Assembly (NCBI RefSeq): GCF_023715105.1 | Contig: NZ_JAMBNO010000002.1 | Span: forward strand, 186,001-250,000 | Direction: 5' to 3' | DNA from: Hydrogenophaga intermedia | Lineage (GTDB): Bacteria > Pseudomonadota > Gammaproteobacteria > Burkholderiales > Burkholderiaceae_C | DNA length: 64,000 bases | Shown here: positions 1 to 64,000 of the stretch, piece after piece | Position numbering within the stretch: position 1 is the stretch's first letter | How the letters are laid out: every line of letters begins with the position of its first letter | The notes under the pieces: model-generated | Database searches by the model: none | The model's input: only the letters and a program-made list of their open reading frames with translations | Told to the model about the DNA's origin: nothing | Translations under genes and position numbers: made by a program

Positions 1-2
1 AG

Positions 3-1007
<1,005 letters not shown>

Positions 1008-1058
1008 CAGCCTCGAGCCCCTGACGCGCAAGGCTTTGCGGCGCTCCCGACCCCTGGC

Positions 1059-1076
1059 GGTCGCCAGATGGCGACA
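1059..1076. promoter_or_regulatory. Candidate GlrR upstream activator site 2
   Basis: The 18-mer GGTCGCCAGATGGCGACA contains the perfect palindrome GTCGCC-AGAT-GGCGAC and matches site 1 at 12 of 18 positions, including GTCGCC and GACA. It sits 67 bases downstream of site 1 and about 100 bases upstream of the -24 element of the opgG promoter. Confidence 0.4.
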
Positions 1077-1170
1077 AAATCAAGGGTTTTCCCGGGGGTG
1101 AAGGCGCTGCGAACCGGACTGCCCCAGCCCGGCATACGCAAGCCTTTGATTCGAAAGCGTTTTTCAGGAC

Positions 1171-1186
1171 TGGCACAGCGCTTGCG
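1171..1186 (+). promoter_or_regulatory. Sigma-54 (-24/-12) promoter of opgGH
   Basis: TGGCAC at 1171-1176, five bases, then TTGCG at 1182-1186 is an essentially perfect match to the sigma-54 consensus TGGCAC-N5-TTGC. The predicted transcription start, about 12 bases after the GC, falls at 1196-1197, one or two bases before the opgG ATG, so this transcript would be almost leaderless. Confidence 0.85.
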
Positions 1187-1197
1187 CTATAGAGCGC

Positions 1198-2757
1198 ATG
1201 CCTTGGAGCCCGACCCGAATCGCCCGACGCCTTCGCCACCTGTCCATCGCCCTGACGGCCGCGCCGTTGCTGGCCTGGGGCCCCGCGCACGCCTTCGGCT
1301 GGGACCAGCTCGTGCACCTCGCGCAGGTGCGTTCGGCCGAGCCCTGGCGCGAAAGCAGCGACAAGCTGCCCGAACCGCTCGCCAGCATCACTTACGACCA
1401 GCTGCGCGACATCCGTTTCCGCCCCGAGCGCGCCACCTGGCGCAACGCCGGCCTGCCCTTCGAGGCGCAGTATTTCCACCTCGGGCTGTACCAGACGCAG
1501 CCGGTGCGCATCCACGAGATCACGCCCCAGGGTGAGGTGCGCGACATTCCCTACCGCAGCGAGGACTTCCACTTCGGCGCCAACCGCTTCGACACCAGCG
1601 CCTGGGGCGACCTCGGCCACGCCGGGTTTCGCCTGCACTACCCCCTCAACAACGTCGCCTACAAGGACGAGCTGGTGGTCTTCCTGGGCGCGAGCTACTT
1701 TCGCGCACTCGGCGCCCAACAGCAGTACGGCCTGTCGGCGCGCGGCCTGGCCATCGATACGGTGGGGGGCGGCGGCGAGGAGTTTCCGCGCTTCACCGGC
1801 TTCTGGATCCAGCGCCCGGCGCCCGACGCCAAGGAAGTCACCATCTACGCGCTGCTCGAATCGCCCCGCGTCACCGGTGCCTACCGCTTCGACATCAGCC
1901 CCGGCTTCAACACCACGATGGGCGTGCGCCTGCGGTTGTTCGCGCGCGAGGGCGCGGCACCGATCAACACGCTGGGTATCGCGCCACTCACCAGCATGTT
2001 CCTGTCGGGCGAGAACCAGCCCCTGCCCGGCGACTTCCGCCCCGAGGTGCACGACTCCGACGGCCTGATGCTGGCCAGCGGCGAAGGCGAGTGGCTGTGG
2101 CGTCCGCTGCAGCGGCCGAAGGCCATCACGGTGAGCTCGTTCGGCACCACCGATCCGCGTGGCTTCGGGCTGATGCAGCGCGACCGCCGCTTCGCCAGCT
2201 ACGAAGACGTGGAAGCGCGCTACGAACGCCGGCCCAGCGCCTGGGTCACGCCGCGCGGCGCCTGGGGCGCGGGCCGCGTGGAGCTGGTGCAACTGCCCAC
2301 GCCGGACGAGACGCACGACAACATCGTGGCCTACTGGGTGCCGGCGCAAGCGCTGCAGCCGGGGCAACCGCTGGAGCTGGCCTACGACATCGCCTGGCAA
2401 GGCGATGAGCAGCAGCGCCCGCCCGCCAGCTGGGTCACGCAGAGCCGCCGCGGCTATGGCTACAGCCGCCTCAGCGCTGCCGAGCAGGCCAAGCAACCCA
2501 AGTTCGTGCTCGATTTCGCCGGCCCCGCCCTCGACGCCCTGCCGCCCGGCGCCGACCTGCGTGCCGTTGTCAGCACCAACGCCAACGGCCGCGTGCTCGA
2601 GGCCATCGCCTACCCCAACCCGGCGACGCGCAGCTGGCGCGTGAGCCTGCGCGTCGCGCGCAACGACCCGACACAGCCGGTCGAACTGCGCGCCTTCCTG
2701 CAACACCAACAACACACCGTGAGCGAAACATGGACGCACCTGCTACTGCCCGAATGA
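1198..2757 (+). CDS. opgG: Periplasmic glucans biosynthesis protein OpgG (MdoG)
   Basis: 519 residues, the usual OpgG length. The N-terminus is a basic stretch (RIARRLRHL) followed by a hydrophobic segment ending AHA, a signal peptide cleaved near residue 32, so the protein acts in the periplasm. The mature part starts with the family-typical FGWDQLVHLAQ and continues with TYDQLRDIRFRP, the PLN..YKDEL segment and SYFRALGA. OpgG is required for the branching or maturation of osmoregulated periplasmic glucans whose backbone is made by OpgH. The ATG at 1198 has no Shine-Dalgarno site and lies directly after the sigma-54 promoter. The stop overlaps the start of opgH by 28 bases, indicating coupled translation. 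Confidence 0.93.
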   Translation: MPWSPTRIARRLRHLSIALTAAPLLAWGPAHAFGWDQLVHLAQVRSAEPWRESSDKLPEPLASITYDQLRDIRFRPERATWRNAGLPFEAQYFHLGLYQTQPVRIHEITPQGEVRDIPYRSEDFHFGANRFDTSAWGDLGHAGFRLHYPLNNVAYKDELVVFLGASYFRALGAQQQYGLSARGLAIDTVGGGGEEFPRFTGFWIQRPAPDAKEVTIYALLESPRVTGAYRFDISPGFNTTMGVRLRLFAREGAAPINTLGIAPLTSMFLSGENQPLPGDFRPEVHDSDGLMLASGEGEWLWRPLQRPKAITVSSFGTTDPRGFGLMQRDRRFASYEDVEARYERRPSAWVTPRGAWGAGRVELVQLPTPDETHDNIVAYWVPAQALQPGQPLELAYDIAWQGDEQQRPPASWVTQSRRGYGYSRLSAAEQAKQPKFVLDFAGPALDALPPGADLRAVVSTNANGRVLEAIAYPNPATRSWRVSLRVARNDPTQPVELRAFLQHQQHTVSETWTHLLLPE

Positions 2758-4709
2758 CTGCCCGCAGCCGGCTGCGCGAGGAGCGCCACCCCAACGCGGT
2801 GACGGCGCCCCCACTCAACCGCGGATCGATGGTGCCGCGCCCCTGGCGCGGCTTCTGGAACAGCGTGGGCACCGCCCTGCTGAGCACCGCGAGCGACCTG
2901 CTGCCGCCCTATGGCCAGCGGGTGGCTCGCGCGGCCGAGCCGCAGGAGCCCTGGCAGGCTGCGGGCAATCGTCGCCGCGCCGTGTTCGTGGTGCTCACGG
3001 TGTTGTGGACGTTGATGGCCGGCGCCCTGTTCGCGCACCTGCAGCCCGAGGACGGCAATCCCTGGCTGCAGGCCAGCCAGCTGGTGCTGTTCGTCGTGCT
3101 CTCGGCCTGGGTGCTCACCGGCTTCGTCACAGCGCTCATGGGCTTCTGGGTCTCGCTCTTCGGTGACCGGCACACCCTGCGCGCGGCCGACGTGCGCGAC
3201 CATGCGATCAGCCCCGACGCGCGCACCGCGATCATCATGCCGATCTGCAACGAGGACGTGGCCACCGTGTTCGCCGGCCTGCGCGCCACCTGCGATTCGC
3301 TGGCCGCCACCGGCGAGGCCGGCGTGTTCGACGTCTTCGTGCTCTCCGACTCCTACGACCCCGCGATCCAGCGCGCCGAGCGCGCCGCCTGGGAGAACCT
3401 GCGCACCGAACTCGCCGCGCAGGGCGGCCGTGCTGCGGTCGAGGTGTACTACCGCCTGCGCACGCGCCGCACGCACCGCAAGGCCGGCAACGTGGCCGAC
3501 TTCTGCCGCCGCTGGGGCAAGGACTACCGCTACATGGTGGTGCTCGATGCCGACAGCGTGATGAGCGGGCGTTGCCTGACCGACATGGTGCGGCTGATGG
3601 AAGCCCACCCGCGCGCCGGCATCATCCAGACCGCCACCCAGGCCGTGGGCCACGCCACGCTGCACGCGCGTGCCCAGCAGTTCGCCTCGCGCGTGACGGG
3701 CCGCCTGTTCACGCTGGGCATGCAGTTCTGGCAGCTTGGCGAGTCGCACTACTGGGGCCACAACGCCATCATCCGCGTCGAGCCCTTCATGCAGCACTGC
3801 GCGCTGGCGCCGATCCCGGGCAAGGGCGGCATGGCCGGCGGCATCATGTCGCACGACTTCGTCGAGGCCGCGCTCATGCGCCGCGCCGGCTACCACGTGT
3901 GGCTGGTGTCAGACTTGCAGGGCAGCTACGAGCAACAACCGCCCGACTTGCTGAGCGAATTGCAGCGCGACCGCCGTTGGTGCCAGGGCAACCTGCAGAA
4001 CGCGCGCCTGATGGCCGAACCCGGCATCCACCGCGTGCACCGCAGCATGTTCGCCATCGGCGCCATGTCCTACCTGTCGGCGCCGCTGTGGCTGGCCTTC
4101 CTGGCCTTCGGCACCGCGTTGTGGGTGACCGACCAGACCGCCGTGCCGAGCTGGGACGCCGTGCCCGCAGAGCTGCGCGGCCTGTGGCTGTGGACGCTGT
4201 GCCTGCTGTTCATGCCGCGCGTGCTGGGCCTGGTGGCCGTGTTCCTCAAGCGCGAGCAACGCCAGTTCGGCGGTGCGCCCGCGTTGCTGATGAGCGCGGT
4301 CGTGGAGACCGTGCTGGCCGTGCTGCAGGCGCCGATCCGCATGCTCGCGCACTCGTTGTTCGTGGGCGTGGCGCTGACCGGTCTCAAGCTCGAATGGAAG
4401 TCGCCCCCGCGCGAAGCCGCCGGCATCGCCTGGGCCGATGCGGCACAACGCCTGGCGCCCATGAGCGCGGTGATCGTGCTGCTGGGCGGGGGTGTGGCCC
4501 TGATCAACGCCGACGCCTTGCTGTGGCTGGCACCCGTCGCGCTCCCGCTGCTGCTGGCCATCCCGCTCACCGTGGCCACCAGCCGCGTCGACCTGGGGGG
4601 CTGGATGCGCGCGCGCGGCGTGCTGCTGATTCCCGAAGAGTCGTGGTCGCCGGCCGTGCTGCGCAGCGCCTGGCGCCACGCGAGCCGGCTGGCGCTGAAA
4701 GCGGCCTGA
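2730..4709 (+). CDS. opgH: Glucans biosynthesis glucosyltransferase OpgH (MdoH)
   Basis: 659-residue inner-membrane family-2 glycosyltransferase that polymerises glucose from UDP-glucose into the linear backbone of periplasmic glucans. Seen in order: two N-terminal membrane segments (about residues 85-150), a catalytic domain with MPICNED, VLDADSVMSG and the acceptor motif QRDRRWCQGNLQ, then several C-terminal membrane segments. E. coli OpgH has about 847 residues; here the N- and C-terminal cytoplasmic extensions are much shorter, so the FtsZ-inhibiting N-terminal region known in E. coli is probably lacking (inference). Start: the ATG at 2730 is preceded by GAGCGA; an in-frame ATG at 2754 makes an ATGA overlap with opgG but has no ribosome site. 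Confidence 0.93.
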   Translation: MDAPATARMTARSRLREERHPNAVTAPPLNRGSMVPRPWRGFWNSVGTALLSTASDLLPPYGQRVARAAEPQEPWQAAGNRRRAVFVVLTVLWTLMAGALFAHLQPEDGNPWLQASQLVLFVVLSAWVLTGFVTALMGFWVSLFGDRHTLRAADVRDHAISPDARTAIIMPICNEDVATVFAGLRATCDSLAATGEAGVFDVFVLSDSYDPAIQRAERAAWENLRTELAAQGGRAAVEVYYRLRTRRTHRKAGNVADFCRRWGKDYRYMVVLDADSVMSGRCLTDMVRLMEAHPRAGIIQTATQAVGHATLHARAQQFASRVTGRLFTLGMQFWQLGESHYWGHNAIIRVEPFMQHCALAPIPGKGGMAGGIMSHDFVEAALMRRAGYHVWLVSDLQGSYEQQPPDLLSELQRDRRWCQGNLQNARLMAEPGIHRVHRSMFAIGAMSYLSAPLWLAFLAFGTALWVTDQTAVPSWDAVPAELRGLWLWTLCLLFMPRVLGLVAVFLKREQRQFGGAPALLMSAVVETVLAVLQAPIRMLAHSLFVGVALTGLKLEWKSPPREAAGIAWADAAQRLAPMSAVIVLLGGGVALINADALLWLAPVALPLLLAIPLTVATSRVDLGGWMRARGVLLIPEESWSPAVLRSAWRHASRLALKAA

Positions 4710-4726
4710 ATCGGACACGAAAAAAC

Positions 4727-4756
4727 AAAGGCCCGACGGAAAACCGCCGGGCCTTT
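4727..4756. terminator. Bidirectional terminator between opgH and ffh
   Basis: AAAGGCCCG-a-CGG, loop AAAA, CCG-c-CGGGCCTTTT forms a stem of 11-12 pairs with one mismatch, followed by T-rich sequence. On the minus strand it is followed by TTTGTTTTTT, so it can also end ffh transcription. It lies in the gap between convergent opgH and ffh. Confidence 0.85.
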
Positions 4757-4784
4757 TGCATTGTGGGGACGCCATCCAGAGGCA

Positions 4785-4854
4785 TCGCGGAACCGGCTTT
4801 GCCGGGCCGCTGATGCCGCCCCCTTGAGGGGGTCGCGCGCAGCGCGGCAGGGGT
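4785..4854. repeat. GC-rich palindromic intergenic element (REP-like)
   Basis: Between the terminator and the 3' end of ffh lies a block made of short inverted repeats: GGCTTTGCCGGGCC, then GCCGCCCCCTTGAGGGGG followed by GCGCGCAGCGCGGC. It resembles extragenic palindromes that I recall as common in Comamonadaceae genomes; only one copy of this form is in the window, so repetitiveness is not shown here. Confidence 0.4.
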
Positions 4855-4855
4855 G

Positions 4856-6217
4856 CTACCCCAGCCTCGGCATGCCTTTCATGCCGCCCATGCGCTTCAT
4901 CATCTTCATGAGGCCACCGCCCTTCATCTTCTTCATCATGTCGCGCATCTGCTCGAACTCCTTGAGCAGGCGGTTCACTTCCTGAACGTGCACGCCGGCG
5001 CCGGCGGCGATGCGGCGCTTGCGCGTGGCCTTGATGAGCTCGGGCTTGCGGCGCTCGGCAGGCGTCATGCTGCAGATGATTCCCTCTTTGCGCTTGATGT
5101 CCTTCTCGGCACGCGACAGATCGGTGGCGCCGGCCTTGGCGGCGAGTTGGGCGGGCAGCTTGTCGATGAAGCTGGAGAGACCGCCCATCTGCTTCATCTG
5201 GCGCAGCTGATCCAGGAAATCCTCGAGATCGAAGCCCTCGCCGCTCTTGACCTTGGCCGCCAGCTTCTGCGCCGCGGCCATGTCCACGCCGGCCGTGACC
5301 TGCTCGACCAGGGCCACGATGTCGCCCATACCCAGCACCCGCTGCGCGTGGCGATCGGCATCGAACACCTCCAGGCCGTCGAGCTTCTCGGACACACCGG
5401 CGAACTTGATCGGCACGCCCGTGACCGCACGCACCGACAGCGCCGCACCGCCGCGCGCATCGCCGTCGAGCTTGGTGAGCACGATGCCGGTGAGCGGCAA
5501 TGCTTCCTTGAAGGCCTTGGCGGTGTTGACCGCGTCCTGGCCCTGCATGGCATCGACCACGAACAGCGTCTCCACCGGCTTGAGCACGCCGTGCAGTTCC
5601 TGGATCTCGCGCATCAGCGCTTCGTCGATCGCCAGGCGGCCCGCGGTGTCGACCAGCAGCACGTCGAAATGGTGGCGCCGCGCGTGATCGAGCGCGGCAC
5701 GCGCGATGTCGGCCGGCTTTTGCTCGGGCGTGCTCGGGAACCACTCGGCACCGGCCTGGGCCGTCACCGTCTTGAGCTGCTCGATGGCCGCGGGGCGGTA
5801 CACGTCGCCCGAGACGGTGAGCACCTTCTTCTTGCGCTTCTCGATCAGGTGGCGCGCCAGCTTGGCGGTGGTGGTCGTCTTGCCGGCGCCCTGCAGGCCA
5901 GCCATGAGGATCACTGCCGGTGGCTGAGCAGCGAGGTTGATGTCCGACACACCCTCGCCCATCGTTGCCGCGAGCTCGCGGTTGACGATGCCCACCAGCG
6001 CCTGCCCGGGCGTGAGCGAACCCACCACGTCGGCGCCAAGCGCCTTGTCCTTCACACGCGCGATGAAATCGCGCACCACGGGCAGGGCGACGTCGGCCTC
6101 CAGCAACGCCATGCGCACCTCGCGCAGCATGTCGCTGACGTTGCTTTCGGTGATGCGTGCCTGGCCGCGCATCTCCTTGACGATGCGAGACAGTCGTTCG
6201 GACAGGGCGGAAGCCAT
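4856..6217 (-). CDS. ffh: Signal recognition particle protein Ffh (SRP54)
   Basis: 453-residue GTPase that binds 4.5S RNA and signal sequences of nascent inner-membrane proteins and docks with FtsY. The N domain begins MASALSERLSRIV; the G domain carries GLQGAGKTTTTAKLA (P-loop), DVYRPAAIEQL, DTAGRL, TKLDGDARGGAAL; the C-terminal methionine-rich M domain ends in MKKMKGGGLMKMMKRMGG. The frame is open to 6316, but the family start is the ATG at 6217, giving normal length. It faces opgH and is divergent from the CcsA-like gene, with its promoter expected in 6218-6363. Confidence 0.97.
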   Translation of the reverse strand: MASALSERLSRIVKEMRGQARITESNVSDMLREVRMALLEADVALPVVRDFIARVKDKALGADVVGSLTPGQALVGIVNRELAATMGEGVSDINLAAQPPAVILMAGLQGAGKTTTTAKLARHLIEKRKKKVLTVSGDVYRPAAIEQLKTVTAQAGAEWFPSTPEQKPADIARAALDHARRHHFDVLLVDTAGRLAIDEALMREIQELHGVLKPVETLFVVDAMQGQDAVNTAKAFKEALPLTGIVLTKLDGDARGGAALSVRAVTGVPIKFAGVSEKLDGLEVFDADRHAQRVLGMGDIVALVEQVTAGVDMAAAQKLAAKVKSGEGFDLEDFLDQLRQMKQMGGLSSFIDKLPAQLAAKAGATDLSRAEKDIKRKEGIICSMTPAERRKPELIKATRKRRIAAGAGVHVQEVNRLLKEFEQMRDMMKKMKGGGLMKMMKRMGGMKGMPRLG

Positions 6218-6363
6218 GGGGATGTTGCTCTGCGGTGTGGGGTGGTCTGGCGGCGGCGCACGGGGCGCGCCGAGCGCAGGGCGCCGGCAGGGCCGGGGCT
6301 TCGCGGCCGGGGGCACCGTTAAGATGTGCAGGTGATTTTAGTGCCCCGCCCCACACTGCGGCC

Positions 6364-7164
6364 ATGAACCTGCTGCCCCAACTGGCCTTGAACGTGCCGG
6401 CGGCGACGCTGTCGGCGCTCACCGCCCTGGCCTACGCACTCGTGCCCTGGGCTTGCCCCCGGTTGAGCCCGATGCAGGCCCGTGCGCTGCTGGCGTTCAC
6501 TTGGGGCTTGCACCTGCTCGCCCTGCTCGCCGGCCTGGTCGGCGATCCGGTGCGCTTCGGCTTCGCCCCGGCGCTGTCGGTGACGGCCTGGCTGGTGCTC
6601 ACGGTGTACCTGCTGGAAAGCCGTCTCTACCCCCAGCTGCAGGCACGCTGGACGCTGGCCATCATCGGCACCGCGGTGATGTCGCTCGCCTTGCTCTTCC
6701 CGGGGGCTCACCACCCGACGCTGCCCTCGGCATGGATGCCGCTGCACTGGGCACTGGGCATCGCCTCTTATGGCCTGATTGCCGCCGCGGTGCTGCACGC
6801 CTTCTTGCTGCAACGCGCCGAGCGCGCCATGCGCAGCGGCCTCACGCCCGAAGCGGCCATGCCGGTGCTCACGCTGGAGCGCCTCACGTTTCGCTTCGTG
6901 GCCGCCGGCTTCGTGCTGCTCAGTCTCACGCTGATGGCCGGCTGGTATTTCTCCGAACTGCTGAACCAGCGCATGGTGTGGAACCACAAGACCGTGTTCT
7001 CGGTGCTGGCCTGGCTCACCATGGGCGTGCTGCTCTGGGGCCGCTGGCGCCTGGGCTGGCGAGGCCGTACGGCCGTGCGCACCCTCTACCTCGGCGCCGG
7101 CTTCCTGCTGCTCGGCTACGTGGGCTCGCGCTTCGTGCTCGAAGTGCTGCTGCAACGCACGTAG
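6364..7164 (+). CDS. CcsA/YpjD-like cytochrome c assembly family membrane protein
   Basis: 266 residues with about eight hydrophobic segments spread over the whole length. The WNHKTVFSVLAWLTMG segment and the following WRGRTAVR loop match the cytochrome c assembly (CcsA/CcmC-like) family, E. coli YpjD branch, which in many proteobacteria lies next to ffh. True CcsA handles haem in system II cytochrome c maturation; for the YpjD branch the role is unproven. The open frame reaches back to 6235, but the hydrophobic protein begins at the ATG at 6364. It heads a plus-strand run with the next small gene, pilS and pilR. Confidence 0.8.
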   Translation: MNLLPQLALNVPAATLSALTALAYALVPWACPRLSPMQARALLAFTWGLHLLALLAGLVGDPVRFGFAPALSVTAWLVLTVYLLESRLYPQLQARWTLAIIGTAVMSLALLFPGAHHPTLPSAWMPLHWALGIASYGLIAAAVLHAFLLQRAERAMRSGLTPEAAMPVLTLERLTFRFVAAGFVLLSLTLMAGWYFSELLNQRMVWNHKTVFSVLAWLTMGVLLWGRWRLGWRGRTAVRTLYLGAGFLLLGYVGSRFVLEVLLQRT

Positions 7165-7186
7165 CGCCTCTCAATCCCCTGAATCC

Positions 7187-7432
7187 ATGAAATACCTGCT
7201 CGTGCTCGCCGTGGTGGGGGTCGCGTTCTGGATCTGGCGCAACAACCGGCGCGCCGAGGCGGCCGATCGCGCCGTGCAGCGCCCCCCGTCGCCGCCGCCG
7301 GCCAAACCGGTGACGATGGTGGCTTGCCGTGTGTGCGGCACCCACCTGCCGCAGAACGAAGCCGTGCCAGGCAACCAGGGCGTCTATTGCAGCGCCGAGC
7401 ACCGACAGCGCCTGGAAGGCCCGTCCGCCTGA
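7187..7432 (+). CDS. PP0621-type small membrane-anchored protein with Cys/His cluster
   Basis: 81 residues: one N-terminal membrane segment (YLLVLAVVGVAFWIW, residues 3-17), a basic stretch, a proline-rich linker (PPSPPPAKP) and a C-terminal domain CRVCG...YCSAEHR, whose CxxC and CxxxH suggest a single zinc site. The layout matches the small PP0621 family found before pilS in several beta- and gammaproteobacteria. The function is unknown. It ends 7 bases before the pilS start, so it is probably co-transcribed with it. Confidence 0.75.
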   Translation: MKYLLVLAVVGVAFWIWRNNRRAEAADRAVQRPPSPPPAKPVTMVACRVCGTHLPQNEAVPGNQGVYCSAEHRQRLEGPSA

Positions 7433-7439
7433 GCCCGAC

Positions 7440-9254
7440 ATGCCCAAAGCCGACAGCTCCAGCTTTGCCACCTCGTGGTACTCGGCCTTCGAGAGCCCGA
7501 TCGACCACACCCTCGCGCAGCGCCAGCGAGCCTTCGTTCGCCTGTGGCGTGCGTTCATGCACGCGCGTCTGGTCGTGGCCCTGGTCCTGCTCGGCCTGCA
7601 GGTGTTCCTGCTGACCACCGGCGGCAACGGATCGATCTGGCTCACCGGACTCGCGTCCTTGTACCTGCTGGCCTGCGCGCTGGTCATGCTGTACTGGCCA
7701 CCGGCCGAACACCGGCAGGCGCCCGCGCTGCAATGGCTGATCACCCTGGGCGTGGACATTGCGGTGTTTGCGCTGATGCAGTACTTCGACCGCAGCAGCA
7801 TCAACCTCACGCCGCTGTTTGCCCTGCCGGTGTTGCTGGGCGCCATCCTCGGACCACTGACCCTCGGGCTGGGCACAGCCGCGGCCGTCACCCTGCTGAT
7901 GCTTGCCGAGGCCTGGCTGGCCACACCGCTGGCAGGCCAGATCGATGCCGCGCGCTTCCTGCAGGCCGGGCTGGCGGGCACGGGCTTCTTCGTCATCGCG
8001 GTCCTGGCGAACCAGCTTGCGATCCGCTTGGCGCGCGAAGAGGCGGTCTCGGCCAGCAACCAGGCTGCCGCGCGCGCGCAGGCTGCGGTCAACGAGGTCA
8101 TCATCGACACCCTGGGTGTGGGCGTGCTGGTGATCGATCCGCACGGCGTGGTGCGCAACGCCAACCCCGCTGCGCGCGCCATGCTCATGGGCGAGGGCTT
8201 TCCGGCCGGGGCCAAGCTGCTGCTGTCGGCGCGGCCGAGCTGGTCGCACCTGGCTGCGCTGGTGCAGGAAAGTTTTGCGGTCGATGCCGCGCTCGAGACC
8301 GAGACCACCATCAACCATCCTGACCGGCCGAGCCAGCGACTGCATGCGCGCACCCAGCTCACGCCCGTGGTGGGCGAGCGCGGCTCGCTGTGCGTGCTGT
8401 TCCTCGAAGACCTGCGCGAGGTCGAGGCGCGTGTGCGCACCGAGAAGCTGGCTTCGATGGGCCGCATGTCGGCCGCGGTGGCCCACGAGATCCGCAACCC
8501 CCTGTCTGCCATCACACAGGCCAATGCGCTGCTCGACGAGGAAGTGAAGGAGCCGTCGCAGAAGCGCTTGACGCACATGATCGAGCAGAACGCACAGCGC
8601 CTCTCACGCATCGTCGACGACATCCTCAACGTCGCTCGACCGCAGCCCAACCGCAGCGACGAGCAGTTGCCGCCGCTGGCGCTGGACACCGCGCTGCGCC
8701 GCATCACCGCCGAATGGATGCGGCAAAACCAGGTGACGCAGGCACTCGGCGTGCACCTGCATGCCGGCCAGGGGCAGGTGGGGTTCGATCCCGAACACCT
8801 GCGCCGCCTGCTGGTGAACCTGCTCGACAACGCGCTGCGCCATGCCAGCGGCAAACCCGCATCGATCCGCGTGATCACCCAACCCAGTGGCAGCGGCGGC
8901 CACCTGCGCATCTCCGTCTGGAGTGACGGCGGGCCGCTGGAGGCCTCGGTGCACAAGCACCTGTTCGAGCCATTCTTCTCCTCCGAGAGCCGCTCCACCG
9001 GGCTGGGCCTGTACATCTGCCGCGAGCTCTGCGAGCGCTACGGCGCCCAGATCGCCTACCAGCGCTCGCGCCTGGACCAACGCGAAGGCAACGAGTTCTA
9101 CGTGTTGATCCCGGCGGTGCAAGGCGCAACGCCGGCACCCGCGGCCCGCGAGGGCGGCCATCGCAGCAGCCTGTCCTACCCGTCGCAGCCCGGCGAGGAG
9201 CGCACCATCGTCGACCCGTTGCGCTCGGGGCGGCCCCCGCTGGCGCCCAGCTGA
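7440..9254 (+). CDS. pilS: Sensor histidine kinase PilS
   Basis: 604 residues. Six N-terminal membrane segments (about residues 40-185) are followed by a PAS-like region (VIIDTLGVGVLVIDPHG), a HisKA domain with AVAHEIRNPLSAI (phosphorylated His about residue 349) and a HATPase domain with NLLDNALRHA and STGLGLYICRELC. PilS phosphorylates PilR, which activates sigma-54 transcription of the major pilin gene; in Pseudomonas, PilS senses pilin in the membrane. Pairing with the NtrC-type gene 19 bases downstream supports the name. The frame is open further upstream (7329), but the ATG at 7440 gives the family N-terminus. Confidence 0.9.
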   Translation: MPKADSSSFATSWYSAFESPIDHTLAQRQRAFVRLWRAFMHARLVVALVLLGLQVFLLTTGGNGSIWLTGLASLYLLACALVMLYWPPAEHRQAPALQWLITLGVDIAVFALMQYFDRSSINLTPLFALPVLLGAILGPLTLGLGTAAAVTLLMLAEAWLATPLAGQIDAARFLQAGLAGTGFFVIAVLANQLAIRLAREEAVSASNQAAARAQAAVNEVIIDTLGVGVLVIDPHGVVRNANPAARAMLMGEGFPAGAKLLLSARPSWSHLAALVQESFAVDAALETETTINHPDRPSQRLHARTQLTPVVGERGSLCVLFLEDLREVEARVRTEKLASMGRMSAAVAHEIRNPLSAITQANALLDEEVKEPSQKRLTHMIEQNAQRLSRIVDDILNVARPQPNRSDEQLPPLALDTALRRITAEWMRQNQVTQALGVHLHAGQGQVGFDPEHLRRLLVNLLDNALRHASGKPASIRVITQPSGSGGHLRISVWSDGGPLEASVHKHLFEPFFSSESRSTGLGLYICRELCERYGAQIAYQRSRLDQREGNEFYVLIPAVQGATPAPAAREGGHRSSLSYPSQPGEERTIVDPLRSGRPPLAPS

Positions 9255-9273
9255 GGCCACCGCACGCAGCCGC

Positions 9274-10776
9274 ATGACACACCCCACACCGAGCGCCTCC
9301 GTGCTGGTCGTCGACGACGAACCCGATCTGCGCACGCTCTACGAACTGACGCTGCTGCGCGAGGGCCACGCCGTCACCACGGCGGCCGATCTGCAGCAGG
9401 CGCGCGAGCATCTGGCGCACCACCGCTTCGATGTGCTGATCTCCGACATGCAGTTGCCCGACGGCCTGGGGCTAGCGCTGCTGCGCGAGATCGCCGAGAG
9501 CCAGCGCAGTGAGAAGTGCATCGTGATCACCGCCCACGGCTCCGCGGAGAACGCGGTCGAGTCGCTCAAGGCTGGTGCCTTCGACTACCTCACCAAACCG
9601 GTGGACCTGCGCCAGTTGCGCGGCGCCGTCAGTGCCGCCTTGCGCAGCCAGCGAGCGCCCCTGGCCGCCACGCTGGGCGAACGCCCGGGTCCCGCGGAGC
9701 CGGTGCGCAGCGCGCCGCCGCCACCGTCCGGTGTGCGGGCGCTGGAACGCATCGTCGGGCGTGCGCCCAGCATCGTGCAGATCAAGTCCCGCATCGAGAA
9801 AGTGTCCACCAGCATGGCGCCGGTGCTCATCCTCGGCGAGTCGGGCACCGGCAAGGAGCTGGTGGCGCGTGCCGTGCACGAGTGCAGCCACCGCGCCAGC
9901 GGCCCGTTCGTGGCGGTCAACTGCGGCGCCATCCCGGAAAACCTCATCGAGGCCGAGTTCTTCGGCGCGCGCAAGGGTGCTTACACCGGTGCGAGTGCCG
10001 ATCGCGAGGGCTACTTCCAGGCTGCGCATGGCGGCACCCTGTTCCTCGACGAGATCGGTGATCTGCCGCTGGCCATGCAGGCCAAGCTGCTGCGCGTCAT
10101 CCAGGAGCGGCGCGTGCGCGCGCTGGGCGCGGTGCAGGAAGAAGCCGTCGATGTGCGGCTGGTGAGCGCCACCCACCGCGACCTGCCCGCGCTGGTGCAG
10201 TCCGGCCATTTCCGCCAGGACCTGTTCTACCGCCTCAACGTCATCGGCCTGCGAACGCCGGCCCTGCGCGATCGCAGCGAAGACCTGCCCGAGCTCGCGC
10301 AGGCATTGCTGGCGCGGCTGTGCGAAGAAGCCGGCCAGGCGGTGCCCGAACTCTCGGTCGAGGCACTGGCGTGGCTGCAGTCACGCGAGCTGCCCGGCAA
10401 CGTGCGCGAGCTCGAGAACCTCCTGCAGCGCGCGCTCGCGCTGTCCAACGGGCCGGTGCTGTACCCGGCCGACTTCGGCGAGAGCGGGGACACGCTACCC
10501 GACACCTTGCGCGACACGCTGTCGCCACCGGACACGATGTCTGGCGAACCCATCGATGCCGAGGCCGCGTTGCCTGCCGACCTGCAAAGCTACCTGGACG
10601 AGCAGGAGCGCCGCGTGCTGCTGCAGGCACTGCAGGAATGCGGCTACAACCGCACCGCTGCGGCCGCGCGCCTGGGTTTGAACCTGCGCCAGATCCGCTA
10701 CCGCATCCAGCGCCTGGGCATCGTGATGCCCGGTGCATCGGGTGCAGCCGAAGGCGACAGCAACGATGCCGGCTGA
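9274..10776 (+). CDS. pilR: Sigma-54-dependent response regulator PilR
   Basis: 500 residues with the complete NtrC-type layout: receiver (VVDDEPDLRTL, phospho-acceptor Asp58 in ISDMQLPDG), AAA+ domain (GESGTGKE; sigma-54 contact loop GAYTGA, residues 235-240; LFLDEIGDLP) and Fis-type helix-turn-helix (YNRTAAAARLGLNLRQIRYR). It activates pilA and other type IV pilus genes when phosphorylated by PilS. No pilin gene lies in the window. Its last 11 bases overlap the ampD start. Tyr in place of Phe in the contact loop is a conservative variant found in functional activators. Confidence 0.92.
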   Translation: MTHPTPSASVLVVDDEPDLRTLYELTLLREGHAVTTAADLQQAREHLAHHRFDVLISDMQLPDGLGLALLREIAESQRSEKCIVITAHGSAENAVESLKAGAFDYLTKPVDLRQLRGAVSAALRSQRAPLAATLGERPGPAEPVRSAPPPPSGVRALERIVGRAPSIVQIKSRIEKVSTSMAPVLILGESGTGKELVARAVHECSHRASGPFVAVNCGAIPENLIEAEFFGARKGAYTGASADREGYFQAAHGGTLFLDEIGDLPLAMQAKLLRVIQERRVRALGAVQEEAVDVRLVSATHRDLPALVQSGHFRQDLFYRLNVIGLRTPALRDRSEDLPELAQALLARLCEEAGQAVPELSVEALAWLQSRELPGNVRELENLLQRALALSNGPVLYPADFGESGDTLPDTLRDTLSPPDTMSGEPIDAEAALPADLQSYLDEQERRVLLQALQECGYNRTAAAARLGLNLRQIRYRIQRLGIVMPGASGAAEGDSNDAG

Positions 10777-11353
10777 AGCGTGGCGTGAGGGCTGGTGGAC
10801 CGGCGCCAGCGCCATCGCCTCACCCAACCACGGGCCGCGGCCGCCGCACACGGCCATCGACCTCGTGGTGATCCACTCGATCAGCCTGCCCCCAGGCGAG
10901 TACGGCAGCGATGCGATCGAGCGGCTGTTCACCAACCGCCTCGACTGGGACGCGCACCCCTATTTCCAGTCGATCCGAGGCCTGGAGGTCTCGTCGCACT
11001 TCGTGGTGCGGCGCGACGGGCGCGTGCAGCAATTCGTCTCGACACGTGATCGCGCGTGGCACGCCGGCCGATCGTGCTGGCGCGGCCGCGATAACTGCAA
11101 CGATTTCTCGATCGGCATCGAACTCGAAGGCCTGGAGGGCGAGCGCTTCGAGGACGCACAGTACGAAGCCCTGGCGGCGCTGTGCACCGCCCTCGCCACC
11201 GAGCATCCGCTGGTGCACGTGGCCGGGCACGAGCACATCGCGCCCGGTCGCAAGATCGACCCCGGCCCGGGGTTCGACTGGGAGCGCCTGCGCAACGCTC
11301 TCGGTTGGTCGCGTGCGTGTTTTGCGCACGCCACACCCGCGCAACCAGTCTAG
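10766..11353 (+). CDS. ampD: 1,6-anhydro-N-acetylmuramyl-L-alanine amidase AmpD
   Basis: 195-residue cytoplasmic zinc amidase of peptidoglycan recycling; it removes the stem peptide from anhydro-muropeptides and thereby keeps inducible AmpC signalling low where that exists. Visible are the first zinc ligand in VVIHSISLPPG, the catalytic Glu in SIGIELEG and the C-terminal ligands His and Asp in GHEHIAPGRKIDPGPGFDW. There is no signal peptide, as expected for AmpD rather than AmiD. The start is the ATG at 10766 with AAGGCGACAG upstream; an upstream in-frame start at 10733 would extend it inside pilR. Another recycling enzyme, mpl, is in this window. Confidence 0.92.
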   Translation: MPAEAWREGWWTGASAIASPNHGPRPPHTAIDLVVIHSISLPPGEYGSDAIERLFTNRLDWDAHPYFQSIRGLEVSSHFVVRRDGRVQQFVSTRDRAWHAGRSCWRGRDNCNDFSIGIELEGLEGERFEDAQYEALAALCTALATEHPLVHVAGHEHIAPGRKIDPGPGFDWERLRNALGWSRACFAHATPAQPV

Positions 11354-11494
11354 GCAGCGAACACTGCTGCCATGCGGTCTGGCGAGCGAAATCGCGCTGC
11401 AAAGCGCCAGATCACTGCATCTCACCCGCGAATTTCAAGCCCCTTGGGCGCCTCTGGCGCGTGGCACCGCCCGTCGAATCGCGCCCTATGAAAA

Positions 11495-11542
11495 ACACTA
11501 CCCCTAGTGCCTTGAACCCCCTCCACACACCAGATATAGTGT
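11495..11542 (+). promoter_or_regulatory. nrdA promoter with two NrdR boxes
   Basis: Two 16-bp palindromes, ACACTACCCCTAGTGC (11495-11510) and ACACCAGATATAGTGT (11527-11542), match the NrdR box (ACACWATATATWGTGT type) and are 32 bp apart centre to centre, three helical turns. A sigma-70 promoter is interleaved: TTGAAC at 11512-11517 between the boxes, 17 bases, then TATAGT at 11535-11540 inside box 2. NrdR bound here would cover the -10 and repress nrdA. The nrdR gene is not in the window. Confidence 0.88.
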
Positions 11543-11630
11543 GCCCTCATCGATGCCAGCCCAGCACCTGCTGGCCTCGGACATCGGAAACTGCCCCCAT
11601 AAAGAAACCGACCGGACCGCAAGAGGAACC

Positions 11631-14531
11631 ATGCTGACCGCCACCACCCCCCAAACCTCCCCACAATCGCCCGCCTGGCAGGCCACCCCTTCCGCCAGCG
11701 GTGGCAGCAGCAGCGCCTCGATCTACGCGCAGTACCAGATCATCCGCCGCAACGGTGCGGTGGTGCCGTTCGAGCCCAGCAAGATCGCCGTGGCCATGAT
11801 GAAGGCCTTCCTGGCGGTGCACGGCACCCAGGGCGCGGCCTCGGCCAGCGTTCGCGAGACGGTGGACGAACTGACGCAGAACGTGGTGCGCGCGCTGATG
11901 CGCTCGCGCCCGGGCGGCGGCACCTTCCACATCGAGGACGTGCAGGACCAGGCCGAACTCGGCCTGATGCGCAGCGGTCACCACGAAGTGGCCCGTGCCT
12001 ACGTGCTCTACCGCGAGCGCCGCGCCGCCGAGCGCGCCAGCCAGGCCGCCGCCGCGCGCTCGGCCGAGCCCACGCTGCACGTGCTTGACAACGGCCAGCG
12101 CGTGCCGCTCGACATCGAGCACCTGACGCGGCTGATCACCGACGCCTGCGCCGGCCTGGGCGCTGACGTGAAGGCCGATCCGATCGTGGCCGAGACCAAG
12201 CGAAACCTGTACGACGGCGTGCCGATGGAAGAGGTCTACAAGGCCGCCATCCTGGCCGCGCGCACCCTGATCGAGAAAGACCCCGACTACACCTACGCCA
12301 CGGCGCGCCTGCTGCTGCACACCATCGTGAAGGAAATCCTGGGCGAGGAAGTGCCGCAGGCGCAGATGGGCCAGCGCTACGCCGATTACTTCCCCGGCTT
12401 CATCAAGAAGGGGGTGGACGCCGAACTGCTCAACCCCGACCTGCTGCAGTTCGATCTGGCCCGTCTGGGCGCTGCGCTCAAGCCCGAGCGCGACCTGCAG
12501 TTCGACTACCTCGGCCTGCAGACCCTGTACGACCGTTACTTCCTGCACGTGCGCAAGTCGCGTATCGAGCTGCCCCAGGCCTTCTTCATGCGTGTGGCCA
12601 TGGGTCTGTCATTGAACGAGATCGACCGCGAGGCCCGTGCGATCGAGTTCTACGAGATCCTCTCCACCTTCGATTTCATGAGCAGCACGCCCACGCTGTT
12701 CAACAGCGGCACCCTGCGCTCGCAGCTCTCCAGCTGCTACCTCACCACGGTGCCCGACGACCTCGACGGCATCTACGAGTCGATCAAGGAAAACGCACTG
12801 CTGTCCAAGTTCGCCGGCGGCCTGGGCAACGACTGGACCCGCGTGCGTGCCCTGGGCAGCCACATCAAGGGAACCAACGGCGAATCTCAAGGGGTGGTGC
12901 CGTTCCTGAAGGTTGTCAACGACACCGCGGTGGCCGTGAACCAGGGCGGCAAGCGCAAAGGCGCGGTCTGCACCTATCTCGAAACCTGGCACCTCGACAT
13001 CGAGGAGTTCCTGGAGCTGCGCAAGAACACCGGCGACGACCGCCGCCGCACCCACGACATGAACACGGCGAACTGGATTCCCGACCTGTTCATGAAGCGC
13101 GTGCTGGAAAAAGGCGAATGGAGCCTGTTCTCGCCGTCCAACGTGCCCGACTTGCACGACAGGTTCGGTGCCGACTTCGAGCGCGCTTACCTCGCTTACG
13201 AAGAAAAGGCCGCACGCGGCGAGATCAAGCCGTACAAGAAGGTGCCGGCCGCCGACCTGTGGCGCAAGATGCTCTCGATGCTGTTCGAGACCGGTCACCC
13301 CTGGATCACCTTCAAGGACGCCTGCAACGTGCGCTCGCCCCAGCAGCACGCCGGCGTGGTGCACAGCTCCAACCTGTGCACGGAGATCACGCTCAACACC
13401 AGCGACACCGAAACCGCGGTCTGCAACCTCGGCTCGGTCAACCTGCTGCGCCACCTCAAGGACGGCGAAAACGGCAAGGTGCTCGACCACGACAAGCTCA
13501 AGCGCACCATCGCCACCGCGATGCGCATGCTCGACAACGTGATCGACATCAACTACTACGCCGTCAAGAAGGCGCGCGACTCCAACCTGCGCCACCGCCC
13601 GGTGGGTCTGGGTGTCATGGGCTTCCAGGACGCGCTCTACGAACTGCGCATCCCCTACGCCTCCAACGAGGCGGTCGAATTCGCCGACCGCTCGATGGAA
13701 GCCGTCTGCTACCACGCCTACTGGGCCTCGACCGAGCTCGCCAAGGAGCGTGGCCGCTACAGCAGCTTCAAGGGGTCGCTGTGGGACAAGGGCATCCTGC
13801 CGCCCGACACGCTGGACCTGCTGGCCCGCGAGCGCGGCGGCTACGTCGACGTGGACCGCTCCAGCTCGCTGGACTGGGACGCGCTGCGCGCCAAGATCGC
13901 GCAAGACGGCATGCGCAACTCCAACTGCGTCGCCATCGCGCCGACCGCCACCATCTCCAACATCATCGGCGTGGACGCCTCCATCGAGCCGTGCTTCGGC
14001 AACCTCTCGGTCAAGTCCAACCTGTCGGGCGAGTTCACCGTCATCAACAGCTACCTGGTGAAGGACTTGAAGCGCCTGGGCCTGTGGGACGACGTGATGG
14101 TGATGGACCTCAAGCACTTCGATGGCTCGCTGCGCCCGATCGACCGGGTGCCGCAGGACGTCAAGGCGCTGTATGCCACCGCGTTCGAAGTCGAGCCGGT
14201 GTGGCTCGTCGAAGCCGCCGCCCGCCGCCAGAAGTGGATCGACCAGGCGCAGAGCCTGAACATCTACATGGCTGGCGCATCGGGCAAGAAGCTCGACGAG
14301 ACCTACAAGCTCGCCTGGTTGCGTGGCCTCAAGACCACCTATTACCTGCGCACCACCTCGGCCACACAGGTCGAGAAATCCACTGGCCGTACGGGCCAGC
14401 TCAACGCGGTGTCGGCCACCGCGAGTGCGCCGGTGGCGGCGGCGATCAGCAACGCTGCCGTGGCAGCCGAGCCCGCCACCGACATCAAGTTCTGCGCCAT
14501 CGACGATCCCGGCTGTGAGGCTTGCCAGTGA
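11631..14531 (+). CDS. nrdA: Ribonucleoside-diphosphate reductase class Ia, alpha subunit NrdA
   Basis: 966 residues; reduces ribonucleoside diphosphates to deoxy forms with the NrdB radical subunit. Two ATP-cone regulatory domains stand in tandem at the N-terminus (about residues 20-115, from IIRRNGAVVPFEPSKIA, and 125-235, from HVLDNGQRVPLDIEHL). The catalytic barrel shows SSCYLTTV, the radical-site segment SSNLCTEI, the partner cysteine in VCNLGSVNL and the C-terminal redox pair CEACQ. This length and double cone match the Pseudomonas aeruginosa type rather than E. coli NrdA (761). The ATG at 11631 has AGAGGAACC before it; earlier in-frame starts from 11541 lie at the promoter. Confidence 0.97.
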   Translation: MLTATTPQTSPQSPAWQATPSASGGSSSASIYAQYQIIRRNGAVVPFEPSKIAVAMMKAFLAVHGTQGAASASVRETVDELTQNVVRALMRSRPGGGTFHIEDVQDQAELGLMRSGHHEVARAYVLYRERRAAERASQAAAARSAEPTLHVLDNGQRVPLDIEHLTRLITDACAGLGADVKADPIVAETKRNLYDGVPMEEVYKAAILAARTLIEKDPDYTYATARLLLHTIVKEILGEEVPQAQMGQRYADYFPGFIKKGVDAELLNPDLLQFDLARLGAALKPERDLQFDYLGLQTLYDRYFLHVRKSRIELPQAFFMRVAMGLSLNEIDREARAIEFYEILSTFDFMSSTPTLFNSGTLRSQLSSCYLTTVPDDLDGIYESIKENALLSKFAGGLGNDWTRVRALGSHIKGTNGESQGVVPFLKVVNDTAVAVNQGGKRKGAVCTYLETWHLDIEEFLELRKNTGDDRRRTHDMNTANWIPDLFMKRVLEKGEWSLFSPSNVPDLHDRFGADFERAYLAYEEKAARGEIKPYKKVPAADLWRKMLSMLFETGHPWITFKDACNVRSPQQHAGVVHSSNLCTEITLNTSDTETAVCNLGSVNLLRHLKDGENGKVLDHDKLKRTIATAMRMLDNVIDINYYAVKKARDSNLRHRPVGLGVMGFQDALYELRIPYASNEAVEFADRSMEAVCYHAYWASTELAKERGRYSSFKGSLWDKGILPPDTLDLLARERGGYVDVDRSSSLDWDALRAKIAQDGMRNSNCVAIAPTATISNIIGVDASIEPCFGNLSVKSNLSGEFTVINSYLVKDLKRLGLWDDVMVMDLKHFDGSLRPIDRVPQDVKALYATAFEVEPVWLVEAAARRQKWIDQAQSLNIYMAGASGKKLDETYKLAWLRGLKTTYYLRTTSATQVEKSTGRTGQLNAVSATASAPVAAAISNAAVAAEPATDIKFCAIDDPGCEACQ

Positions 14532-14627
14532 GTTCGAACGCGCGTCAGCGATGTGTTGAAGGTGCATTGCGTTGAATCATTCGATGCACCACTGCAACAA
14601 ATTTCGCCAACGCGCGCTCTGATTGCT

Positions 14628-14655
14628 TTGCAATTCGCACAGACACTTTGATAAT
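14628..14655 (+). promoter_or_regulatory. Possible nrdB promoter
   Basis: TTGCAA at 14628-14633, 16 bases, GATAAT at 14650-14655, in the 146-base gap between nrdA and nrdB. The gap also holds an inverted repeat GGTGCAT...ATGCACC around 14561-14590. nrdB could be transcribed from here as well as by read-through from nrdA. Confidence 0.4.
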
Positions 14656-14677
14656 TCGCTGAATCGGACAGACCCCT

Positions 14678-15865
14678 ATGTTGAACTGGGAAGAACCCGC
14701 AACACCATCTTCGACGTCGACGCACAGCCCCCGCCTCACCGGCCAGCCGGGCTTGCAAGTCTCATCCTTCGGTGAGACCACCGCCGCTGTCACCCCTCAC
14801 GTTGCCACCGCCGCTGCGCACGCAGGCCAGGTTGCTGCCGCGCAGCAGCGCCGCATCAACGTGGCCGACAAGCGCATCATCAACGGCCAGACCGACGTCA
14901 ACCAGCTCGTTCCCTTCAAGTACAAGTGGGCCTGGGAGAAGTACCTGGCCACCTGCGCCAACCACTGGATGCCGCAGGAAGTGAACATGAGCCGCGACAT
15001 CGCGCTCTGGAAAGACCCGAACGGCCTGACGGAAGACGAGCGCCGCATCGTCAAGCGCAACCTCGGCTTCTTCGTCACCGCCGACTCGCTGGCGGCGAAC
15101 AACATCACGCTGGGCACCTACCGCCACATCACCGCGCCCGAGTGCCGCCAGTTCCTGCTGCGCCAGGCCTTCGAAGAAGCGATCCACACGCACGCCTATC
15201 AGTACATCGTCGAGTCCCTGGGTCTGGACGAGGGTGAGATCTTCAACGCCTACAACGAAGTCACCTCCATCCGCGACAAGGACGAGTTCCTGATCCCGTT
15301 CATCGACGCGATCATGGATCCGAACTTCAAGACCGGCACCCCCGAGAACGACCAGACGCTGCTCAAGAGCCTGATCGTCTTCGCCTGCCTGATGGAAGGC
15401 CTGTTCTTCTACGTCGGCTTCACCCAGATCCTGGCGCTGGGCCGGCAGAACAAGATGACCGGCGCCGCCGAGCAGTACCAGTACATCCTGCGCGACGAGT
15501 CGATGCACTGCAACTTCGGCATCGACCTGATCAACGCCATCAAGATGGAGAACCCGCTGCTGTGGACGGCGGAGTTCAAGGCCGAGATCAAAGAGCTGTT
15601 CCTCAAGGCCGTCGAACTCGAGTACCGCTACGCCGAGGACACGATGCCTCGCGGCGTGCTCGGCCTCAACGCCTCCATGTTCAAGGGCTACCTGCGCTAC
15701 ATCGCCAACCGGCGCGCCACGCAGATCGGCCTCGAGCCCCTGTTCCCGAACGAAGAAAACCCGTTCCCCTGGATGAGCGAGATGATCGATCTCAAGAAGG
15801 AACGCAATTTCTTCGAAACACGGGTGATCGAGTACCAATCCGGCGGAGCGCTGTCCTGGGACTGA
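14678..15865 (+). CDS. nrdB: Ribonucleoside-diphosphate reductase class Ia, beta subunit NrdB
   Basis: 395 residues; houses the di-iron centre and tyrosyl radical delivered to NrdA. After a poorly conserved N-terminal extension of about 60 residues the core has [23 protein letters not shown], the iron-ligand helices [18 protein letters not shown] and [10 protein letters not shown], and ends in a conserved tail ([16 protein letters not shown]) that docks on NrdA. The ATG at 14678 has only a weak ribosome site (GGACAG). It is separated from nrdA by 146 bases, so expression may be partly independent. Confidence 0.96.
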
Positions 15866-16036
15866 TGTCCCGGCCGAGGCCTCGACCGCATTGCCAGCAC
15901 ACGAAAGATCTGAAGGTATTCGGCATCGTTTCTTCAGGACAGCCCACAAGGCGCGCAGACGCCCTCGCTGACCTGAAACCCGGGTTCAGCACCCTGGGGT
16001 TCACCGCGGCAACGCCGCGAAACCGCAAGGCGCTGA

Positions 16037-16068
16037 ATCACTTCACCGGCCATCTGACCGGCTGAAGT
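16037..16068 (+). terminator. Weak hairpin after nrdB
   Basis: CACTTCA-CCGG, loop, CCGG-CTGAAGTG forms a stem with one bulged base followed by CTCTTTG. It lies in the 233-base nrdB to H1-like gap (15866-16098), where I see no other gene, only a short palindrome GAAACCCGGGTTC at 15976-15988. Confidence 0.3.
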
Positions 16069-16098
16069 GCTCTTTGCAACTTGATCAAGGAGAAAGCA

Positions 16099-16638
16099 AT
16101 GGCAACTGCGAAAAAAGCCCCGGCCAAGAAGGCTGCGGCGAAGAAAGCCCCGGCCAAGAAAGCCGCGGCGAAGAAGGCACCGGCGAAGAAAGTCGCCGCC
16201 AAGAAAGCCCCGGCCAAAAAGGTCGCGGTGAAGAAGGCACCGGCGAAGAAAGTCGCCGCCAAGAAGGCCCCGGCCAAGAAGAAGGTCGCGGCCAAGAAGG
16301 CACCGGCGAAGAAAGTCGCCGCCAAGAAAGCCCCGGCCAAGAAGGCCGCGGCGAAGAAGGCGCCGGCCAAGAAAGCCGCTGCCAAGAAAGCCGCTGCCAA
16401 GAAGGCGCCTGCGAAGAAGGCTGCCGCCAAGAAAGCGCCGGCGAAGAAAGCCGCTGCGAAGAAGGCTCCTGCGAAAAAGGCCCCTGCGAAGAAGGCCGCC
16501 GCGAAGAAGGCAGCCCCCGCAAAAAAAGCTGAGCCGGCCAAGAAGCCGGCTGCCCCTGCGCCCGCGGCCGCTCCCGCCGCTCAGACCAAGCTCAACCCCC
16601 AGGCTGCCTGGCCGTTCCCCACGTCCAGCAAACCCTGA
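16099..16638 (+). CDS. Histone H1-like lysine/alanine-repeat DNA-binding protein
   Basis: 179 residues, almost entirely built from [13 protein letters not shown] units (residues about 3-150), with a short proline/alanine tail and a C-terminal segment [14 protein letters not shown] that is not repetitive. Such strongly basic proteins resemble the C-terminal arm of eukaryotic H1 and the HctB/BpH1 group of bacterial nucleoid proteins, which bind DNA without sequence preference. The start is the ATG at 16099 with AAGGAG eight bases upstream; the open frame begins at a TTG at 16081. The coding repeats make length variation between strains likely (inference). Monocistronic, closed by a strong terminator. 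Confidence 0.85.
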
Positions 16639-16657
16639 GGTCCATTGGGTGGATCTG

Positions 16658-16688
16658 AAAGCCCGGTGTGAAAGCACCGGGCTTTTTT
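16658..16688 (+). terminator. Intrinsic terminator of the H1-like gene
   Basis: AAAGCCCGGTG, loop TGAAAG, CACCGGGCTTTTTT: an uninterrupted 11-bp stem ending in a T run, 20 bases after the stop codon. Confidence 0.93.
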
Positions 16689-16739
16689 CATGGTGCCTGC
16701 GTGATCGGGGCGCGCCGCCCCGATCCCCCGCGGCAGTCG

Positions 16740-17635
16740 TCAGGACAGCAGGTCACCGAGTTGGTAGTTCTGCGGCCCACGCACCGCGATCTTGAGCGCG
16801 CCCATGCGGTTGCCCAGTTGCGCACACCGCTGAAGCGGCCAACCCTGGGACAGACCGTGCAGCAAGGCCGCGCGGAACGCATCGCCGCAGCCGGTGGGGT
16901 CGACCACGGCGGTCGCCGCGGTGCCGGCAACACGTGCCGCGGCACCGCCTTCCCACACATCGCAGCCATGTTCGCCGAGCGTGACGATGAGGCCGCGCAC
17001 CTGCGCCGAGATGTCCGCCAGCGACAGGCCGGTGCGGTCGCACAGCATGCGTCCCTCGTAGTCGTTGACGGCCACCCAACTGGCCTGCGCGATGAAACGG
17101 CGCAACTCGTCGCCATTGAACATGGGCAGACCCTGCCCTGGGTCGAACACGAAGGGTATGCCCGCCGCATGCAACTGCGCAGCGTGCAAATCATGGCCTC
17201 ACGGCCGTCGGGCGCGACGATGCCCAGGCTCAGGTCCGCACGGGCGGGCACCGGGTTCTGGTGCGCAAACGACATCGCACCGGGGTGGAAAGCGGTGATC
17301 TGGTTGTTGTCGCGGTCGGTCATGATCATCGCCTGGGCCGTGTAGGCATCGGGCACGGTCACGATGTGCCGGGTGTCCACGCCCAGGCCGCGCATGCGCT
17401 CCAGATAGTCGGCGCCATCGCTGCCAATGGCCGCCAGCGGAACCACGTCACTGCCGAGCAGGCGCAGGCCGTAAGCAATGTTGCCGGCGCAACCGCCGTA
17501 GTCGCGCCGCAAACCCGGCACCAGGAAGGACACGTTCAGGATGTGCAACTGATCGGGCAGGATCTGGTCGGCAAACCGGCCCTCGAAGGTCATGATGGTG
17601 TCGAAGGCAAGCGATCCGCAGACAAGAATGGGCAT
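16740..17635 (-). pseudogene. PfkB/adenosine-kinase-like sugar kinase, single-base frameshift
   Basis: The N-terminal half (from ATG 17635, MPILVCGSLAFDTIMTFEG) carries the PfkB signature region GGCAGNIAYGLRLLG and runs to GIVAPDGREAMI. The C-terminal half, with FDPGQGLPMFNG, WVAVNDYEGRML and the catalytic loop DPTGCGDAFRAALL, is in another frame starting near 17189. Adding one T to the TTT at 17188-17190 (AAA on the plus strand) would join them as ...AMI-L-HAAQLHAAGIPF and give about 298 residues, normal for the family. Either a real mutation or a homopolymer sequencing error. The family phosphorylates ribose-type sugars or nucleosides; the substrate here is unknown. Last gene of the accB-accC-prmA-DUF3426 run. 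Confidence 0.8.
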
Positions 17636-17658
17636 GGCAGTGATTGATTGAAGAAGGT

Positions 17659-18876
17659 TCAGGGATAGAAGGCGAGAGCGCGGTAACCCGCCGTGGGCGC
17701 ATCGTCACCCAGCATGAGCGCCAGTCGAAGGCTGACGGACACCGTGCCACCGGGCGGCAGGGCGGCGGGCGCATCGGGCCAGTCCTGCGGCAGGAACACA
17801 CGCCGTGCGATCGGCTGGGTGCCCAGACCGGTGAGCGTGAGCTCCAGCGCGGGCGTGGCCACCTCGAGCGAGGACCGGTTGCGCAAAACGAAATCGAACG
17901 AATAGAAGTTCCCGAGCCGCCGCACGAGCTCCGCACTTTCAATCTCCACCGCTTCGATGCGGCGCAGGGGTGCCAGGTCGCAACCAAGCCAGCCACAGAC
18001 CTGCGCCATCCAGGGACGCGCCTGCGGGTAGGTCGCCACGAGTTGATGCCGCTGCTGGACGGCCCATTGCGCTGCGAGCAAGGCCCCTAGCAACAACGCA
18101 ACGACGCCCAGCGCGGCCCGAACGCCCGCCGATGACCAGAACGCCCGCCGCCTGGCTTGCCGAATGAAGCCGGGCATCGCTGCGTCTGCCGACGCGTCCT
18201 GCGCGACATCCTCTGCCGGCGGCTGCGCCACGGGTGTCGGTTGTGTTTCGCTTGCGCGATCTTCGCGCGCCGTGGCTGGCAGTGCCGCCACCGGCGTGCT
18301 CGCGCGGACCGTCTGCGCGAAACGTTCGAGTTCGGCCTGGAAATCGGGCGCCGGTACCGGTTCTGCGGACGCCGCAGCCTCCTGCGCAGACGATGCCTGC
18401 GCGGGGTCGGCTTCGTGCAGGGTTTCAGGTTCGGACGCGCCCGCGGCCTCTTGCAAGGTCTGCGCCGCGGATGACCGGGGCAGCGCGGAAGGCGTCTCGT
18501 CGGGCACAAGCTGCGCGGGTGACTGGCCAGCCGATGGGGGATCCAGCGGGCCGTCGCCAAACCAGGCGCGCAAGTCGTCGTCGTCCGGTACGTCCTGCGG
18601 TGGCGAGTCAGTGGGCAGGGGCGTTGACACCGGCGAGGGGCCAGGCGTGGCCTCGGGCGCGGGCGCGGGCACAGCGCCTGCCGGCGTCGTTGGCGCGGCA
18701 GGTTCGCGATCCGGCCCCGGTGATTTGGCCGCGGGCACCCAGGCCTGCAGGTGAATGGTGGCGTCGAAGACGTCGGAGCAGTGCCCGCAGCGCACCCAAC
18801 CGTCAGAGATCTTGAGCTGATCGGCCACCACGCGGAACACGGTGCCGCAGGCCGGACAGCGGGTGGTGAAACTCAT
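17659..18876 (-). CDS. Zinc-ribbon and DUF3426 membrane protein
   Basis: 405 residues. The N-terminus is a zinc ribbon (CPACGTVFRV...CGHCSDVFDA, MJ0042 type). A long, low-complexity linker rich in Pro, Ala and Glu follows (about residues 55-235), then one membrane segment (VRAALGVVALLLGALLAAQWAV) and a periplasmic DUF3426 domain (ESAELVRRLGNFYSFDFVLRNRS). The position after prmA is conserved in betaproteobacteria as far as I recall; no function is established. The start is the ATG at 18876, six bases after CATAAT and without a Shine-Dalgarno site. Confidence 0.82.
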   Translation of the reverse strand: MSFTTRCPACGTVFRVVADQLKISDGWVRCGHCSDVFDATIHLQAWVPAAKSPGPDREPAAPTTPAGAVPAPAPEATPGPSPVSTPLPTDSPPQDVPDDDDLRAWFGDGPLDPPSAGQSPAQLVPDETPSALPRSSAAQTLQEAAGASEPETLHEADPAQASSAQEAAASAEPVPAPDFQAELERFAQTVRASTPVAALPATAREDRASETQPTPVAQPPAEDVAQDASADAAMPGFIRQARRRAFWSSAGVRAALGVVALLLGALLAAQWAVQQRHQLVATYPQARPWMAQVCGWLGCDLAPLRRIEAVEIESAELVRRLGNFYSFDFVLRNRSSLEVATPALELTLTGLGTQPIARRVFLPQDWPDAPAALPPGGTVSVSLRLALMLGDDAPTAGYRALAFYP

Positions 18877-18882
18877 GCGCGG

Positions 18883-18888
18883 ATTATG
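18883..18888 (-). promoter_or_regulatory. -10-like hexamer six bases before the DUF3426 gene start
   Basis: CATAAT on the minus strand, then CCGCGC and ATG. If it is a -10 element, transcription would start at or next to the start codon. No convincing -35 is visible. Confidence 0.4.
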
Positions 18889-18921
18889 GCGGGGCACACG
18901 CGCGCAAAGGGCCGTGCCGCC

Positions 18922-19854
18922 TCAGGATTTGCGCGCGGTCATGAGGATCCAGCCATCCTCTTCGTCGCTGACCTCGAGTGCAAGCCATGGCGCGTAGGCG
19001 GCCTTGAGTTCGTCGGCCTGGCGTGCCAGGATGCCCGCGAGCACGAGATGCCCTCCGGAACGCACATGGGCACACAGCAGCGGCGCCAGCACCTTGAGCG
19101 GCGTGGCCAGGATGTTGGCCAGCACGAGATCGTGCTCGCCCACCGCGGCGTCGGGCAAGCCCGCCACAAGCTGCACATGGTTGGCCTCGGCGTTGAGCCG
19201 CGTGGCCTCGACCGCTGCTGGATCGATATCGACCGCCAGCACCGTCGTGGCGCCGTGTTTGGCGGCACCGATCGCCAGGATCCCCGAGCCGCAGCCGTAG
19301 TCAAGCACGCGCGGGCCCACGGGCGCATGGCGCGCGGTCCAGCGCAGACACATGCGCGTGGTGGGGTGCGTGCCGGTGCCGAACGCCAGGCCGGGGTCGA
19401 GGCGGATCACCTGCACCGCCTGCGCCGGCGGTTCGTGCCACGACGGCACGATCCAGAAGCTCGGCGTGATCTCCACCGGATCGAACTGCGACTGCGTCAG
19501 GCGCACCCAGTCCTGCTCGGCCACGGCGCGCACGCCGTGCACCACGCAGCCTTCGAAGAAGTCCTGCGCCTGCAGCAGCACCGCCGCCTCGTGGGCCGCC
19601 GCCTCGGTACCGAACAGCGCCACCACGCGAGAGCGCTGCCAGCCCTCCTTGGGGGGTGGCATACCCGGCTCGCCGAACAAGGCCTGCTCGGCCTCGGTCA
19701 TGGCATCGGCGTCTTCCACCGAGGTGCTCAGCGCATCAAGGGCGTCCAGCGCCTCGCCCACCGGCTCCACGGCCGCTTCGGGCACCAACAGCACCAGTTC
19801 GAACAGAGACCCGGCCTGCGGCCCGGTCTCGTCGGCGGCGTGATCAGCGCTCAC
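18922..19854 (-). CDS. prmA: Ribosomal protein L11 methyltransferase PrmA
   Basis: 310 residues. The N-terminal substrate-binding domain begins [17 protein letters not shown]; the SAM-binding domain has the linker region [16 protein letters not shown], motif [35 protein letters not shown] and the NILA(T)PL motif. It trimethylates L11 at several sites in the cytoplasm. The GTG at 19854 lies inside the end of accC (11-base overlap) and fits the family N-terminus; another GTG at 19896 would start deep within accC. Confidence 0.93.
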
Positions 19855-21193
19855 GTTGCGAGAGCCACTCTTCGAGGTAGTGGATGTTGGTGCCACCGGC
19901 CACGAAGCTGGCGTCCACCATGATCTCGCGGTGCAGCGGGATGTTGGTCTTGATGCCTTCGACCACCGTCTCGGCCAACGCGGTGCGCATGCGGGCCAGT
20001 GCCTGTTCGCGCGTATCGCCGTGCACGATGATCTTGCCGATCATGGAGTCGTAGTTGGAGGGGACGAAATAGTTGGTGTAGGCGTGTGAATCCACGCGAA
20101 CGCCGGGCCCGCCGGGCGGGTGCCACATGGTGATGCGGCCGGGCGACGGCGTGAACTTGTAGGCGTCCTCGGCGTTCACGCGGCACTCGATCGCGTGGCC
20201 CTTGAGCTGCACCTGGCGCTGCGTGAAAGGCAGCTTCTCGCCCGCCGCCACCGCGATCTGGGTTTTCACGATGTCGATGCCGGTGATCCACTCGGTGACC
20301 GGGTGCTCCACCTGCACGCGCGTGTTCATTTCGATGAAATAGAACTCGCCGTTCTCGAACAGGAACTCGAACGTGCCGGCGCCGCGGTAGCCGATCTTCT
20401 TGCAGGCCGCCGCGCAGCGCTCGCCAATCTTCTCGATCAGGCGGCGCGGGATGCCCGGCGCCGGCGCCTCCTCGATCACCTTCTGGTGGCGACGCTGCAT
20501 GGAGCAGTCGCGCTCGCCGAGGTAGACGGCATTGCGGTGCTGGTCGGCCAGCACCTGGATCTCGATGTGGCGCGGGTTCTGGAGAAACTTCTCCATGTAG
20601 ACCTCCGCATTGCCGAAGGCCGCACCGGCCTCGGCCTTGGTGGTCTGCACCGCGTGCAGCAGCGCGGCCTCTGTGTGCACCACGCGCATGCCGCGCCCGC
20701 CACCGCCGCCCGCGGCCTTGATGATCACCGGATAGCCGACCGCCTTGGCGGTGCGCTTGATCACCACCGGATCATCGGGCAGCGCGCCATCGGAGCCGGG
20801 CACGCAGGGCACCCCGGCGCGAATCATGGCCTGCTTGGCCGACACCTTGTCGCCCATCAGGCGGATCGACTCGGGCGTGGGGCCGATGAAAGTGAAGCCG
20901 CTTTTCTCGACGCGTTCGGCGAAGTCGGCGTTCTCGGACAGGAAGCCGTAGCCCGGGTGGATGGCCTCGGCATCGGTCACCTCGGCAGCCGAGATGATGG
21001 CCGGCATGTTCAGGTAGCTCTGACCCGAAGGCGCCGGCCCGATGCACACCGCCTCTTCGGCCAGCTTCACGTACTTGGCGTCGCGGTCGGCCTCGGAATA
21101 GACCACCACGGCCTTGATGCCCATCTCGCGGCAGGCCCGCTGGATGCGCAACGCGATCTCGCCCCGGTTGGCGATCAGGATCTTCTTGAACAT
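19844..21193 (-). CDS. accC: Acetyl-CoA carboxylase, biotin carboxylase subunit AccC
   Basis: 449 residues, full length. ATP-grasp enzyme that carboxylates the biotin on AccB as the first half-reaction of malonyl-CoA formation. Seen: [24 protein letters not shown], the glycine-rich ATP loop [35 protein letters not shown] and the active-site [14 protein letters not shown]. It starts 13 bases after the accB stop; accB, accC and prmA form one transcription unit. Confidence 0.98.
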
Positions 21194-21206
21194 GGGTGGA
21201 GCGCCC

Positions 21207-21674
21207 TTACTCGATCACGAACAGCGGCTGGCCGTACTCGACCGCCTGCCCGTTCTGGACCAGGATCTGGGTCACGGTGCCGCTCTTGTCGGCCTCGATC
21301 TCGTTGAGGATCTTCATGGCCTCGACGATGCAGATCGTGTCGCCTTCCTTGATGCTGTCGCCCACCTCGACAAACGGCTTTGCACCAGGCGCCGAGGAGC
21401 GGTAGAAGGTGCCCACCATGGGCGACTTGACCGTGTGCCCGGCGGGCGCGGCCGGCGCGGCGGGCGATGCCGCAGGCGCCGGTGCCACCTCGACGGCCGG
21501 GGTGACCACCACCGCCGCAGGAGCGGGAGCCATGCTGTAGGTCACCGGCGCCGGCATCACCGCCGGGCTGGCCTTGACGATGCGGACCTTGCCCTCGGCC
21601 TCGGTGATTTCGAGCTCCGAGACATTGGACTCCGAGACAAGGTCAATCAGAGTCTTGAGTTTGCGCAAATCCAT
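21207..21674 (-). CDS. accB: Acetyl-CoA carboxylase, biotin carboxyl carrier protein AccB
   Basis: 155 residues: an N-terminal segment [23 protein letters not shown] typical of BCCP, an Ala/Pro-rich flexible linker (about residues 35-80), and a biotinyl domain KSPMVGTFY...[12 protein letters not shown] in which the Lys of EAMK carries biotin. The start at 21674 has GGAGATAAC directly upstream. First gene of the accB-accC-prmA unit. In many betaproteobacteria aroQ lies upstream of accB; here a TlpA-like gene does. Confidence 0.97.
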
Positions 21675-21762
21675 GTTATCTCCAACGATTTACGCACCAA
21701 ACGAGGTCTTTTGCTCGCAACTTCATGGAGCCGCGATGCACCCGCCGGCGCGAGGGTGCCGC

Positions 21763-21790
21763 AGTGTACACGAAGGGGTGGGCCACGCCA
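21763..21790 (-). promoter_or_regulatory. Possible accB promoter
   Basis: On the minus strand TGGCGT (21790-21785), 16 bases, TACACT (21768-21763), about 90 bases upstream of accB in the 176-base gap after the TlpA-like gene. The -10 is good, the -35 poor. Confidence 0.35.
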
Positions 21791-21850
21791 GCCCGTCGGT
21801 CCGGGGGAGACTTGTGGGGGTATTCGACGACGTTGGAAGCTGTTGTTGCG

Positions 21851-22378
21851 TCAGGCCAGTTGCGCCCACTGGGCAAGGTCATCGGGCTTGACCTGGCCGA
21901 TCTTTCGATGGATCACCGCTCCCTCGGGCCCGAACACCACGGTGAACGGCAAGCCGCCCGACGGGTTGCCCAGGCTGCGGCTGAGGTCGGCACCGGCGAA
22001 ACCGGTCATGGCGACCGGAAAGTCGATGGGCAGCTTCTTCAGGAAGGTCTGCACCGCGTCCACCCGATCGACCGCCAGGCCGAGCAATTGCCAGCCTCGG
22101 GGCGACTGCTCGCGGTGAAAGGCGTTGAGCAGGGGCAGTTCTTCAATACAGGGCGGGCACCAGGTGGCCCAGAAATTCACCAGCAGCGGGCGCCCGCGCC
22201 AAGGCGCCATGGCCAGCGGTTTGCCTTCGGGCGAGTCGAAACTGCTTTGCCAGAACGTGGCCTCGGCACCGTCCAGAACGGGTTGCGGCCGCAACCGGCG
22301 CTCGGCCCACCAGACCCCGGCGCCCGCGGCTGCCACGGCCACGCCGGCTCCCAGCATGTGGCGTCGCTGCAGCTTCAT
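21851..22378 (-). CDS. TlpA-family thiol-disulfide oxidoreductase
   Basis: 175 residues with an N-terminal twin-arginine-like signal (RRHMLGAGVAVAAAGAGV), so exported or membrane-anchored. The thioredoxin fold shows LLVNFWATWCPPCIEELPLL with the CPPC active site and the cis-Pro region GGLPFTVVF. Such proteins reduce periplasmic disulfides, often for cytochrome c maturation or oxidative stress; the partner is not evident. Its ATG overlaps the stop of the preceding gene in ATGA, so the two are translationally coupled. Confidence 0.85.
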   Translation of the reverse strand: MKLQRRHMLGAGVAVAAAGAGVWWAERRLRPQPVLDGAEATFWQSSFDSPEGKPLAMAPWRGRPLLVNFWATWCPPCIEELPLLNAFHREQSPRGWQLLGLAVDRVDAVQTFLKKLPIDFPVAMTGFAGADLSRSLGNPSGGLPFTVVFGPEGAVIHRKIGQVKPDDLAQWAQLA

Positions 22379-22980
22379 GCGCCGGCCTCCTGCGCCATCA
22401 GGTCACGCAGTGCCTGCGCATCGCCACGCGGCCTGCGGCCCTGGGCGTCGGGCTTGAGTGCGCCACGCAGCGCGTCGTGGTCATGCACCAGCAGGTGCAG
22501 CAGCACCCACTGGCCCAGTGCCTCGCTGCGGGTGCGTACCGTCAGTGCCTCCACCGCCTCGCCCCGCCAGCCTTGCGCGCTGCCGGGGTGATAGTCCACG
22601 CGGTGGTCGATCAAGGCCCATTCGGCCTGCTTGGGGTCGTCGCAAAAGAGGTGCATGTGGATGTCGCTGTGGCGGGTGGCCGTGCCGTGCCAGACGGCGC
22701 CGCCCAGGTGCGGGCGGAAAGCCTGGAGTCGATCCATCCACAGCAGGGCCAGTTCCCGCAGCGCGCGCAGTTCGGCGGGCTGGGTGTCGGCACAAAAAAC
22801 GGCGATGTGTTCGCGCACCGCAGCCTCCAGGGTGTCGTTGTCGGGCAGGGGCGTGCGCGGCGGCAGGCCGAGCTGGCGCAGGGCACCGCGCTTGGCCGCG
22901 CCGTAATCCTGGCCTTCGTCGACCACCAGTCGCGCAGCCACGGCGGCGATTTCGGCAGCGGTGTCGTCTCGGGAAAGCAT
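22375..22980 (-). CDS. Conserved hypothetical protein
   Basis: 201 residues, no membrane segment or signal peptide. I do not recognise a family. Notable stretches are DEGQDYGAAKRGALRQLGL, a segment GTATRHSDIHMHLFCDDPKQAEWALIDHRVDYHPG rich in His and Asp, and a C-terminal VLLHLLVHDHDAL. It is coupled to the TlpA-like gene by ATGA and divergent from mpl with only 39 bases between the two start codons. The start at 22980 follows CACAAT by six bases and lacks a ribosome site. Codon usage is like the neighbours, so it looks like a resident gene. Confidence 0.6.
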   Translation of the reverse strand: MLSRDDTAAEIAAVAARLVVDEGQDYGAAKRGALRQLGLPPRTPLPDNDTLEAAVREHIAVFCADTQPAELRALRELALLWMDRLQAFRPHLGGAVWHGTATRHSDIHMHLFCDDPKQAEWALIDHRVDYHPGSAQGWRGEAVEALTVRTRSEALGQWVLLHLLVHDHDALRGALKPDAQGRRPRGDAQALRDLMAQEAGA

Positions 22981-22986
22981 TGCGCG

Positions 22987-23013
22987 ATTGTGCCCCGGGC
23001 CAGTCCCTAGAAT
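22987..23013. promoter_or_regulatory. Face-to-face -10-like hexamers in a 39-base divergent gap
   Basis: On the plus strand TAGAAT (23008-23013) is six bases before the mpl ATG; on the minus strand CACAAT (22992-22987) is six bases before the ATG of the hypothetical gene. Each promoter's -35 region would overlap the other's -10. Confidence 0.45.
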
Positions 23014-23019
23014 CCCCGC

Positions 23020-24405
23020 ATGCACATTCATATCCTGGGCATCTGCGGCACCTTCATGGGCGGTGTCGCGGCCCTGGCTCGCGAAGCGGGCCACCGCGTC
23101 ACCGGCTGCGACGCCGGCGTCTACCCACCCATGAGCGACCAGTTGCGCGCGCTGGGCATCGACCTCATCGAGGGTTTCGGTGCCGACCAGATGGCCTTCA
23201 AGCCCGATGTCTGGGTGATCGGCAACGTGGTGAGCCGCGCGCGCCTGCCCGACGGGAGTCCGAAGTTCCCGTTGATGGAAGGCATCCTCGACGCCGGCGC
23301 GCCCTACACCAGCGGGCCGCAATGGCTGGCCGAGCACGTGCTGCAGGGTCGACACGTGCTCGCGGTGGCTGGCACACACGGCAAGACCACCACCACCTCC
23401 ATGCTGGCCTGGATCCTGGAGGCCTGCGGCCATCGACCGGGCTTCCTGGTGGGTGGCGTGCCCATGAACTTCGGGGTGTCGGCGCGGCTGGGGCAAGGGC
23501 CGGGCTTCGTGATCGAAGCCGACGAATACGACACCGCCTTCTTCGACAAACGCAGCAAGTTCGTGCATTACCGCCCGCGCACGGCGGTGCTCAACAACCT
23601 TGAGTTCGACCACGCCGACATCTTCGATGACCTCAAGGCCATCGAGCGCCAGTTCCACCACCTGGTGCGCACCGTGCCCGCCAGCGGCCGCGTGGTGGTC
23701 AATGGTCTGGAGGAAAGCCTGGCACGCGTGCTGCACCAGGGCTGCTGGAGCGAAGTCTGCAGCTTCGGCGCTGCGGTGAGCGATTTCGTGGCCGACGGCG
23801 AGCCGCACGACTTCGCGGTGCTGCAGGGCAACCGTCGCGTGGGCCAGGTGCGCTGGTCGCTCTCGGGCGTGCACAACCAGCTCAACGCGCTCGCTGCCAT
23901 CGCCGCGGCGCAGCACCTCGGCGTGGCGACGGCCGACGCGGCGGCGGCCCTGGCGCGCTTCGAGAACGTGCGTCGCCGCATGGAAATCCGTGGCAGCGTG
24001 GCGCGCGCCGGTGGCGACATCACGGTCTACGACGACTTCGCACACCACCCCACCGCCATCCGCACGACGCTGGACGGGCTGGCGCGCCGGCTTGGCGCCC
24101 CGCGCGGACGCATCCTCGCGGTGTTCGAGCCGCGCAGCAACACCATGAAGCTGGGCACCATGAAGTCCCAGCTGCCCTGGAGCCTGGAGAACGCCGACCT
24201 GGCCTTCTGCCATTCGGGTGGGCTCGACTGGGACGCGACCGAGGCGCTGGCCCCCATGGGCGCACGCGCCAGCGTGGCCGGCAACGTCGACACGCTGGTA
24301 CAGCAGGTGGTGCAGGCCGCCCGCCCTGGCGATCACATCGTCTGCATGAGCAACGGCGGCTTCGGCGGCATCCACGAGCGCCTGCTGAAGGCGCTCGCGG
24401 CCTGA
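23020..24405 (+). CDS. mpl: UDP-N-acetylmuramate:L-alanyl-gamma-D-glutamyl-meso-diaminopimelate ligase Mpl
   Basis: 461-residue Mur-type ligase of peptidoglycan recycling: it joins the recovered tripeptide to UDP-MurNAc. Seen are the N-terminal fold HIHILGICGTFMGGVAALA, the ATP loop [33 protein letters not shown] and the C-terminal VYDDFAHHPTAIRTTL and EPRSNTMKLG. The last two, with the start sequence, separate Mpl from MurC. AmpD, in this window, releases the tripeptide that Mpl reuses. It converges with the next gene one base away. Confidence 0.95.
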   Translation: MHIHILGICGTFMGGVAALAREAGHRVTGCDAGVYPPMSDQLRALGIDLIEGFGADQMAFKPDVWVIGNVVSRARLPDGSPKFPLMEGILDAGAPYTSGPQWLAEHVLQGRHVLAVAGTHGKTTTTSMLAWILEACGHRPGFLVGGVPMNFGVSARLGQGPGFVIEADEYDTAFFDKRSKFVHYRPRTAVLNNLEFDHADIFDDLKAIERQFHHLVRTVPASGRVVVNGLEESLARVLHQGCWSEVCSFGAAVSDFVADGEPHDFAVLQGNRRVGQVRWSLSGVHNQLNALAAIAAAQHLGVATADAAAALARFENVRRRMEIRGSVARAGGDITVYDDFAHHPTAIRTTLDGLARRLGAPRGRILAVFEPRSNTMKLGTMKSQLPWSLENADLAFCHSGGLDWDATEALAPMGARASVAGNVDTLVQQVVQAARPGDHIVCMSNGGFGGIHERLLKALAA

Positions 24406-24406
24406 C

Positions 24407-24727
24407 TCAATAAGCGAGGGCCTGCGCCGGCACGTCGACCGTCACCACCGGTTTGGCCAGCGCGGCGCTGGTGGCGCGGGCAAACGCCAGCGCCCATTCG
24501 CGGTGGCCCGGGTCGCTGAAGTGCCCCTGGCCCGCGGCCTGGGCAATGCACAGGATCTTGTCCACCGTGAGCACCTTGCCTGTGGCCCGCAGGGGCTCGC
24601 AACCCATCTGCACGAACTGCTCGTCCAGCCAGTGCCGCGCCTGGTCGTGCGGCATGGGCTGCACCTCTTCGAGGTCGATGCGGTAGGCGGCGGGCTCGCC
24701 CCAGGTGACGGTGACTTGGCTGCGCAT
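24407..24727 (-). CDS. Small hypothetical protein
   Basis: 106 residues beginning MRSQVTVTWGEPAAYRIDLEEVQ, no signal or membrane segment, no family I recognise. The ATG at 24727 is preceded by a clear ribosome site, GAGGAGACACC, which supports translation and rejects the longer frame that begins at 24805. It lies downstream of aroG on the same strand; a GTGCGGG...CCCGCAC hairpin at about 24755-24778 sits in the 83-base gap. It may be the distal gene of the aroG transcript. Confidence 0.6.
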   Translation of the reverse strand: MRSQVTVTWGEPAAYRIDLEEVQPMPHDQARHWLDEQFVQMGCEPLRATGKVLTVDKILCIAQAAGQGHFSDPGHREWALAFARATSAALAKPVVTVDVPAQALAY

Positions 24728-24810
24728 GGTGTCTCCTCGGCTCGGCTTCGGCGGTGCGGGCATTGTGCCCCGCACCCGGCGTGCTTCACACCGGAAAACC
24801 CCCACCGCGT

Positions 24811-25935
24811 TCAGCGGCGTGCGGACTTCACCGCTTGCGACAGCACCTCCAGCGCCTGCAGCGAATCGCCCCAGCCCAGGCAGGCGTCGGTGATGCTCTG
24901 GCCATAGCGCAGCGCGGACGCATCGTCCTTGCCCGGGGTAAACTTCTGGGCGCCGGCCTCGATGTGACTTTCGATCATCACCCCGAAGACGGACTTGCTG
25001 CCCGCGGTGATCTGGGCCGCGATGTCACGTGCCACGTCGAGCTGCTTCTCGTGCTGCTTGCTGCTGTTGGCGTGGCTGCAGTCGATCATCAGGCGCGGCA
25101 CCTGCTTCGCGGCCTCCAGTTCCTTCACCGCACTGGCGACGCTGGCGGCGTCGTAGTTGGGCGCCTTGCCGCCACGCAGGATCACGTGGCAATCCTTGTT
25201 TCCCTTGGTCTGCACGATGGCGACCTGGCCGTTCTTGTGCACCGACAGGAAGTGGTGGCCGCGGGCCGCGGCCTGGATGGCGTCGGTCGCGATCTTGATG
25301 TTGCCGTCGGTGCCGTTCTTGAAGCCGATCGGAGCCGACAGACCCGAGGCCAGCTCGCGGTGCACCTGGCTCTCGGTGGTGCGTGCACCGATGGCGCCCC
25401 AGCTGATGAGGTCGCCGATGTACTGCGGCGAGATCACGTCGAGGAATTCGCTGCCCGCGGGCAGGCCCAGGCGATTGATCTCGATGAGCAACTGGCGCGC
25501 AATGCGCAGGCCTTCGTCGATGCGGAAGCTCTCGTCGAGGTACGGATCGTTGATGAGGCCCTTCCAGCCCACGGTGGTGCGCGGCTTCTCGAAGTACACC
25601 CGCATCACGATTTCCAGCGTGTCGGCGTACTGGTCGCGCAGTGGCTTGAGGCGGCGCGCGTAGTCCAGCGCAGCGGCGGGGTCGTGAATCGAGCAAGGCC
25701 CGATGATCACGAGCAGCCGGTCGTCCTTGCCATGCAGGATGCGGTGGATGCGATGCCGCGTCTGGCTGATCAGCGCCTCGGTGGGCGTACCGGCAATCGG
25801 GAAGAAGCGAATGAGGTGTTCGGGCGGGGGCAGCACGGTGATGTCCTGGATGCGTTCGTCGTCGGTCTCGCTGGTCTTGTCGACGGGTCGCGCATACCAG
25901 GTGTCGCTGGCGGCAGAGGTGGCTTTGGCGTTCAT
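24811..25935 (-). CDS. aroG: 3-deoxy-7-phosphoheptulonate synthase (DAHP synthase, AroG type)
   Basis: 374-residue class I DAHP synthase; condenses phosphoenolpyruvate and erythrose 4-phosphate in the first step of aromatic amino acid synthesis. Recognised by LLVIIGPCSIHDPAAALDYA, MRVYFEKPRTTVGWKGLINDP, GARTTESQVHRELASGLSAPIGFKNG and DCSHANSSK. The start is the ATG at 25935 with AGGAGCC upstream. The 5' leader (25936-26103) holds a short peptide rich in Phe, Tyr and Trp and a strong terminator, so expression is probably attenuated by aromatic amino acid supply in addition to any feedback inhibition. Confidence 0.96.
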   Translation of the reverse strand: MNAKATSAASDTWYARPVDKTSETDDERIQDITVLPPPEHLIRFFPIAGTPTEALISQTRHRIHRILHGKDDRLLVIIGPCSIHDPAAALDYARRLKPLRDQYADTLEIVMRVYFEKPRTTVGWKGLINDPYLDESFRIDEGLRIARQLLIEINRLGLPAGSEFLDVISPQYIGDLISWGAIGARTTESQVHRELASGLSAPIGFKNGTDGNIKIATDAIQAAARGHHFLSVHKNGQVAIVQTKGNKDCHVILRGGKAPNYDAASVASAVKELEAAKQVPRLMIDCSHANSSKQHEKQLDVARDIAAQITAGSKSVFGVMIESHIEAGAQKFTPGKDDASALRYGQSITDACLGWGDSLQALEVLSQAVKSARR

Positions 25936-25975
25936 CACGGGCTCCTGGGTGGGGTCTGAAAAAAGGCAAGGGGCG

Positions 25976-26010
25976 AAAAAAAACCGCCGGGCTGTCAGCT
26001 CCGGCGGTTT
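25976..26010 (-). terminator. Attenuator terminator in the aroG leader
   Basis: On the minus strand AAACCGCCGG (26010-26001), a 10-base loop, CCGGCGGTTT (25990-25981) and a run of eight T (25983-25976). The stem is 10 bp and perfect. The 5' arm CCGCCGG is also exactly complementary to CCGGCGG at 26057-26051, inside the leader-peptide reading frame, which would make an alternative antiterminator. Confidence 0.9.
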
Positions 26011-26031
26011 GATTCGAGATTCGTGGCGCGC

Positions 26032-26103
26032 TTACGTCTTCGCCTCTCGTCCGCCGGGGACAGAGAACCAAAAGTAAAAAGCGAAGTACTGGCGCGAGAA
26101 CAT
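26032..26103 (-). CDS. Aromatic-residue leader peptide of aroG
   Basis: 23 residues, too short for standard ORF calling. Residues 2-13 read F-S-R-Q-Y-F-A-F-Y-F-W-F: eight aromatic residues in twelve codons (five Phe, two Tyr, one Trp). After it come 21 bases and then the terminator hairpin, 97 bases in all before aroG. Codons 16-18 (Pro-Gly-Gly) contain the CCGGCGG that can pair with the terminator's first arm. This is the layout of classical pheA/trp attenuation: ribosomes stalling on the aromatic codons would expose the antiterminator. No good ribosome site is visible before the ATG, and the promoter, expected in the 38-base gap after chrA or inside chrA, was not located. Confidence 0.85.
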   Translation of the reverse strand: MFSRQYFAFYFWFSVPGGREAKT

Positions 26104-26141
26104 GGCAAGCAATGTAGCACAGGGCCCGGAACGGCCGGATG

Positions 26142-27494
26142 TCAGGCCGCCAGACCGGTGGTTTTGAGCAACACGCCAAGCGCCGCGCACGCCGCGATCA
26201 CGGGGATCACGCCGGCCTTGAAACGCACCAGGGCGATGGCGGCCGCGGCGGCGATCACGAGCGCGGCCACGTCCAGCGGACCACCCGGCACCGGCCAGGC
26301 GATGTGGTGCAGGAAAAACACACCCAGGCTGGCGATCACGCCCACCACCGCGGCGGTGATGCCGGTGAGCGGCGCGGTGAAGCCCAGGTGCCCGTGGGTG
26401 CGCTCCACCAGCGGCCCGCCCGCGAGGATGAAGATGAACGAGGGCAGGAAGGTGAACCAGGTGACCACCGTGGCCGCCAGCGCCGCGCCCCAGAAGCGCG
26501 CCTCGGGCCCCAGCACCTCGGTGTGCCAGCCACCCAGGAAGCCCACGAAGGCCACCACCATGATCAGCGGCCCCGGCGTGGTCTCGCCCAGGGCCAGGCC
26601 GTCGATCATTTGCGGCCCGCTGAGCCAGCCGTGCTGCACCACCGCCCCCTGGTACACGAACGGCAGCACCGCATAGGCGCCACCGAAGGTGAGCAGCGCC
26701 GCCTGGGTGAAGAACAGGCCCATGGTGGGCAGCACGCCGTGCAGGCCCTGCCACGCCAGCAGCGCGGCCATCGGCAGCAGCCAGAGCAGTGCGCCCACCA
26801 CCAGCACGCGCAGCAGCCCCGCGCGCGAGAAACGGGCGTGCGCCGGCGTGGGTGTGTCGTCGTCGATCAGCGCAGGCGCGTGTTCCGCGCCCGCGGCGAC
26901 CGTGCGCGCGTGGGCGTTGGGCGGCACGAACTGCGCGGGCGCAAGGCGGCCACCCAGCCAACCCAGCGCCAGCGCCGACAAAACGACCAGCGGGAACGAC
27001 AGCTTGAGCAGCGCGATGGCCACGAAACTGCCGATTGCCATGGCCCAGAGCCAGGGCGCCTCGCGCGGTGTGCGCAGCACCTTGCCGCCGATGCGCCAGA
27101 CGGCCTGCACCACGATGGCCGCCACCGCGGGCTTGATGCCATAGAGCACACCGGCCACCCAGCCGACCTGCCCGAACACGAGGTAAACCCAGCTCAGCGC
27201 GATCAGCAGCAGCAGCGAGGGCAGCACGAACAGCGCACCGGCCACGATGCCGCCCCAGCTGCGGTGCAGCAGCCAGCCGATGTAGGTGGCGAGCTGCTGC
27301 GCCTCGGGGCCGGGCAGCAGCATGCAGTAGTTGAGCGCGTGCAGGAAGCGCCGCTCGCTGATCCAGCGGCGCTGCTCCACGAGTTCGCGGTGCATCACCG
27401 CAATCTGCCCCGCGGGTCCGCCGAAGCTGATGAAGCCGAGCTTGAGCCAGAAGCGAAACGCTTCGCCAAAGGAGACGGTACGCACCTCGCTCAC
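26142..27494 (-). CDS. chrA: Chromate transporter ChrA
   Basis: 450 residues in two homologous membrane halves (duplicated CHR domain) with about 10-12 hydrophobic segments. The first half has FGGPAGQIAVMHRELVEQRRW and LNYCMLLPGPEAQQLATYIGW, the second TFGGAYAVLPFVYQGAV and GLALGETTPGPLIMVVAFVGFLGG, all typical of ChrA. It exports chromate across the inner membrane. The start is the GTG at 27494, which overlaps the chrB stop in GTGA and has GGAGGCC before it; the open frame extends further but inside chrB. Confidence 0.93.
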   Translation of the reverse strand: MSEVRTVSFGEAFRFWLKLGFISFGGPAGQIAVMHRELVEQRRWISERRFLHALNYCMLLPGPEAQQLATYIGWLLHRSWGGIVAGALFVLPSLLLLIALSWVYLVFGQVGWVAGVLYGIKPAVAAIVVQAVWRIGGKVLRTPREAPWLWAMAIGSFVAIALLKLSFPLVVLSALALGWLGGRLAPAQFVPPNAHARTVAAGAEHAPALIDDDTPTPAHARFSRAGLLRVLVVGALLWLLPMAALLAWQGLHGVLPTMGLFFTQAALLTFGGAYAVLPFVYQGAVVQHGWLSGPQMIDGLALGETTPGPLIMVVAFVGFLGGWHTEVLGPEARFWGAALAATVVTWFTFLPSFIFILAGGPLVERTHGHLGFTAPLTGITAAVVGVIASLGVFFLHHIAWPVPGGPLDVAALVIAAAAAIALVRFKAGVIPVIAACAALGVLLKTTGLAA

Positions 27495-28327
27495 ACCGGC
27501 CTCCAGTGGTGGGCTTCGTTGCCGTGGTGTTCCTCGGCGACGCACCATGCGTACAAGGCGTCGTAGACCACGAGGCCGGCGGCCAGCAGCGCATGGTCGT
27601 CGCCGTCGTGCAGGCGCGCCAGCCCGAGCGAGGTGGCCAGCAGGCCGGCGCACGCCGGATCGAGATCGAGCCGGTCTGTGTCGGCACCGCGCACGATGGT
27701 GGCCAGGCGATCGAGCGCGGGCAGGCGCAGCGCGAACGCGTCGATCAGCGCGTCGAAGCTGCAGCGCTCACCCACATGCGTGATCGGCGCACCGGGGATG
27801 TCGAAAGCCACCGCACCAATTGCACGGGCGCGCGCCAGCACCTCGGCCGTGGGCGCGAAATGGAACACCGCGCGCGGGTCGATGAAGCGGCGCACCAGCC
27901 AGGGGCAGGCGATGCGGTCGATGCGCGGGCGTTCGCGCGTGATCCACTGGCTCGGCGCTTCGCCGCTCACGCCGAGGTCGCGGCGCTGGCGCACCAGGGG
28001 CAGCGGCTCGGCACGCACGCGCGCCACGAAATCCGCCGCATCGACGCCGGGCTCGCCGCCTTCGATGCCGCCTTCGAGCACCCAGGCCCGCCGGCCGGCC
28101 GCGCGCAGATCGCGCACCGCCTGCTGGCTGACCTCGTGCCCGTACACGCAGTACACCATCACGTCGCGCGCGGTGTCGCCCGAGGGCAGCACGCGCACGG
28201 CCGCCGCCACGCGGTGTTCGCTGGGCGAAAAGCGCGCTTCACGGCGCGCGTCGAGAATGAAGGGGGCGTCGGGACGGCCGAGGCGATCGGCCAGGGCGTG
28301 ACGCGAGATGAAGAGGTCGTCGTCCAT
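27491..28327 (-). CDS. chrB: Chromate resistance protein, rhodanese-ChrB fusion
   Basis: 278 residues. The first ~100 residues look like a rhodanese domain (FILDARREARFSPSEHRVAAA; possible active loop CVYGHEVS). The rest is the ChrB C-terminal domain, with RIDRIACPWLVRRFIDPRAVFHF, HVGERCSFDALIDAF and a His-rich end. ChrB-type proteins are linked to chromate sensing or resistance; the rhodanese part could supply sulfur chemistry (inference). It starts at 28327 with GGAGCC and is coupled to chrA. The 119-base gap upstream (28328-28446) contains TACACT at about minus 28411-28416 but no clear promoter. Confidence 0.85.
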   Translation of the reverse strand: MDDDLFISRHALADRLGRPDAPFILDARREARFSPSEHRVAAAVRVLPSGDTARDVMVYCVYGHEVSQQAVRDLRAAGRRAWVLEGGIEGGEPGVDAADFVARVRAEPLPLVRQRRDLGVSGEAPSQWITRERPRIDRIACPWLVRRFIDPRAVFHFAPTAEVLARARAIGAVAFDIPGAPITHVGERCSFDALIDAFALRLPALDRLATIVRGADTDRLDLDPACAGLLATSLGLARLHDGDDHALLAAGLVVYDALYAWCVAEEHHGNEAHHWRPV

Positions 28328-28446
28328 GTCAGGCTCCGTGAGGGGCTGCTTCAGCGCTTGGACGACGTGTCTCGGCCCGAAGGCCGCGGGAGGCTGAACA
28401 TCCCGACGGCTGCAGTGTACGGCGGTTGCCGCGGCCCTGCCAGGCT

Positions 28447-29907
28447 TCAGGCGGTCCCGCCGACGGTGAGCGCCTCGATGCGCAGCGTGGGCTGCCCCAC
28501 GCCCACCGGCACGCTCTGGCCTTCCTTGCCACAGGTGCCGACGCCGGTGTCGAGTCGCATGTCGTTGCCGATCATGCTCACGCGGGTGAGGGCGTCGGGG
28601 CCGTTGCCCACGATGGTGGCGCCTTTCACCGGGTACTGGATTCTGCCGTTCTCGACCCAGAACGCCTGGCTGGCCGAAAACACGAACTTGCCGCTGGTGA
28701 TGTCGACCTGGCCGCCACCGAAGTTGGTGGCATACAGGCCCTTCTTGATGCTGGCGATGATTTCTTCGGGCGGGGTGTCGCCGCCGAGCATGTAGGTGTT
28801 GGTCATGCGCGGCATGGGCGTGTGGGCGTAGCTCTCGCGGCGGCCGTTCCCGGTGGGCTTGACGCCCATCAGGCGCGCGTTCATCGCGTCCTGGATGTAG
28901 CCGCGCAGGATGCCGTCTTCGATCAGCACGTTGCGCTGCGAGGCGTTGCCCTCGTCGTCCACGTTGAGCGAGCCGCGGCGGTCGGCGATGGTGCCGTCGT
29001 CGAGCACGGTGACACCCTTGGCCGCCACGCGCTGGCCGATGCGCCCGGCGAAGGCGCTCGAGCCCTTGCGGTTGAAATCGCCTTCAAGCCCGTGGCCCAC
29101 CGCCTCGTGCAGCAGGATGCCGGGCCAGCCGCTGCCCAGCACCACCACCATCTCGCCCGCGGGCGCGGGACGCGACTCGAGGTTGGTGAGCGCCTGCTGC
29201 ACGGCTTCGTCCACATAGCTTTGCGCCATGGCGTCGTCGAAGTACGCCAGGCCGAAACGGCCACCGCCGCCCGAGCTGCCCATTTCGCGGCGGCCATTAT
29301 GTTCCGCGATCACGGTGACGGACAGGCGGATCAGCGGGCGCACGTCGGCCGCCAGCGTGCCGTCCATGCGCGCCACGAGCACCACGTCGTGTTCGGCGGC
29401 CAGCCCGGCCATCACCTGCACCACGCGCGGGTCCTTGGCCTTGGCCATTCGCTCCACCTTCTCCAGCAACGCCACCTTGGCGGTGCTGTCCAGCGTGGCA
29501 ATCGGGTCGACGCCGACGTAGAGCGAGCGTGAACCGGCCACCTTGCCCGCGGCGACTTTGACCTTCTTCGCCTGGCCCTGGCCCGAGATGCTGCGCACGG
29601 CATGTGCGGCGTCGAGCAGCGAATCCCAGGACAGGTCGTCCGAGTAGGCGAAGGCGGTTTTCTCGCCACTGACGGCGCGCACGCCCACGCCCTGCTCGAT
29701 GCTGAAACTGCCGGTCTTGACGATGCCCTCCTCCAGGCTCCAGCCCTCGTTGCGGGTGGCCTGGAAGTACAGGTCGGCGTCGTCCACGCCGTGCGAGGCG
29801 ATCTCCGCCAGCGCCTTGTGCAGGTGGGCGGTGGTGAGGCCGAAGGGTTCGAGCAGTTGCTGCTCGGCGGTGGCCAGACGGGCCAGGGTGGGTTCGCGCG
29901 CGATCAT
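28447..29907 (-). CDS. tldD: Metalloprotease TldD
   Basis: 486 residues of the TldD/PmbA family; with TldE it trims peptides such as microcins and degrades antitoxin CcdA in E. coli. The zinc motif is HEAVGH (residues 267-272) in GWPGILLHEAVGHGLEGD, followed by RRGSLNVDDEG and RESYAHTPMPRMTNTYM. pmbA/tldE is not in the window. The start at 29907 follows TACAAT by six bases and has no ribosome site. It is 38 bases downstream of the dehydrogenase gene on the same strand. Confidence 0.95.
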   Translation of the reverse strand: MIAREPTLARLATAEQQLLEPFGLTTAHLHKALAEIASHGVDDADLYFQATRNEGWSLEEGIVKTGSFSIEQGVGVRAVSGEKTAFAYSDDLSWDSLLDAAHAVRSISGQGQAKKVKVAAGKVAGSRSLYVGVDPIATLDSTAKVALLEKVERMAKAKDPRVVQVMAGLAAEHDVVLVARMDGTLAADVRPLIRLSVTVIAEHNGRREMGSSGGGGRFGLAYFDDAMAQSYVDEAVQQALTNLESRPAPAGEMVVVLGSGWPGILLHEAVGHGLEGDFNRKGSSAFAGRIGQRVAAKGVTVLDDGTIADRRGSLNVDDEGNASQRNVLIEDGILRGYIQDAMNARLMGVKPTGNGRRESYAHTPMPRMTNTYMLGGDTPPEEIIASIKKGLYATNFGGGQVDITSGKFVFSASQAFWVENGRIQYPVKGATIVGNGPDALTRVSMIGNDMRLDTGVGTCGKEGQSVPVGVGQPTLRIEALTVGGTA

Positions 29908-29913
29908 GAGGGC

Positions 29914-29919
29914 ATTGTA
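29914..29919 (-). promoter_or_regulatory. -10-like hexamer six bases before tldD
   Basis: TACAAT on the minus strand, then GCCCTC and ATG. It lies in the 38-base gap after the dehydrogenase gene; no -35 match is visible. Confidence 0.4.
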
Positions 29920-29945
29920 GGAAGGCGCCGCCCGCCGCGGGGCGA

Positions 29946-30857
29946 TCAGGGTCTTGGCAGTCCGTCGGGGTGGTTGCGCATCCAGTCGAGCAGCGCGGCA
30001 TCGTCGTGCCCGGCCAGGCCGTCACGCAGCGCGGCGGCGAACACCGCAGCGGCCAGCGGGCCGAGCACGCCCGCGTGGCCCGCGCGCTGCGCCGCCGCCA
30101 CCGCCAGCCCGCTGTCCTTGGCCAGCAGCGTCATGTGGGCGCGCGGCGCGTCGTCGCCGGCCAGCGCGCGGTGCATGCGGTCGCTGCCGATCCAGCTCTG
30201 CCCGCTGGAGCGCTCGATCACGCCCAGCGTGGTGCCCGCATCCAGACCCAGGCGTTCGGCGAGCGCCAGGACCTCGGCCGCGCCGGCGAGGTTCACCGCC
30301 GCGAGCAGGTTGTTGACGAGCTTGGTGCGCGCGCCGTCACCCACGCGCTCGCTCACGCGAAACACCGCATCGGACAGGTCGGCCAGCAGCCGCGCATGGC
30401 GTTCCACCACCGGCGCGGGCCCGGCGAGCATGAGGCTCATGGTGCCCGCACGCGCACGGGCCGGACCGCCCGAGGGCGGCGCGTCCAGCGTGTGCACGCC
30501 CTGGCCGGCCAGGCGCAGCGCAATCGACTCGACGTCCTCCGGCGCGATCGTGGGACACAACAGCACCGTCTGGCCGGCGCGCAAGCCGGCGGCCGCGCCC
30601 TGCTCGCCCCACAGCACCTCGCGGCACTGCGCGGCGTCCACCACCACGATGGCCAGCACGGCGCCCTCGCCCAGCGTGGCTGCGGCCGCTGCGGGTGTGT
30701 CGCACAGCCGGGCGCCGGCCGCGCGGGCCTCGGTCTGGCGCAGTGGGTCGATGTCGCACACCGCCACCGGCCAGCCGCGCTCGCGCAGGCGTTGCACCAT
30801 GGCGCCGCCCATGTTGCCGGCCCCCACGAAGGCCACGCCAGGCAGGTAGGTCGTCAT
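29946..30857 (-). CDS. NAD(P)-dependent 3-hydroxyisobutyrate-type dehydrogenase
   Basis: 303 residues of the beta-hydroxyacid dehydrogenase family. The Rossmann motif is VAFVGAGNMGGAMVQRL, the substrate-binding segment DAPPSGGPARARAGTMSLML, and the catalytic-Lys helix RTKLVNNLLAAVNLAGAAE. Members oxidise 3-hydroxyisobutyrate, tartronate semialdehyde or related acids; the exact substrate cannot be told. Its ATG overlaps the rodA stop in ATGA, so it is translated with rodA although no metabolic link is evident. Confidence 0.85.
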   Translation of the reverse strand: MTTYLPGVAFVGAGNMGGAMVQRLRERGWPVAVCDIDPLRQTEARAAGARLCDTPAAAAATLGEGAVLAIVVVDAAQCREVLWGEQGAAAGLRAGQTVLLCPTIAPEDVESIALRLAGQGVHTLDAPPSGGPARARAGTMSLMLAGPAPVVERHARLLADLSDAVFRVSERVGDGARTKLVNNLLAAVNLAGAAEVLALAERLGLDAGTTLGVIERSSGQSWIGSDRMHRALAGDDAPRAHMTLLAKDSGLAVAAAQRAGHAGVLGPLAAAVFAAALRDGLAGHDDAALLDWMRNHPDGLPRP

Positions 30858-32011
30858 GTGGGAATGAGCCGCTTGGCGCGCGAGATGGCCAGCAACATGC
30901 CCAGGCCCACGCCCAGCGTGACCATGGCGGTGCCGCCGTAGCTCACGAACGGCAGCGGCACGCCCACCACGGGCAGGATGCCGCTGACCATGCCCATGTT
31001 CACGAAGGCATAGACAAATATGTTGAGCGTGAGCGCGCCGGCCAGCAGGCGCGAAAACAGCGTGGGCGCTTCGGCGGCGATGATCAGCCCGCGCACGATG
31101 AGCGCGATGAAGCCCGCCAGCAGCAGCAAGACACCCATCAGCCCGAATTCCTCGGAAAAGCCCGCGAAGGCGAAGTCGGTGGTGCGCTCGGGGATGAATT
31201 CGAGGTGCGTCTGCGTGCCCTGCATGAAGCCCTTGCCCCAGACGCCTCCCGAACCGATGGCGATCACGCCCTGGATGATGTGAAAACCCTTGCCCAGCGG
31301 GTCCTTGGTGGGGTCGAGCAGGGTGCACACGCGCTGGCGCTGGTACTCGTGCAGCACCTGCCAGTCCACGCCCGGCGCGCACCAGCTCGATTCGTTGGCA
31401 ATCAGCAAGCCGATGCCGATGACGGCCAGCAGCACCGGCGGGACGATCAACTTCCAGCTCAGCCCGGCGAAGAAGATCACCGCCAGCCCGGAGGCGACCA
31501 CCAGCAGCGTGGTGCCCAGGTCGGGCTGCAGCAGGATGAGCATCGCTGGCACCGCCAGCAGCACGCCGGCCACCGCGAAATCGGTGGCCTTGAGCTGCCC
31601 CTCACGGCGGTGGAACCACCAGGCCAGCATCATCGGCATCGCGATCTTCATGATCTCGCTGGGCTGGATGACGATCACGCCGATGTCGAGCCAGCGCTGG
31701 GCGCCCTTGCGCATGATTCCCGCGAACTCCACGCCCAGCAGCAGCACCACGCCCGCCAGGTACAGCGGCAAGGCCAGACTCATCAGCCGTTGCGGCGGGA
31801 TCTGCGAAAACAGCAACATCACGCCGGCGCCGATCAGCATGTTGCGGCTGTGCTGGGCAAAGCGCGCGCCGTGGTCGAAGCCCAGCGAATACATGGCGAA
31901 CAACCCGATGGCCGCCATGAACAGGATGATGGTGATGAGCGGCCAGTCGAAGCCACGCAGGAAGGGAATGACCCGCTGCAGCAGGGAAGGTTTTTCGATC
32001 ACGACGGCCAT
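30854..32011 (-). CDS. rodA: Peptidoglycan glycosyltransferase RodA (MrdB)
   Basis: 385-residue SEDS-family inner-membrane enzyme that polymerises lipid II during cell elongation with PBP2. Ten or so membrane segments; conserved RWLDIG and QPSEIMKIAMPM in the middle, FIPERTTDFAFAGFSEEFG and VVGVPLPFVSYGGTAM near the end. The division homologue ftsW is also in this window. mreBCD and mrdA, often adjacent to rodA, are absent. The start at 32011 follows GATAAT by eight bases, and the gene is divergent from yqiA with 22 bases between start codons. Confidence 0.95.
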   Translation of the reverse strand: MAVVIEKPSLLQRVIPFLRGFDWPLITIILFMAAIGLFAMYSLGFDHGARFAQHSRNMLIGAGVMLLFSQIPPQRLMSLALPLYLAGVVLLLGVEFAGIMRKGAQRWLDIGVIVIQPSEIMKIAMPMMLAWWFHRREGQLKATDFAVAGVLLAVPAMLILLQPDLGTTLLVVASGLAVIFFAGLSWKLIVPPVLLAVIGIGLLIANESSWCAPGVDWQVLHEYQRQRVCTLLDPTKDPLGKGFHIIQGVIAIGSGGVWGKGFMQGTQTHLEFIPERTTDFAFAGFSEEFGLMGVLLLLAGFIALIVRGLIIAAEAPTLFSRLLAGALTLNIFVYAFVNMGMVSGILPVVGVPLPFVSYGGTAMVTLGVGLGMLLAISRAKRLIPT

Positions 32012-32019
32012 GACCCGCG

Positions 32020-32025
32020 ATTATC
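32020..32025 (-). promoter_or_regulatory. -10-like hexamer eight bases before rodA
   Basis: GATAAT on the minus strand, then eight bases and the rodA ATG, within the 22-base gap to divergent yqiA. Confidence 0.4.
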
Positions 32026-32033
32026 CTGCCACC

Positions 32034-32642
32034 ATGAATGACACCACGCACCTGCTGTACCTGCATGGCTTCCGTTCCTCGCCGCTGTCCACCAAGGCGC
32101 GGGCCGTGGCCGAACGCGTGGCGCGCGATCACCCGGCCGTGCACTGGTGGTGTCCGCAGCTGCCGCCCTCGCCGCGCGAGGCCATGGCGCTGGTCCGGCA
32201 CGGCGTGGCCGGCTGGCCTGGCGAGCGCATGGCGGTGGTCGGTTCCTCGCTCGGGGGCTTCTATGCACGCTGGCTGTCCCTGCAGACGGGCTGCCGCGCG
32301 GCCCTGCTCAACCCGGCGCCGTTTCCCGCGCGCGACCTCGCGGCCCACATCGGCGAGCAGACCACGTGGCAGAACCCCTCGGAACGCTTCTTCTTCGAAC
32401 CGCGGTTCGTGGACGAGTTGCTCGCGCTGCAGGCCGATATCGAGCGACTGGCGCCAGAGCGCCCCGCCACGCCCGACGGGCTCTTCGCCCTGCTGGCCAA
32501 GGGTGACGAGCTGCTCGACTGGCGCGAGATGCAGGCCTTTGCGCACGGCGGCACCATCCGCCTGCTCGACGGGAGCGATCACGCCATCAGCGATTTCGAC
32601 CATCACATCGACGCGCTGCTGTCGTTCCTGAGGCTGGCCTGA
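32034..32642 (+). CDS. YqiA-type alpha/beta-hydrolase (esterase)
   Basis: 202 residues. The N-terminus LLYLHGFRSSPLSTKARAV supplies the oxyanion-hole HGF motif, VVGSSLGGFYARWL the nucleophile Ser in GxSxG, and DGSDHAISDF the catalytic His. This pattern fits the E. coli YqiA esterase group (acyl-CoA/ester hydrolase activity reported for E. coli); the physiological substrate is unknown. It begins a long plus-strand run continuing to the sensor kinase at 40.8 kb. The open frame extends far upstream but the conserved protein starts at 32034. Confidence 0.85.
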   Translation: MNDTTHLLYLHGFRSSPLSTKARAVAERVARDHPAVHWWCPQLPPSPREAMALVRHGVAGWPGERMAVVGSSLGGFYARWLSLQTGCRAALLNPAPFPARDLAAHIGEQTTWQNPSERFFFEPRFVDELLALQADIERLAPERPATPDGLFALLAKGDELLDWREMQAFAHGGTIRLLDGSDHAISDFDHHIDALLSFLRLA

Positions 32643-32662
32643 CCCCGGGATGGGCGCAATGG

Positions 32663-32668
32663 GACAAT
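32663..32668 (+). promoter_or_regulatory. -10-like hexamer seven bases before rnb
   Basis: GACAAT at 32663-32668, seven bases, ATG at 32676. CTGACC 18 bases upstream (32639-32644) is a fair -35 partner. Confidence 0.45.
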
Positions 32669-32675
32669 CCGCTGC

Positions 32676-34730
32676 ATGCACATCCTGTTCGACGAGGCCG
32701 GCAAGTTTCTGACCGGCCGCGTGTTGTCCGAGGCGGAGAGTTCGATGCAGGTCGAACTCGACTCGGGCAAGCGCGTGAAAGTGAAGGCGGCCAATGCGCT
32801 GCTGCGTTTCGACAAACCCGCGCCTGCGGAGCTCATGACCGAGGCCACGAAGCTGGCCGAGGGCATGGAGGTGGAGCTCGCCTACGAGTTTGCGCCCGAC
32901 GAGGAATTCGGCTTCGCCGACCTGGCGCGCGAGTACTTCAGCGCGCAGGCCGGGCCCATCCAGCAAGCCGCCGCGCTGCTCACGCTGCAAGGCGCGCCGC
33001 ACTACTTCCGCCGTGCCGGCAAAGGGCGCTACAAGAAGGCGCCCCCCGAGATCGTGGCGCAGGCGCTCGCCGCCATCGAGAAGAAGCAGCAGCTGCAGGC
33101 GCAGATCGAGGCCTGGGCGGGCGAACTGATCGAAGGCCGCTGCCCGCCCGCGGTGCAGGAGCAGCTCTACCGCATTCTGTTCAAGCCCGACAAGAACGGG
33201 CCGGAATACAAGGCCGTGGTGGAGGCCGCGCGGCGCAGTCAGACCGCCCCGCTGGCGCTGCTGCAAAGGGCTGGCGCCATCCGCAACGCCTACCAGTTCC
33301 ACTGGCAGCGATTCCTGTTCGAGCACTTCCCCAGGGGCACCGGCTTTGCCGCGCTGGCGGCCCCCACCATCGCCGAGGAGCTGCCACTGGCCGCGGTGCA
33401 TGCCGTCTCGATCGACGATTCGGCCACCACCGAGATCGACGACGCGCTCTCGCTGCAGGGCCTGGGCACCGGCACGGTCACACTGGGCATCCACATCGCG
33501 GCACCGGGTCTGGCCATCACGCCCGACAGCGCGCTCGACCAGGTCGCGCGGCAGCGGATGTCCACGGTGTACATGCCGGGCCACAAGATCACCATGCTGC
33601 CCGACGACGTGGTGCAGGCCTGCACGCTGCAGGCCGGGCGGGACTGCCCGGCGGTTTCGCTCTACGTGGAATTCGACGAGGCAACGCTGGAGCCGCGCGG
33701 CAGCCGCACCGCGCTGGAGCGCGTGCCGATCACGCTCAACCTGCGTCATGACAAGCTCGACGCGGTGATCACCGAGGCCTGGCTGGGCGGCGCCCCCGGC
33801 ACGGACGCACCGCCCGAGATCACGGCGCTGCAGCCGATGCTCGCCTTCCTGCACCGCTTTGCCGTGCACCACAAGGCGCAGCGCGAGATCGCGCGCGGCA
33901 AGCCGGAGACCTTCACTCGGCCCGACTACACCTTCAAGCTCGAAGGGGTCCAGGGCGACGAACCCGAAGGCAGCGAGACGGTGATCATCGGTACGCGCTC
34001 ACGCGGCGCGCCGCTGGACCTGATGGTGGCCGAGGCCATGATCCTGGCCAACAAGACCTGGGGGCAGTGGCTGGCCGACAGCGGCGTGCCCGGCATCTAC
34101 CGCAGCCAGGCCAGCCTGCTCCCGGGTATCAAGGTACGCATGGGCACACGCGCGCAACCACACGCGGGCCTGGGGGTGAAGTGCTATGCCTGGAGCACCT
34201 CGCCGCTGCGCCGCTATGTGGACCTGGTGAACCAGTGGCAGATCATTGCCTGCGCGCGCCACGGCAAGACGGCCGCGCTGGCCGCGCCCTTCAAGCCCAA
34301 GGACGCCGCGCTGCTGGCCGTCATCAGCGCCTTCGACGCCGCTTACACCGCCTACAACGGCTTTCAGGGCGGCATGGAGCGCTACTGGACCTTGCAGCAT
34401 CTGCGCCAGAACGGCATCACCGAGCTCACGGCCACGCTGATCAAGGAGCGGCTGGTGCGGGCCGACACGCTGCCACTGGTGTTCCCGGTGATGGGCGCCG
34501 ATGGCCTGCCGCGCGGCGCGCACCTGCGGGTGCGCCTGGGCGACATCGACGACATCACCCTGGAGATCGCCGGCACCGTCGTCGAACGTCTGGACCAGCC
34601 GGTGGAGGACCTTGACGCCATCGCCGGGGAGGACGAGGACGAACCGCTTGGCGCTCCATTGGCACTGGCCATCGACGTGAACGACGCCCAGGCCGACAAC
34701 AGCGCTCAGACAACGGGGGACAACGGATAA
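32676..34730 (+). CDS. rnb: RNB-family exoribonuclease (RNase II type)
   Basis: 684 residues; a 3'-to-5' exoribonuclease. The N-terminal part (1-230) is a divergent RNA-binding region; the RNB catalytic domain begins near residue 245 with SIDDSATTEIDDALS, whose Asp cluster binds the catalytic metals, and continues with HIAAPGLAITPDSALDQVARQR, YMPGHKITMLP and RYVDLVNQWQI. The C-terminal S1-like part ends in an acidic tail. It may be RNase II proper or another RNB subtype; the length (684 versus 644 in E. coli) is compatible. No ribosome site precedes the ATG. Confidence 0.85.
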   Translation: MHILFDEAGKFLTGRVLSEAESSMQVELDSGKRVKVKAANALLRFDKPAPAELMTEATKLAEGMEVELAYEFAPDEEFGFADLAREYFSAQAGPIQQAAALLTLQGAPHYFRRAGKGRYKKAPPEIVAQALAAIEKKQQLQAQIEAWAGELIEGRCPPAVQEQLYRILFKPDKNGPEYKAVVEAARRSQTAPLALLQRAGAIRNAYQFHWQRFLFEHFPRGTGFAALAAPTIAEELPLAAVHAVSIDDSATTEIDDALSLQGLGTGTVTLGIHIAAPGLAITPDSALDQVARQRMSTVYMPGHKITMLPDDVVQACTLQAGRDCPAVSLYVEFDEATLEPRGSRTALERVPITLNLRHDKLDAVITEAWLGGAPGTDAPPEITALQPMLAFLHRFAVHHKAQREIARGKPETFTRPDYTFKLEGVQGDEPEGSETVIIGTRSRGAPLDLMVAEAMILANKTWGQWLADSGVPGIYRSQASLLPGIKVRMGTRAQPHAGLGVKCYAWSTSPLRRYVDLVNQWQIIACARHGKTAALAAPFKPKDAALLAVISAFDAAYTAYNGFQGGMERYWTLQHLRQNGITELTATLIKERLVRADTLPLVFPVMGADGLPRGAHLRVRLGDIDDITLEIAGTVVERLDQPVEDLDAIAGEDEDEPLGAPLALAIDVNDAQADNSAQTTGDNG

Positions 34731-34731
34731 T
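34726..34731 (+). promoter_or_regulatory. -10-like hexamer six bases before tonB
   Basis: GATAAT overlaps the rnb stop codon and is followed by CCACGG and the GTG start of tonB at 34738. No clear -35. Confidence 0.4.
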
Positions 34732-34737
34732 CCACGG

Positions 34738-35649
34738 GTGAAGTCCGATCGCGTGAAGACCGCCCGCGCGCCATCGCGTTCCGCCTCGGCGGCCGCACGA
34801 ACCCTGCGCAACCTCAGCACCCTGCAGCTGGCGCTGCTGGTTTCGCTCGGGGTGCACGCGGCCCTGCTCACCGTGCGCTTTGCCGCGCCCGAGCAATTCA
34901 ACCGCGTCTTCAAGGACACCCCGCTCGAGGTCATCCTCGTCAACGCCCGCAGCGACCAGCGGCCCGAAAAGGCCCAGGCCATCGCCCAGGCCTCCCTGGC
35001 CGGCGGTGGCGACGCCGAACGCGGGCGCGCCACCTCGCCGCTGCCACCGGCCGCCGTGGCCCGCCTGGGTGACGCGCCCGACGAAGCCGCCCGCCGTGTG
35101 GAAGCGCTGCGCGAGCAGCAGGAACGGTTGCTGGCCCAGGTGCGCCGCTCCCTGGCCGCCATGCCCCCGCCGGAAAAGGCCAGCGCACAGCCCACCCAGG
35201 AATCGATCGAGCGTGAGCAACGCCGCCAGGCGCTGGTGAAGATCCTGGCCGAGATCGAGAAGCGCATCAACGAAGAGAACGCGCGCCCGAAGAAGCGCTA
35301 CATCAGCCCGGCCACGCGCGAGGCGGTCTACGCCGTCTATTACGACGGCCTGCGCCGGCGCATCGAGCAGCACGGCACGGCCAATTTCCCCGAGGCGGGC
35401 GGGCGCAAGCTGTACGGCGAACTCACCATGGTGATCACCGTCAATCACACCGGGCAGGTGCTGGACACCGAGGTGGTGCAAGGCTCCGGCACGGCCCTGC
35501 TCGACCGGCGCGCGCAGGCCATCGTGCGGGGCCTTTCCTTTGGCCGCTTCAGCGACGCCATGCGCCGCCAGGCCGATCAGATCGTGGTCGTCTCGCGCTT
35601 TCGCTTCACGCGCGACGACGGTCTGCAAACCCAGCTCTCGGGCCAGTAG
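34738..35649 (+). CDS. tonB: TonB-like energy transducer, C-terminal TonB domain
   Basis: 303 residues: cytoplasmic start, one membrane anchor (LALLVSLGVHAALLTVRFA, about residues 31-49), a periplasmic linker with a predicted coiled coil (EAARRVEALREQQERLLAQVRRSLA and IEREQRRQALVKILAEIEKRI) and a C-terminal TonB domain (AVYAVYYDGLRRRIEQHG...YGELTMVITVNHTGQVLDTEVVQGSG). It links inner-membrane proton-motive force to the outer membrane, but no ExbB/ExbD genes are here and the coiled coil is unlike classical proline-rich TonB. The start is a GTG at 34738; a second GTG at 34753 is possible. Confidence 0.82.
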   Translation: MKSDRVKTARAPSRSASAAARTLRNLSTLQLALLVSLGVHAALLTVRFAAPEQFNRVFKDTPLEVILVNARSDQRPEKAQAIAQASLAGGGDAERGRATSPLPPAAVARLGDAPDEAARRVEALREQQERLLAQVRRSLAAMPPPEKASAQPTQESIEREQRRQALVKILAEIEKRINEENARPKKRYISPATREAVYAVYYDGLRRRIEQHGTANFPEAGGRKLYGELTMVITVNHTGQVLDTEVVQGSGTALLDRRAQAIVRGLSFGRFSDAMRRQADQIVVVSRFRFTRDDGLQTQLSGQ

Positions 35650-35651
35650 CG

Positions 35652-36398
35652 GTGCGCGCATTCGGTCGCTGGCTGCTCTGGCTGATGTTCGCGGGCGTGG
35701 CCCTGCAGCTCTTCTTTCTTGGCCGCATCGCGCTGATGGCGGCCCTCGATCCACACAGCACCGCGTTCCAGCGCTCCGAGGCCTGGCGCGTTGCGGTCGG
35801 CCACGCACGCGGCGAAGGCGAATGGCGCTGGCGCCAGCAGTGGGTGGACGGCGAGCAGATCAGCCCGCACCTGTGGCGTGCGGTGGTGGCCTCGGAGGAC
35901 GCGGGCTTCTTCGAGCACCGAGGCGTGGAGTGGGAGGCCATCCAGAAGGCGTGGCAGAAGAACGAGCGGCGCCAGGAACAGGCGGAGCGCCGCGCCGCGC
36001 AGAACCCCAACCGCGCCACACGCGAACCCAAGGTGGTGGGCGGCTCCACCATCACGCAGCAACTGGCCAAGAACCTGCTGCTCTCGGGCGAGCGCACGCT
36101 GCTGCGCAAGGGCCAGGAGCTGGTGCTTTCGCTCATGCTCGAGCTGCTGCTGGACAAGCGTCGCCTCCTGGAGATCTACCTCAACAGTGTCGAGTGGGGC
36201 CAGGGCGTGTTCGGCGCCGAGGCCGCGGCGCAGCGCTACTTCAACAAGCCCGCGAGCCGCCTCACGGCCTACGAGGCGGCGCGGCTGGCGGTGATGCTGC
36301 CCTCGCCCAAGTTCTTCGAGACGCGCCCCGGCTCGGCCTACCTCGCGCGCCGCGCGGGCACCATCGTCGCCCGCATGGGCGACATCAGGCTGCCATGA
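35652..36398 (+). CDS. mtgA: Monofunctional biosynthetic peptidoglycan transglycosylase MtgA
   Basis: 248-residue family GT51 enzyme with one N-terminal membrane anchor (LLWLMFAGVALQLFFL). Catalytic motifs: ASEDAGFFEHRGVEWEAIQKA (catalytic Glu in EDAGFFEH), GGSTITQQLAKNLLLSGERT and LNSVEWGQGVFGAEAAAQRYF. It polymerises lipid II without a transpeptidase domain. The GTG start is two bases after the tonB stop; the stop overlaps the next gene in ATGA. Confidence 0.95.
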   Translation: MRAFGRWLLWLMFAGVALQLFFLGRIALMAALDPHSTAFQRSEAWRVAVGHARGEGEWRWRQQWVDGEQISPHLWRAVVASEDAGFFEHRGVEWEAIQKAWQKNERRQEQAERRAAQNPNRATREPKVVGGSTITQQLAKNLLLSGERTLLRKGQELVLSLMLELLLDKRRLLEIYLNSVEWGQGVFGAEAAAQRYFNKPASRLTAYEAARLAVMLPSPKFFETRPGSAYLARRAGTIVARMGDIRLP

Positions 36399-37012
36399 GG
36401 CCCGCCGCCAGCGCTGTCGGCTACTTCCTGCTCGGGCTGGTGCGCCTGCTCACCGGTGCGCAGGCGCGCTGGCACGGCTGCCCGCCCAAGGCCGAGCAGC
36501 GCATTTACTTCGCCAACCACCAGAGCCACGCCGACCTGGTGCTGATCTGGGCCGCGCTGCCGCAGGAGCTGCGCAGCATCACGCGCCCGATCGCCGCGAA
36601 GGACTACTGGACCGCCTCGCCGCTCAAGCGCTGGATCACCACCGAGGTGTTCAACGCGGTCTACGTCGAGCGTGAGCGAAAGGGCGACGAGGACCCGCTG
36701 GCGCCGCTGATCGCCGCGCTGGAGAGCGGCGACTCGCTGATCCTTTTCCCCGAGGGTACGCGAGGCCACGAGGAAGACCCGCAGCCCTTCAAGAGCGGCC
36801 TCTACAACCTGGCGCAGCGCTTCCCCGAGGTGGTGCTGGTGCCGACCTGGATCCACAACGTGCAGCGCGTGATGCCCAAGGGCGAGGTGGTGCCGGTGCC
36901 GGTGCTGTGCTCGGTGACCTTTGGCGAGCCGATCCGGCTGGGTGCCGACGAGCCGCGGGCGGACTTCCTGACCCGCGCGCGTGCGGCGGTCATCGCCCTG
37001 AGGGACATCTGA
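36395..37012 (+). CDS. PlsC-type 1-acyl-glycerol-3-phosphate acyltransferase
   Basis: 205 residues with an N-terminal membrane segment and the acyltransferase motifs [12 protein letters not shown] (HX4D) and [11 protein letters not shown]. The family transfers acyl chains to lysophosphatidic acid or related lysolipids. Coupled to mtgA by ATGA and to the CdsA-like gene by TGATG, it forms a phospholipid pair with that gene. Whether it is the main PlsC or a paralogue cannot be decided. Confidence 0.85.
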
Positions 37013-37998
37013 TGGGCGCATTCCTGCGCGGCCTGAGCCAGAACCAGCAGGTGGGCCTGCTGTTCCTGGTGGTGTTCGGTCTGCTCACCCTGGTCACGGT
37101 GGCGGGCATGCTGCTGTCGCTGCGCGAACGCCGCGCCCACGGCGACGACGCCCAGCTGGCCCGGCGCCGCCACGACAACGCCAACCTGCTGCGCGTGTCC
37201 TGGATCATGGCCATGGTGTTCTGGGTCGGCTGGGTACTCGGCGAAGGTGTGTCCATCGTGCTGTTCGGCGTGCTCTCCTTCTTCGCCCTGCGCGAGTTCA
37301 TCAGCCTCTCGCCCACGCGCCGCGGCGACCATCGCAGCCTTGTGCTGGCCTTCTTCGTGGTGCTGCCAGCGCAGTTCGCCCTGGTCTGGAACAAACACTT
37401 CGACCTGTTCACCGTGTTCGTGCCCGTGTATGTGTTCCTGGCCTTGCCGGTGGTGAGCGCCCTGCGCAACGACCCGCAGCGCTTCCTGGAGCGCAACGCC
37501 AAGCTGCAATGGGGCATCATGGTCTGCGTCTATGGCCTGAGCCACGTGCCGGCATTGCTGCTGCTGCAGTTCCCGCGCTGGCTTGGCAACAACGCCTTCC
37601 TGGTGTTCTTCCTGGTGCTGGTGGTGCAGACCTGCATGCTGGTGCAGCACCTCACCGCTCGCGGGCGCTCCCGGCCCGTGGCACCCGCCATCAGCGAGAG
37701 CTTTCACTGGCAGAGCTGGGGCTGGGGCCTGCTGGCGGGCGGCCTGCTGGGCGCACTGCTCGCGGGCTTCACACCCTTCAAGCCACTGCAGGCACTGGCC
37801 ATGGCGCTGGTGGCATGCGTGGCGGGCTCGCTCGGCCACCTGGTGATGAAAGCCATCAAGCGCGACCGCGGCGTGACGAACTGGGGCGGCGAGCGCCGCT
37901 CCGTCACCGGCGCGGCCGGCCTGCTCGACCGCATCGACGCGCTGTGTTTCGCGGCACCCGTGTTTTTCCATTCTGTGCGCTGGACCTTCGACCTATGA
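37012..37998 (+). CDS. CdsA-like phosphatidate cytidylyltransferase
   Basis: 328 residues with about eight membrane segments. The C-terminal region [16 protein letters not shown]...[20 protein letters not shown] aligns with the CdsA signature (K-R-x4-K-D...H-G-G-x2-D-R-x-D), but the HGG is GAAG-like and the KD is TN, so the key residues are only partly kept. CdsA makes CDP-diacylglycerol from phosphatidate and CTP. With the acyltransferase before it this looks like an E. coli YnbB-like variant rather than the housekeeping cdsA (inference). The stop overlaps ruvC in ATGA. Confidence 0.78.
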
Positions 37999-38543
37999 GG
38001 ATTCTCGGCATCGACCCCGGCCTGCAGTGCACCGGCTTCGGCGTGCTCGACGCCGACGGACCGCGCCTGCACTACGTGGCCAGCGGCACCATCCAGACCA
38101 GCCCGAAGGACGGCGCCCTGCTGCCCGCTCGGCTGAAGGTGCTGTTCGACGGCATTGGCGAGGTGGTGCAGCGCTACCAGCCCCAGGTGGCGGTGTGCGA
38201 GATCGTGTTCGTGAACGTGAATCCACAAGCCACGCTGCTGCTGGGCCAGGCGCGCGGCGCCTGCCTGACCGCGCTGGTGGCCAATGGCCTGAACGTGGCC
38301 GAATACACCGCCCTGCAGCTCAAGAAGGCTGTGGCTGGGCACGGCCGCGCCACCAAGGAGCAGATGCAGGAAATGGTGAAACGCCTGCTGCAGTTGCCCG
38401 GCCTGCCCGGCAAGGACGCGGCCGACGCGCTGGGCCTGGCCATCACGCACGCACAGGTGGCACGCACCACCGCGGCCATCGAACGGGTGGCGCCGCTGCG
38501 GGCGCGCACGCACGCGGCGTACAAGGCCGGCAGGAGCTACTGA
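37995..38543 (+). CDS. ruvC: Holliday junction resolvase RuvC
   Basis: 182-residue endonuclease that cuts Holliday junctions with RuvAB. The acidic catalytic residues are visible in [16 protein letters not shown] (Asp7), [22 protein letters not shown] and [16 protein letters not shown]. Start at ATGA overlap with the CdsA-like gene. ruvA and ruvB are not adjacent. The sensor kinase gene follows at once. Confidence 0.96.
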
Positions 38544-38550
38544 GGTGGTC

Positions 38551-40806
38551 ATGCGCTGGCTCGGCCGTCGCCCAGCGGGCCTGGGCGCGTGGCTGGCATT
38601 GGCCTTCATCGTGCTGTCGATGGCGCTCACCGCGGCCCTGACCTGGTTCATCGGCCACGCCGCGATCGGGCAGTTGCGGTCCACGATCGGCGTGAACCTG
38701 GCCGAGCTGGCGACGCAGACCGCCAGCCGCCTGGATCGCTCCATGTACGAACGCCACCGCGAGGTGCGGCTCATGGCGGCGCGCCTGGGTGACGTGACCG
38801 ATCCGGCCCGCGTGCGGCGCGAACTCGACACCCTGCAGACCAGCTATCCGCTGTACTCCTGGATCGGACTGACCGACGACAGGGGCACGGTGCTCACCGC
38901 CACAGGCGGCCTGCTCGAAGGCGTCGATGTATCGGGGCGCCCCTGGTTCATCAACGCCCAGCGTGGTCAGGCCATGGGCGACGTGCACGAAGCCGTGCTG
39001 CTGGCCCGCCTGCTCGGCAACGAAGGCGAGGCGCCGCCCCGCTTCGTTGACATCGCGTTCACGATGTCGAACGCCGACGGCAGCCCACGCGGTGTACTGG
39101 CGGCGCACCTGAATTGGTCGTGGGCGCGCGATGTGGAGCGGGCCATCTTCCAGCCGCTGGACGCCACGCGCGCGATCACGCCCTTGATCGTTTCCCGAGA
39201 CAACCGCGTTCTTCTGGGGCCCGCCGACCTCCTGGGCACCGCGCTGGATTTGCCCAGCCTGCGCCAGGCTGCCATGGCATCGGGCAAGGCCACCGGTCAC
39301 ACCGAAGAAAGTTGGCCCGACGGCCATCGCTACCTCGTGGGCTATGCCAGCGATCGCGGACTCGACGATTACCCGGGCATGGGCTGGCGTGTGCTCGTGC
39401 GGCAGCGCCTGGACGAGGCCTATTCGCCGGCCTCCGCGCTACAGCGCCAACTGCTCGTCGCCGGCTTGCTCGCGGCGCTGGTTTTCTCGGTGCTGGGCTG
39501 GTGGGTGGCTCGCTGGATCTCGCGACCCCTGCGCGCCCTCACGACATCGGCCGGACAACTGCAGCAGGGCCAGCCGGTGCGGGTGCCCGTATCGAACCAC
39601 TACGAAGAGGTGGCGCAACTCGGCCAGGCCTTGAATGCCCTCGTTTACCGCTTGCAGGCCAACGAGGTGCAGCTGCTCGAACTCAACGCCAACCTGGAGC
39701 GACGCGTGAACGACCGCACGCAGGAGCTGCGCAAGGCGTTCGAACAGGTGAAGTCCAACGAGCAGCGCATCGAAACGCTCGTGGAACTGGCACAGGACCC
39801 GTTCGTGACGATGGACTTTTTCGGCCGCATCACCGACTGGAACTCGGCCGCAGAGCAACTGCTGGGCTGGAAGAGCGAGGACGTGATCGGTCGCCCGCTG
39901 GAGGAGATCATCATTCCTGCGCGCTACCGCGGACAGATGCAGGCAGCGCTCGCGCACTACCTGCAAACCCGCGAAGCGCCGTTCGTGGGCCAGCGCCTCG
40001 AGCGCCTGATCATCGACAACCAGGGGCGCGAGATACCGGTGGAAATGCGCATCGGCCTGATCGACAACCCGCCGGTCCAGTTGTTCAGCGCGTTCCTGCA
40101 CGACATCCGCGAGCGCCAGGAAATCGAGCGCCTGAAAAAGGAGTTCGTCTCGACCGTCTCGCACGAGTTGCGAACCCCGCTCACCGCCATGTACGGCTCG
40201 CTGAACCTGATGGCCACCGGCATGGCTGGCGAGCTGCCAGCGGACGCCAGGGAGCTGGTGCAACTGGCCAACGACAGCTGCGAGCGGCTGATCCGGCTCA
40301 TCAACGAGTTGCTCGACATCGAGAAGATGGACGCGGGCAACATGCAGTACGACATGCGCCGCCAGCCGATCGAGCCGTTGGTGATGCGCGCGGTGCGCGA
40401 CACCATGGCCTACGCGAGCCACTATGGTGTCGAACTGCGTTTTCTGGCTGGTGCCGACGCCATGGTCGATGTCGACGGCGACCGCATCGTGCAGGTGGTG
40501 GTCAACCTGCTCTCCAACGCCACCAAGTACTCACCTCGCGGCGGCATGGTGGACGTGTCGATCAAGGTGCGATCGGGTCATGTCAGGGTGTCGGTGCTGG
40601 ACCAGGGGCCAGGCGTGCCCGAGGCCTTTCGCGCGCGCATTTTCGAGCGGTTCGCGCAGGCCGACGGCTCCGACCGACGACAGAAAGGCGGCACCGGCCT
40701 GGGCCTGGCGATCTGTCGCAGCATCATGGTGGCGCACGGCGGGCGCATTGACTTCACCAGTGAGCCCGGCCGCACCGAGTTCTTCTTCGAGCTGCCGCTG
40801 GCCTGA
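38551..40806 (+). CDS. Membrane sensor histidine kinase with periplasmic cache and PAS domains
   Basis: 751 residues. First membrane segment about 13-37, a ~270-residue periplasmic double-cache-like sensor (YSWIGLTDDRGTVLTATGG, GRPWFINAQRG), second membrane segment about 305-328, HAMP, coiled coil, PAS (PFVTMDFFGRITDWNSAAEQLLGWK), HisKA (VSTVSHELRTPLTAMYGSL, His538) and HATPase (NLLSNATKYSPRGG, GGTGLGLAICRSI). It carries no receiver domain. Its 3' end faces the glycosyltransferase operon, which contains a stand-alone receiver, 27 bases away; pairing of the two is inferred. Start choice: ATG at 38551 with TGAGG before it; a GTG at 38545 is also possible. Confidence 0.87.
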   Translation: MRWLGRRPAGLGAWLALAFIVLSMALTAALTWFIGHAAIGQLRSTIGVNLAELATQTASRLDRSMYERHREVRLMAARLGDVTDPARVRRELDTLQTSYPLYSWIGLTDDRGTVLTATGGLLEGVDVSGRPWFINAQRGQAMGDVHEAVLLARLLGNEGEAPPRFVDIAFTMSNADGSPRGVLAAHLNWSWARDVERAIFQPLDATRAITPLIVSRDNRVLLGPADLLGTALDLPSLRQAAMASGKATGHTEESWPDGHRYLVGYASDRGLDDYPGMGWRVLVRQRLDEAYSPASALQRQLLVAGLLAALVFSVLGWWVARWISRPLRALTTSAGQLQQGQPVRVPVSNHYEEVAQLGQALNALVYRLQANEVQLLELNANLERRVNDRTQELRKAFEQVKSNEQRIETLVELAQDPFVTMDFFGRITDWNSAAEQLLGWKSEDVIGRPLEEIIIPARYRGQMQAALAHYLQTREAPFVGQRLERLIIDNQGREIPVEMRIGLIDNPPVQLFSAFLHDIRERQEIERLKKEFVSTVSHELRTPLTAMYGSLNLMATGMAGELPADARELVQLANDSCERLIRLINELLDIEKMDAGNMQYDMRRQPIEPLVMRAVRDTMAYASHYGVELRFLAGADAMVDVDGDRIVQVVVNLLSNATKYSPRGGMVDVSIKVRSGHVRVSVLDQGPGVPEAFRARIFERFAQADGSDRRQKGGTGLGLAICRSIMVAHGGRIDFTSEPGRTEFFFELPLA

Positions 40807-40833
40807 TCGTCCAGCGGGTCGGGTGGTGCCGTG

Positions 40834-42240
40834 TCACGGGCCGGCGTTGAGTCCCTTGCGCTTCATCTCGCCCCACTGGGACTCGCGCTGGGTGGCCCAG
40901 CGCCACAGGCCGATCAGGCGCCACCAGCTGTTGAGCTGGCGATAGCCGAAGTTCTCGAGCACCACCATCAGCACCAGCAGGGCCAGTTGCCCCGCACGCG
41001 GGTACAGATGGAACGCCATTTCCTCCAGCAACAGGCCGGAAAACGACAGCAGCACGCCCAGGCCCACGGCCACGAACAGGAAGATCGCAAACGCCTGCCA
41101 TGAAATCAGGCCGAACGACCACGCCAGCACCATGAAGACGTAGCCGCCCAGTTCGACCAGCGGGCCCAGCCATTCGAAGGCCGCAAAGAAAGGGTAGGCC
41201 AGCCAACCGGGCGCTCCACCCCGGCGGTTGAACATCAGGCCGACATTGGTGCTCATGCTCTCTGACAAGCCCCGCTGCCAGCGGATGCGCTGGTTGCGCA
41301 GGGTGAGTCGGTCCTCCGGCGCTTCGGTCCAGCACACCGGGTCGGGCACGAACTCGATGCGATAGCGTTGTTGCAGTGCCCGCAGATGGCGGTGCAGGCG
41401 CACCACCAGCTCCATGTCCTCACCGATGGTCTTGACGCGGTAGCCCCCGACTTCAATCACCAGGTCGCGCCGGAACAAGCCGAAGGCGCCCGAGATGATG
41501 AGCATGGCGTTGAGCTGGGACCAGCCCAGGCGGCCAAAGAGAAACGCCCGCAGATACTCCACCACCTGGAACAGGGCCCACAGGTTGCGCGGCAGCCCCA
41601 CCTGCGTGAGCACCCCGCCTTCGATTCGGCAACCGTTGGCCACGCGCACGGTGCCGCCGGTGGCCACCACGAAGGGGTCGCGCTGGAACGGCTTGACCAC
41701 GCGCTGCAAGGCATCGCGCTCCAGGATGGAGTCGGCATCGACGCCGCAGAAGAGTTCGTGTCGGGCGAGGTTGATGCCCGCGTTCAGCGAGTCGGCCTTG
41801 CCACCGTTGGCTTTGTCGATCACCCGCAGGTTGGGGTGAAGGCGCGAGCGAAAGCACCCCCGGATGGGTTGCGTGGGCAGGCGCTGTGCCACGGCCTCCG
41901 GGAACGGCTCCAGCGCGAAGGCCTCGACCAACGCCGCCAGCGTGCCATCGCGCGACCCGTCGTTGATGACGATGACCTCGAAATTCGAGTAGCTCAAGCC
42001 CAGCATGGAACGCACGGAATCGACGATCGAAGCCTGCTCGTTGAAGGCCGGCACCAGCAGGCTGATGCCCGGGTCCATGCCGCTGTGAACCTGGGGCAGC
42101 TCATCCAGCACGCGCTCCTGCAGGCCGCGCCACAGGCTGATCATCGAGACCAGGTTGAGCAGCAGATAACCGAGGTTGAGCAAAACGAAATAGGCCAGCA
42201 CGAACGCCGTGGTCGCCTCGATCAGCAACGGCACCGTCAT
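40834..42240 (-). CDS. Processive family-2 glycosyltransferase (PgaC/YaiP-like membrane synthase)
   Basis: 468 residues: two N-terminal membrane segments (about 8-40), a cytoplasmic GT-A domain with VINDGSRDGT, GGKADSLNAGI, VDADSIL, the catalytic-base region TEAPED and the polymer-acceptor motif QRIRWQRGLSES, then three or four C-terminal membrane segments (about 330-420). The D, D, D, QxxRW pattern is that of inner-membrane synthases that polymerise and extrude a beta-linked glycan (PgaC, HAS, BcsA). No PilZ domain is seen. It is coupled by ATGA to the HEAT-repeat gene. The sugar is unknown. Confidence 0.88.
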   Translation of the reverse strand: MTVPLLIEATTAFVLAYFVLLNLGYLLLNLVSMISLWRGLQERVLDELPQVHSGMDPGISLLVPAFNEQASIVDSVRSMLGLSYSNFEVIVINDGSRDGTLAALVEAFALEPFPEAVAQRLPTQPIRGCFRSRLHPNLRVIDKANGGKADSLNAGINLARHELFCGVDADSILERDALQRVVKPFQRDPFVVATGGTVRVANGCRIEGGVLTQVGLPRNLWALFQVVEYLRAFLFGRLGWSQLNAMLIISGAFGLFRRDLVIEVGGYRVKTIGEDMELVVRLHRHLRALQQRYRIEFVPDPVCWTEAPEDRLTLRNQRIRWQRGLSESMSTNVGLMFNRRGGAPGWLAYPFFAAFEWLGPLVELGGYVFMVLAWSFGLISWQAFAIFLFVAVGLGVLLSFSGLLLEEMAFHLYPRAGQLALLVLMVVLENFGYRQLNSWWRLIGLWRWATQRESQWGEMKRKGLNAGP

Positions 42241-43319
42241 CGCGCCTCCCCGCCCCACTCGCGCTGCGCGATGGCGTGGCGCAGTGCGTCGTGCGCCGGG
42301 GTACCCGGCGCTGCCAGCGCCCGCAGATCCGGCTCGCCCAGGAACGGCAGATCGACGAGCACATGGGCGCTCGCCAGCCGGACATCGGCGTCGGCGTCCT
42401 GGAGCAAGGCGCTCAGTCGGGGAAGGTCGGCGGGAACCGCGATGCTGGCCATGGCGCGCAAGGCCTGAGCGCGCACACCCGCGTGCGGGTGCTGCAGCGC
42501 CTGCAGCACCCCGTCGTGCCACTCGGGGCCGTGCAGCAAGGGCAGCAATTCGCACACCACCGCCGGCTCCGTGCGCTGTTGCAGCAGCCGATGCAGGCTC
42601 GGCGGTGGCAGGTTCGCGCGCAGGGCACGCGCCAGACGCAAGGCCCTGGGCAAACGGCTCGGGCGCAGGCCCGGCAGATGCCGCGCCAGCATGAGGGCGA
42701 AGGCATCACGCGCATCGGCCATGAAAGCGGCGAGACGGGCCACGTCCCAGTCGTCACGTTGCAATACCGCCGGTGTGAGGGTCTCGGCCGCCCGCAGCGG
42801 GTCGATCTGCACGAGTGCTCGGGCCGCGTTGATCGACAGCAGCGGATCACGCAGCCCGGCCAACCGATGCAAGGCCTCCCACGCCGCTGGATCGCGCAGA
42901 TGACCCAGCGCCAGCACCGCCTGCAAGCGCGCGGGCCGCGATCCACCGGCCAGCAGACTGCGCGCGAAACGGTCCAGGCCCAGGCTGCGTGCGGCGTTGT
43001 TGAGCCGCTCGGCCGCCTCACCGCGAACCGACTCGTGCAGATACACCCACAGCCGCAGGAAGCGCCGGCGCTCGCCTGCGGGCAGCGCGGGCAACGGGGC
43101 GGTCGAGGGCTCGATCACCAGCGACAGCAACCGGGGGCGCCACTGCGCCACAAAGGCCTGCCAACGCCGCTCTTCCCGAAGCAAGGCAAGGCGCAGCAAC
43201 ACGATCACCAGTGCAACGATCACCGTCAGCAACGTGGCCACCACGCCGCTCCAGAGAGCCACCCGCAGGACTGGGTCAGAAACGTCGCTGAACACCGGCG
43301 CCCACACCCGTGCGCACAT
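42237..43319 (-). CDS. HEAT-repeat protein with N-terminal membrane anchor
   Basis: 360 residues. One strong membrane segment near the start (VLRVALWSGVVATLLTVIVA, about 17-45) precedes a mostly helical region in which pairs of helices repeat, clearest in RPARLQAVLALGHLRDPAAW and HPHAGVRAQALRAMASIAVP and DADVRLASAHVLVDLP, i.e. HEAT-type repeats. Such repeats bind proteins; here they probably form an inner-membrane scaffold for the synthase (inference). The start at ATG 43319 overlaps the yaiO-like gene by 44 bases; a later GTG at 43295 is possible. The stop is coupled to the glycosyltransferase by ATGA. Confidence 0.8.
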   Translation of the reverse strand: MCARVWAPVFSDVSDPVLRVALWSGVVATLLTVIVALVIVLLRLALLREERRWQAFVAQWRPRLLSLVIEPSTAPLPALPAGERRRFLRLWVYLHESVRGEAAERLNNAARSLGLDRFARSLLAGGSRPARLQAVLALGHLRDPAAWEALHRLAGLRDPLLSINAARALVQIDPLRAAETLTPAVLQRDDWDVARLAAFMADARDAFALMLARHLPGLRPSRLPRALRLARALRANLPPPSLHRLLQQRTEPAVVCELLPLLHGPEWHDGVLQALQHPHAGVRAQALRAMASIAVPADLPRLSALLQDADADVRLASAHVLVDLPFLGEPDLRALAAPGTPAHDALRHAIAQREWGGEAR

Positions 43320-44037
43320 AGAAGTCGCCCTGGCGCGTTCGGCTGAGCGAGCCGGTGAGCGTCCAGGCGTCGTCCAGGCGCCAGCGCGCCACCAGCGCCA
43401 GCGAGCGCACGCGGGCCAGCGCGATATTGCCCGCGCCGAGCTCGGTGGCCTCGTCGCCGGCAGCGACGATCAATCCCAGTGAGCGGCCTTCGGCCGGATA
43501 CCAGTGGCTGCGCCATTCGAGAACCTGCTCGCTGCGCCCGAGCGCACGCACGGGAGACCAACGCAGGGCGTGGCTGAAATCACCCACGTAACGCTCAAGA
43601 CCGAGATCGAGGCGATCAACCTCGCTGCTGCGGTAGCGGGTGTGGCGTGCACCCAGGTGCAGCAGCCACGCCGGGGCGAATTCGTACTGCAGGCGCCCCG
43701 CCAGGCCTGTTCTGGGCAGGACGCGGTGCGTGGGACTGACCGTCAGCGACAACCCGGCCACCCACGCGGGCGACAACGCGCGCTCGTGCGTGAGTTCGAA
43801 CTGCGTGTCGTCGAGCCCGAAACGGGAGGTGCGGGTGAGTGCGAAGGCACTGAAGTCGCGCGCGCCATGGTGACGCTGGACGCGCAGGCTGTGCTCGGTC
43901 CAGTCAGCGTAGCCGCGGTCGAGGTCACTGCGTTCGGTGGACAGGCCCACCTCCGTGCGGGGAGCGTCTGCATCTTGTGCATGTGCCAGCGGACCTGCCA
44001 GCAGCAGGACCAACCACCAGCCCGCGCAGCGCTTCAC
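43276..44037 (-). CDS. YaiO-family outer-membrane beta-barrel protein
   Basis: 253 residues with a signal peptide (KRCAGWWLVLLLAGPLAHA, cleaved about residue 20). The mature part alternates polar and hydrophobic residues in short strands with frequent aromatic/Arg ends (RDFSAFALTRTSRFGLDD, WLLHLGARHTRYRSSEVDRLDLGLERYVG) and ends in VGAGVQRRF, a C-terminal Phe typical of outer-membrane barrels. The layout matches E. coli YaiO, encoded near a family-2 glycosyltransferase (YaiP). The GTG start at 44037 overlaps the response-regulator stop in GTGA. A role as glycan exit pore is inferred. Confidence 0.8.
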   Translation of the reverse strand: MKRCAGWWLVLLLAGPLAHAQDADAPRTEVGLSTERSDLDRGYADWTEHSLRVQRHHGARDFSAFALTRTSRFGLDDTQFELTHERALSPAWVAGLSLTVSPTHRVLPRTGLAGRLQYEFAPAWLLHLGARHTRYRSSEVDRLDLGLERYVGDFSHALRWSPVRALGRSEQVLEWRSHWYPAEGRSLGLIVAAGDEATELGAGNIALARVRSLALVARWRLDDAWTLTGSLSRTRQGDFYVRTGVGAGVQRRF

Positions 44038-44423
44038 GGGCGTCCTTTCGAGAACCGGCGCAGCCGGGCGAGCAATTCGGCCGGCTGGAACGGCTTGAGG
44101 ATGTAGTCGTTGGCGCCGGCGTCCAGTGCACGCACGATGTCGCTTTCCTGTGTCTTGGCGGTGAGCATGACCACGGGAACGTCGGCCCATCCTGCCTGGG
44201 CGCGCAGGCGACGCACGAGCTCGAACCCGTCCACAAAAGGCAGCATCACGTCCAGCAACGCCACGGCAGGCACCGCCCCGGTTTCGATCAGGCGCACGCC
44301 TTCGCGGCCATCGACGGCGTGCAGCACCTCGTACCCTTCGCGTTCCAGCATGAAGCGCAGCAAGTGGGCGATGTGGTCGTCGTCTTCAACGACCAGCGCC
44401 AGGGGGCGGGTGCTGGCACTCAC
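44034..44423 (-). CDS. Single-domain response regulator
   Basis: 129 residues, one CheY-like receiver and nothing else: acidic pocket VVEDDDHIAHLLRF, phospho-acceptor Asp58 in ALLDVMLPFVDG, Thr in VVMLTAK and Lys in YILKPFQPAELLARL. Without an output domain it must act by protein contact, possibly on the HEAT protein or the synthase. The GTG start at 44423 overlaps the stop of the 58-residue membrane protein in GTGA. The likely kinase is the convergent sensor gene at 38551-40806 (inference). Confidence 0.88.
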   Translation of the reverse strand: MSASTRPLALVVEDDDHIAHLLRFMLEREGYEVLHAVDGREGVRLIETGAVPAVALLDVMLPFVDGFELVRRLRAQAGWADVPVVMLTAKTQESDIVRALDAGANDYILKPFQPAELLARLRRFSKGRP

Positions 44424-44596
44424 AGCAGGCGCTCCATGGCCAGCACCGCAAAGAAGCCAAGTGCGGCCAGCACCGTCCACTTCAGGATCACCAGCCCCCA
44501 GGTGCGGTACCGCGCCTGGCCGGTACCGATGTAGAGGGCGAAGCACACGCCTGCCGCGAGCAGCAGCAGCAGGACGGCCCAACGGAACAGCAGCAT
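44420..44596 (-). CDS. 58-residue two-segment membrane protein
   Basis: A short frame from ATG 44596, 11 bases after the lpxC stop. Two hydrophobic stretches (WAVLLLLLAAGVCFALYIG, residues 6-24, and VILKWTVLAALGFFAVLAM, 36-54) are joined by a basic loop GQARYRTW. The GTGA overlap with the response regulator and the hydrophobic pattern argue that it is translated. No family is recognised with certainty. It is the first gene of the glycan locus and may be co-transcribed with lpxC. Confidence 0.7.
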   Translation of the reverse strand: MLLFRWAVLLLLLAAGVCFALYIGTGQARYRTWGLVILKWTVLAALGFFAVLAMERLL

Positions 44597-44607
44597 CTTG
44601 GCAGCGC

Positions 44608-45531
44608 TTACCAGGCTGGCGTGAGTTGCGCGAAGCCGCGCGGCGCCTCGCGATCGTTCTCGAAACTCACGACCTCGTAGGCCTCGGGCCGCGCCAGCAA
44701 TGCCCGCAGCAGCTGGTTGTTCATGGCGTGGCCACTGCGGAAGGCGCTGTAGGCGGCGAGCAGGGGTTTGCCCACGATGTGCAGGTCACCCATGGCGTCG
44801 AGGATCTTGTGCTTGGCGAATTCATCGCCGTAGCGCAGCCCGTCGGCGTTGAGCACCTTCACGTCGTCCATCACGATGGCGTTGTCCAGGCCGCCGCCCA
44901 GCGCCAGGCCGTGGGAACGCATCATCTCCACGTCCTTGGTGAAGCCGAAGGTGCGTGCTCGCGCGATCTCACGCGCGTAGTTGCCGCTGCCGAGGTCGAA
45001 CTCCACACGCTGGCCCGACGCGTTCACCGCGGGGTGGTCGAACTCGATCTCGAAGGCGAGCTTGTAGCCGTGGTACGGCTCGAGACGCGCCCACTTGAGG
45101 CTGCGGCCTTCGCCTTCGCGCACCTCCACCGGCTGCGTGACACGGATGAAGCGCTTGGGCGCGTTCTGCGCCACGATGCCGGCGCTTTGCAGCAGGTAGA
45201 CGAAGGAAGCCGAGGAGCCATCGAGGATGGGCACCTCTTCGGCGGTGATGTCGATCAACAGGTTGTCCAACCCGAGGCCGGCACAGGCGCTCATGAGGTG
45301 CTCGATGGTGTGCACCTTGGCGCCGCCGTTGGAGATGGTGGAAGCCAGGCGGGTGTCGCTCACCGCAGTGGCGTTGACGGGGATGTCCACGGGCTGCGGC
45401 AGGTCGACGCGGCGGAACACGATGCCGGTGTCGGGCGCGGCCGGGCGCAGCGTCAGCTCCACGCGCTGACCGCTGTGCAGGCCGACGCCCACCGCCTTGG
45501 TCAGTGATTTGAGGGTGCGTTGCGCAAGCAT
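44608..45531 (-). CDS. lpxC: UDP-3-O-acyl-N-acetylglucosamine deacetylase LpxC
   Basis: 307-residue zinc enzyme of the committed step of lipid A synthesis. Start [21 protein letters not shown]; zinc ligands in [17 protein letters not shown] and in [12 protein letters not shown]; catalytic Glu in [14 protein letters not shown]; general-base His in FRSGHAMNN. It lies at the end of the dcw cluster as in many proteobacteria, but 414 bases after ftsZ with a repeat element between. The start at 45531 is six bases after TACAAT, without a ribosome site. Confidence 0.97.
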
Positions 45532-45537
45532 TCCCGG

Positions 45538-45543
45538 ATTGTA
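45538..45543 (-). promoter_or_regulatory. -10-like hexamer six bases before lpxC
   Basis: TACAAT on the minus strand, then CCGGGA and ATG. It would give lpxC its own, leaderless transcript separate from ftsZ. Confidence 0.45.
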
Positions 45544-45680
45544 GGTTTTTCCCCTGTGGAACACGGTGAGAAATGGTGATGGGCTTGATAGGGGGGGGCG
45601 GTTGTGTGCTCCGTCCGCTTCCTGGGTTGTTGTTGTGATCTCCGGCGGGTCCGGTCGTCGCCGACCGGTATCCGGCTCCG

Positions 45681-45912
45681 CGACTGTCCCCCGCCAAGGG
45701 CTTTGCCCTTGGCTCCTCCTTTATGTCGCTACGCCGGACACCGATCACCGCCGACCTCTCGGCGTTCGGCGGATGCGCGCTCCGGCATCACGCGCGCTCC
45801 GGCATCACTTCAGCTCGCGGGTGTGGGGTGCTCCACGCAGCGGCATAAAGGAGGAGGACCGCGCAGCGGTCCGGGGGACAGCCGCGGAGTGGAGTACCCC
45901 ACACCCGCGAGC
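45681..45912. repeat. Nested inverted-repeat element (REP-doublet/MITE-like) between ftsZ and lpxC
   Basis: The 414-base gap 45532-45945 has no gene. Outer arms: 45681-45729 and 45840-45884 are inverted copies of a unit built as CTGTCCCCCG, a private small hairpin, CTCCTCCTTTATG, then YCGC; the inner hairpins differ (GCCAAGGG...CCCTTGGC on the left, GGACCGC...GCGGTCC on the right). A second pair, 45813-45836 and 45889-45912, is a 24-base inverted repeat with one mismatch. Between them is a 17-base tandem duplication (45775-45791 and 45792-45808, GCGCGCTCCGGCATCAC). A run of eight G lies at 45591-45598. Confidence 0.75.
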
Positions 45913-45945
45913 GTGCGCGAGGTGCCACGAGCGACGTGCCCCCGT

Positions 45946-47166
45946 TCAATCCGCCTGCTTGCGCAAGAAGGCAGGAATCTCGAAGTCGTCCATGCCACCC
46001 GAGGCCAGCGCGTCCACCTTGGCCGCGGCCTGGGTGCGGTTGGTGCGCCACACGCTGGGCACGGCCATGTGCTGGTAGTCGGGCTGGGCCGTTGCGACGC
46101 CGGCACCGGGGCCGCCCACGGCCTGGTTCACGGTAGGGACATTGAACGGCGTGTTGTCGGTACCGGTGCGCAGCACCTGCAGCGGCGGCGCGGTGCGACG
46201 CGCGCCGTGACGCGACAGGCCGGTGGCCACCACGGTCACGCGCATCTCGTCGCCCAGGCTGTCGTCGTAGGCAGCGCCGTAGATCACGTGCGCTTCGGCC
46301 GAGGCGTAGGCGCGGATGGTGTTCATCGCCAGCTTGGACTCCGACAGCTTGAGCGAGCCCTTGGCCGCGGTGACCAGCACCAGCACGCCCTTGGCGCCCG
46401 AGAGGTCGATGCCTTCGAGCAGCGGGCAGGCCACGGCCTGCTCGGCGGCGATGCGCGCGCGGTCCGGGCCGGCGGCGGTTGCCGTGCCCATCATGGCCTT
46501 GCCGGGTTCGCCCATCACGGTGCGCACGTCTTCGAAGTCGACGTTGACGTTGCCGTACTCGTTGATGATCTCGGCGATACCGCCGACGGCGTTCTTGAGC
46601 ACGTCGTTGGCGTGCGCGAAGGCCTCGTCCTGGGTGACGTCATCGCCCAGCACCTCGAGCAGCTTCTCGTTGAGCACCACGATCAGCGAATCGACGTTGG
46701 CCTCGAGTTCGGCGAGGCCGTTGTCGGCGTTGGTCATGCGACGGCCGCCTTCCCAGTCGAAGGGCTTGGTGACCACGCCCACGGTGAGGATGCCCATGTC
46801 CTTGGCCACGCGCGCGATCACCGGTGCGGCGCCGGTGCCGGTGCCGCCGCCCATGCCGGCGGTAATGAACAGCATGTGCGCGCCCTCGATGGCTTCGCGG
46901 ATCTGCTCCACCGCGCCCTCGGCGGCCTCACGGCCTTTCTCGGGTTTGCTGCCGGCGCCCAGGCCGGTCACACCGAGCTGGATGGTCTTGTGCGCTGCGC
47001 TGCGTGCCAGCGCCTGCGCATCGGTGTTGGCGCAGATGAATTCCACGCCCTGGACCTCACGGGCAATCATGTGTTCGACCGCGTTGCCGCCGCCGCCGCC
47101 CACGCCGATGACCTTGATCTGCGTGCCCAGGTTGAATTCTTCGACTTCGATCATTTCGATGCTCAT
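45946..47166 (-). CDS. ftsZ: Cell division protein FtsZ
   Basis: 406-residue tubulin-like GTPase that forms the Z ring. N-terminal GTP-binding segments IKVIGVGGGGGNAVEHM, FICANTDAQAL and the tubulin signature GGGTGTGAAPV; T7-loop region NVDFEDVRTVM; a variable linker (about 320-385) and the C-terminal peptide DDFEIPAFLRKQAD that binds FtsA and other partners. The start at ATG 47166 has AAGGAGCACCG before it. The 160-base gap to ftsA probably holds a promoter and contains a CGGTGTG...CACACCG hairpin (47243-47261). Confidence 0.98.
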   Translation of the reverse strand: MSIEMIEVEEFNLGTQIKVIGVGGGGGNAVEHMIAREVQGVEFICANTDAQALARSAAHKTIQLGVTGLGAGSKPEKGREAAEGAVEQIREAIEGAHMLFITAGMGGGTGTGAAPVIARVAKDMGILTVGVVTKPFDWEGGRRMTNADNGLAELEANVDSLIVVLNEKLLEVLGDDVTQDEAFAHANDVLKNAVGGIAEIINEYGNVNVDFEDVRTVMGEPGKAMMGTATAAGPDRARIAAEQAVACPLLEGIDLSGAKGVLVLVTAAKGSLKLSESKLAMNTIRAYASAEAHVIYGAAYDDSLGDEMRVTVVATGLSRHGARRTAPPLQVLRTGTDNTPFNVPTVNQAVGGPGAGVATAQPDYQHMAVPSVWRTNRTQAAAKVDALASGGMDDFEIPAFLRKQAD

Positions 47167-47326
47167 TTCGGTGCTCCTTGATGCAGTTGCCTGTTTGTCT
47201 GGTGATGTGCGGAAAATCGGGATTCGGGTCATCCGGGAGGCCCGGTGTGTTCGGCACACCGTCCTCGTCGTCGTCGACATCGCCACGCGGGCGGGCCGTG
47301 GATGAGCAGGTCGTTGAAGCGGTGCA

Positions 47327-48556
47327 TCAGAACGTCCCCACGAACCAGTTCTTCACGCGCTCCAGCGCGCCCGACATCGAGCCCGCCTTCTGCGACACCT
47401 TGTGGCCGCGCACGCGCGCCAGGCGCGCTTCTTCGAGCAGGCCCATCACGGTCGCCGAGCGCGTCTGCGCCACCATGTCGGACAGCGCGCTGTGGTAGTT
47501 GGGCACGCCACGGCGCACCGGCTTCAAGAAAATGTCCTCGCCGAGTTCGACCATGCCCGGCATCACCGCGCTGCCGCCGGTGAGCACGATGCCGCTGGAG
47601 AGCATTTCTTCATGGCCGCTGTCGCGCAGTACTTGCTGCACGAGCGAGAAGATCTCCTCCACACGCGGCTCGATCACACCGGCCAGGGCCTGCTTGCCCA
47701 GCAGGCGCGGGCCGCGGTCGCCCAGGCCTGGCACCTCCACCTGCGTATCCGGGTCGGCCAGCAGCTGTTTGGCGCAACCGCTTTCGACCTTGATGTCTTC
47801 GGCGTCCTTGGTGGGCGTTCGCAGCGCCATGGCGATGTCGCTGGTGATGAGATCGCCCGCGATCGGGATCACCGCGGTGTGGCGGATGGCGCCGCCCGAG
47901 AAGATGGCCACGTCGGTGGTGCCGGCGCCGATGTCGACCAGGGCCACACCGAGTTCCTTCTCGTCATCGGTGAGCACGGCCTGGCTGCTGGCCAGCGGGT
48001 TGAGCATGAGCTGGTCCACCTCCAGCCCGCAGCGGCGCACGCACTTGATGATGTTCTCGGCCGCGCTCTGCGCACCGGTGACGATGTGCACCTTGGCCTC
48101 CAGGCGGATGCCGCTCATGCCGATCGGCTCCTTGACCTCCTGGCCGTCGATCACGAACTCCTGCGGCTCCACCAGCAGCAGGCGCTGGTCGGTGGAGATG
48201 TTGATGGCCTTGGCGGTCTCGATCACGCGCGCCACGTCGGTGGCGCTGACCTCGCGGTCCTTGATGGCCACCATGCCGCTGCTGTTGATGCCGCGGATGT
48301 GGCTGCCGGTGATGCCGGTGTAGACCCGCGCGATGCGGCAGTCGGCCATCAACTCGGCTTCCTTCAGGGCCTGCTGGATGCTCTGCACCGTGGCGTCGAT
48401 GTTGACCACCACGCCGCGCTTCAAGCCGTGGCTGGCGGCCACGCCCAGGCCCGCGAGCTTGAGCGTGCCGCCGTTCTGCACCTCGGCCACCACCACCATG
48501 ATCTTGGCGGTGCCGATGTCGAGTCCGACGACGAGGTCCTTGTATTCCTTGGCCAT
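47327..48556 (-). CDS. ftsA: Cell division protein FtsA
   Basis: 409-residue actin-like ATPase that tethers FtsZ to the membrane. Phosphate loops DIGTAKIMVVVAE and DIGAGTTDVAIF, adenosine motif TGGSAVMPGM, the 1C domain around SATDVARVIETAKAI, and a C-terminal amphipathic membrane-targeting helix ALERVKNWFVGTF. It starts 15 bases after ftsQ. Confidence 0.98.
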   Translation of the reverse strand: MAKEYKDLVVGLDIGTAKIMVVVAEVQNGGTLKLAGLGVAASHGLKRGVVVNIDATVQSIQQALKEAELMADCRIARVYTGITGSHIRGINSSGMVAIKDREVSATDVARVIETAKAINISTDQRLLLVEPQEFVIDGQEVKEPIGMSGIRLEAKVHIVTGAQSAAENIIKCVRRCGLEVDQLMLNPLASSQAVLTDDEKELGVALVDIGAGTTDVAIFSGGAIRHTAVIPIAGDLITSDIAMALRTPTKDAEDIKVESGCAKQLLADPDTQVEVPGLGDRGPRLLGKQALAGVIEPRVEEIFSLVQQVLRDSGHEEMLSSGIVLTGGSAVMPGMVELGEDIFLKPVRRGVPNYHSALSDMVAQTRSATVMGLLEEARLARVRGHKVSQKAGSMSGALERVKNWFVGTF

Positions 48557-48571
48557 GATGGATGCGTGCGT

Positions 48572-49372
48572 TTACCGGTTTGGTGGGCGTAGGGTCGGGT
48601 TGACGGGGGTGTCGGTGGCGGTGGTCACGCCGCGGATGCGCAGCGCGTAGCCGTTGGGGTAGCGCAGGTCCACGCTTTGCAGCGCGCCGGCGTAGCGTTC
48701 GGTGAGCTGCGGCAGCGTGCCGATGAAGCGCTGCACGCGTGCCTGCAGTTCCTCGGGCGTGCCGCGGCCGATCTCGATCTCGGCGCCGTTGTGCAGCCGT
48801 GCGCGCCAGCTTCCGCGCTCGCCGAATTCCAGGCGCTCGAGGTCGAACTCGAGGCGGGCGAAGACCGGTTGCAGCGTCTGATAAAGCGCCCACACCTCGG
48901 CAGAGCGGCCCTCGGGGCCGGCGATCTCGGGCAGGTTGTCGGCGTCATCGGGGCTTGCTTCGAACACCTCACCGAGCGTGTTCACCAGTTCGCCCGAACC
49001 GTTCTCGCCCCACCAGGCGACGGGCCGGTGCTCCTCGATGGTGACGCGCAGGCGGTTCGGAAACTCGCGCTGCACCACGGCGCGGCGCACCCAGGGCACC
49101 TGCTCGAACAGCGTGCGCACCTGCTGCAGATCGACGTTGAGGAAGCTCGACGACAGGCGCGAGCGCATTTGCGTGGCCAGTTGCGCGCGCAGCGTCACGG
49201 CGCTTTGGTGGGCCACGTCGCCATGCACGCTGATGGCCTTGACCGTCCACACCGGATGGCGCACGGCCCAGGTGCCGATGGCACCGAGCGTGAGCACGGC
49301 GAACACGCCCAGCAGAAGCTGGGTGGCCACGGCCATCAGCTTCACGTCCAGGGGCAGTTCGGTGTTCGCCAT
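48572..49372 (-). CDS. ftsQ: Cell division protein FtsQ
   Basis: 266-residue bitopic protein: short cytoplasmic end, one membrane segment (VATQLLLGVFAVLTLGAIGTW), a POTRA domain (WTVKAISVHGDVAHQSAVTL...LNVDLQQVRTLFEQVPWVRRAVVQREFPNRLRVTIEEHRPVA is the classic FtsQ stretch in pieces) and a C-terminal beta domain (LQSVDLRYPNGYALRIRG). It links FtsA/FtsK to FtsBL at the septum. It lies between ddl and ftsA with short gaps. Confidence 0.96.
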   Translation of the reverse strand: MANTELPLDVKLMAVATQLLLGVFAVLTLGAIGTWAVRHPVWTVKAISVHGDVAHQSAVTLRAQLATQMRSRLSSSFLNVDLQQVRTLFEQVPWVRRAVVQREFPNRLRVTIEEHRPVAWWGENGSGELVNTLGEVFEASPDDADNLPEIAGPEGRSAEVWALYQTLQPVFARLEFDLERLEFGERGSWRARLHNGAEIEIGRGTPEELQARVQRFIGTLPQLTERYAGALQSVDLRYPNGYALRIRGVTTATDTPVNPTLRPPNR

Positions 49373-49389
49373 GGTGCTTCGATGCGCTT

Positions 49390-50328
49390 TCAGGCGTTGT
49401 CCAGGCCGGCACTGGCCAGCAGTTGCACGCACAAGTCCTCGTAGGAGATGCCGGCCGCGCGCGCCGACATCGGCACCAGCGAATGGCCGGTCATGCCGGG
49501 CGAGGTATTGATCTCCAGCAGGTAGGGCTTGCGTGTGGCGGCGTCGATCATCACGTCGGCACGCGACCAGCCACGGCAGCCCAGCGTGCGGTAGGCCTGC
49601 AGCACCAGCGCCTGGATCGCCGCCTCCTCGCCCGCGGGCAGGCCGCTGGGCACGAGGTACTTGGTGTCGTCGGTGAAGTACTTGTTCTGGTAGTCGTAGT
49701 TGCCGTCGGGCGCCACGATGCGGATCACCGGCAGCGCACGCGCCGCGTGGCCGGTTCCCAGCACCGGGCAGGTGACCTCGTCGCCCGCAATGAACTGCTC
49801 GCACATCACCATCGGGTCCTGCCTGGCCGCCAGCGCGTAAGCCGCTTCGCACTGCGCCGCGCTGGTGACCTTGGTCAGGCCGATGGTCGAGCCCTCGCGC
49901 ACCGGCTTCACGATCATGGGCGAGCCCAATGCCGCAAAAGCTTCGTGTGTCTCGGCCGCGCTGTGCACCTGCCGCCACGCGGGCGTGGACAAACCCTCGG
50001 CGACCCAGATGCGCTTGGTCATGAGCTTGTCCATCGCCACGGCCGAGGCCATCACGCCCGGACCGGTGTAGGGGATGCCCAGCAATTCCAGCGCGCCTTG
50101 CACCGTGCCGTCTTCGCCGAAGCGGCCGTGCAGCGCGATGAAGCAGCGACCGAAACCATCGCGTTTGAGATCGCCGAGGTCGCGCTCGGCCGGGTCGAAC
50201 GCGTGTGCGTCGACGCCTTTCGATTGCAGCGCCTTGAGCACGCCCGCGCCCGACATGAGCGAGACCTCGCGCTCGGCGGAACGCCCGCCCATGAGCACGG
50301 CGACCTTGCCGAATTCCTTCACGTTCAT
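49390..50328 (-). CDS. ddl: D-alanine--D-alanine ligase
   Basis: 312-residue ATP-grasp ligase that makes D-Ala-D-Ala for Mur[15 protein letters not shown] at the N-terminus, [29 protein letters not shown] (ATP loop), [32 protein letters not shown] (end of the active site, given here in two parts in the protein). The ATG at 50328 overlaps the murC stop in ATGA; the open frame upstream is inside murC. Confidence 0.97.
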
Positions 50329-51725
50329 TTCGCCAACTCCATGATTCGTCCTGCCACCGCGCCGATGGAGCCTGCGCCCATGCACAGCACCACGTCGCCA
50401 TCGCGTGCGTTGTCGAGCACCGCCTGCGGCATGGCAGCGATGTCGTCGACGAACACCGGTTCGAGCTTGCCTGCCACCCGCAGCGCGCGCGCCAGCGATC
50501 GGCCATCGGCCGCCACGATGGGCGCCTCGCCCGCCGCGTAGACCTCGCCCAGGAGCACCGCGTCGGCCTGGCCGATCACCTTGACGAAGTCCTCGAAGCA
50601 GTCGCGCGTGCGGGTGTAGCGGTGCGGCTGGAACGCCAGCATCAGGCGCCGGCCGGGAAAGGCGCCGCGCGCGGCGGCGATGGTGGCCGCCATCTCCACC
50701 GGGTGGTGGCCGTAGTCGTCCACCACGGTGAGGTGGCCGCCACCGGGCAGCACCGCTTCTCCGTAGCGCTGGAAGCGCCGGCCCACGCCCTTGAATTCCG
50801 CCAGGGCCTTGAGCACCGCCGCATCGGGCACGCCGAGCTCCACCGCGATGCCGATGGCCGCGAGCGCGTTGAGCACGTTGTGGCGGCCCGGCAGGTTGAG
50901 CACCACGTCCAGGTCGGGCAGCTCAACGCCGTTGCGGCGCTGCACGGTGAAGTGCATCTGGCCACCCACCGCACGAACACCGATGGCGCGCACCTGCGCG
51001 TCCTCGCTGTCGATACCGTAGCTGGTGATGGGGCGCGCGATCTGGGGCAGGATCTCGCGGATGGCGGCGTCGTCCACGCAGACCACAGCTGCGCCGTAGA
51101 ACGGCATCTTGTGCAGGAACTCCACGAATGCGGCCTTGAGGCGACCGAAGTCGTGGCCGTAGGTGTCCATGTGGTCGGCGTCGATGTTGGTGATCACCGA
51201 GATCATGGGCAGCAGGTTCAGGAACGAGGCGTCGGACTCGTCGGCTTCGACCACGATGTACTCGCCGCTGCCGAGCGCCGCGTTGGCGCCGGCGCTGTTC
51301 AGGCGCCCTCCAATGACGAAGGTCGGGTCCAGCCCGCCTTCGGCGAGCACGCTGGCCACCAGGCTGGTGGTGGTGGTCTTGCCGTGCGTGCCCGCGATGG
51401 CCACGCCCTTGCGCAGCCGCATGAGCTCGGCCAGCATCACGGCGCGCGGCACCACCGGAATCAGCTTCGCGTGCGCGGCCACCACCTCGGGGTTGTCGGC
51501 CTTCACCGCGGTGGAGGTGACGATGGCGTCTGCGCCTTCGATGTGTCTCGCGTCGTGCCCGGCGAACACCTGTGCACCCAGCGCGGCCAGACGCCGCGTG
51601 GTCGCACTCTCGCCCAGGTCGCTGCCCGAGATGCGGTAGCCCTGGTTGAGCAGCACCTCGGCGATGCCGCTCATGCCCGCGCCGCCGATGCCGACGAAAT
51701 GGATGTGGCGGATGGCGTGTTTCAT
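50325..51725 (-). CDS. murC: UDP-N-acetylmuramate--L-alanine ligase MurC
   Basis: 466 residues; adds L-Ala to UDP-MurNAc in the cytoplasm. Signature pieces: [104 protein letters not shown]. Coupled by ATGA to both murG and ddl. Confidence 0.98.
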
Positions 51726-52804
51726 GCCGTTCTGACTTTCGCGAGTTCGATGCAGGCGTCGACCACCGCGCCGGTGGCGTCGGTCTTGGCCACGCTGCGG
51801 GCCTTCTCGGCCATGGTGAGGAGTTGGGCGCGATCCAGCCCCTGGAGCAGTGCCGCGAGTTTGTCGGGCGTAAGCCCGGCCTGCGCCTCGAGCCAGGCCG
51901 CGCCGGCGTCGACGAGGAAGCGCGCGTTGTGCGTCTGGTGGTCGTCCACCGCGGCGGGGAACGGCACCAGCAGCGAGGCCGCGCCGACCGCGGCGAGTTC
52001 GGTGACGGTGCTGGCCCCGGCACGACCGATCACGAGGTCGGCGTGGGCGTAGGCACTGGCGGTGTCGTCGATGAACGGCGTGCAATCGGCCGCCACACCG
52101 GCAGCGGCGTAGTTCGCGCGCAGCTCATCGATCTGCTTCTCGCCGCTCTGGTGCAGCACGGTGGGGCGCTGCGCCTCGGGGATGAGCGCCAGCGCCTGCG
52201 GCACGATGCGGTTGAGCGCCTGCGCGCCCAGGCTGCCCCCCACCACCAGCAGGCGCAGCGGGCCGGTACGGCCGGCAAAGCGTTCGGCAGGCGCGGGCTG
52301 CTTGAGGAAGGCCTCGCGCAGTGGGTTGCCCACCCACGCGGCCTTGGCCAGCGCGTTTGGAAAGGCGCTGAAGCGGCGGTCGGCCACCTCGGCCAGCACC
52401 TTGTTGGCCAGGCCTGCGATGGAGTTCTGCTCGTGCAGCACGAGCGGCTTGCCGAGCAGCACGCCCATCATCCCGCCGGGGAAGGTGATGTAGCCACCGA
52501 GGCCAACCAGCACATCGGGCTTGACGCGTCGCACCACCTGGATGCTTTGCCAGAAGGCGCGCAGCAGGTTGAGCGGCAGCAGCAGTTTGGTGAGCAAGCC
52601 CTTGCCGCGCAGGCCGCCGAACTGCACCGTTTCCAGCGCAAAGCCGCGCGGCGGCACGAGGCGGCTTTCCATGCTGTCGGGAGCGCCCAGCCAGTGCACG
52701 CGCCAGCCGCGCGCGCGCAGCGCCTCGGCCACGGCCAGGCCGGGGAAGATGTGGCCGCCGGTGCCACCGGCCATCACGAGGGCGCAGGGAGTTCGGGTGG
52801 TCAC
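51722..52804 (-). CDS. murG: UDP-GlcNAc--lipid I GlcNAc transferase MurG
   Basis: 360-residue membrane-associated GT28 enzyme that makes lipid II on the cytoplasmic face. [21 protein letters not shown] and [12 protein letters not shown] at the acceptor side, [33 protein letters not shown] and [17 protein letters not shown] at the UDP-GlcNAc site. Start is the GTG at 52804, overlapping the ftsW stop in GTGA; the stop overlaps murC in ATGA. Confidence 0.97.
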
Positions 52805-54108
52805 GAGCGCGCGCCTCTCATCATCTGGCGATTCTCGAAATCCACCCGCATCACGATCGCCAACGCGATCAGGTTGAGCAGGATGGCCGAGCCTCCGTAG
52901 CTCATGAAGGGCAGCGTGAGGCCCTTGGTGGGCAACGCCCCGAGGTTCACGCCGATGTTGATGAAGGCCTGGAAGCCGAACCACAGGCCAACGCCTTGCG
53001 CGACGAGGCCGGAGAACACCTGATCGAGCGCGATGGCCTGGCGGCCGATGTGCATGATGCGCCGCGTCATCCACAGGAACAGGCCGATCAGCGTGACGAC
53101 GCCCACGAGACCGAACTCCTCGCCGATGACGGCGAGCAGGAAGTCGGTGTGCGCCTCGGGCAGCCAGTTGAGCTTCTCAACGCTGCCCCCCAGCCCGACG
53201 CCGAACACCTCGCCGCGGCCGAAGGCAATCAGCGCGTGCGAGAGCTGGTAGCCCTTGCCCAGCGCGTGCTCGGCGCTCCAGGGGTCGAGGTAGGCAAAGA
53301 TGCGCTCGCGCCGCCAGTCGCTGGCCATGATCATGAGCGCGAAAGCCGCGACCACCACCGCCGCGATGAGGAAGAACATGCGCGCGTTGACGCCGCCCAG
53401 GAACAGGATGCCCATCGCGATCACCACGATCACCATGAAGGCGCCCATGTCGGGCTGTGCAAGCAGCAACATGCCCACCACCCCGAGCGCCACCGCCATG
53501 GGCCACACGGCCTGCCAGAAGTTCTGCTTGATCTCCATCTTGCGCACCATGTAGCTGCACGCGTAGAGCAGCACCGCCAGCTTGCCGAGTTCGGACGGCT
53601 GGAAGTTCATGACGCCGAGCGAGATCCAGCGGCGCGCGCCGTTGACGCCCTTGCCGATGAAGGGGATGAGCACCAGCACCATGAGCAGCAGCGCCAGCGC
53701 GAACAGCCAGGGCGCAGCGCGTTCCCAGGTCCTGAGCGGCACCTGGAAGGCCAGCAGGGCTGCGACCACGCCGATCGCCATGGACAGCCCGTGGCGAAGC
53801 ACGAAGTGCGTGTGCGCGTAGTTGGCAAAGCGCGGGTTATCAGGCAACGCGATCGAGGCCGAATACACCATCACCAGGCCCCAGGCCAGCAAGGCCACGG
53901 CGACCCAGAGCAGGGGTTGATCGAAGCCGGTCTCGCGCACCGCCACGCCGCGCTGGCGGCCGTAGCTGCGGCTGGACAGGCGCACCGGAATGTCGCCCGC
54001 GCCCGCTCCGGCGAGGCCACCGGCCCAGGCCGGAAGTGCGCCCAGCGCGCGGTCGCGCAGCGCGGCCCAGCGGCTGGGTGTGTCGGGCGCGGTCTTGCGG
54101 CGGCTCAC
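52801..54108 (-). CDS. ftsW: Septal peptidoglycan polymerase FtsW
   Basis: 435 residues with about ten membrane segments and a long, basic N-terminal cytoplasmic part (about 90 residues). SEDS-family motifs: [42 protein letters not shown] and [14 protein letters not shown]. It polymerises lipid II with FtsI at the septum. Start is the GTG at 54108 overlapping the murD stop in GTGA. Confidence 0.97.
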
Positions 54109-55910
54109 AGTCCGCCCTCCAGGCTCATGCCGCGCGCTTCGGCGAGTTCGCGCACCGCGGCCACGAACACCTCGGCGCGTTGCACGTAGTTGCGGAACTG
54201 GTCGAGGCTCGCACAAGCCGGCGACATGAGCACGGCGTCGCCCGATTGGGCGAGCGTGGCCGCCTGCGCCACGGCCGCGGTCAGTTCGCCGGCGTCGTGC
54301 AGCGGCACGCCCGCGCGCTGCAGCGTCTCCCCCAGCGCGGCGCGCAGCAGCGGCGCGTCGCGGCCGATCAGCAACACGGCCCGTGCGTGGCGCGCGAGCG
54401 GTGCGGCCAGCGGCGCAAAGTCCTGCCCCTTGCCATCACCGCCCAGGATGACGACCAGCCGGCGCTCGGCGCCCAGGCCGTTGACAGCGGCCAGCGTGGC
54501 CCCGACGTTCGTGCCCTTGCTGTCGTCGAAGTACTCGACGCCATCGACGATGGCCACCGGTTCCACGCGGTGCGGTTCGCCACGGTATTCGCGCAGCCCA
54601 TGCAGCATGGGGCCCAGTGGCGCGCCGGTGGACGTGGCGAGCGCGAGCGCAGCGAGCGCGTTGGCCGCGTTGTGGCGGCCACGGATGCGCAAGGCCTCGG
54701 CAGGCATGAGACGCTGGAAGTAAACCTCCTCGTCCTCCTGCGCCTTTCCTTTGCTGCGCGTCTCGTCGAGCGCGAGTGCGCGCACCAGCCAGGTCATACC
54801 GTTGACGCTCTCCAGGCCCCACTCACCCGGGCGCACGGGGGCGTCAAGCCCGAAGGTTGTCCAGGGGCGCGCCGGCACCTGGCGGTTGCGGTTGCCGATC
54901 TTGACCGTCACGAGACCGGGCTTCATGGCCATCACGCGCGCGTCGTCGCGGTTGAGCACCATGAGGGCCTGTGCGCCGAACACGGCGGCCTTGGCCTGCG
55001 CGTAGGCGTCCATGCTGCCGTGCCAGTCGAGGTGGTCTTCGGTGAGGTTGAGCACGGTGGCGGCGGTGGGCACGGCGGCCCAGGCGCCCTGCGCGGTGCC
55101 GTCGAGCTGGAAGCTGGAGAGCTCCAGCACCCAGGCGCGCGGCAGATGCGGCGCAGGCGGCGGCTCGGCCGGCGGCGGTACGAGCTGCGTGTCGGCCTCG
55201 TCGTCGAAGACGCCAGGCAGCGGTTCATCCTCGTCATGGGCGGCATCGCTTGCGTTGGCGGCGCTGGTGTCGGGACCGGCCTCGGTGGTGGATGCGTCCG
55301 GCGTGGGCACGGCCCGGGCGACTTCTTGCTCGGCCAAGCGCTTTGCGGCTTCTTCGGCCTCGGCCGCCGCGCGCTCGTCATCGGCCTGCTGCGCCACGGC
55401 CTCGGCGTCGAGCGCGGCGCCGAGCACGTCGAGCATGGCGGGACCGATGTTGCCGGCCACCGCCACCGTCCAACCCGCGCGCTGCAGCAACAAACCGGTG
55501 AGCGCGGTCACGGTGGTCTTGCCGTTGGTGCCGGTGATGCCCAGCACCTTGGGCCGGTAGGGGAAGCGCTCGCGCTGCGCCAGCGTTTGCAGCGCCTGCG
55601 CGAACAGATCGAGCTCGGTGAGCACGGGAACACCCGCGGCTTGCGCGTGCGCGAAAACGGCCTGCAGCCCGCCGGGCGCGAGGCCGGGGCTGCGCGCGAT
55701 CAGGGTCCACGGCTCGCGGGTCAGCAAGCCCGTGTCGAACGCACCGCTCACGAACGTGGCCTGTGGGCATTCGCTTCGCAAGGCCTCGAGCTGCGGCGGC
55801 GCCTCGCGTGTATCGGCCACGGTCACGCGCGCGCCCTGGCGCGTGCACCAGCGCGCCATCGACAGGCCGGAAGCGCCGAGACCGAGGATGAGGACAGGCT
55901 GGTCGTTCAT
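54105..55910 (-). CDS. murD: UDP-N-acetylmuramoylalanine--D-glutamate ligase MurD with large insertion
   Basis: 601 residues against about 440-500 in most species. N-terminal domain [18 protein letters not shown] loop [15 protein letters not shown]; then, after [11 protein letters not shown] (residue 164), about 85 extra residues rich in Ala, Glu, Asp and Pro before the core resumes at [11 protein letters not shown] (residue 260); then [42 protein letters not shown] and [13 protein letters not shown]. All ligase motifs are kept, so it should add D-Glu to UDP-MurNAc-L-Ala normally. The insert looks disordered. Coupled by ATGA to mraY. Confidence 0.96.
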
Positions 55911-57085
55911 CGCAGCTTGAGCGTGGACAGACCCACGAGGCACAACAGCATGGTGATGATCCAGAAGCGCACCACGACCTGCGTTTCCTTCCACCCCTTC
56001 TTCTCGAAGTGGTGGTGCAGCGGTGCCATCTGGAACAGACGCCGGCCTTCGCCATAGCGCTTCTTGGTGTACTTGAAATAGCTCACCTGCAGCATCACCG
56101 AGAGCGCCTCCACCACGAAGATGCCGCCCATGATGGCCAGCAGGATCTCCTGGCGCACGATGACGGCGATGGTGCCGAGCGCGCCACCGAGCGCGAGCGC
56201 ACCGACGTCGCCCATGAAGACCTGGGCCGGGTGCGTGTTGAACCACAGGAAGGCCAGACCGGCACCAGCCATGGCGGCGCAGAAGATGAGCAATTCGCCC
56301 GCGCCAGGGATGTGCGGCAGCAGCAGGTAGCGCGAAAACACCGCGTTGCCGGTGACGTAGGCAAACACGCCCAGTGCAGAGCCCACCATCACCACGGGCA
56401 TGATCGCCAGACCATCCAGGCCGTCGGTGAGGTTGACGGCGTTGCTTGCGCCCACGATCACCAGGTAGGTAAGGATGACGAAGCCAGCCACGCCCAGCGG
56501 GTAGCTCACCTCCTTGAAGAAGGGCACGAGAAAGCCCGACTGCGGCGGCAGGTCGACGGTGAAGCCCGAGCGGACCCAGTCGACGAAGAGTTCGAACACG
56601 CGCGCGTTGCTGGTCTCGGACACGGCAAACACGAGGTAGAAGGCCGCGACCAGGCCGATGAGCGACTGCCAGAAGTACTTCTCGCGCGAACGCATGCCCT
56701 CGGGGTTCTTGTGCACCACCTTGCGCCAGTCGTCGACCCAGCCGATGGCGCCGAAGCCCAGCGTCACGATCAGCACGATCCACACGAAGCGGTTGCTCCA
56801 GTTGAACCACAACAGCGTGGAGAGTGCGATCGCGAACAGGATGAGTACGCCGCCCATGGTGGGTGTGCCACCCTTGGTGAGGTGCGTCTGCATCGCGTAC
56901 TCGCGGATCGGCTGGCCGATCTTGAGCGCGGCCAGGCGACGGATGAACCAGGGACCCGCGACAAGGCCCACCACCAGTGCGGTCAGCGCCGCCATCACCG
57001 CACGGAAGGTGAGGTACTGGAAAACGCGCAGGAAGCCCAGGTCGGGAAACAGGCCCTGCAGCCAGAGGGCAATGCTAGGCAGCAT
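55907..57085 (-). CDS. mraY: Phospho-N-acetylmuramoyl-pentapeptide transferase MraY
   Basis: 392 residues, ten membrane segments; transfers phospho-MurNAc-pentapeptide to undecaprenyl phosphate to give lipid [32 protein letters not shown] (Asp pair), [14 protein letters not shown] (catalytic Asp region), [14 protein letters not shown] and [15 protein letters not shown] are all present. The ATG at 57085 gives the family start; the gene overlaps murF by 11 bases. Confidence 0.98.
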
Positions 57086-58496
57086 GGGGAGCGTCCTTGT
57101 CTTGTTGCGTGGGATCGAGCGCACGCACGGCCTGCACCACGCGCTCCATGCGCATGAAGCGCGAGCCTTTCACGAGCAGGCTGCCGACGGCACCGGTGGC
57201 CACTTCGGCCGCGACGTCGGCGGCGAGTGCGGGCACCTCGGCCACGTGGATGGGCGCCGGCTCGCCTGCGGCTTGCAGGGCGTCGACGGCAGCGCGCATG
57301 TGTTCGCCGCTCACGCGCACCTCGTCAATGCCGCGCGCAAAGGCGTGGCGCAGCACCTCGAGATGGAATGCCAGCGCCTGGTCACCCACTTCGCCCATGT
57401 CACCCAGCACCAGCAGGTGCGGGCCAGGCAGGGTGGCGAGCACCTCGATGGCGGCGCGCACGGAGTCGGGGTTGGCGTTGTAACTGTCGTCCACCAGGGT
57501 GACCACGCGCCCGTCGATCTGCAGTGCGACGGCGCGCGAGCGCCCACCCACGGGCTCGAAGGCCTCCAGGCCGCGTTGCACCGCGTCCAGCGGCACACCG
57601 GCAGCCAGCGCGCAGGCGGTGGCCGCCAGCGCATTGCGCACGTTGTGGCGACCGGCAATGCGCAGCGTGCACGTCAGATCGCCCGCGGGGGTGGCGGCAT
57701 GCAGTGCCCAGGCCTCGCCCAGCCATTGGTAGGAATGGGCACGCACGCTTGCCTCGGGGTCGGTGTCGCTGAAGCTGAGCACGCGGCGCGCGCCGGCCAG
57801 CGACTGCCAGAGGGGCGTGTGCACGTCGTCGCTGGGGAACACCGCGGTGCCGTCGGTGCCCAACGCCTCGATGACGGCGCCGTTCTCGCGCGCCACGGCT
57901 TCCACCGTGGCCATGAACTCCTGGTGCTCGCGCTGCGCGTTGTTCACCAGTGCCACCGTGGGTGCGGCCAAGGCCGCGAGCTGGGCGATCTCGCCCGGGT
58001 GGTTCATGCCGAGCTCGACCACCGAGCAGCGCGTCCCGGCGGTCAACCGCAGCAAGGTGAGCGGCACGCCGATGTGGTTGTTGAAGTTGCCTTGCGTGAA
58101 ATGCGCTGCGTCGCCCGCGTGCGCGCGCAGGATGCTCGCGATCATCTGGGTGACGGTGGTCTTGCCGTTGCTGCCGGTCACGGCAATCAAGGGCAGTGCG
58201 AACTGCCCGCGCCATTCGTATGCCAGTTGCTGCAGCGCGGCCAGCGTGTCCGGCACCTCGACACCCGCCAGCCCCGCGGCCTGCAGGCCATGGTGCGCGA
58301 TGGCACCCACGGCGCCAGCGGCCGCGGCCTGCGGCAGGAAATCGTGGGCGTCGAAGCGCTCGCCCTTCAGCGCCACGAACAGATCGCCCGCGCGCAGGCT
58401 TCGCGTGTCGGTGTGCACACGTTGCACGGTGGCGGTGATGCGGCCCACCGGGCGCGCGCCGGCCAGGCCTGGCAGCAGTTCGGTGAGCGTCTTCAT
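57075..58496 (-). CDS. murF: UDP-N-acetylmuramoyl-tripeptide--D-alanyl-D-alanine ligase MurF
   Basis: 473 residues. [23 protein letters not shown] near the start, ATP loop [58 protein letters not shown] and [16 protein letters not shown]. It adds the D-Ala-D-Ala made by Ddl. The ATG at 58496 overlaps the murE stop in ATGA. Confidence 0.97.
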
Positions 58497-60007
58497 GCCC
58501 GGCCTCCCGCACGCTCGGCAAGTGCCATGCGCGCCTGCGCGATGTCGGAGAAAGGCGTCTTCACCCCGCGGATTTCCTGGTAGTCCTCGTGCCCCTTGCC
58601 GGCAATCAGGATCACATCGGCGGGCGCGGCCTGCTTCACCGCGAAGGCGATGGCGCGGGCGCGATCGACCTCGGTGTGGGCGGCCTTGCGCGATGGCAGG
58701 CCGGTCACCATCTGCGCCAGGATGGCCTCGGGCGATTCGCTGCGCGGGTTGTCGCTGGTCAGCACGGCGCGCGCGGCTTCGCGCGCGGCCACCGCGGCCA
58801 TCAGCGGGCGCTTGGTCGGATCGCGGTCGCCGCCGCAGCCCACCACCACCCACAGCTTGCCGGCACGCGCACGTGCCATCGGCTGCAAGGCCTGCAGTGC
58901 TTTTTCCAGCGCGTCCGGTGTGTGGGCGTAGTCCACGAGCACCAGCGGCGCGTCGCGCGTGCCGGGCTGCGCCTGCTCCATGCGGCCGGGCACCGGAGTG
59001 AGGGCCGCACAGGCAGCCAGTGCGGCCGGCATCGGAACGCCAATGGCACGCGCGGCAGCCACCACGCCCAGCAGGTTGTGCACGTTGTAGCGCCCCACCA
59101 GCGGCAGCGTGAGCGCGTGGCGATGGCGCTCCTGACCCTGGCGATCGCACTCGACGATCTCGAACGTCACGCCCTCGGGCGTGACGGCCAGGTGTTCGGC
59201 CCGCAGACGCACGCCCGGTTGGTCGATGGCGACAGACCACAGGTCCAGGCCGCGACCGGCGAGACGATCGATCAGACCGGCGCCCTTGGGGTCGTCGGCG
59301 TTGACCACCGCGGCCTTGAGGCCAGGCCAGTCGAACAGGCGCTGTTTGGCCGACCAGTAGGCATCCATGCTGCCGTGGTATTCGAGGTGGTCCTGGGTGA
59401 AGTTGGTCAAAACGGCCACCGCCACGCGCGTGCCGTTGAGCCGCCCCTCGACGATGCCGATGGACGAGGCCTCGATCGCCACGGCGCGCAGCCCCGCGTC
59501 GACGAAAGCGCGCAGCTGGTGCTGCAGCATCACCGGGTCGGGCGTGGTCATGCCGGTGGACACGAGCTCGGCACCCGGTTGGCCCATGCCCAGCGTGCCC
59601 ACCACGGCGGCAGGGCGCGCGCACGCCGTGAGCAGTTGCGCCATCCACCACGCGCTGGAGGTCTTGCCATTGGTGCCGGTGATGGCGATCACGTCGAGCG
59701 CGCCACTGGGTTCGTGGCAGAAGGCGCTGGCGATGGCGCCGGCCTGGCCCTTGAGGCCGGGCACGGCGAGCACGCGGGGATCGTCGCGGTACGGGTAGGC
59801 CTCCAGGCCTTCGCGCTCCACGATGGCGGCGCCCGCGCCGGCGCGCAGGGCGTCCTCGACGAAGCGCCGGCCGTCGGTGGCAGCACCGGGCCAGGCGACG
59901 AAGCCGTCGCCCGCATGGATGCGGCGGCTGTCGCACACCAGCGAACCGGTGACACTGGCGCGCAGCCAGGTCGCCACGGCGAGCGGGTGGACGAGCGTCT
60001 GCACCAT
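58493..60007 (-). CDS. murE: UDP-N-acetylmuramoyl-tripeptide synthetase MurE (meso-DAP adding)
   Basis: 504 residues. DSRRIHAGDGFVAWPG, ATP loop [62 protein letters not shown] and the substrate motif DNPR (residues 419-422), which in this family marks meso-diaminopimelate rather than lysine specificity, consistent with a Gram-negative. Start and ftsI stop share an A in TGATG. Confidence 0.97.
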   Translation of the reverse strand: MVQTLVHPLAVATWLRASVTGSLVCDSRRIHAGDGFVAWPGAATDGRRFVEDALRAGAGAAIVEREGLEAYPYRDDPRVLAVPGLKGQAGAIASAFCHEPSGALDVIAITGTNGKTSSAWWMAQLLTACARPAAVVGTLGMGQPGAELVSTGMTTPDPVMLQHQLRAFVDAGLRAVAIEASSIGIVEGRLNGTRVAVAVLTNFTQDHLEYHGSMDAYWSAKQRLFDWPGLKAAVVNADDPKGAGLIDRLAGRGLDLWSVAIDQPGVRLRAEHLAVTPEGVTFEIVECDRQGQERHRHALTLPLVGRYNVHNLLGVVAAARAIGVPMPAALAACAALTPVPGRMEQAQPGTRDAPLVLVDYAHTPDALEKALQALQPMARARAGKLWVVVGCGGDRDPTKRPLMAAVAAREAARAVLTSDNPRSESPEAILAQMVTGLPSRKAAHTEVDRARAIAFAVKQAAPADVILIAGKGHEDYQEIRGVKTPFSDIAQARMALAERAGGRA

Positions 60008-61740
60008 CAGAACGACTCCTCCAGCGGCTCGGCCACGATCTGCGGCTTGACGCTCATGTCGGGTTGCACGCCGAGGATGCGCAGCGTCTGCTGCACCGTT
60101 TCGCTGAACACCGGCGCGGCTACGAGGCCGCCATAGAACTGGCCGTTGTTGGGCTCATCGACCATCACCGCGACCACGATGCGCGGGTTCTCCACCGGCG
60201 CCAGGCCGACGAACACGCTGCGGTACTTGCCTTCGGCGTAGCCCTTGCCTTCCTGCTTGCGGGCTGTGCCCGACTTGCCGCCCACCGAGTAGCCCATGGT
60301 CTGCGCGCGTGTGCCGGTGCCGCCGGGCTGCACCGCCAGGCCCAGCATCTCGCGCACGGCGCGGGCGTTCTGGGCGCTGAACACACGCACGCCCTGTGCC
60401 GGTGTGTCGCTCTTGAGCAGCGTGGGGTAGATCATCTCGCCGTCGCGGGCGAACACGGTGTAGGCCTGCGCGAGCTGGAACAGCGAGGTGGACAGGCCGT
60501 AGCCGTAGCTCATGGTGGCCTGCTCGATCGGCCGCCAGCTCTTGTAGGGCCGCAAGCGCCCGGCCACCGCACCGGGGAACGGCACCTGCGGCTTCTGGCC
60601 GAAGCCGGCCTGGGCGTAGGTCTCCCACATCTCGCGCGGGCTCATCTGCATGGCCATCTTGACCGTGCCCACGTTGCTGGAGCGCTGGATGATCTGCGCC
60701 ACGGTGAGGATCTCGGCCGGGTGCGTGTCGCGGATGGTGGAGCCGCCGATGGTGATGCGACCCGGCGCGGTCTGAATGGGCGTGGTGGGCCGCACGAGGC
60801 CCTTGTCGAGCGCCAGCGCTGCGATGAAGGGCTTCATCGTCGAACCGGGCTCGAAGGTGTCGGTGAGCACACGGTTGCGCAGCTGCTCGCCGCTCAGGTT
60901 GCGCCGGCGGTTGGGGTCATAGCTGGGCACGTTGGCCAGCGCCAGCACCTCGCCGGTGACGGTGTCGATCACGATCACGCTGCCGGCTTTGGCCTTGTGC
61001 TGCGCCACCGCATCGCGCAGCTTCTGCCACGCAAAGTACTGCACCTTGCTGTCGATCGAGAGCTGCAGGTCGGGGCCGTCCACCGGCGGCACCACGTCGC
61101 GCACGTCCTCCACCACGCGGCCCAGGCGGTCCTTGATGACGCGTCGCGAACCCGCCTTGCCTGCGAGCTGCTGGTTGAAGGCGAGTTCCACGCCCTCCTG
61201 GCCGCGATCTTCCACGTTGGTGAAGCCCACCACGTGCGCTGCGGCCTCGCCCTCGGGGTACTGGCGCTTGTACTCGCGGCGCTGGTAGATGCCCTTGATG
61301 TCTAGCGCGGCGATCTGCTTGGCCACTGGCTCGTCCACCTGGCGCTTGACCCAGACGAAGGTCTTGTCCTCGTTGGCCAGGCGCTTGCGCAGGTCGGCCA
61401 GTGGCATCTCGAGCAGGCGCGCGAGTTCGCGCAGCTTCGGGTGGTTCTTGTCGACATCCTCCGGAATCGCCCAGATGCTCTCTGCCACCACGCTGGAGGC
61501 GAGGATGAGACCGTTGCGATCGAGCACGCGGCCACGGTTGGCCGGCAGCTCCAGCGTGCGCGCGAAGCGCACTTCCCCCTGGCGCTGGAAGAAATCGTTG
61601 CCGACCACCTGCACGTACGTGGCGCGGCCGGCCAGGCCTGCAAAGGCGAGCGCCAGGCAAGCCACGATGAACTTGCTGCGCCACACCGGCGTCTTGCTCG
61701 CCAACAGCGGGCTGGAGGTGTAGTTGATGCTGCGGCTCAT
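60007..61740 (-). CDS. ftsI: Septal peptidoglycan transpeptidase FtsI (PBP3)
   Basis: 577 residues: cytoplasmic end, one membrane anchor (FIVACLALAFAGLAGRATYVQ), a pedestal domain (GRVLDRNGLILASS) and the penicillin-binding domain with STMK (catalytic Ser300), SSN in QRSSNVGTVKM and KSGTA. It crosslinks septal peptidoglycan with FtsW. Coupled to ftsL by ATGA. Confidence 0.98.
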   Translation of the reverse strand: MSRSINYTSSPLLASKTPVWRSKFIVACLALAFAGLAGRATYVQVVGNDFFQRQGEVRFARTLELPANRGRVLDRNGLILASSVVAESIWAIPEDVDKNHPKLRELARLLEMPLADLRKRLANEDKTFVWVKRQVDEPVAKQIAALDIKGIYQRREYKRQYPEGEAAAHVVGFTNVEDRGQEGVELAFNQQLAGKAGSRRVIKDRLGRVVEDVRDVVPPVDGPDLQLSIDSKVQYFAWQKLRDAVAQHKAKAGSVIVIDTVTGEVLALANVPSYDPNRRRNLSGEQLRNRVLTDTFEPGSTMKPFIAALALDKGLVRPTTPIQTAPGRITIGGSTIRDTHPAEILTVAQIIQRSSNVGTVKMAMQMSPREMWETYAQAGFGQKPQVPFPGAVAGRLRPYKSWRPIEQATMSYGYGLSTSLFQLAQAYTVFARDGEMIYPTLLKSDTPAQGVRVFSAQNARAVREMLGLAVQPGGTGTRAQTMGYSVGGKSGTARKQEGKGYAEGKYRSVFVGLAPVENPRIVVAVMVDEPNNGQFYGGLVAAPVFSETVQQTLRILGVQPDMSVKPQIVAEPLEESF

Positions 61741-62045
61741 CGCGCACCCTCCCCCGTCGCGGGCGATGCCGGCGCGGCGGCGGGCCGCTCGCTCACATAT
61801 TGCGTGATGCCCGGGGTGACAGGCCGCATCTGCAATTGGCGTGCGGCTATCTGCTGAACGCGCGCGGGCGTGGCCTGCGCGCGGCGCTGCACCACCAGTT
61901 GCTCGTGATCGGCATCGAGCCGCTTGCCCTGGGCCTGCGCGCGATCGAGCGCCGCGTACAGGCGGCGCGATTCGTACTGGGTGTGCACCAGATAGAACGC
62001 ACTGGCCAGCACCGCCAGCAGCAGAACGAGGTTCAATCTGATCAT
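61737..62045 (-). CDS. ftsL: Cell division protein FtsL
   Basis: 102 residues: one membrane segment ([21 protein letters not shown]) and a leucine-zipper-like coiled coil ([25 protein letters not shown]), ending in a Pro/Ala tail. Sequence conservation is low in this family; the call rests on size, topology and position between rsmH and ftsI, overlapping both by ATGA. Confidence 0.92.
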
Positions 62046-62965
62046 GCGGGCACCCCGGTGCGCGTGGCCACGCGCATCACGGCACTGCGGGCGCGTGGGT
62101 TGCCCTTCACTTCGTCGTCGGAGGGCATCACGCGGTGCACATCGGCCAGCCGCATCGGCGCCGGCTCGGCAAAGGGCGCGCGGCGGTCCACCACGGTGCG
62201 CGAGTGGCGCGCCATGAACTGCTTGACCATGCGGTCTTCCAGCGAGTGGAAGCTGATGACCACGAGCCGCCCTTCCTGTTTGAGCACCGTGAGGCTGGCC
62301 TCTAGCGCCGCTTGCAATTCTTCAAGCTCGGCGTTGATGAAAATCCGAAGAGCCTGAAATGTGCGCGTTGCAGGGTCCTTGCCCGGCTCGCGGGTTTTGA
62401 CCGCGCCAGCCACGACTTCGGCCAGCTCAAGGGTGGTTCGAAAAGGGCCCCGTTCCTGTCGGCGGCGATCAATCGCCTTTGCAATCGGTGAAGCAAACCG
62501 TTCTTCGCCATAGTTACGAATGACCTCCGCCAGGGTGGAAACCGGAACCGTCTCGAGCCATTGCGCGACGCTCTGTCCACGCGTGGTGTCCATGCGCATG
62601 TCCAGCGGGCCGTCGTGGCGGAACGAGAAGCCGCGCGCGGGGTCGTCGATCTGCGGCGAGCTCACGCCGAGGTCCATCAGCACGCCGTCCACCGACGCCG
62701 CACCCACCTCGCCCAGCGCGCGAAAGCCCTCGTGGCGCAACGCCACGCGCGCATCGGCCGTGGCGAGGGCCTGCGCCTCGGCAATGGCCTGGGGGTCTTT
62801 GTCGAAGACGGTCAGCCGCCCCTGGGGCGACAGCCTCTGCAGAATGGCGCGGCTGTGGCCGCCGCGCCCGAAGGTGGCGTCGACGTAATGACCGTCGGGG
62901 TTGATCGAGAGCGCCTGCACGGCTTCGTTCAACAGGACGGTCTGGTGAGCCCATTCGTTTGCCAC
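62042..62965 (-). CDS. rsmH: 16S rRNA (cytosine-1402-N4)-methyltransferase RsmH (MraW)
   Basis: 307 residues. [13 protein letters not shown] at the start, SAM loop [49 protein letters not shown] as the signature, [30 protein letters not shown]. It methylates C1402 of 16S rRNA. The start is the GTG at 62965 with GAGGACGCGG upstream, eight bases after the mraZ stop. Confidence 0.96.
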
Positions 62966-62973
62966 CCGCGTCC

Positions 62974-63393
62974 TCAGAACGAGAAGTCCTTGAACACATC
63001 GGGCATCTCGGCCTGCATCTCCTCGGCCTCCTTCGCCTTGTAGGTCGCCGCGTCCCAGAGTTCGAGGTAGGCGCCCATGCCGAGCAGCACCACGTCCTTG
63101 CTGATGCCGGCGGCCTCGCGCAGCTCCGGCGCGATCAGCACGCGGCCGGTGGCGTCCATCTCCACGTCCATGGCATTGCCCAGGAAAATGCGCTTCCACC
63201 ACTGCGCGCCCATGGGCAGCGAAGCGATGCGGCCGCGGAATTCCTCCCAGGCCGTGCGCGGAAACACCATGAGGCAGCCGTGAGGGTGTTTGGTGATGGT
63301 CAGCGCCGCGCCCAGGGCGTCGCGATGCCGGGTCGGCACGGACAGCCGCCCCTTGGCATCGAGATTCAGCGACGACGGACCCTGGAACACGGT
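62974..63393 (-). CDS. mraZ: Transcriptional regulator MraZ
   Basis: 139 residues: two AbrB-like SpoVT motifs, [16 protein letters not shown] and [16 protein letters not shown], forming the ring-shaped DNA-binding protein that represses its own dcw operon in E. coli. The start is chosen as the GTG at 63393 (F-Q-G-P-S-S follows), because GAGGG lies ten bases upstream; a TTG at 63399 would touch that ribosome site. The operator is the 10-bp repeat just upstream. Confidence 0.95.
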
Positions 63394-63410
63394 GTTCAAC
63401 CCTCAGATGG

Positions 63411-63469
63411 CACTTTTCACCACTTAATTGCACTTTTTTCCACTGTAGCAGGAAAAGACCTCACCACAA
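63411..63469 (-). promoter_or_regulatory. dcw promoter with four-repeat MraZ operator
   Basis: On the minus strand TTGTGG (63469-63464), 16 bases, TACAGT (63447-63442). Four direct repeats AGTGGAAAAA, AGTGCAATTA, AGTGGTGAAA, AGTGCCATCT follow at exactly 10-bp steps (plus-strand CACT at 63411, 63421, 63431, 63441), the first overlapping the -10. Known MraZ operators are TGGGN-type repeats with 10-bp period in E. coli and AAAGTG repeats in Mollicutes; this matches the form. Confidence 0.85.
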
Positions 63470-63587
63470 GGGTGGCTGTGCGGGTTTTTTCAATGAAATC
63501 AACCACTTAGAGCCGATTCCGTGCAACTTTGGAAGCCAAAAAGCACATAAAAAGCAAGCACTTACAACGCGCACTGCATGTGATGCT

Positions 63588-63626
63588 TCAAAACAGGAAC
63601 GCCCGCAGCAGGGCTGGCGGGCGTTC
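63588..63626 (-). terminator. Terminator after hslU
   Basis: GAACGCCCGC (63597-63606), loop, GCGGGCGTTC (63617-63626): perfect 10-bp stem. On the minus strand it is followed by CTGTTTTG, so it ends the hslU transcript ahead of mraZ. The rest of the 278-base gap 63394-63671 holds the mraZ promoter and an AT-rich stretch (63500-63595) with no gene seen. Confidence 0.8.
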
Positions 63627-63671
63627 GCTGGGGCGACGGGCGGTAGCCGTCGCTGGCAGAGGCTCGGCGCC

Positions 63672-64000
63672 TCAGAGGATGTAGCGCGAGAGGTCCTCGT
63701 CGCGGCTGAGCGCACCGAGCCGCGCGTTCACGTAGGCGGCGTCGATGGTCACCGTCTGGCCCTGCAGTTTCGCCGCGTCGAAGCTGACCTCGTCGAGCAG
63801 GTGCTCCATCACGGTCGACAAACGCCGCGCACCGATGTTCTCGGTGCGCTCGTTCACCTCGCAGGCGATCTGCGCCAACTGGCGAATGCCATCGGGCGCG
63901 AACGTGAGCGTGACGCCCTCGGTGGCCAGCAGCGCCTGGTACTGGCGCACCAGCGAGGCATGCGTCTGCGTGAGGATGGCCTCGAAGTCGTCCACCGACA
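63672..64000 (-). CDS. hslU: ATP-dependent protease ATPase subunit HslU (5' end outside window)
   Basis: The last 109 codons only. The C-terminal small domain reads [16 protein letters not shown]...[16 protein letters not shown]...[13 protein letters not shown] and ends DEDLSRYIL, the conserved tail that inserts into HslV to activate it. The frame is open to the window edge. HslUV degrades regulatory and misfolded proteins; hslV is expected upstream, beyond the window. Confidence 0.96.

What the first reader, a model, noticed from the sequence alone, without database searches (positions are those of the whole stretch)
40834..44596. Coupled glycan synthesis/export locus with its own receiver and a facing sensor kinase
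Seen: five minus-strand genes joined by GTGA, GTGA, a 44-base overlap and ATGA: a 58-residue membrane protein, a stand-alone receiver, a signal-peptide beta-barrel of YaiO type, an anchored HEAT-repeat protein and a processive GT2 synthase with D, D, D, QxxRW motifs. A cache-HAMP-PAS kinase (38551-40806) ends 27 bases from the synthase stop. Known: YaiO and a GT2 (YaiP) lie close together in E. coli; Pga and Bcs systems pair a GT2 synthase with an outer-membrane pore. Inferred: the genes build a secretion machine whose synthase or scaffold is switched by the phosphorylated receiver, without a PilZ domain or DNA-binding output. The HEAT protein would replace a TPR scaffold such as that of PgaA.
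Basis: partly seen in the sequence, partly recalled or inferred. Interest (0 to 1): 0.78.

Follow-up and report, generated by a model that had tools for sequence, protein, structure and literature searches.

The report
Receiver-HEAT-glycosyltransferase polysaccharide export module
A small gene set pairs a membrane sugar-polymer synthase with a helical-repeat anchor protein and, often, a phosphorylation-type signal receiver; it recurs in several bacterial phyla and looks like an undescribed way of switching surface-polysaccharide production on and off.

Summary
The anatomy is real. Four minus-strand genes overlap: receiver (REC), YaiO barrel, HEAT protein, GT2 synthase. A sensor kinase faces them, 27 bases away. 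HEAT adjoins the GT2 in 80 of 88 GT2-centred loci (3 of 8 misses are contig ends), from Proteobacteria and Bacteroidota to a cyanobacterium and Bacillota; REC is near 59, YaiO 51. None of 21 Bacillota-type loci has YaiO, but 11 keep REC-HEAT-GT2, so the core is signalling plus synthesis, not export. HEAT is predicted cytoplasmic in 78 of 80, so it cannot replace PgaA's periplasmic scaffold; it sits where PgaD would. YaiO models as a 14-strand barrel. The kinase family faces the operon at other genomic sites too; in 8 of 9 operon-less genus members that keep the gene, its catalytic half is gone. Against: REC is missing near 29 of 88 loci, and this kinase type in 9 of 11 GT2-bearing order genomes. 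Best reading: a receiver-gated polysaccharide synthase. Polymer and physical contacts are unproven.

The parts
40834..42240 (-). GT2 polysaccharide synthase, 468 aa, one N-terminal and at least two C-terminal hydrophobic stretches, D/D/D/QxxRW
42237..43319 (-). membrane-anchored HEAT-repeat protein, 360 aa; one TM stretch (residues 26-44) inside a long helix (14-69), then a predicted cytoplasmic alpha-solenoid
   Evidence: AlphaFold2 pLDDT 95.0
43276..44037 (-). YaiO-family outer-membrane barrel, 253 aa, signal-like N-terminus (by reading), 14 predicted strands
44034..44423 (-). stand-alone receiver, 129 aa, phosphoacceptor Asp, Thr and Lys present, no output domain found
38545..40806 (+). facing sensor kinase, 753 aa, Cache-HAMP-PAS-HisKA-HATPase; likely the cognate kinase (inferred)
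44420..44596 (-). 58-aa protein with two TM stretches: neighbour, NOT part of the module; constant companion of lpxC in the genus
44608..45564 (-). lpxC (my label from recall; start probably inside, at MLAQ): fixed left border of the variable interval

Best explanation
This is a synthase-dependent polysaccharide assembly and export cassette whose switch is a two-component receiver rather than a built-in c-di-GMP domain. Shown: the four genes overlap; HEAT-GT2 is a conserved pair across phyla; most receivers keep their phosphorylation residues; HEAT is predicted to be anchored by one TM helix with its solenoid in the cytoplasm, where the receiver and (by general knowledge of the family) the GT2 active site also are; YaiO is predicted to be a 14-strand barrel; one kinase family faces the operon at different genomic sites. 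Inferred: the Cache kinase senses a periplasmic signal and phosphorylates the receiver; the receiver, in one phosphorylation state, docks on the HEAT solenoid; HEAT contacts the GT2 and turns polymerisation on or off, the job that PgaD plus c-di-GMP does for PgaC; the polymer leaves through the GT2 and then YaiO.
For: HEAT directly beside GT2 in 80 of 88 GT2-centred loci and all four genes in 8 of 8 further family loci; REC near 59 of 88; among 21 Bacillota-type loci 0 have YaiO and 11 have REC with HEAT-GT2. HEAT C-terminus inside by charge rule in 78 of 80. Receiver Asp in 78, Thr/Ser in 78, Lys in 79 of 84 aligned domains. In L036, L063 and L076 the REC position is held by a protein with GGDEF and two REC stretches. 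A kinase of the P0005 family faces the operon in 13 loci; of these only the window and L100 have lpxC, fts or ruvC genes nearby, and the nine others plus L118 and L119 show none. A kinase-like ORF lies within -8/+6 kb in 38 of 88 loci. In 8 of 9 same-genus genomes that keep a relative of the kinase gene but lack the operon, HisKA and HATPase are missing. Models: HEAT pLDDT 95.0, YaiO 92.8.
Against: REC was not found near 29 of 88 loci, including HEAT-GT2 loci without REC or YaiO (L031, L105, L106, L107) and gut-type Firmicutes, so REC is not obligatory; some misses are contig ends or counting rules (for example L042, L044, L048, L064, L068, L091). The P0005-type kinase (E 1e-130) is absent from 9 of the 11 order genomes with a GT2 hit, so where kinases occur they differ between lineages. 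No REC-HEAT fusion was listed. G025 keeps a full kinase without the operon at this site, and G090 has two kinase copies without a GT2 hit at 1e-60. The stubs fall in two groups of four, so they may be one or two events. No interaction was modelled. Correlated trees (r 0.83-0.93) are also expected from shared descent alone. YaiO's nearest solved folds are uptake channels. The locus is patchy: GT2 in 10 of 299 family genomes, own genome included.
Confidence: 0.55

Rival explanations
1. c-di-GMP is still the direct signal: HEAT-GT2 binds it, and the receiver only controls a diguanylate cyclase (in one protein with it in some Bacillota, encoded elsewhere in the window's organism).
For: Proteins with GGDEF and two REC stretches directly upstream of HEAT-GT2 in L036, L063 and L076; the GG[D/E]EF motif itself is present in L063, L069, L076 and L080 but not in L036; PgaC-PgaD is c-di-GMP controlled (passage in PMC7112194).
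Against: In 55 of the 59 REC genes found no GG[D/E]EF motif occurs; most are lone receivers of about 120-160 aa, among them five Clostridium loci (L032-L035, L085). No PilZ or other known c-di-GMP domain in the six window proteins.
Confidence: 0.2
2. The receiver is a relay or phosphate sink for a pathway unrelated to the synthase; it is co-transcribed for convenience and HEAT is a plain assembly scaffold.
For: REC not found near 29 of 88 loci; stand-alone receivers often act as relays (general knowledge).
Against: REC beside HEAT-GT2 recurs across phyla with differing other genes, including loci without YaiO (L017, L022, L032-L035); in Comamonadaceae and Oxalobacteraceae the kinase goes with the operon.
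Confidence: 0.15
3. The GT2 product is not an exported polymer but a short or lipid-linked envelope glycan; YaiO is an uptake porin that happens to be co-inherited.
For: YaiO's nearest solved folds are channels of the FadL, Omp33, OmpG and CymA type; the polymer is unknown; no modification enzyme among the window proteins scanned.
Against: PgaC/HAS/CelA-like GT2 with QxxRW and C-terminal hydrophobic stretches; TPR fused to YaiO in Mesorhizobium L039, as in known exporters; BcsC and PelB also appear lower in the Foldseek list.
Confidence: 0.1

Closest known systems
PgaABCD / IcaADBC (PNAG)
   Same: GT2 synthase of the PgaC kind with a membrane partner encoded beside it; barrel with TPR in some relatives of the window's system
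   Different: 137 bits against a PgaC cut-off of 422; no PgaB or PgaD among the six proteins scanned; partner is a HEAT solenoid; receiver beside it; barrel of 14 predicted strands and no TPR in the window
Bcs, Alg and Pel synthase-dependent systems
   Same: inner-membrane synthase, cytosolic control element, outer-membrane channel
   Different: control element in those is a c-di-GMP receptor (PilZ or PelD, recalled); here no such domain was found, but receiver plus HEAT
E. coli yaiS-yaiP-yaiX-yaiO
   Same: YaiO barrel near a glycosyltransferase
   Different: the K-12 locus as annotated has no receiver and no HEAT gene
PleD/WspR-type receiver-GGDEF proteins (recalled)
   Same: proteins with REC and GGDEF take the receiver's place in L036, L063 and L076
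   Different: the window's receiver has no output domain

Membership tests
synthase-dependent exopolysaccharide system (definition: PMC7112194, passages) | inner-membrane polysaccharide synthase | tested here: met
   GT2 with D/D/D/QxxRW and hydrophobic stretches; enzyme activity not tested
synthase-dependent exopolysaccharide system | regulatory domain or co-polymerase that binds c-di-GMP | tested here: inconclusive
   no PilZ or other known c-di-GMP domain found by Pfam; the neighbour is HEAT plus receiver; binding itself not tested
synthase-dependent exopolysaccharide system | periplasmic modification enzymes | tested here: inconclusive
   none among the window proteins scanned; unassigned proteins of about 540 and 710 aa lie beside the module in Oxalobacteraceae and Clostridia, with no Pfam match or PDB sequence match
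synthase-dependent exopolysaccharide system | outer-membrane pore with periplasmic TPR | tested here: inconclusive
   14-strand barrel predicted; no TPR in the window, TPR fused to YaiO in L039
PgaC/IcaA (TIGR03937) | score above the curated cut-off of 422 bits | tested here: not met
   137 bits
YaiO outer-membrane barrel (TIGR04390 / PF19413) | score above curated cut-offs and a barrel fold | tested here: met
   148.7 against 32 and 67 against 23.9 bits; 14 strands in the model
stand-alone response regulator | receiver with phosphoacceptor Asp, no output domain | tested here: met

The most novel reading that the evidence does not exclude
A cross-phylum family of polysaccharide synthases that are gated after translation by a phosphorylated stand-alone receiver acting through a cytoplasmic, membrane-anchored HEAT solenoid: a two-component counterpart of c-di-GMP control, with the export barrel added only in bacteria that have an outer membrane.
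Probability: 0.45. Interest if true: 0.8.

Novelty: new variant of a known kind. Interest (0 to 1): 0.62.

Why it matters
Gram-negative synthase-dependent exopolysaccharide systems are described as typically having a c-di-GMP-binding regulator (PMC7112194, passages). A conserved receiver-HEAT-GT2 module would be another route, joining two-component signalling directly to a synthase, in bacteria with and without an outer membrane. It predicts a matrix polymer not yet described, gives HEAT proteins a regulatory role in glycan assembly, and offers a hypothesis for the YaiO family. It can be tested with single-gene deletions and receiver Asp mutants.

Tried and rejected
The 58-aa gene as a PgaD-like subunit: rejected, it follows lpxC in genomes without the operon. 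HEAT as a periplasmic replacement for the PgaA TPR: rejected by predicted topology. Membership in PgaC: rejected by score. Search for REC-HEAT fusions: none by the Pfam column among 75 and 98 HEAT homologues; both searches scored only the 7,995 candidates sharing most words and limit length, so HEAT-GT2 fusions (about 830 aa) were probably out of reach. Accessory proteins of about 540 and 710 aa in relatives: no Pfam match and no PDB sequence match; I suspect glycoside hydrolases from reading the sequences only. HEAT fold search: only generic repeat proteins, best query-normalised TM 0.47 among the 50 rows shown. Tree correlations are weak evidence because descent alone gives them. Literature: searches (listings only; CC-licensed PMC papers, most subscription journals missing) showed no paper on this module; one search listed 30 of 61 papers and one search listed 25 of 1,446, so they were not gone through in full. 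One search was a listing only. One paper, PMC7112194, was seen as passages. I could not model complexes (single-chain prediction only, both jobs used).
Full report
What is there. On the minus strand: 58-aa membrane protein (44596-44420), receiver (44423-44034), YaiO barrel (44037-43276), HEAT protein (43319-42237) and GT2 (42240-40834), each overlapping the next. On the plus strand the kinase (38545-40806) ends 27 bases from the GT2 stop. Pfam and NCBIfam give Response_reg, YaiO, HEAT_2, GT2, and HAMP-PAS-HisKA-HATPase with dCache_1 just under its cut-off (44.2 of 45 bits). No PilZ and no DNA-binding domain was found in these proteins.

What does not belong. The genes before the 58-aa gene are lpxC, ftsZ and ftsA (labels from recall). 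A search of 40 same-genus genomes found lpxC in 37 (own genome and G001 included), 30 of them kept as loci. I fetched the region beyond lpxC from the 28 of these other than the window's genome and G001. All 28 have the 58-aa gene next to lpxC and none has HEAT, GT2, YaiO or REC in the fetched stretch. The 58-aa gene is therefore a fixed companion of lpxC. The glycan genes stand behind it, and the receiver's start codon overlaps its stop in the window and in G001. G001 is the only one of 35 other same-genus genomes with a strong HEAT match; G013 has a weak one at E 6.4e-4. The interval between this gene and ruvC is variable: in L156-L158 it holds other, unassigned ORFs, in L167, L174 and L176 almost nothing.

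The conserved unit. A scan of genome contigs with the GT2 kept 80 loci of 148 confirmed relatives; the query was the GT2 alone, so neighbours are independent evidence. Adding the window and seven fetched loci (L100, L103-L108) makes 88. The HEAT gene lies directly before the GT2 in 80 of 88; of the eight misses, L042, L068 and L091 begin at the contig edge, and in L083, L086, L089, L093 and L094 no HEAT was detected. REC is found in 59 and YaiO in 51. Some REC misses are contig ends or my counting rules (L044, L048, L064 among them). Eight more family loci fetched later (L118-L125) all have REC, YaiO, HEAT and GT2. Record titles of carriers include Beta-, Gamma- and Alphaproteobacteria, Bacteroidetes, Neomarinimicrobiota, one cyanobacterium (HEAT-GT2 only), MAGs labelled Nitrospirae and Acidobacteria, Clostridia, Bacilli and Halanaerobacter. 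By title I count 21 loci from Bacillota and Halanaerobacter: none has YaiO and 11 have REC. Halanaerobacter is usually described as having an outer membrane (recalled), so absence of YaiO is not strictly tied to a single membrane. In L036, L063 and L076 the receiver gene also carries GGDEF and two REC stretches; Hpt passes its cut-off in L076 and is weak in L063. In Mesorhizobium L039 YaiO carries an N-terminal TPR array while HEAT is a separate gene; the other Mesorhizobium YaiO ORFs mostly have like length but were not scanned. Prevalence is low: GT2 at E of 1e-60 or better in 11 of 150 order genomes and 10 of 299 family genomes, own genome included in both.

The kinase. Relatives of this kinase face the operon, ends together, in Ramlibacter, Noviherbaspirillum, Pseudoduganella, Massilia and two more family genomes: 13 loci with the window and G001. 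In the Oxalobacteraceae and in L119 another ORF lies between. Only the window and G001 have lpxC, fts or ruvC genes near; the nine others tested, and L118 and L119, show none within the flanks held, so the pairing holds at different sites. In two Pseudoduganella loci (L017, L022) YaiO was not found but the kinase is there. Of the 28 operon-less genus genomes, nine keep a relative of this gene beside the 58-aa gene. In eight, HisKA and HATPase are missing and only Cache-HAMP-PAS remains, ending just after the PAS; in one (G025) the kinase is whole. HEAT was searched genome-wide in seven of the eight stub genomes and in G025, with no match; G480 was not searched. The tree puts the operon-less genus genes inside a supported 14-row group (100/98) whose other members face the operon, although stubs fill only 29-48% of the columns. 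The simplest reading is that the kinase came with the operon and lost its catalytic half when its target was lost. The stubs form two groups, so this may be one or two events. Against a strict pairing: G025; two kinase copies in G090, which has no GT2 hit at 1e-60; and the absence of this kinase type (E 1e-130) from 9 of the 11 order genomes with the GT2. Elsewhere other kinases lie near the module: 38 of 88 loci have a kinase-like ORF within -8/+6 kb, and four of the later loci (L103, L122, L123, L124) have one directly after the GT2 on the same strand.

How it likely works. The receiver, the HEAT solenoid and the GT2 active site would all be in the cytoplasm. Loci without an exporter still keep REC-HEAT-GT2. 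I therefore infer that the receiver acts on the synthase through HEAT, the place PgaD fills for PgaC, and that YaiO is the add-on exporter of outer-membrane bacteria. Shown: gene order, conservation, residues, predicted topology and folds. Not shown: contacts, phosphotransfer, polymer, export. The main rival is c-di-GMP control through the GGDEF proteins seen in some Bacillota. Tree correlations (r 0.83-0.93, 0 of 500 label shuffles as high) fit co-inheritance but prove no contact.

Comparison with known systems. By the definition in PMC7112194 (passages) a Gram-negative synthase-dependent system typically has a synthase, a c-di-GMP-binding regulator or co-polymerase, periplasmic modification enzymes and a TPR-pore. 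The first is met; the others are inconclusive here. It works like such a system, but I do not file it under Pga (score test failed) or under the E. coli yai locus (no receiver or HEAT). The literature searches named in Tried and rejected found no description; most subscription journals are not covered.

Verdict. It is a new variant of a known kind, of fairly high interest because it spans phyla and is directly testable.

Noticed in passing
L161-L164, L166, L168, L172, L175 (beside the lpxC-linked 58-aa gene): Eight same-genus genomes carry a Cache-HAMP-PAS protein of roughly 520 aa that has lost HisKA and HATPase, apparently kinase remnants after operon loss, in two groups with different ends.
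   Followed up: partly
L156, L157, L158, between the 58-aa gene and ruvC: The lpxC-ruvC interval is variable in the genus; G022 (L156) has two large unassigned ORFs there (880 and 919 aa).
   Followed up: no
window 44420-44596: A 58-aa protein of unknown function with two TM stretches is a constant neighbour of lpxC in the genus (28 of 28 operon-less genomes) and may bear on lipid A synthesis.
   Followed up: partly
L018:9399-11015, L036:3126-5258: Unassigned proteins of 538 and 710 aa beside the module in Oxalobacteraceae and Clostridia, with no Pfam or PDB sequence match; possibly glycoside hydrolases by eye.
   Followed up: partly
L045:3934-5217, L037:1-1317: Neomarinimicrobiota loci have a longer receiver protein before HEAT-GT2; the one of L045 has two REC stretches and a middle part that looks to me like a degenerate GGDEF, which Pfam did not call.
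   Followed up: no
L048:2463-5045: In one Mesorhizobium amorphae locus kinase and receiver are one ORF, whereas the second strain (L049) has them apart.
   Followed up: no
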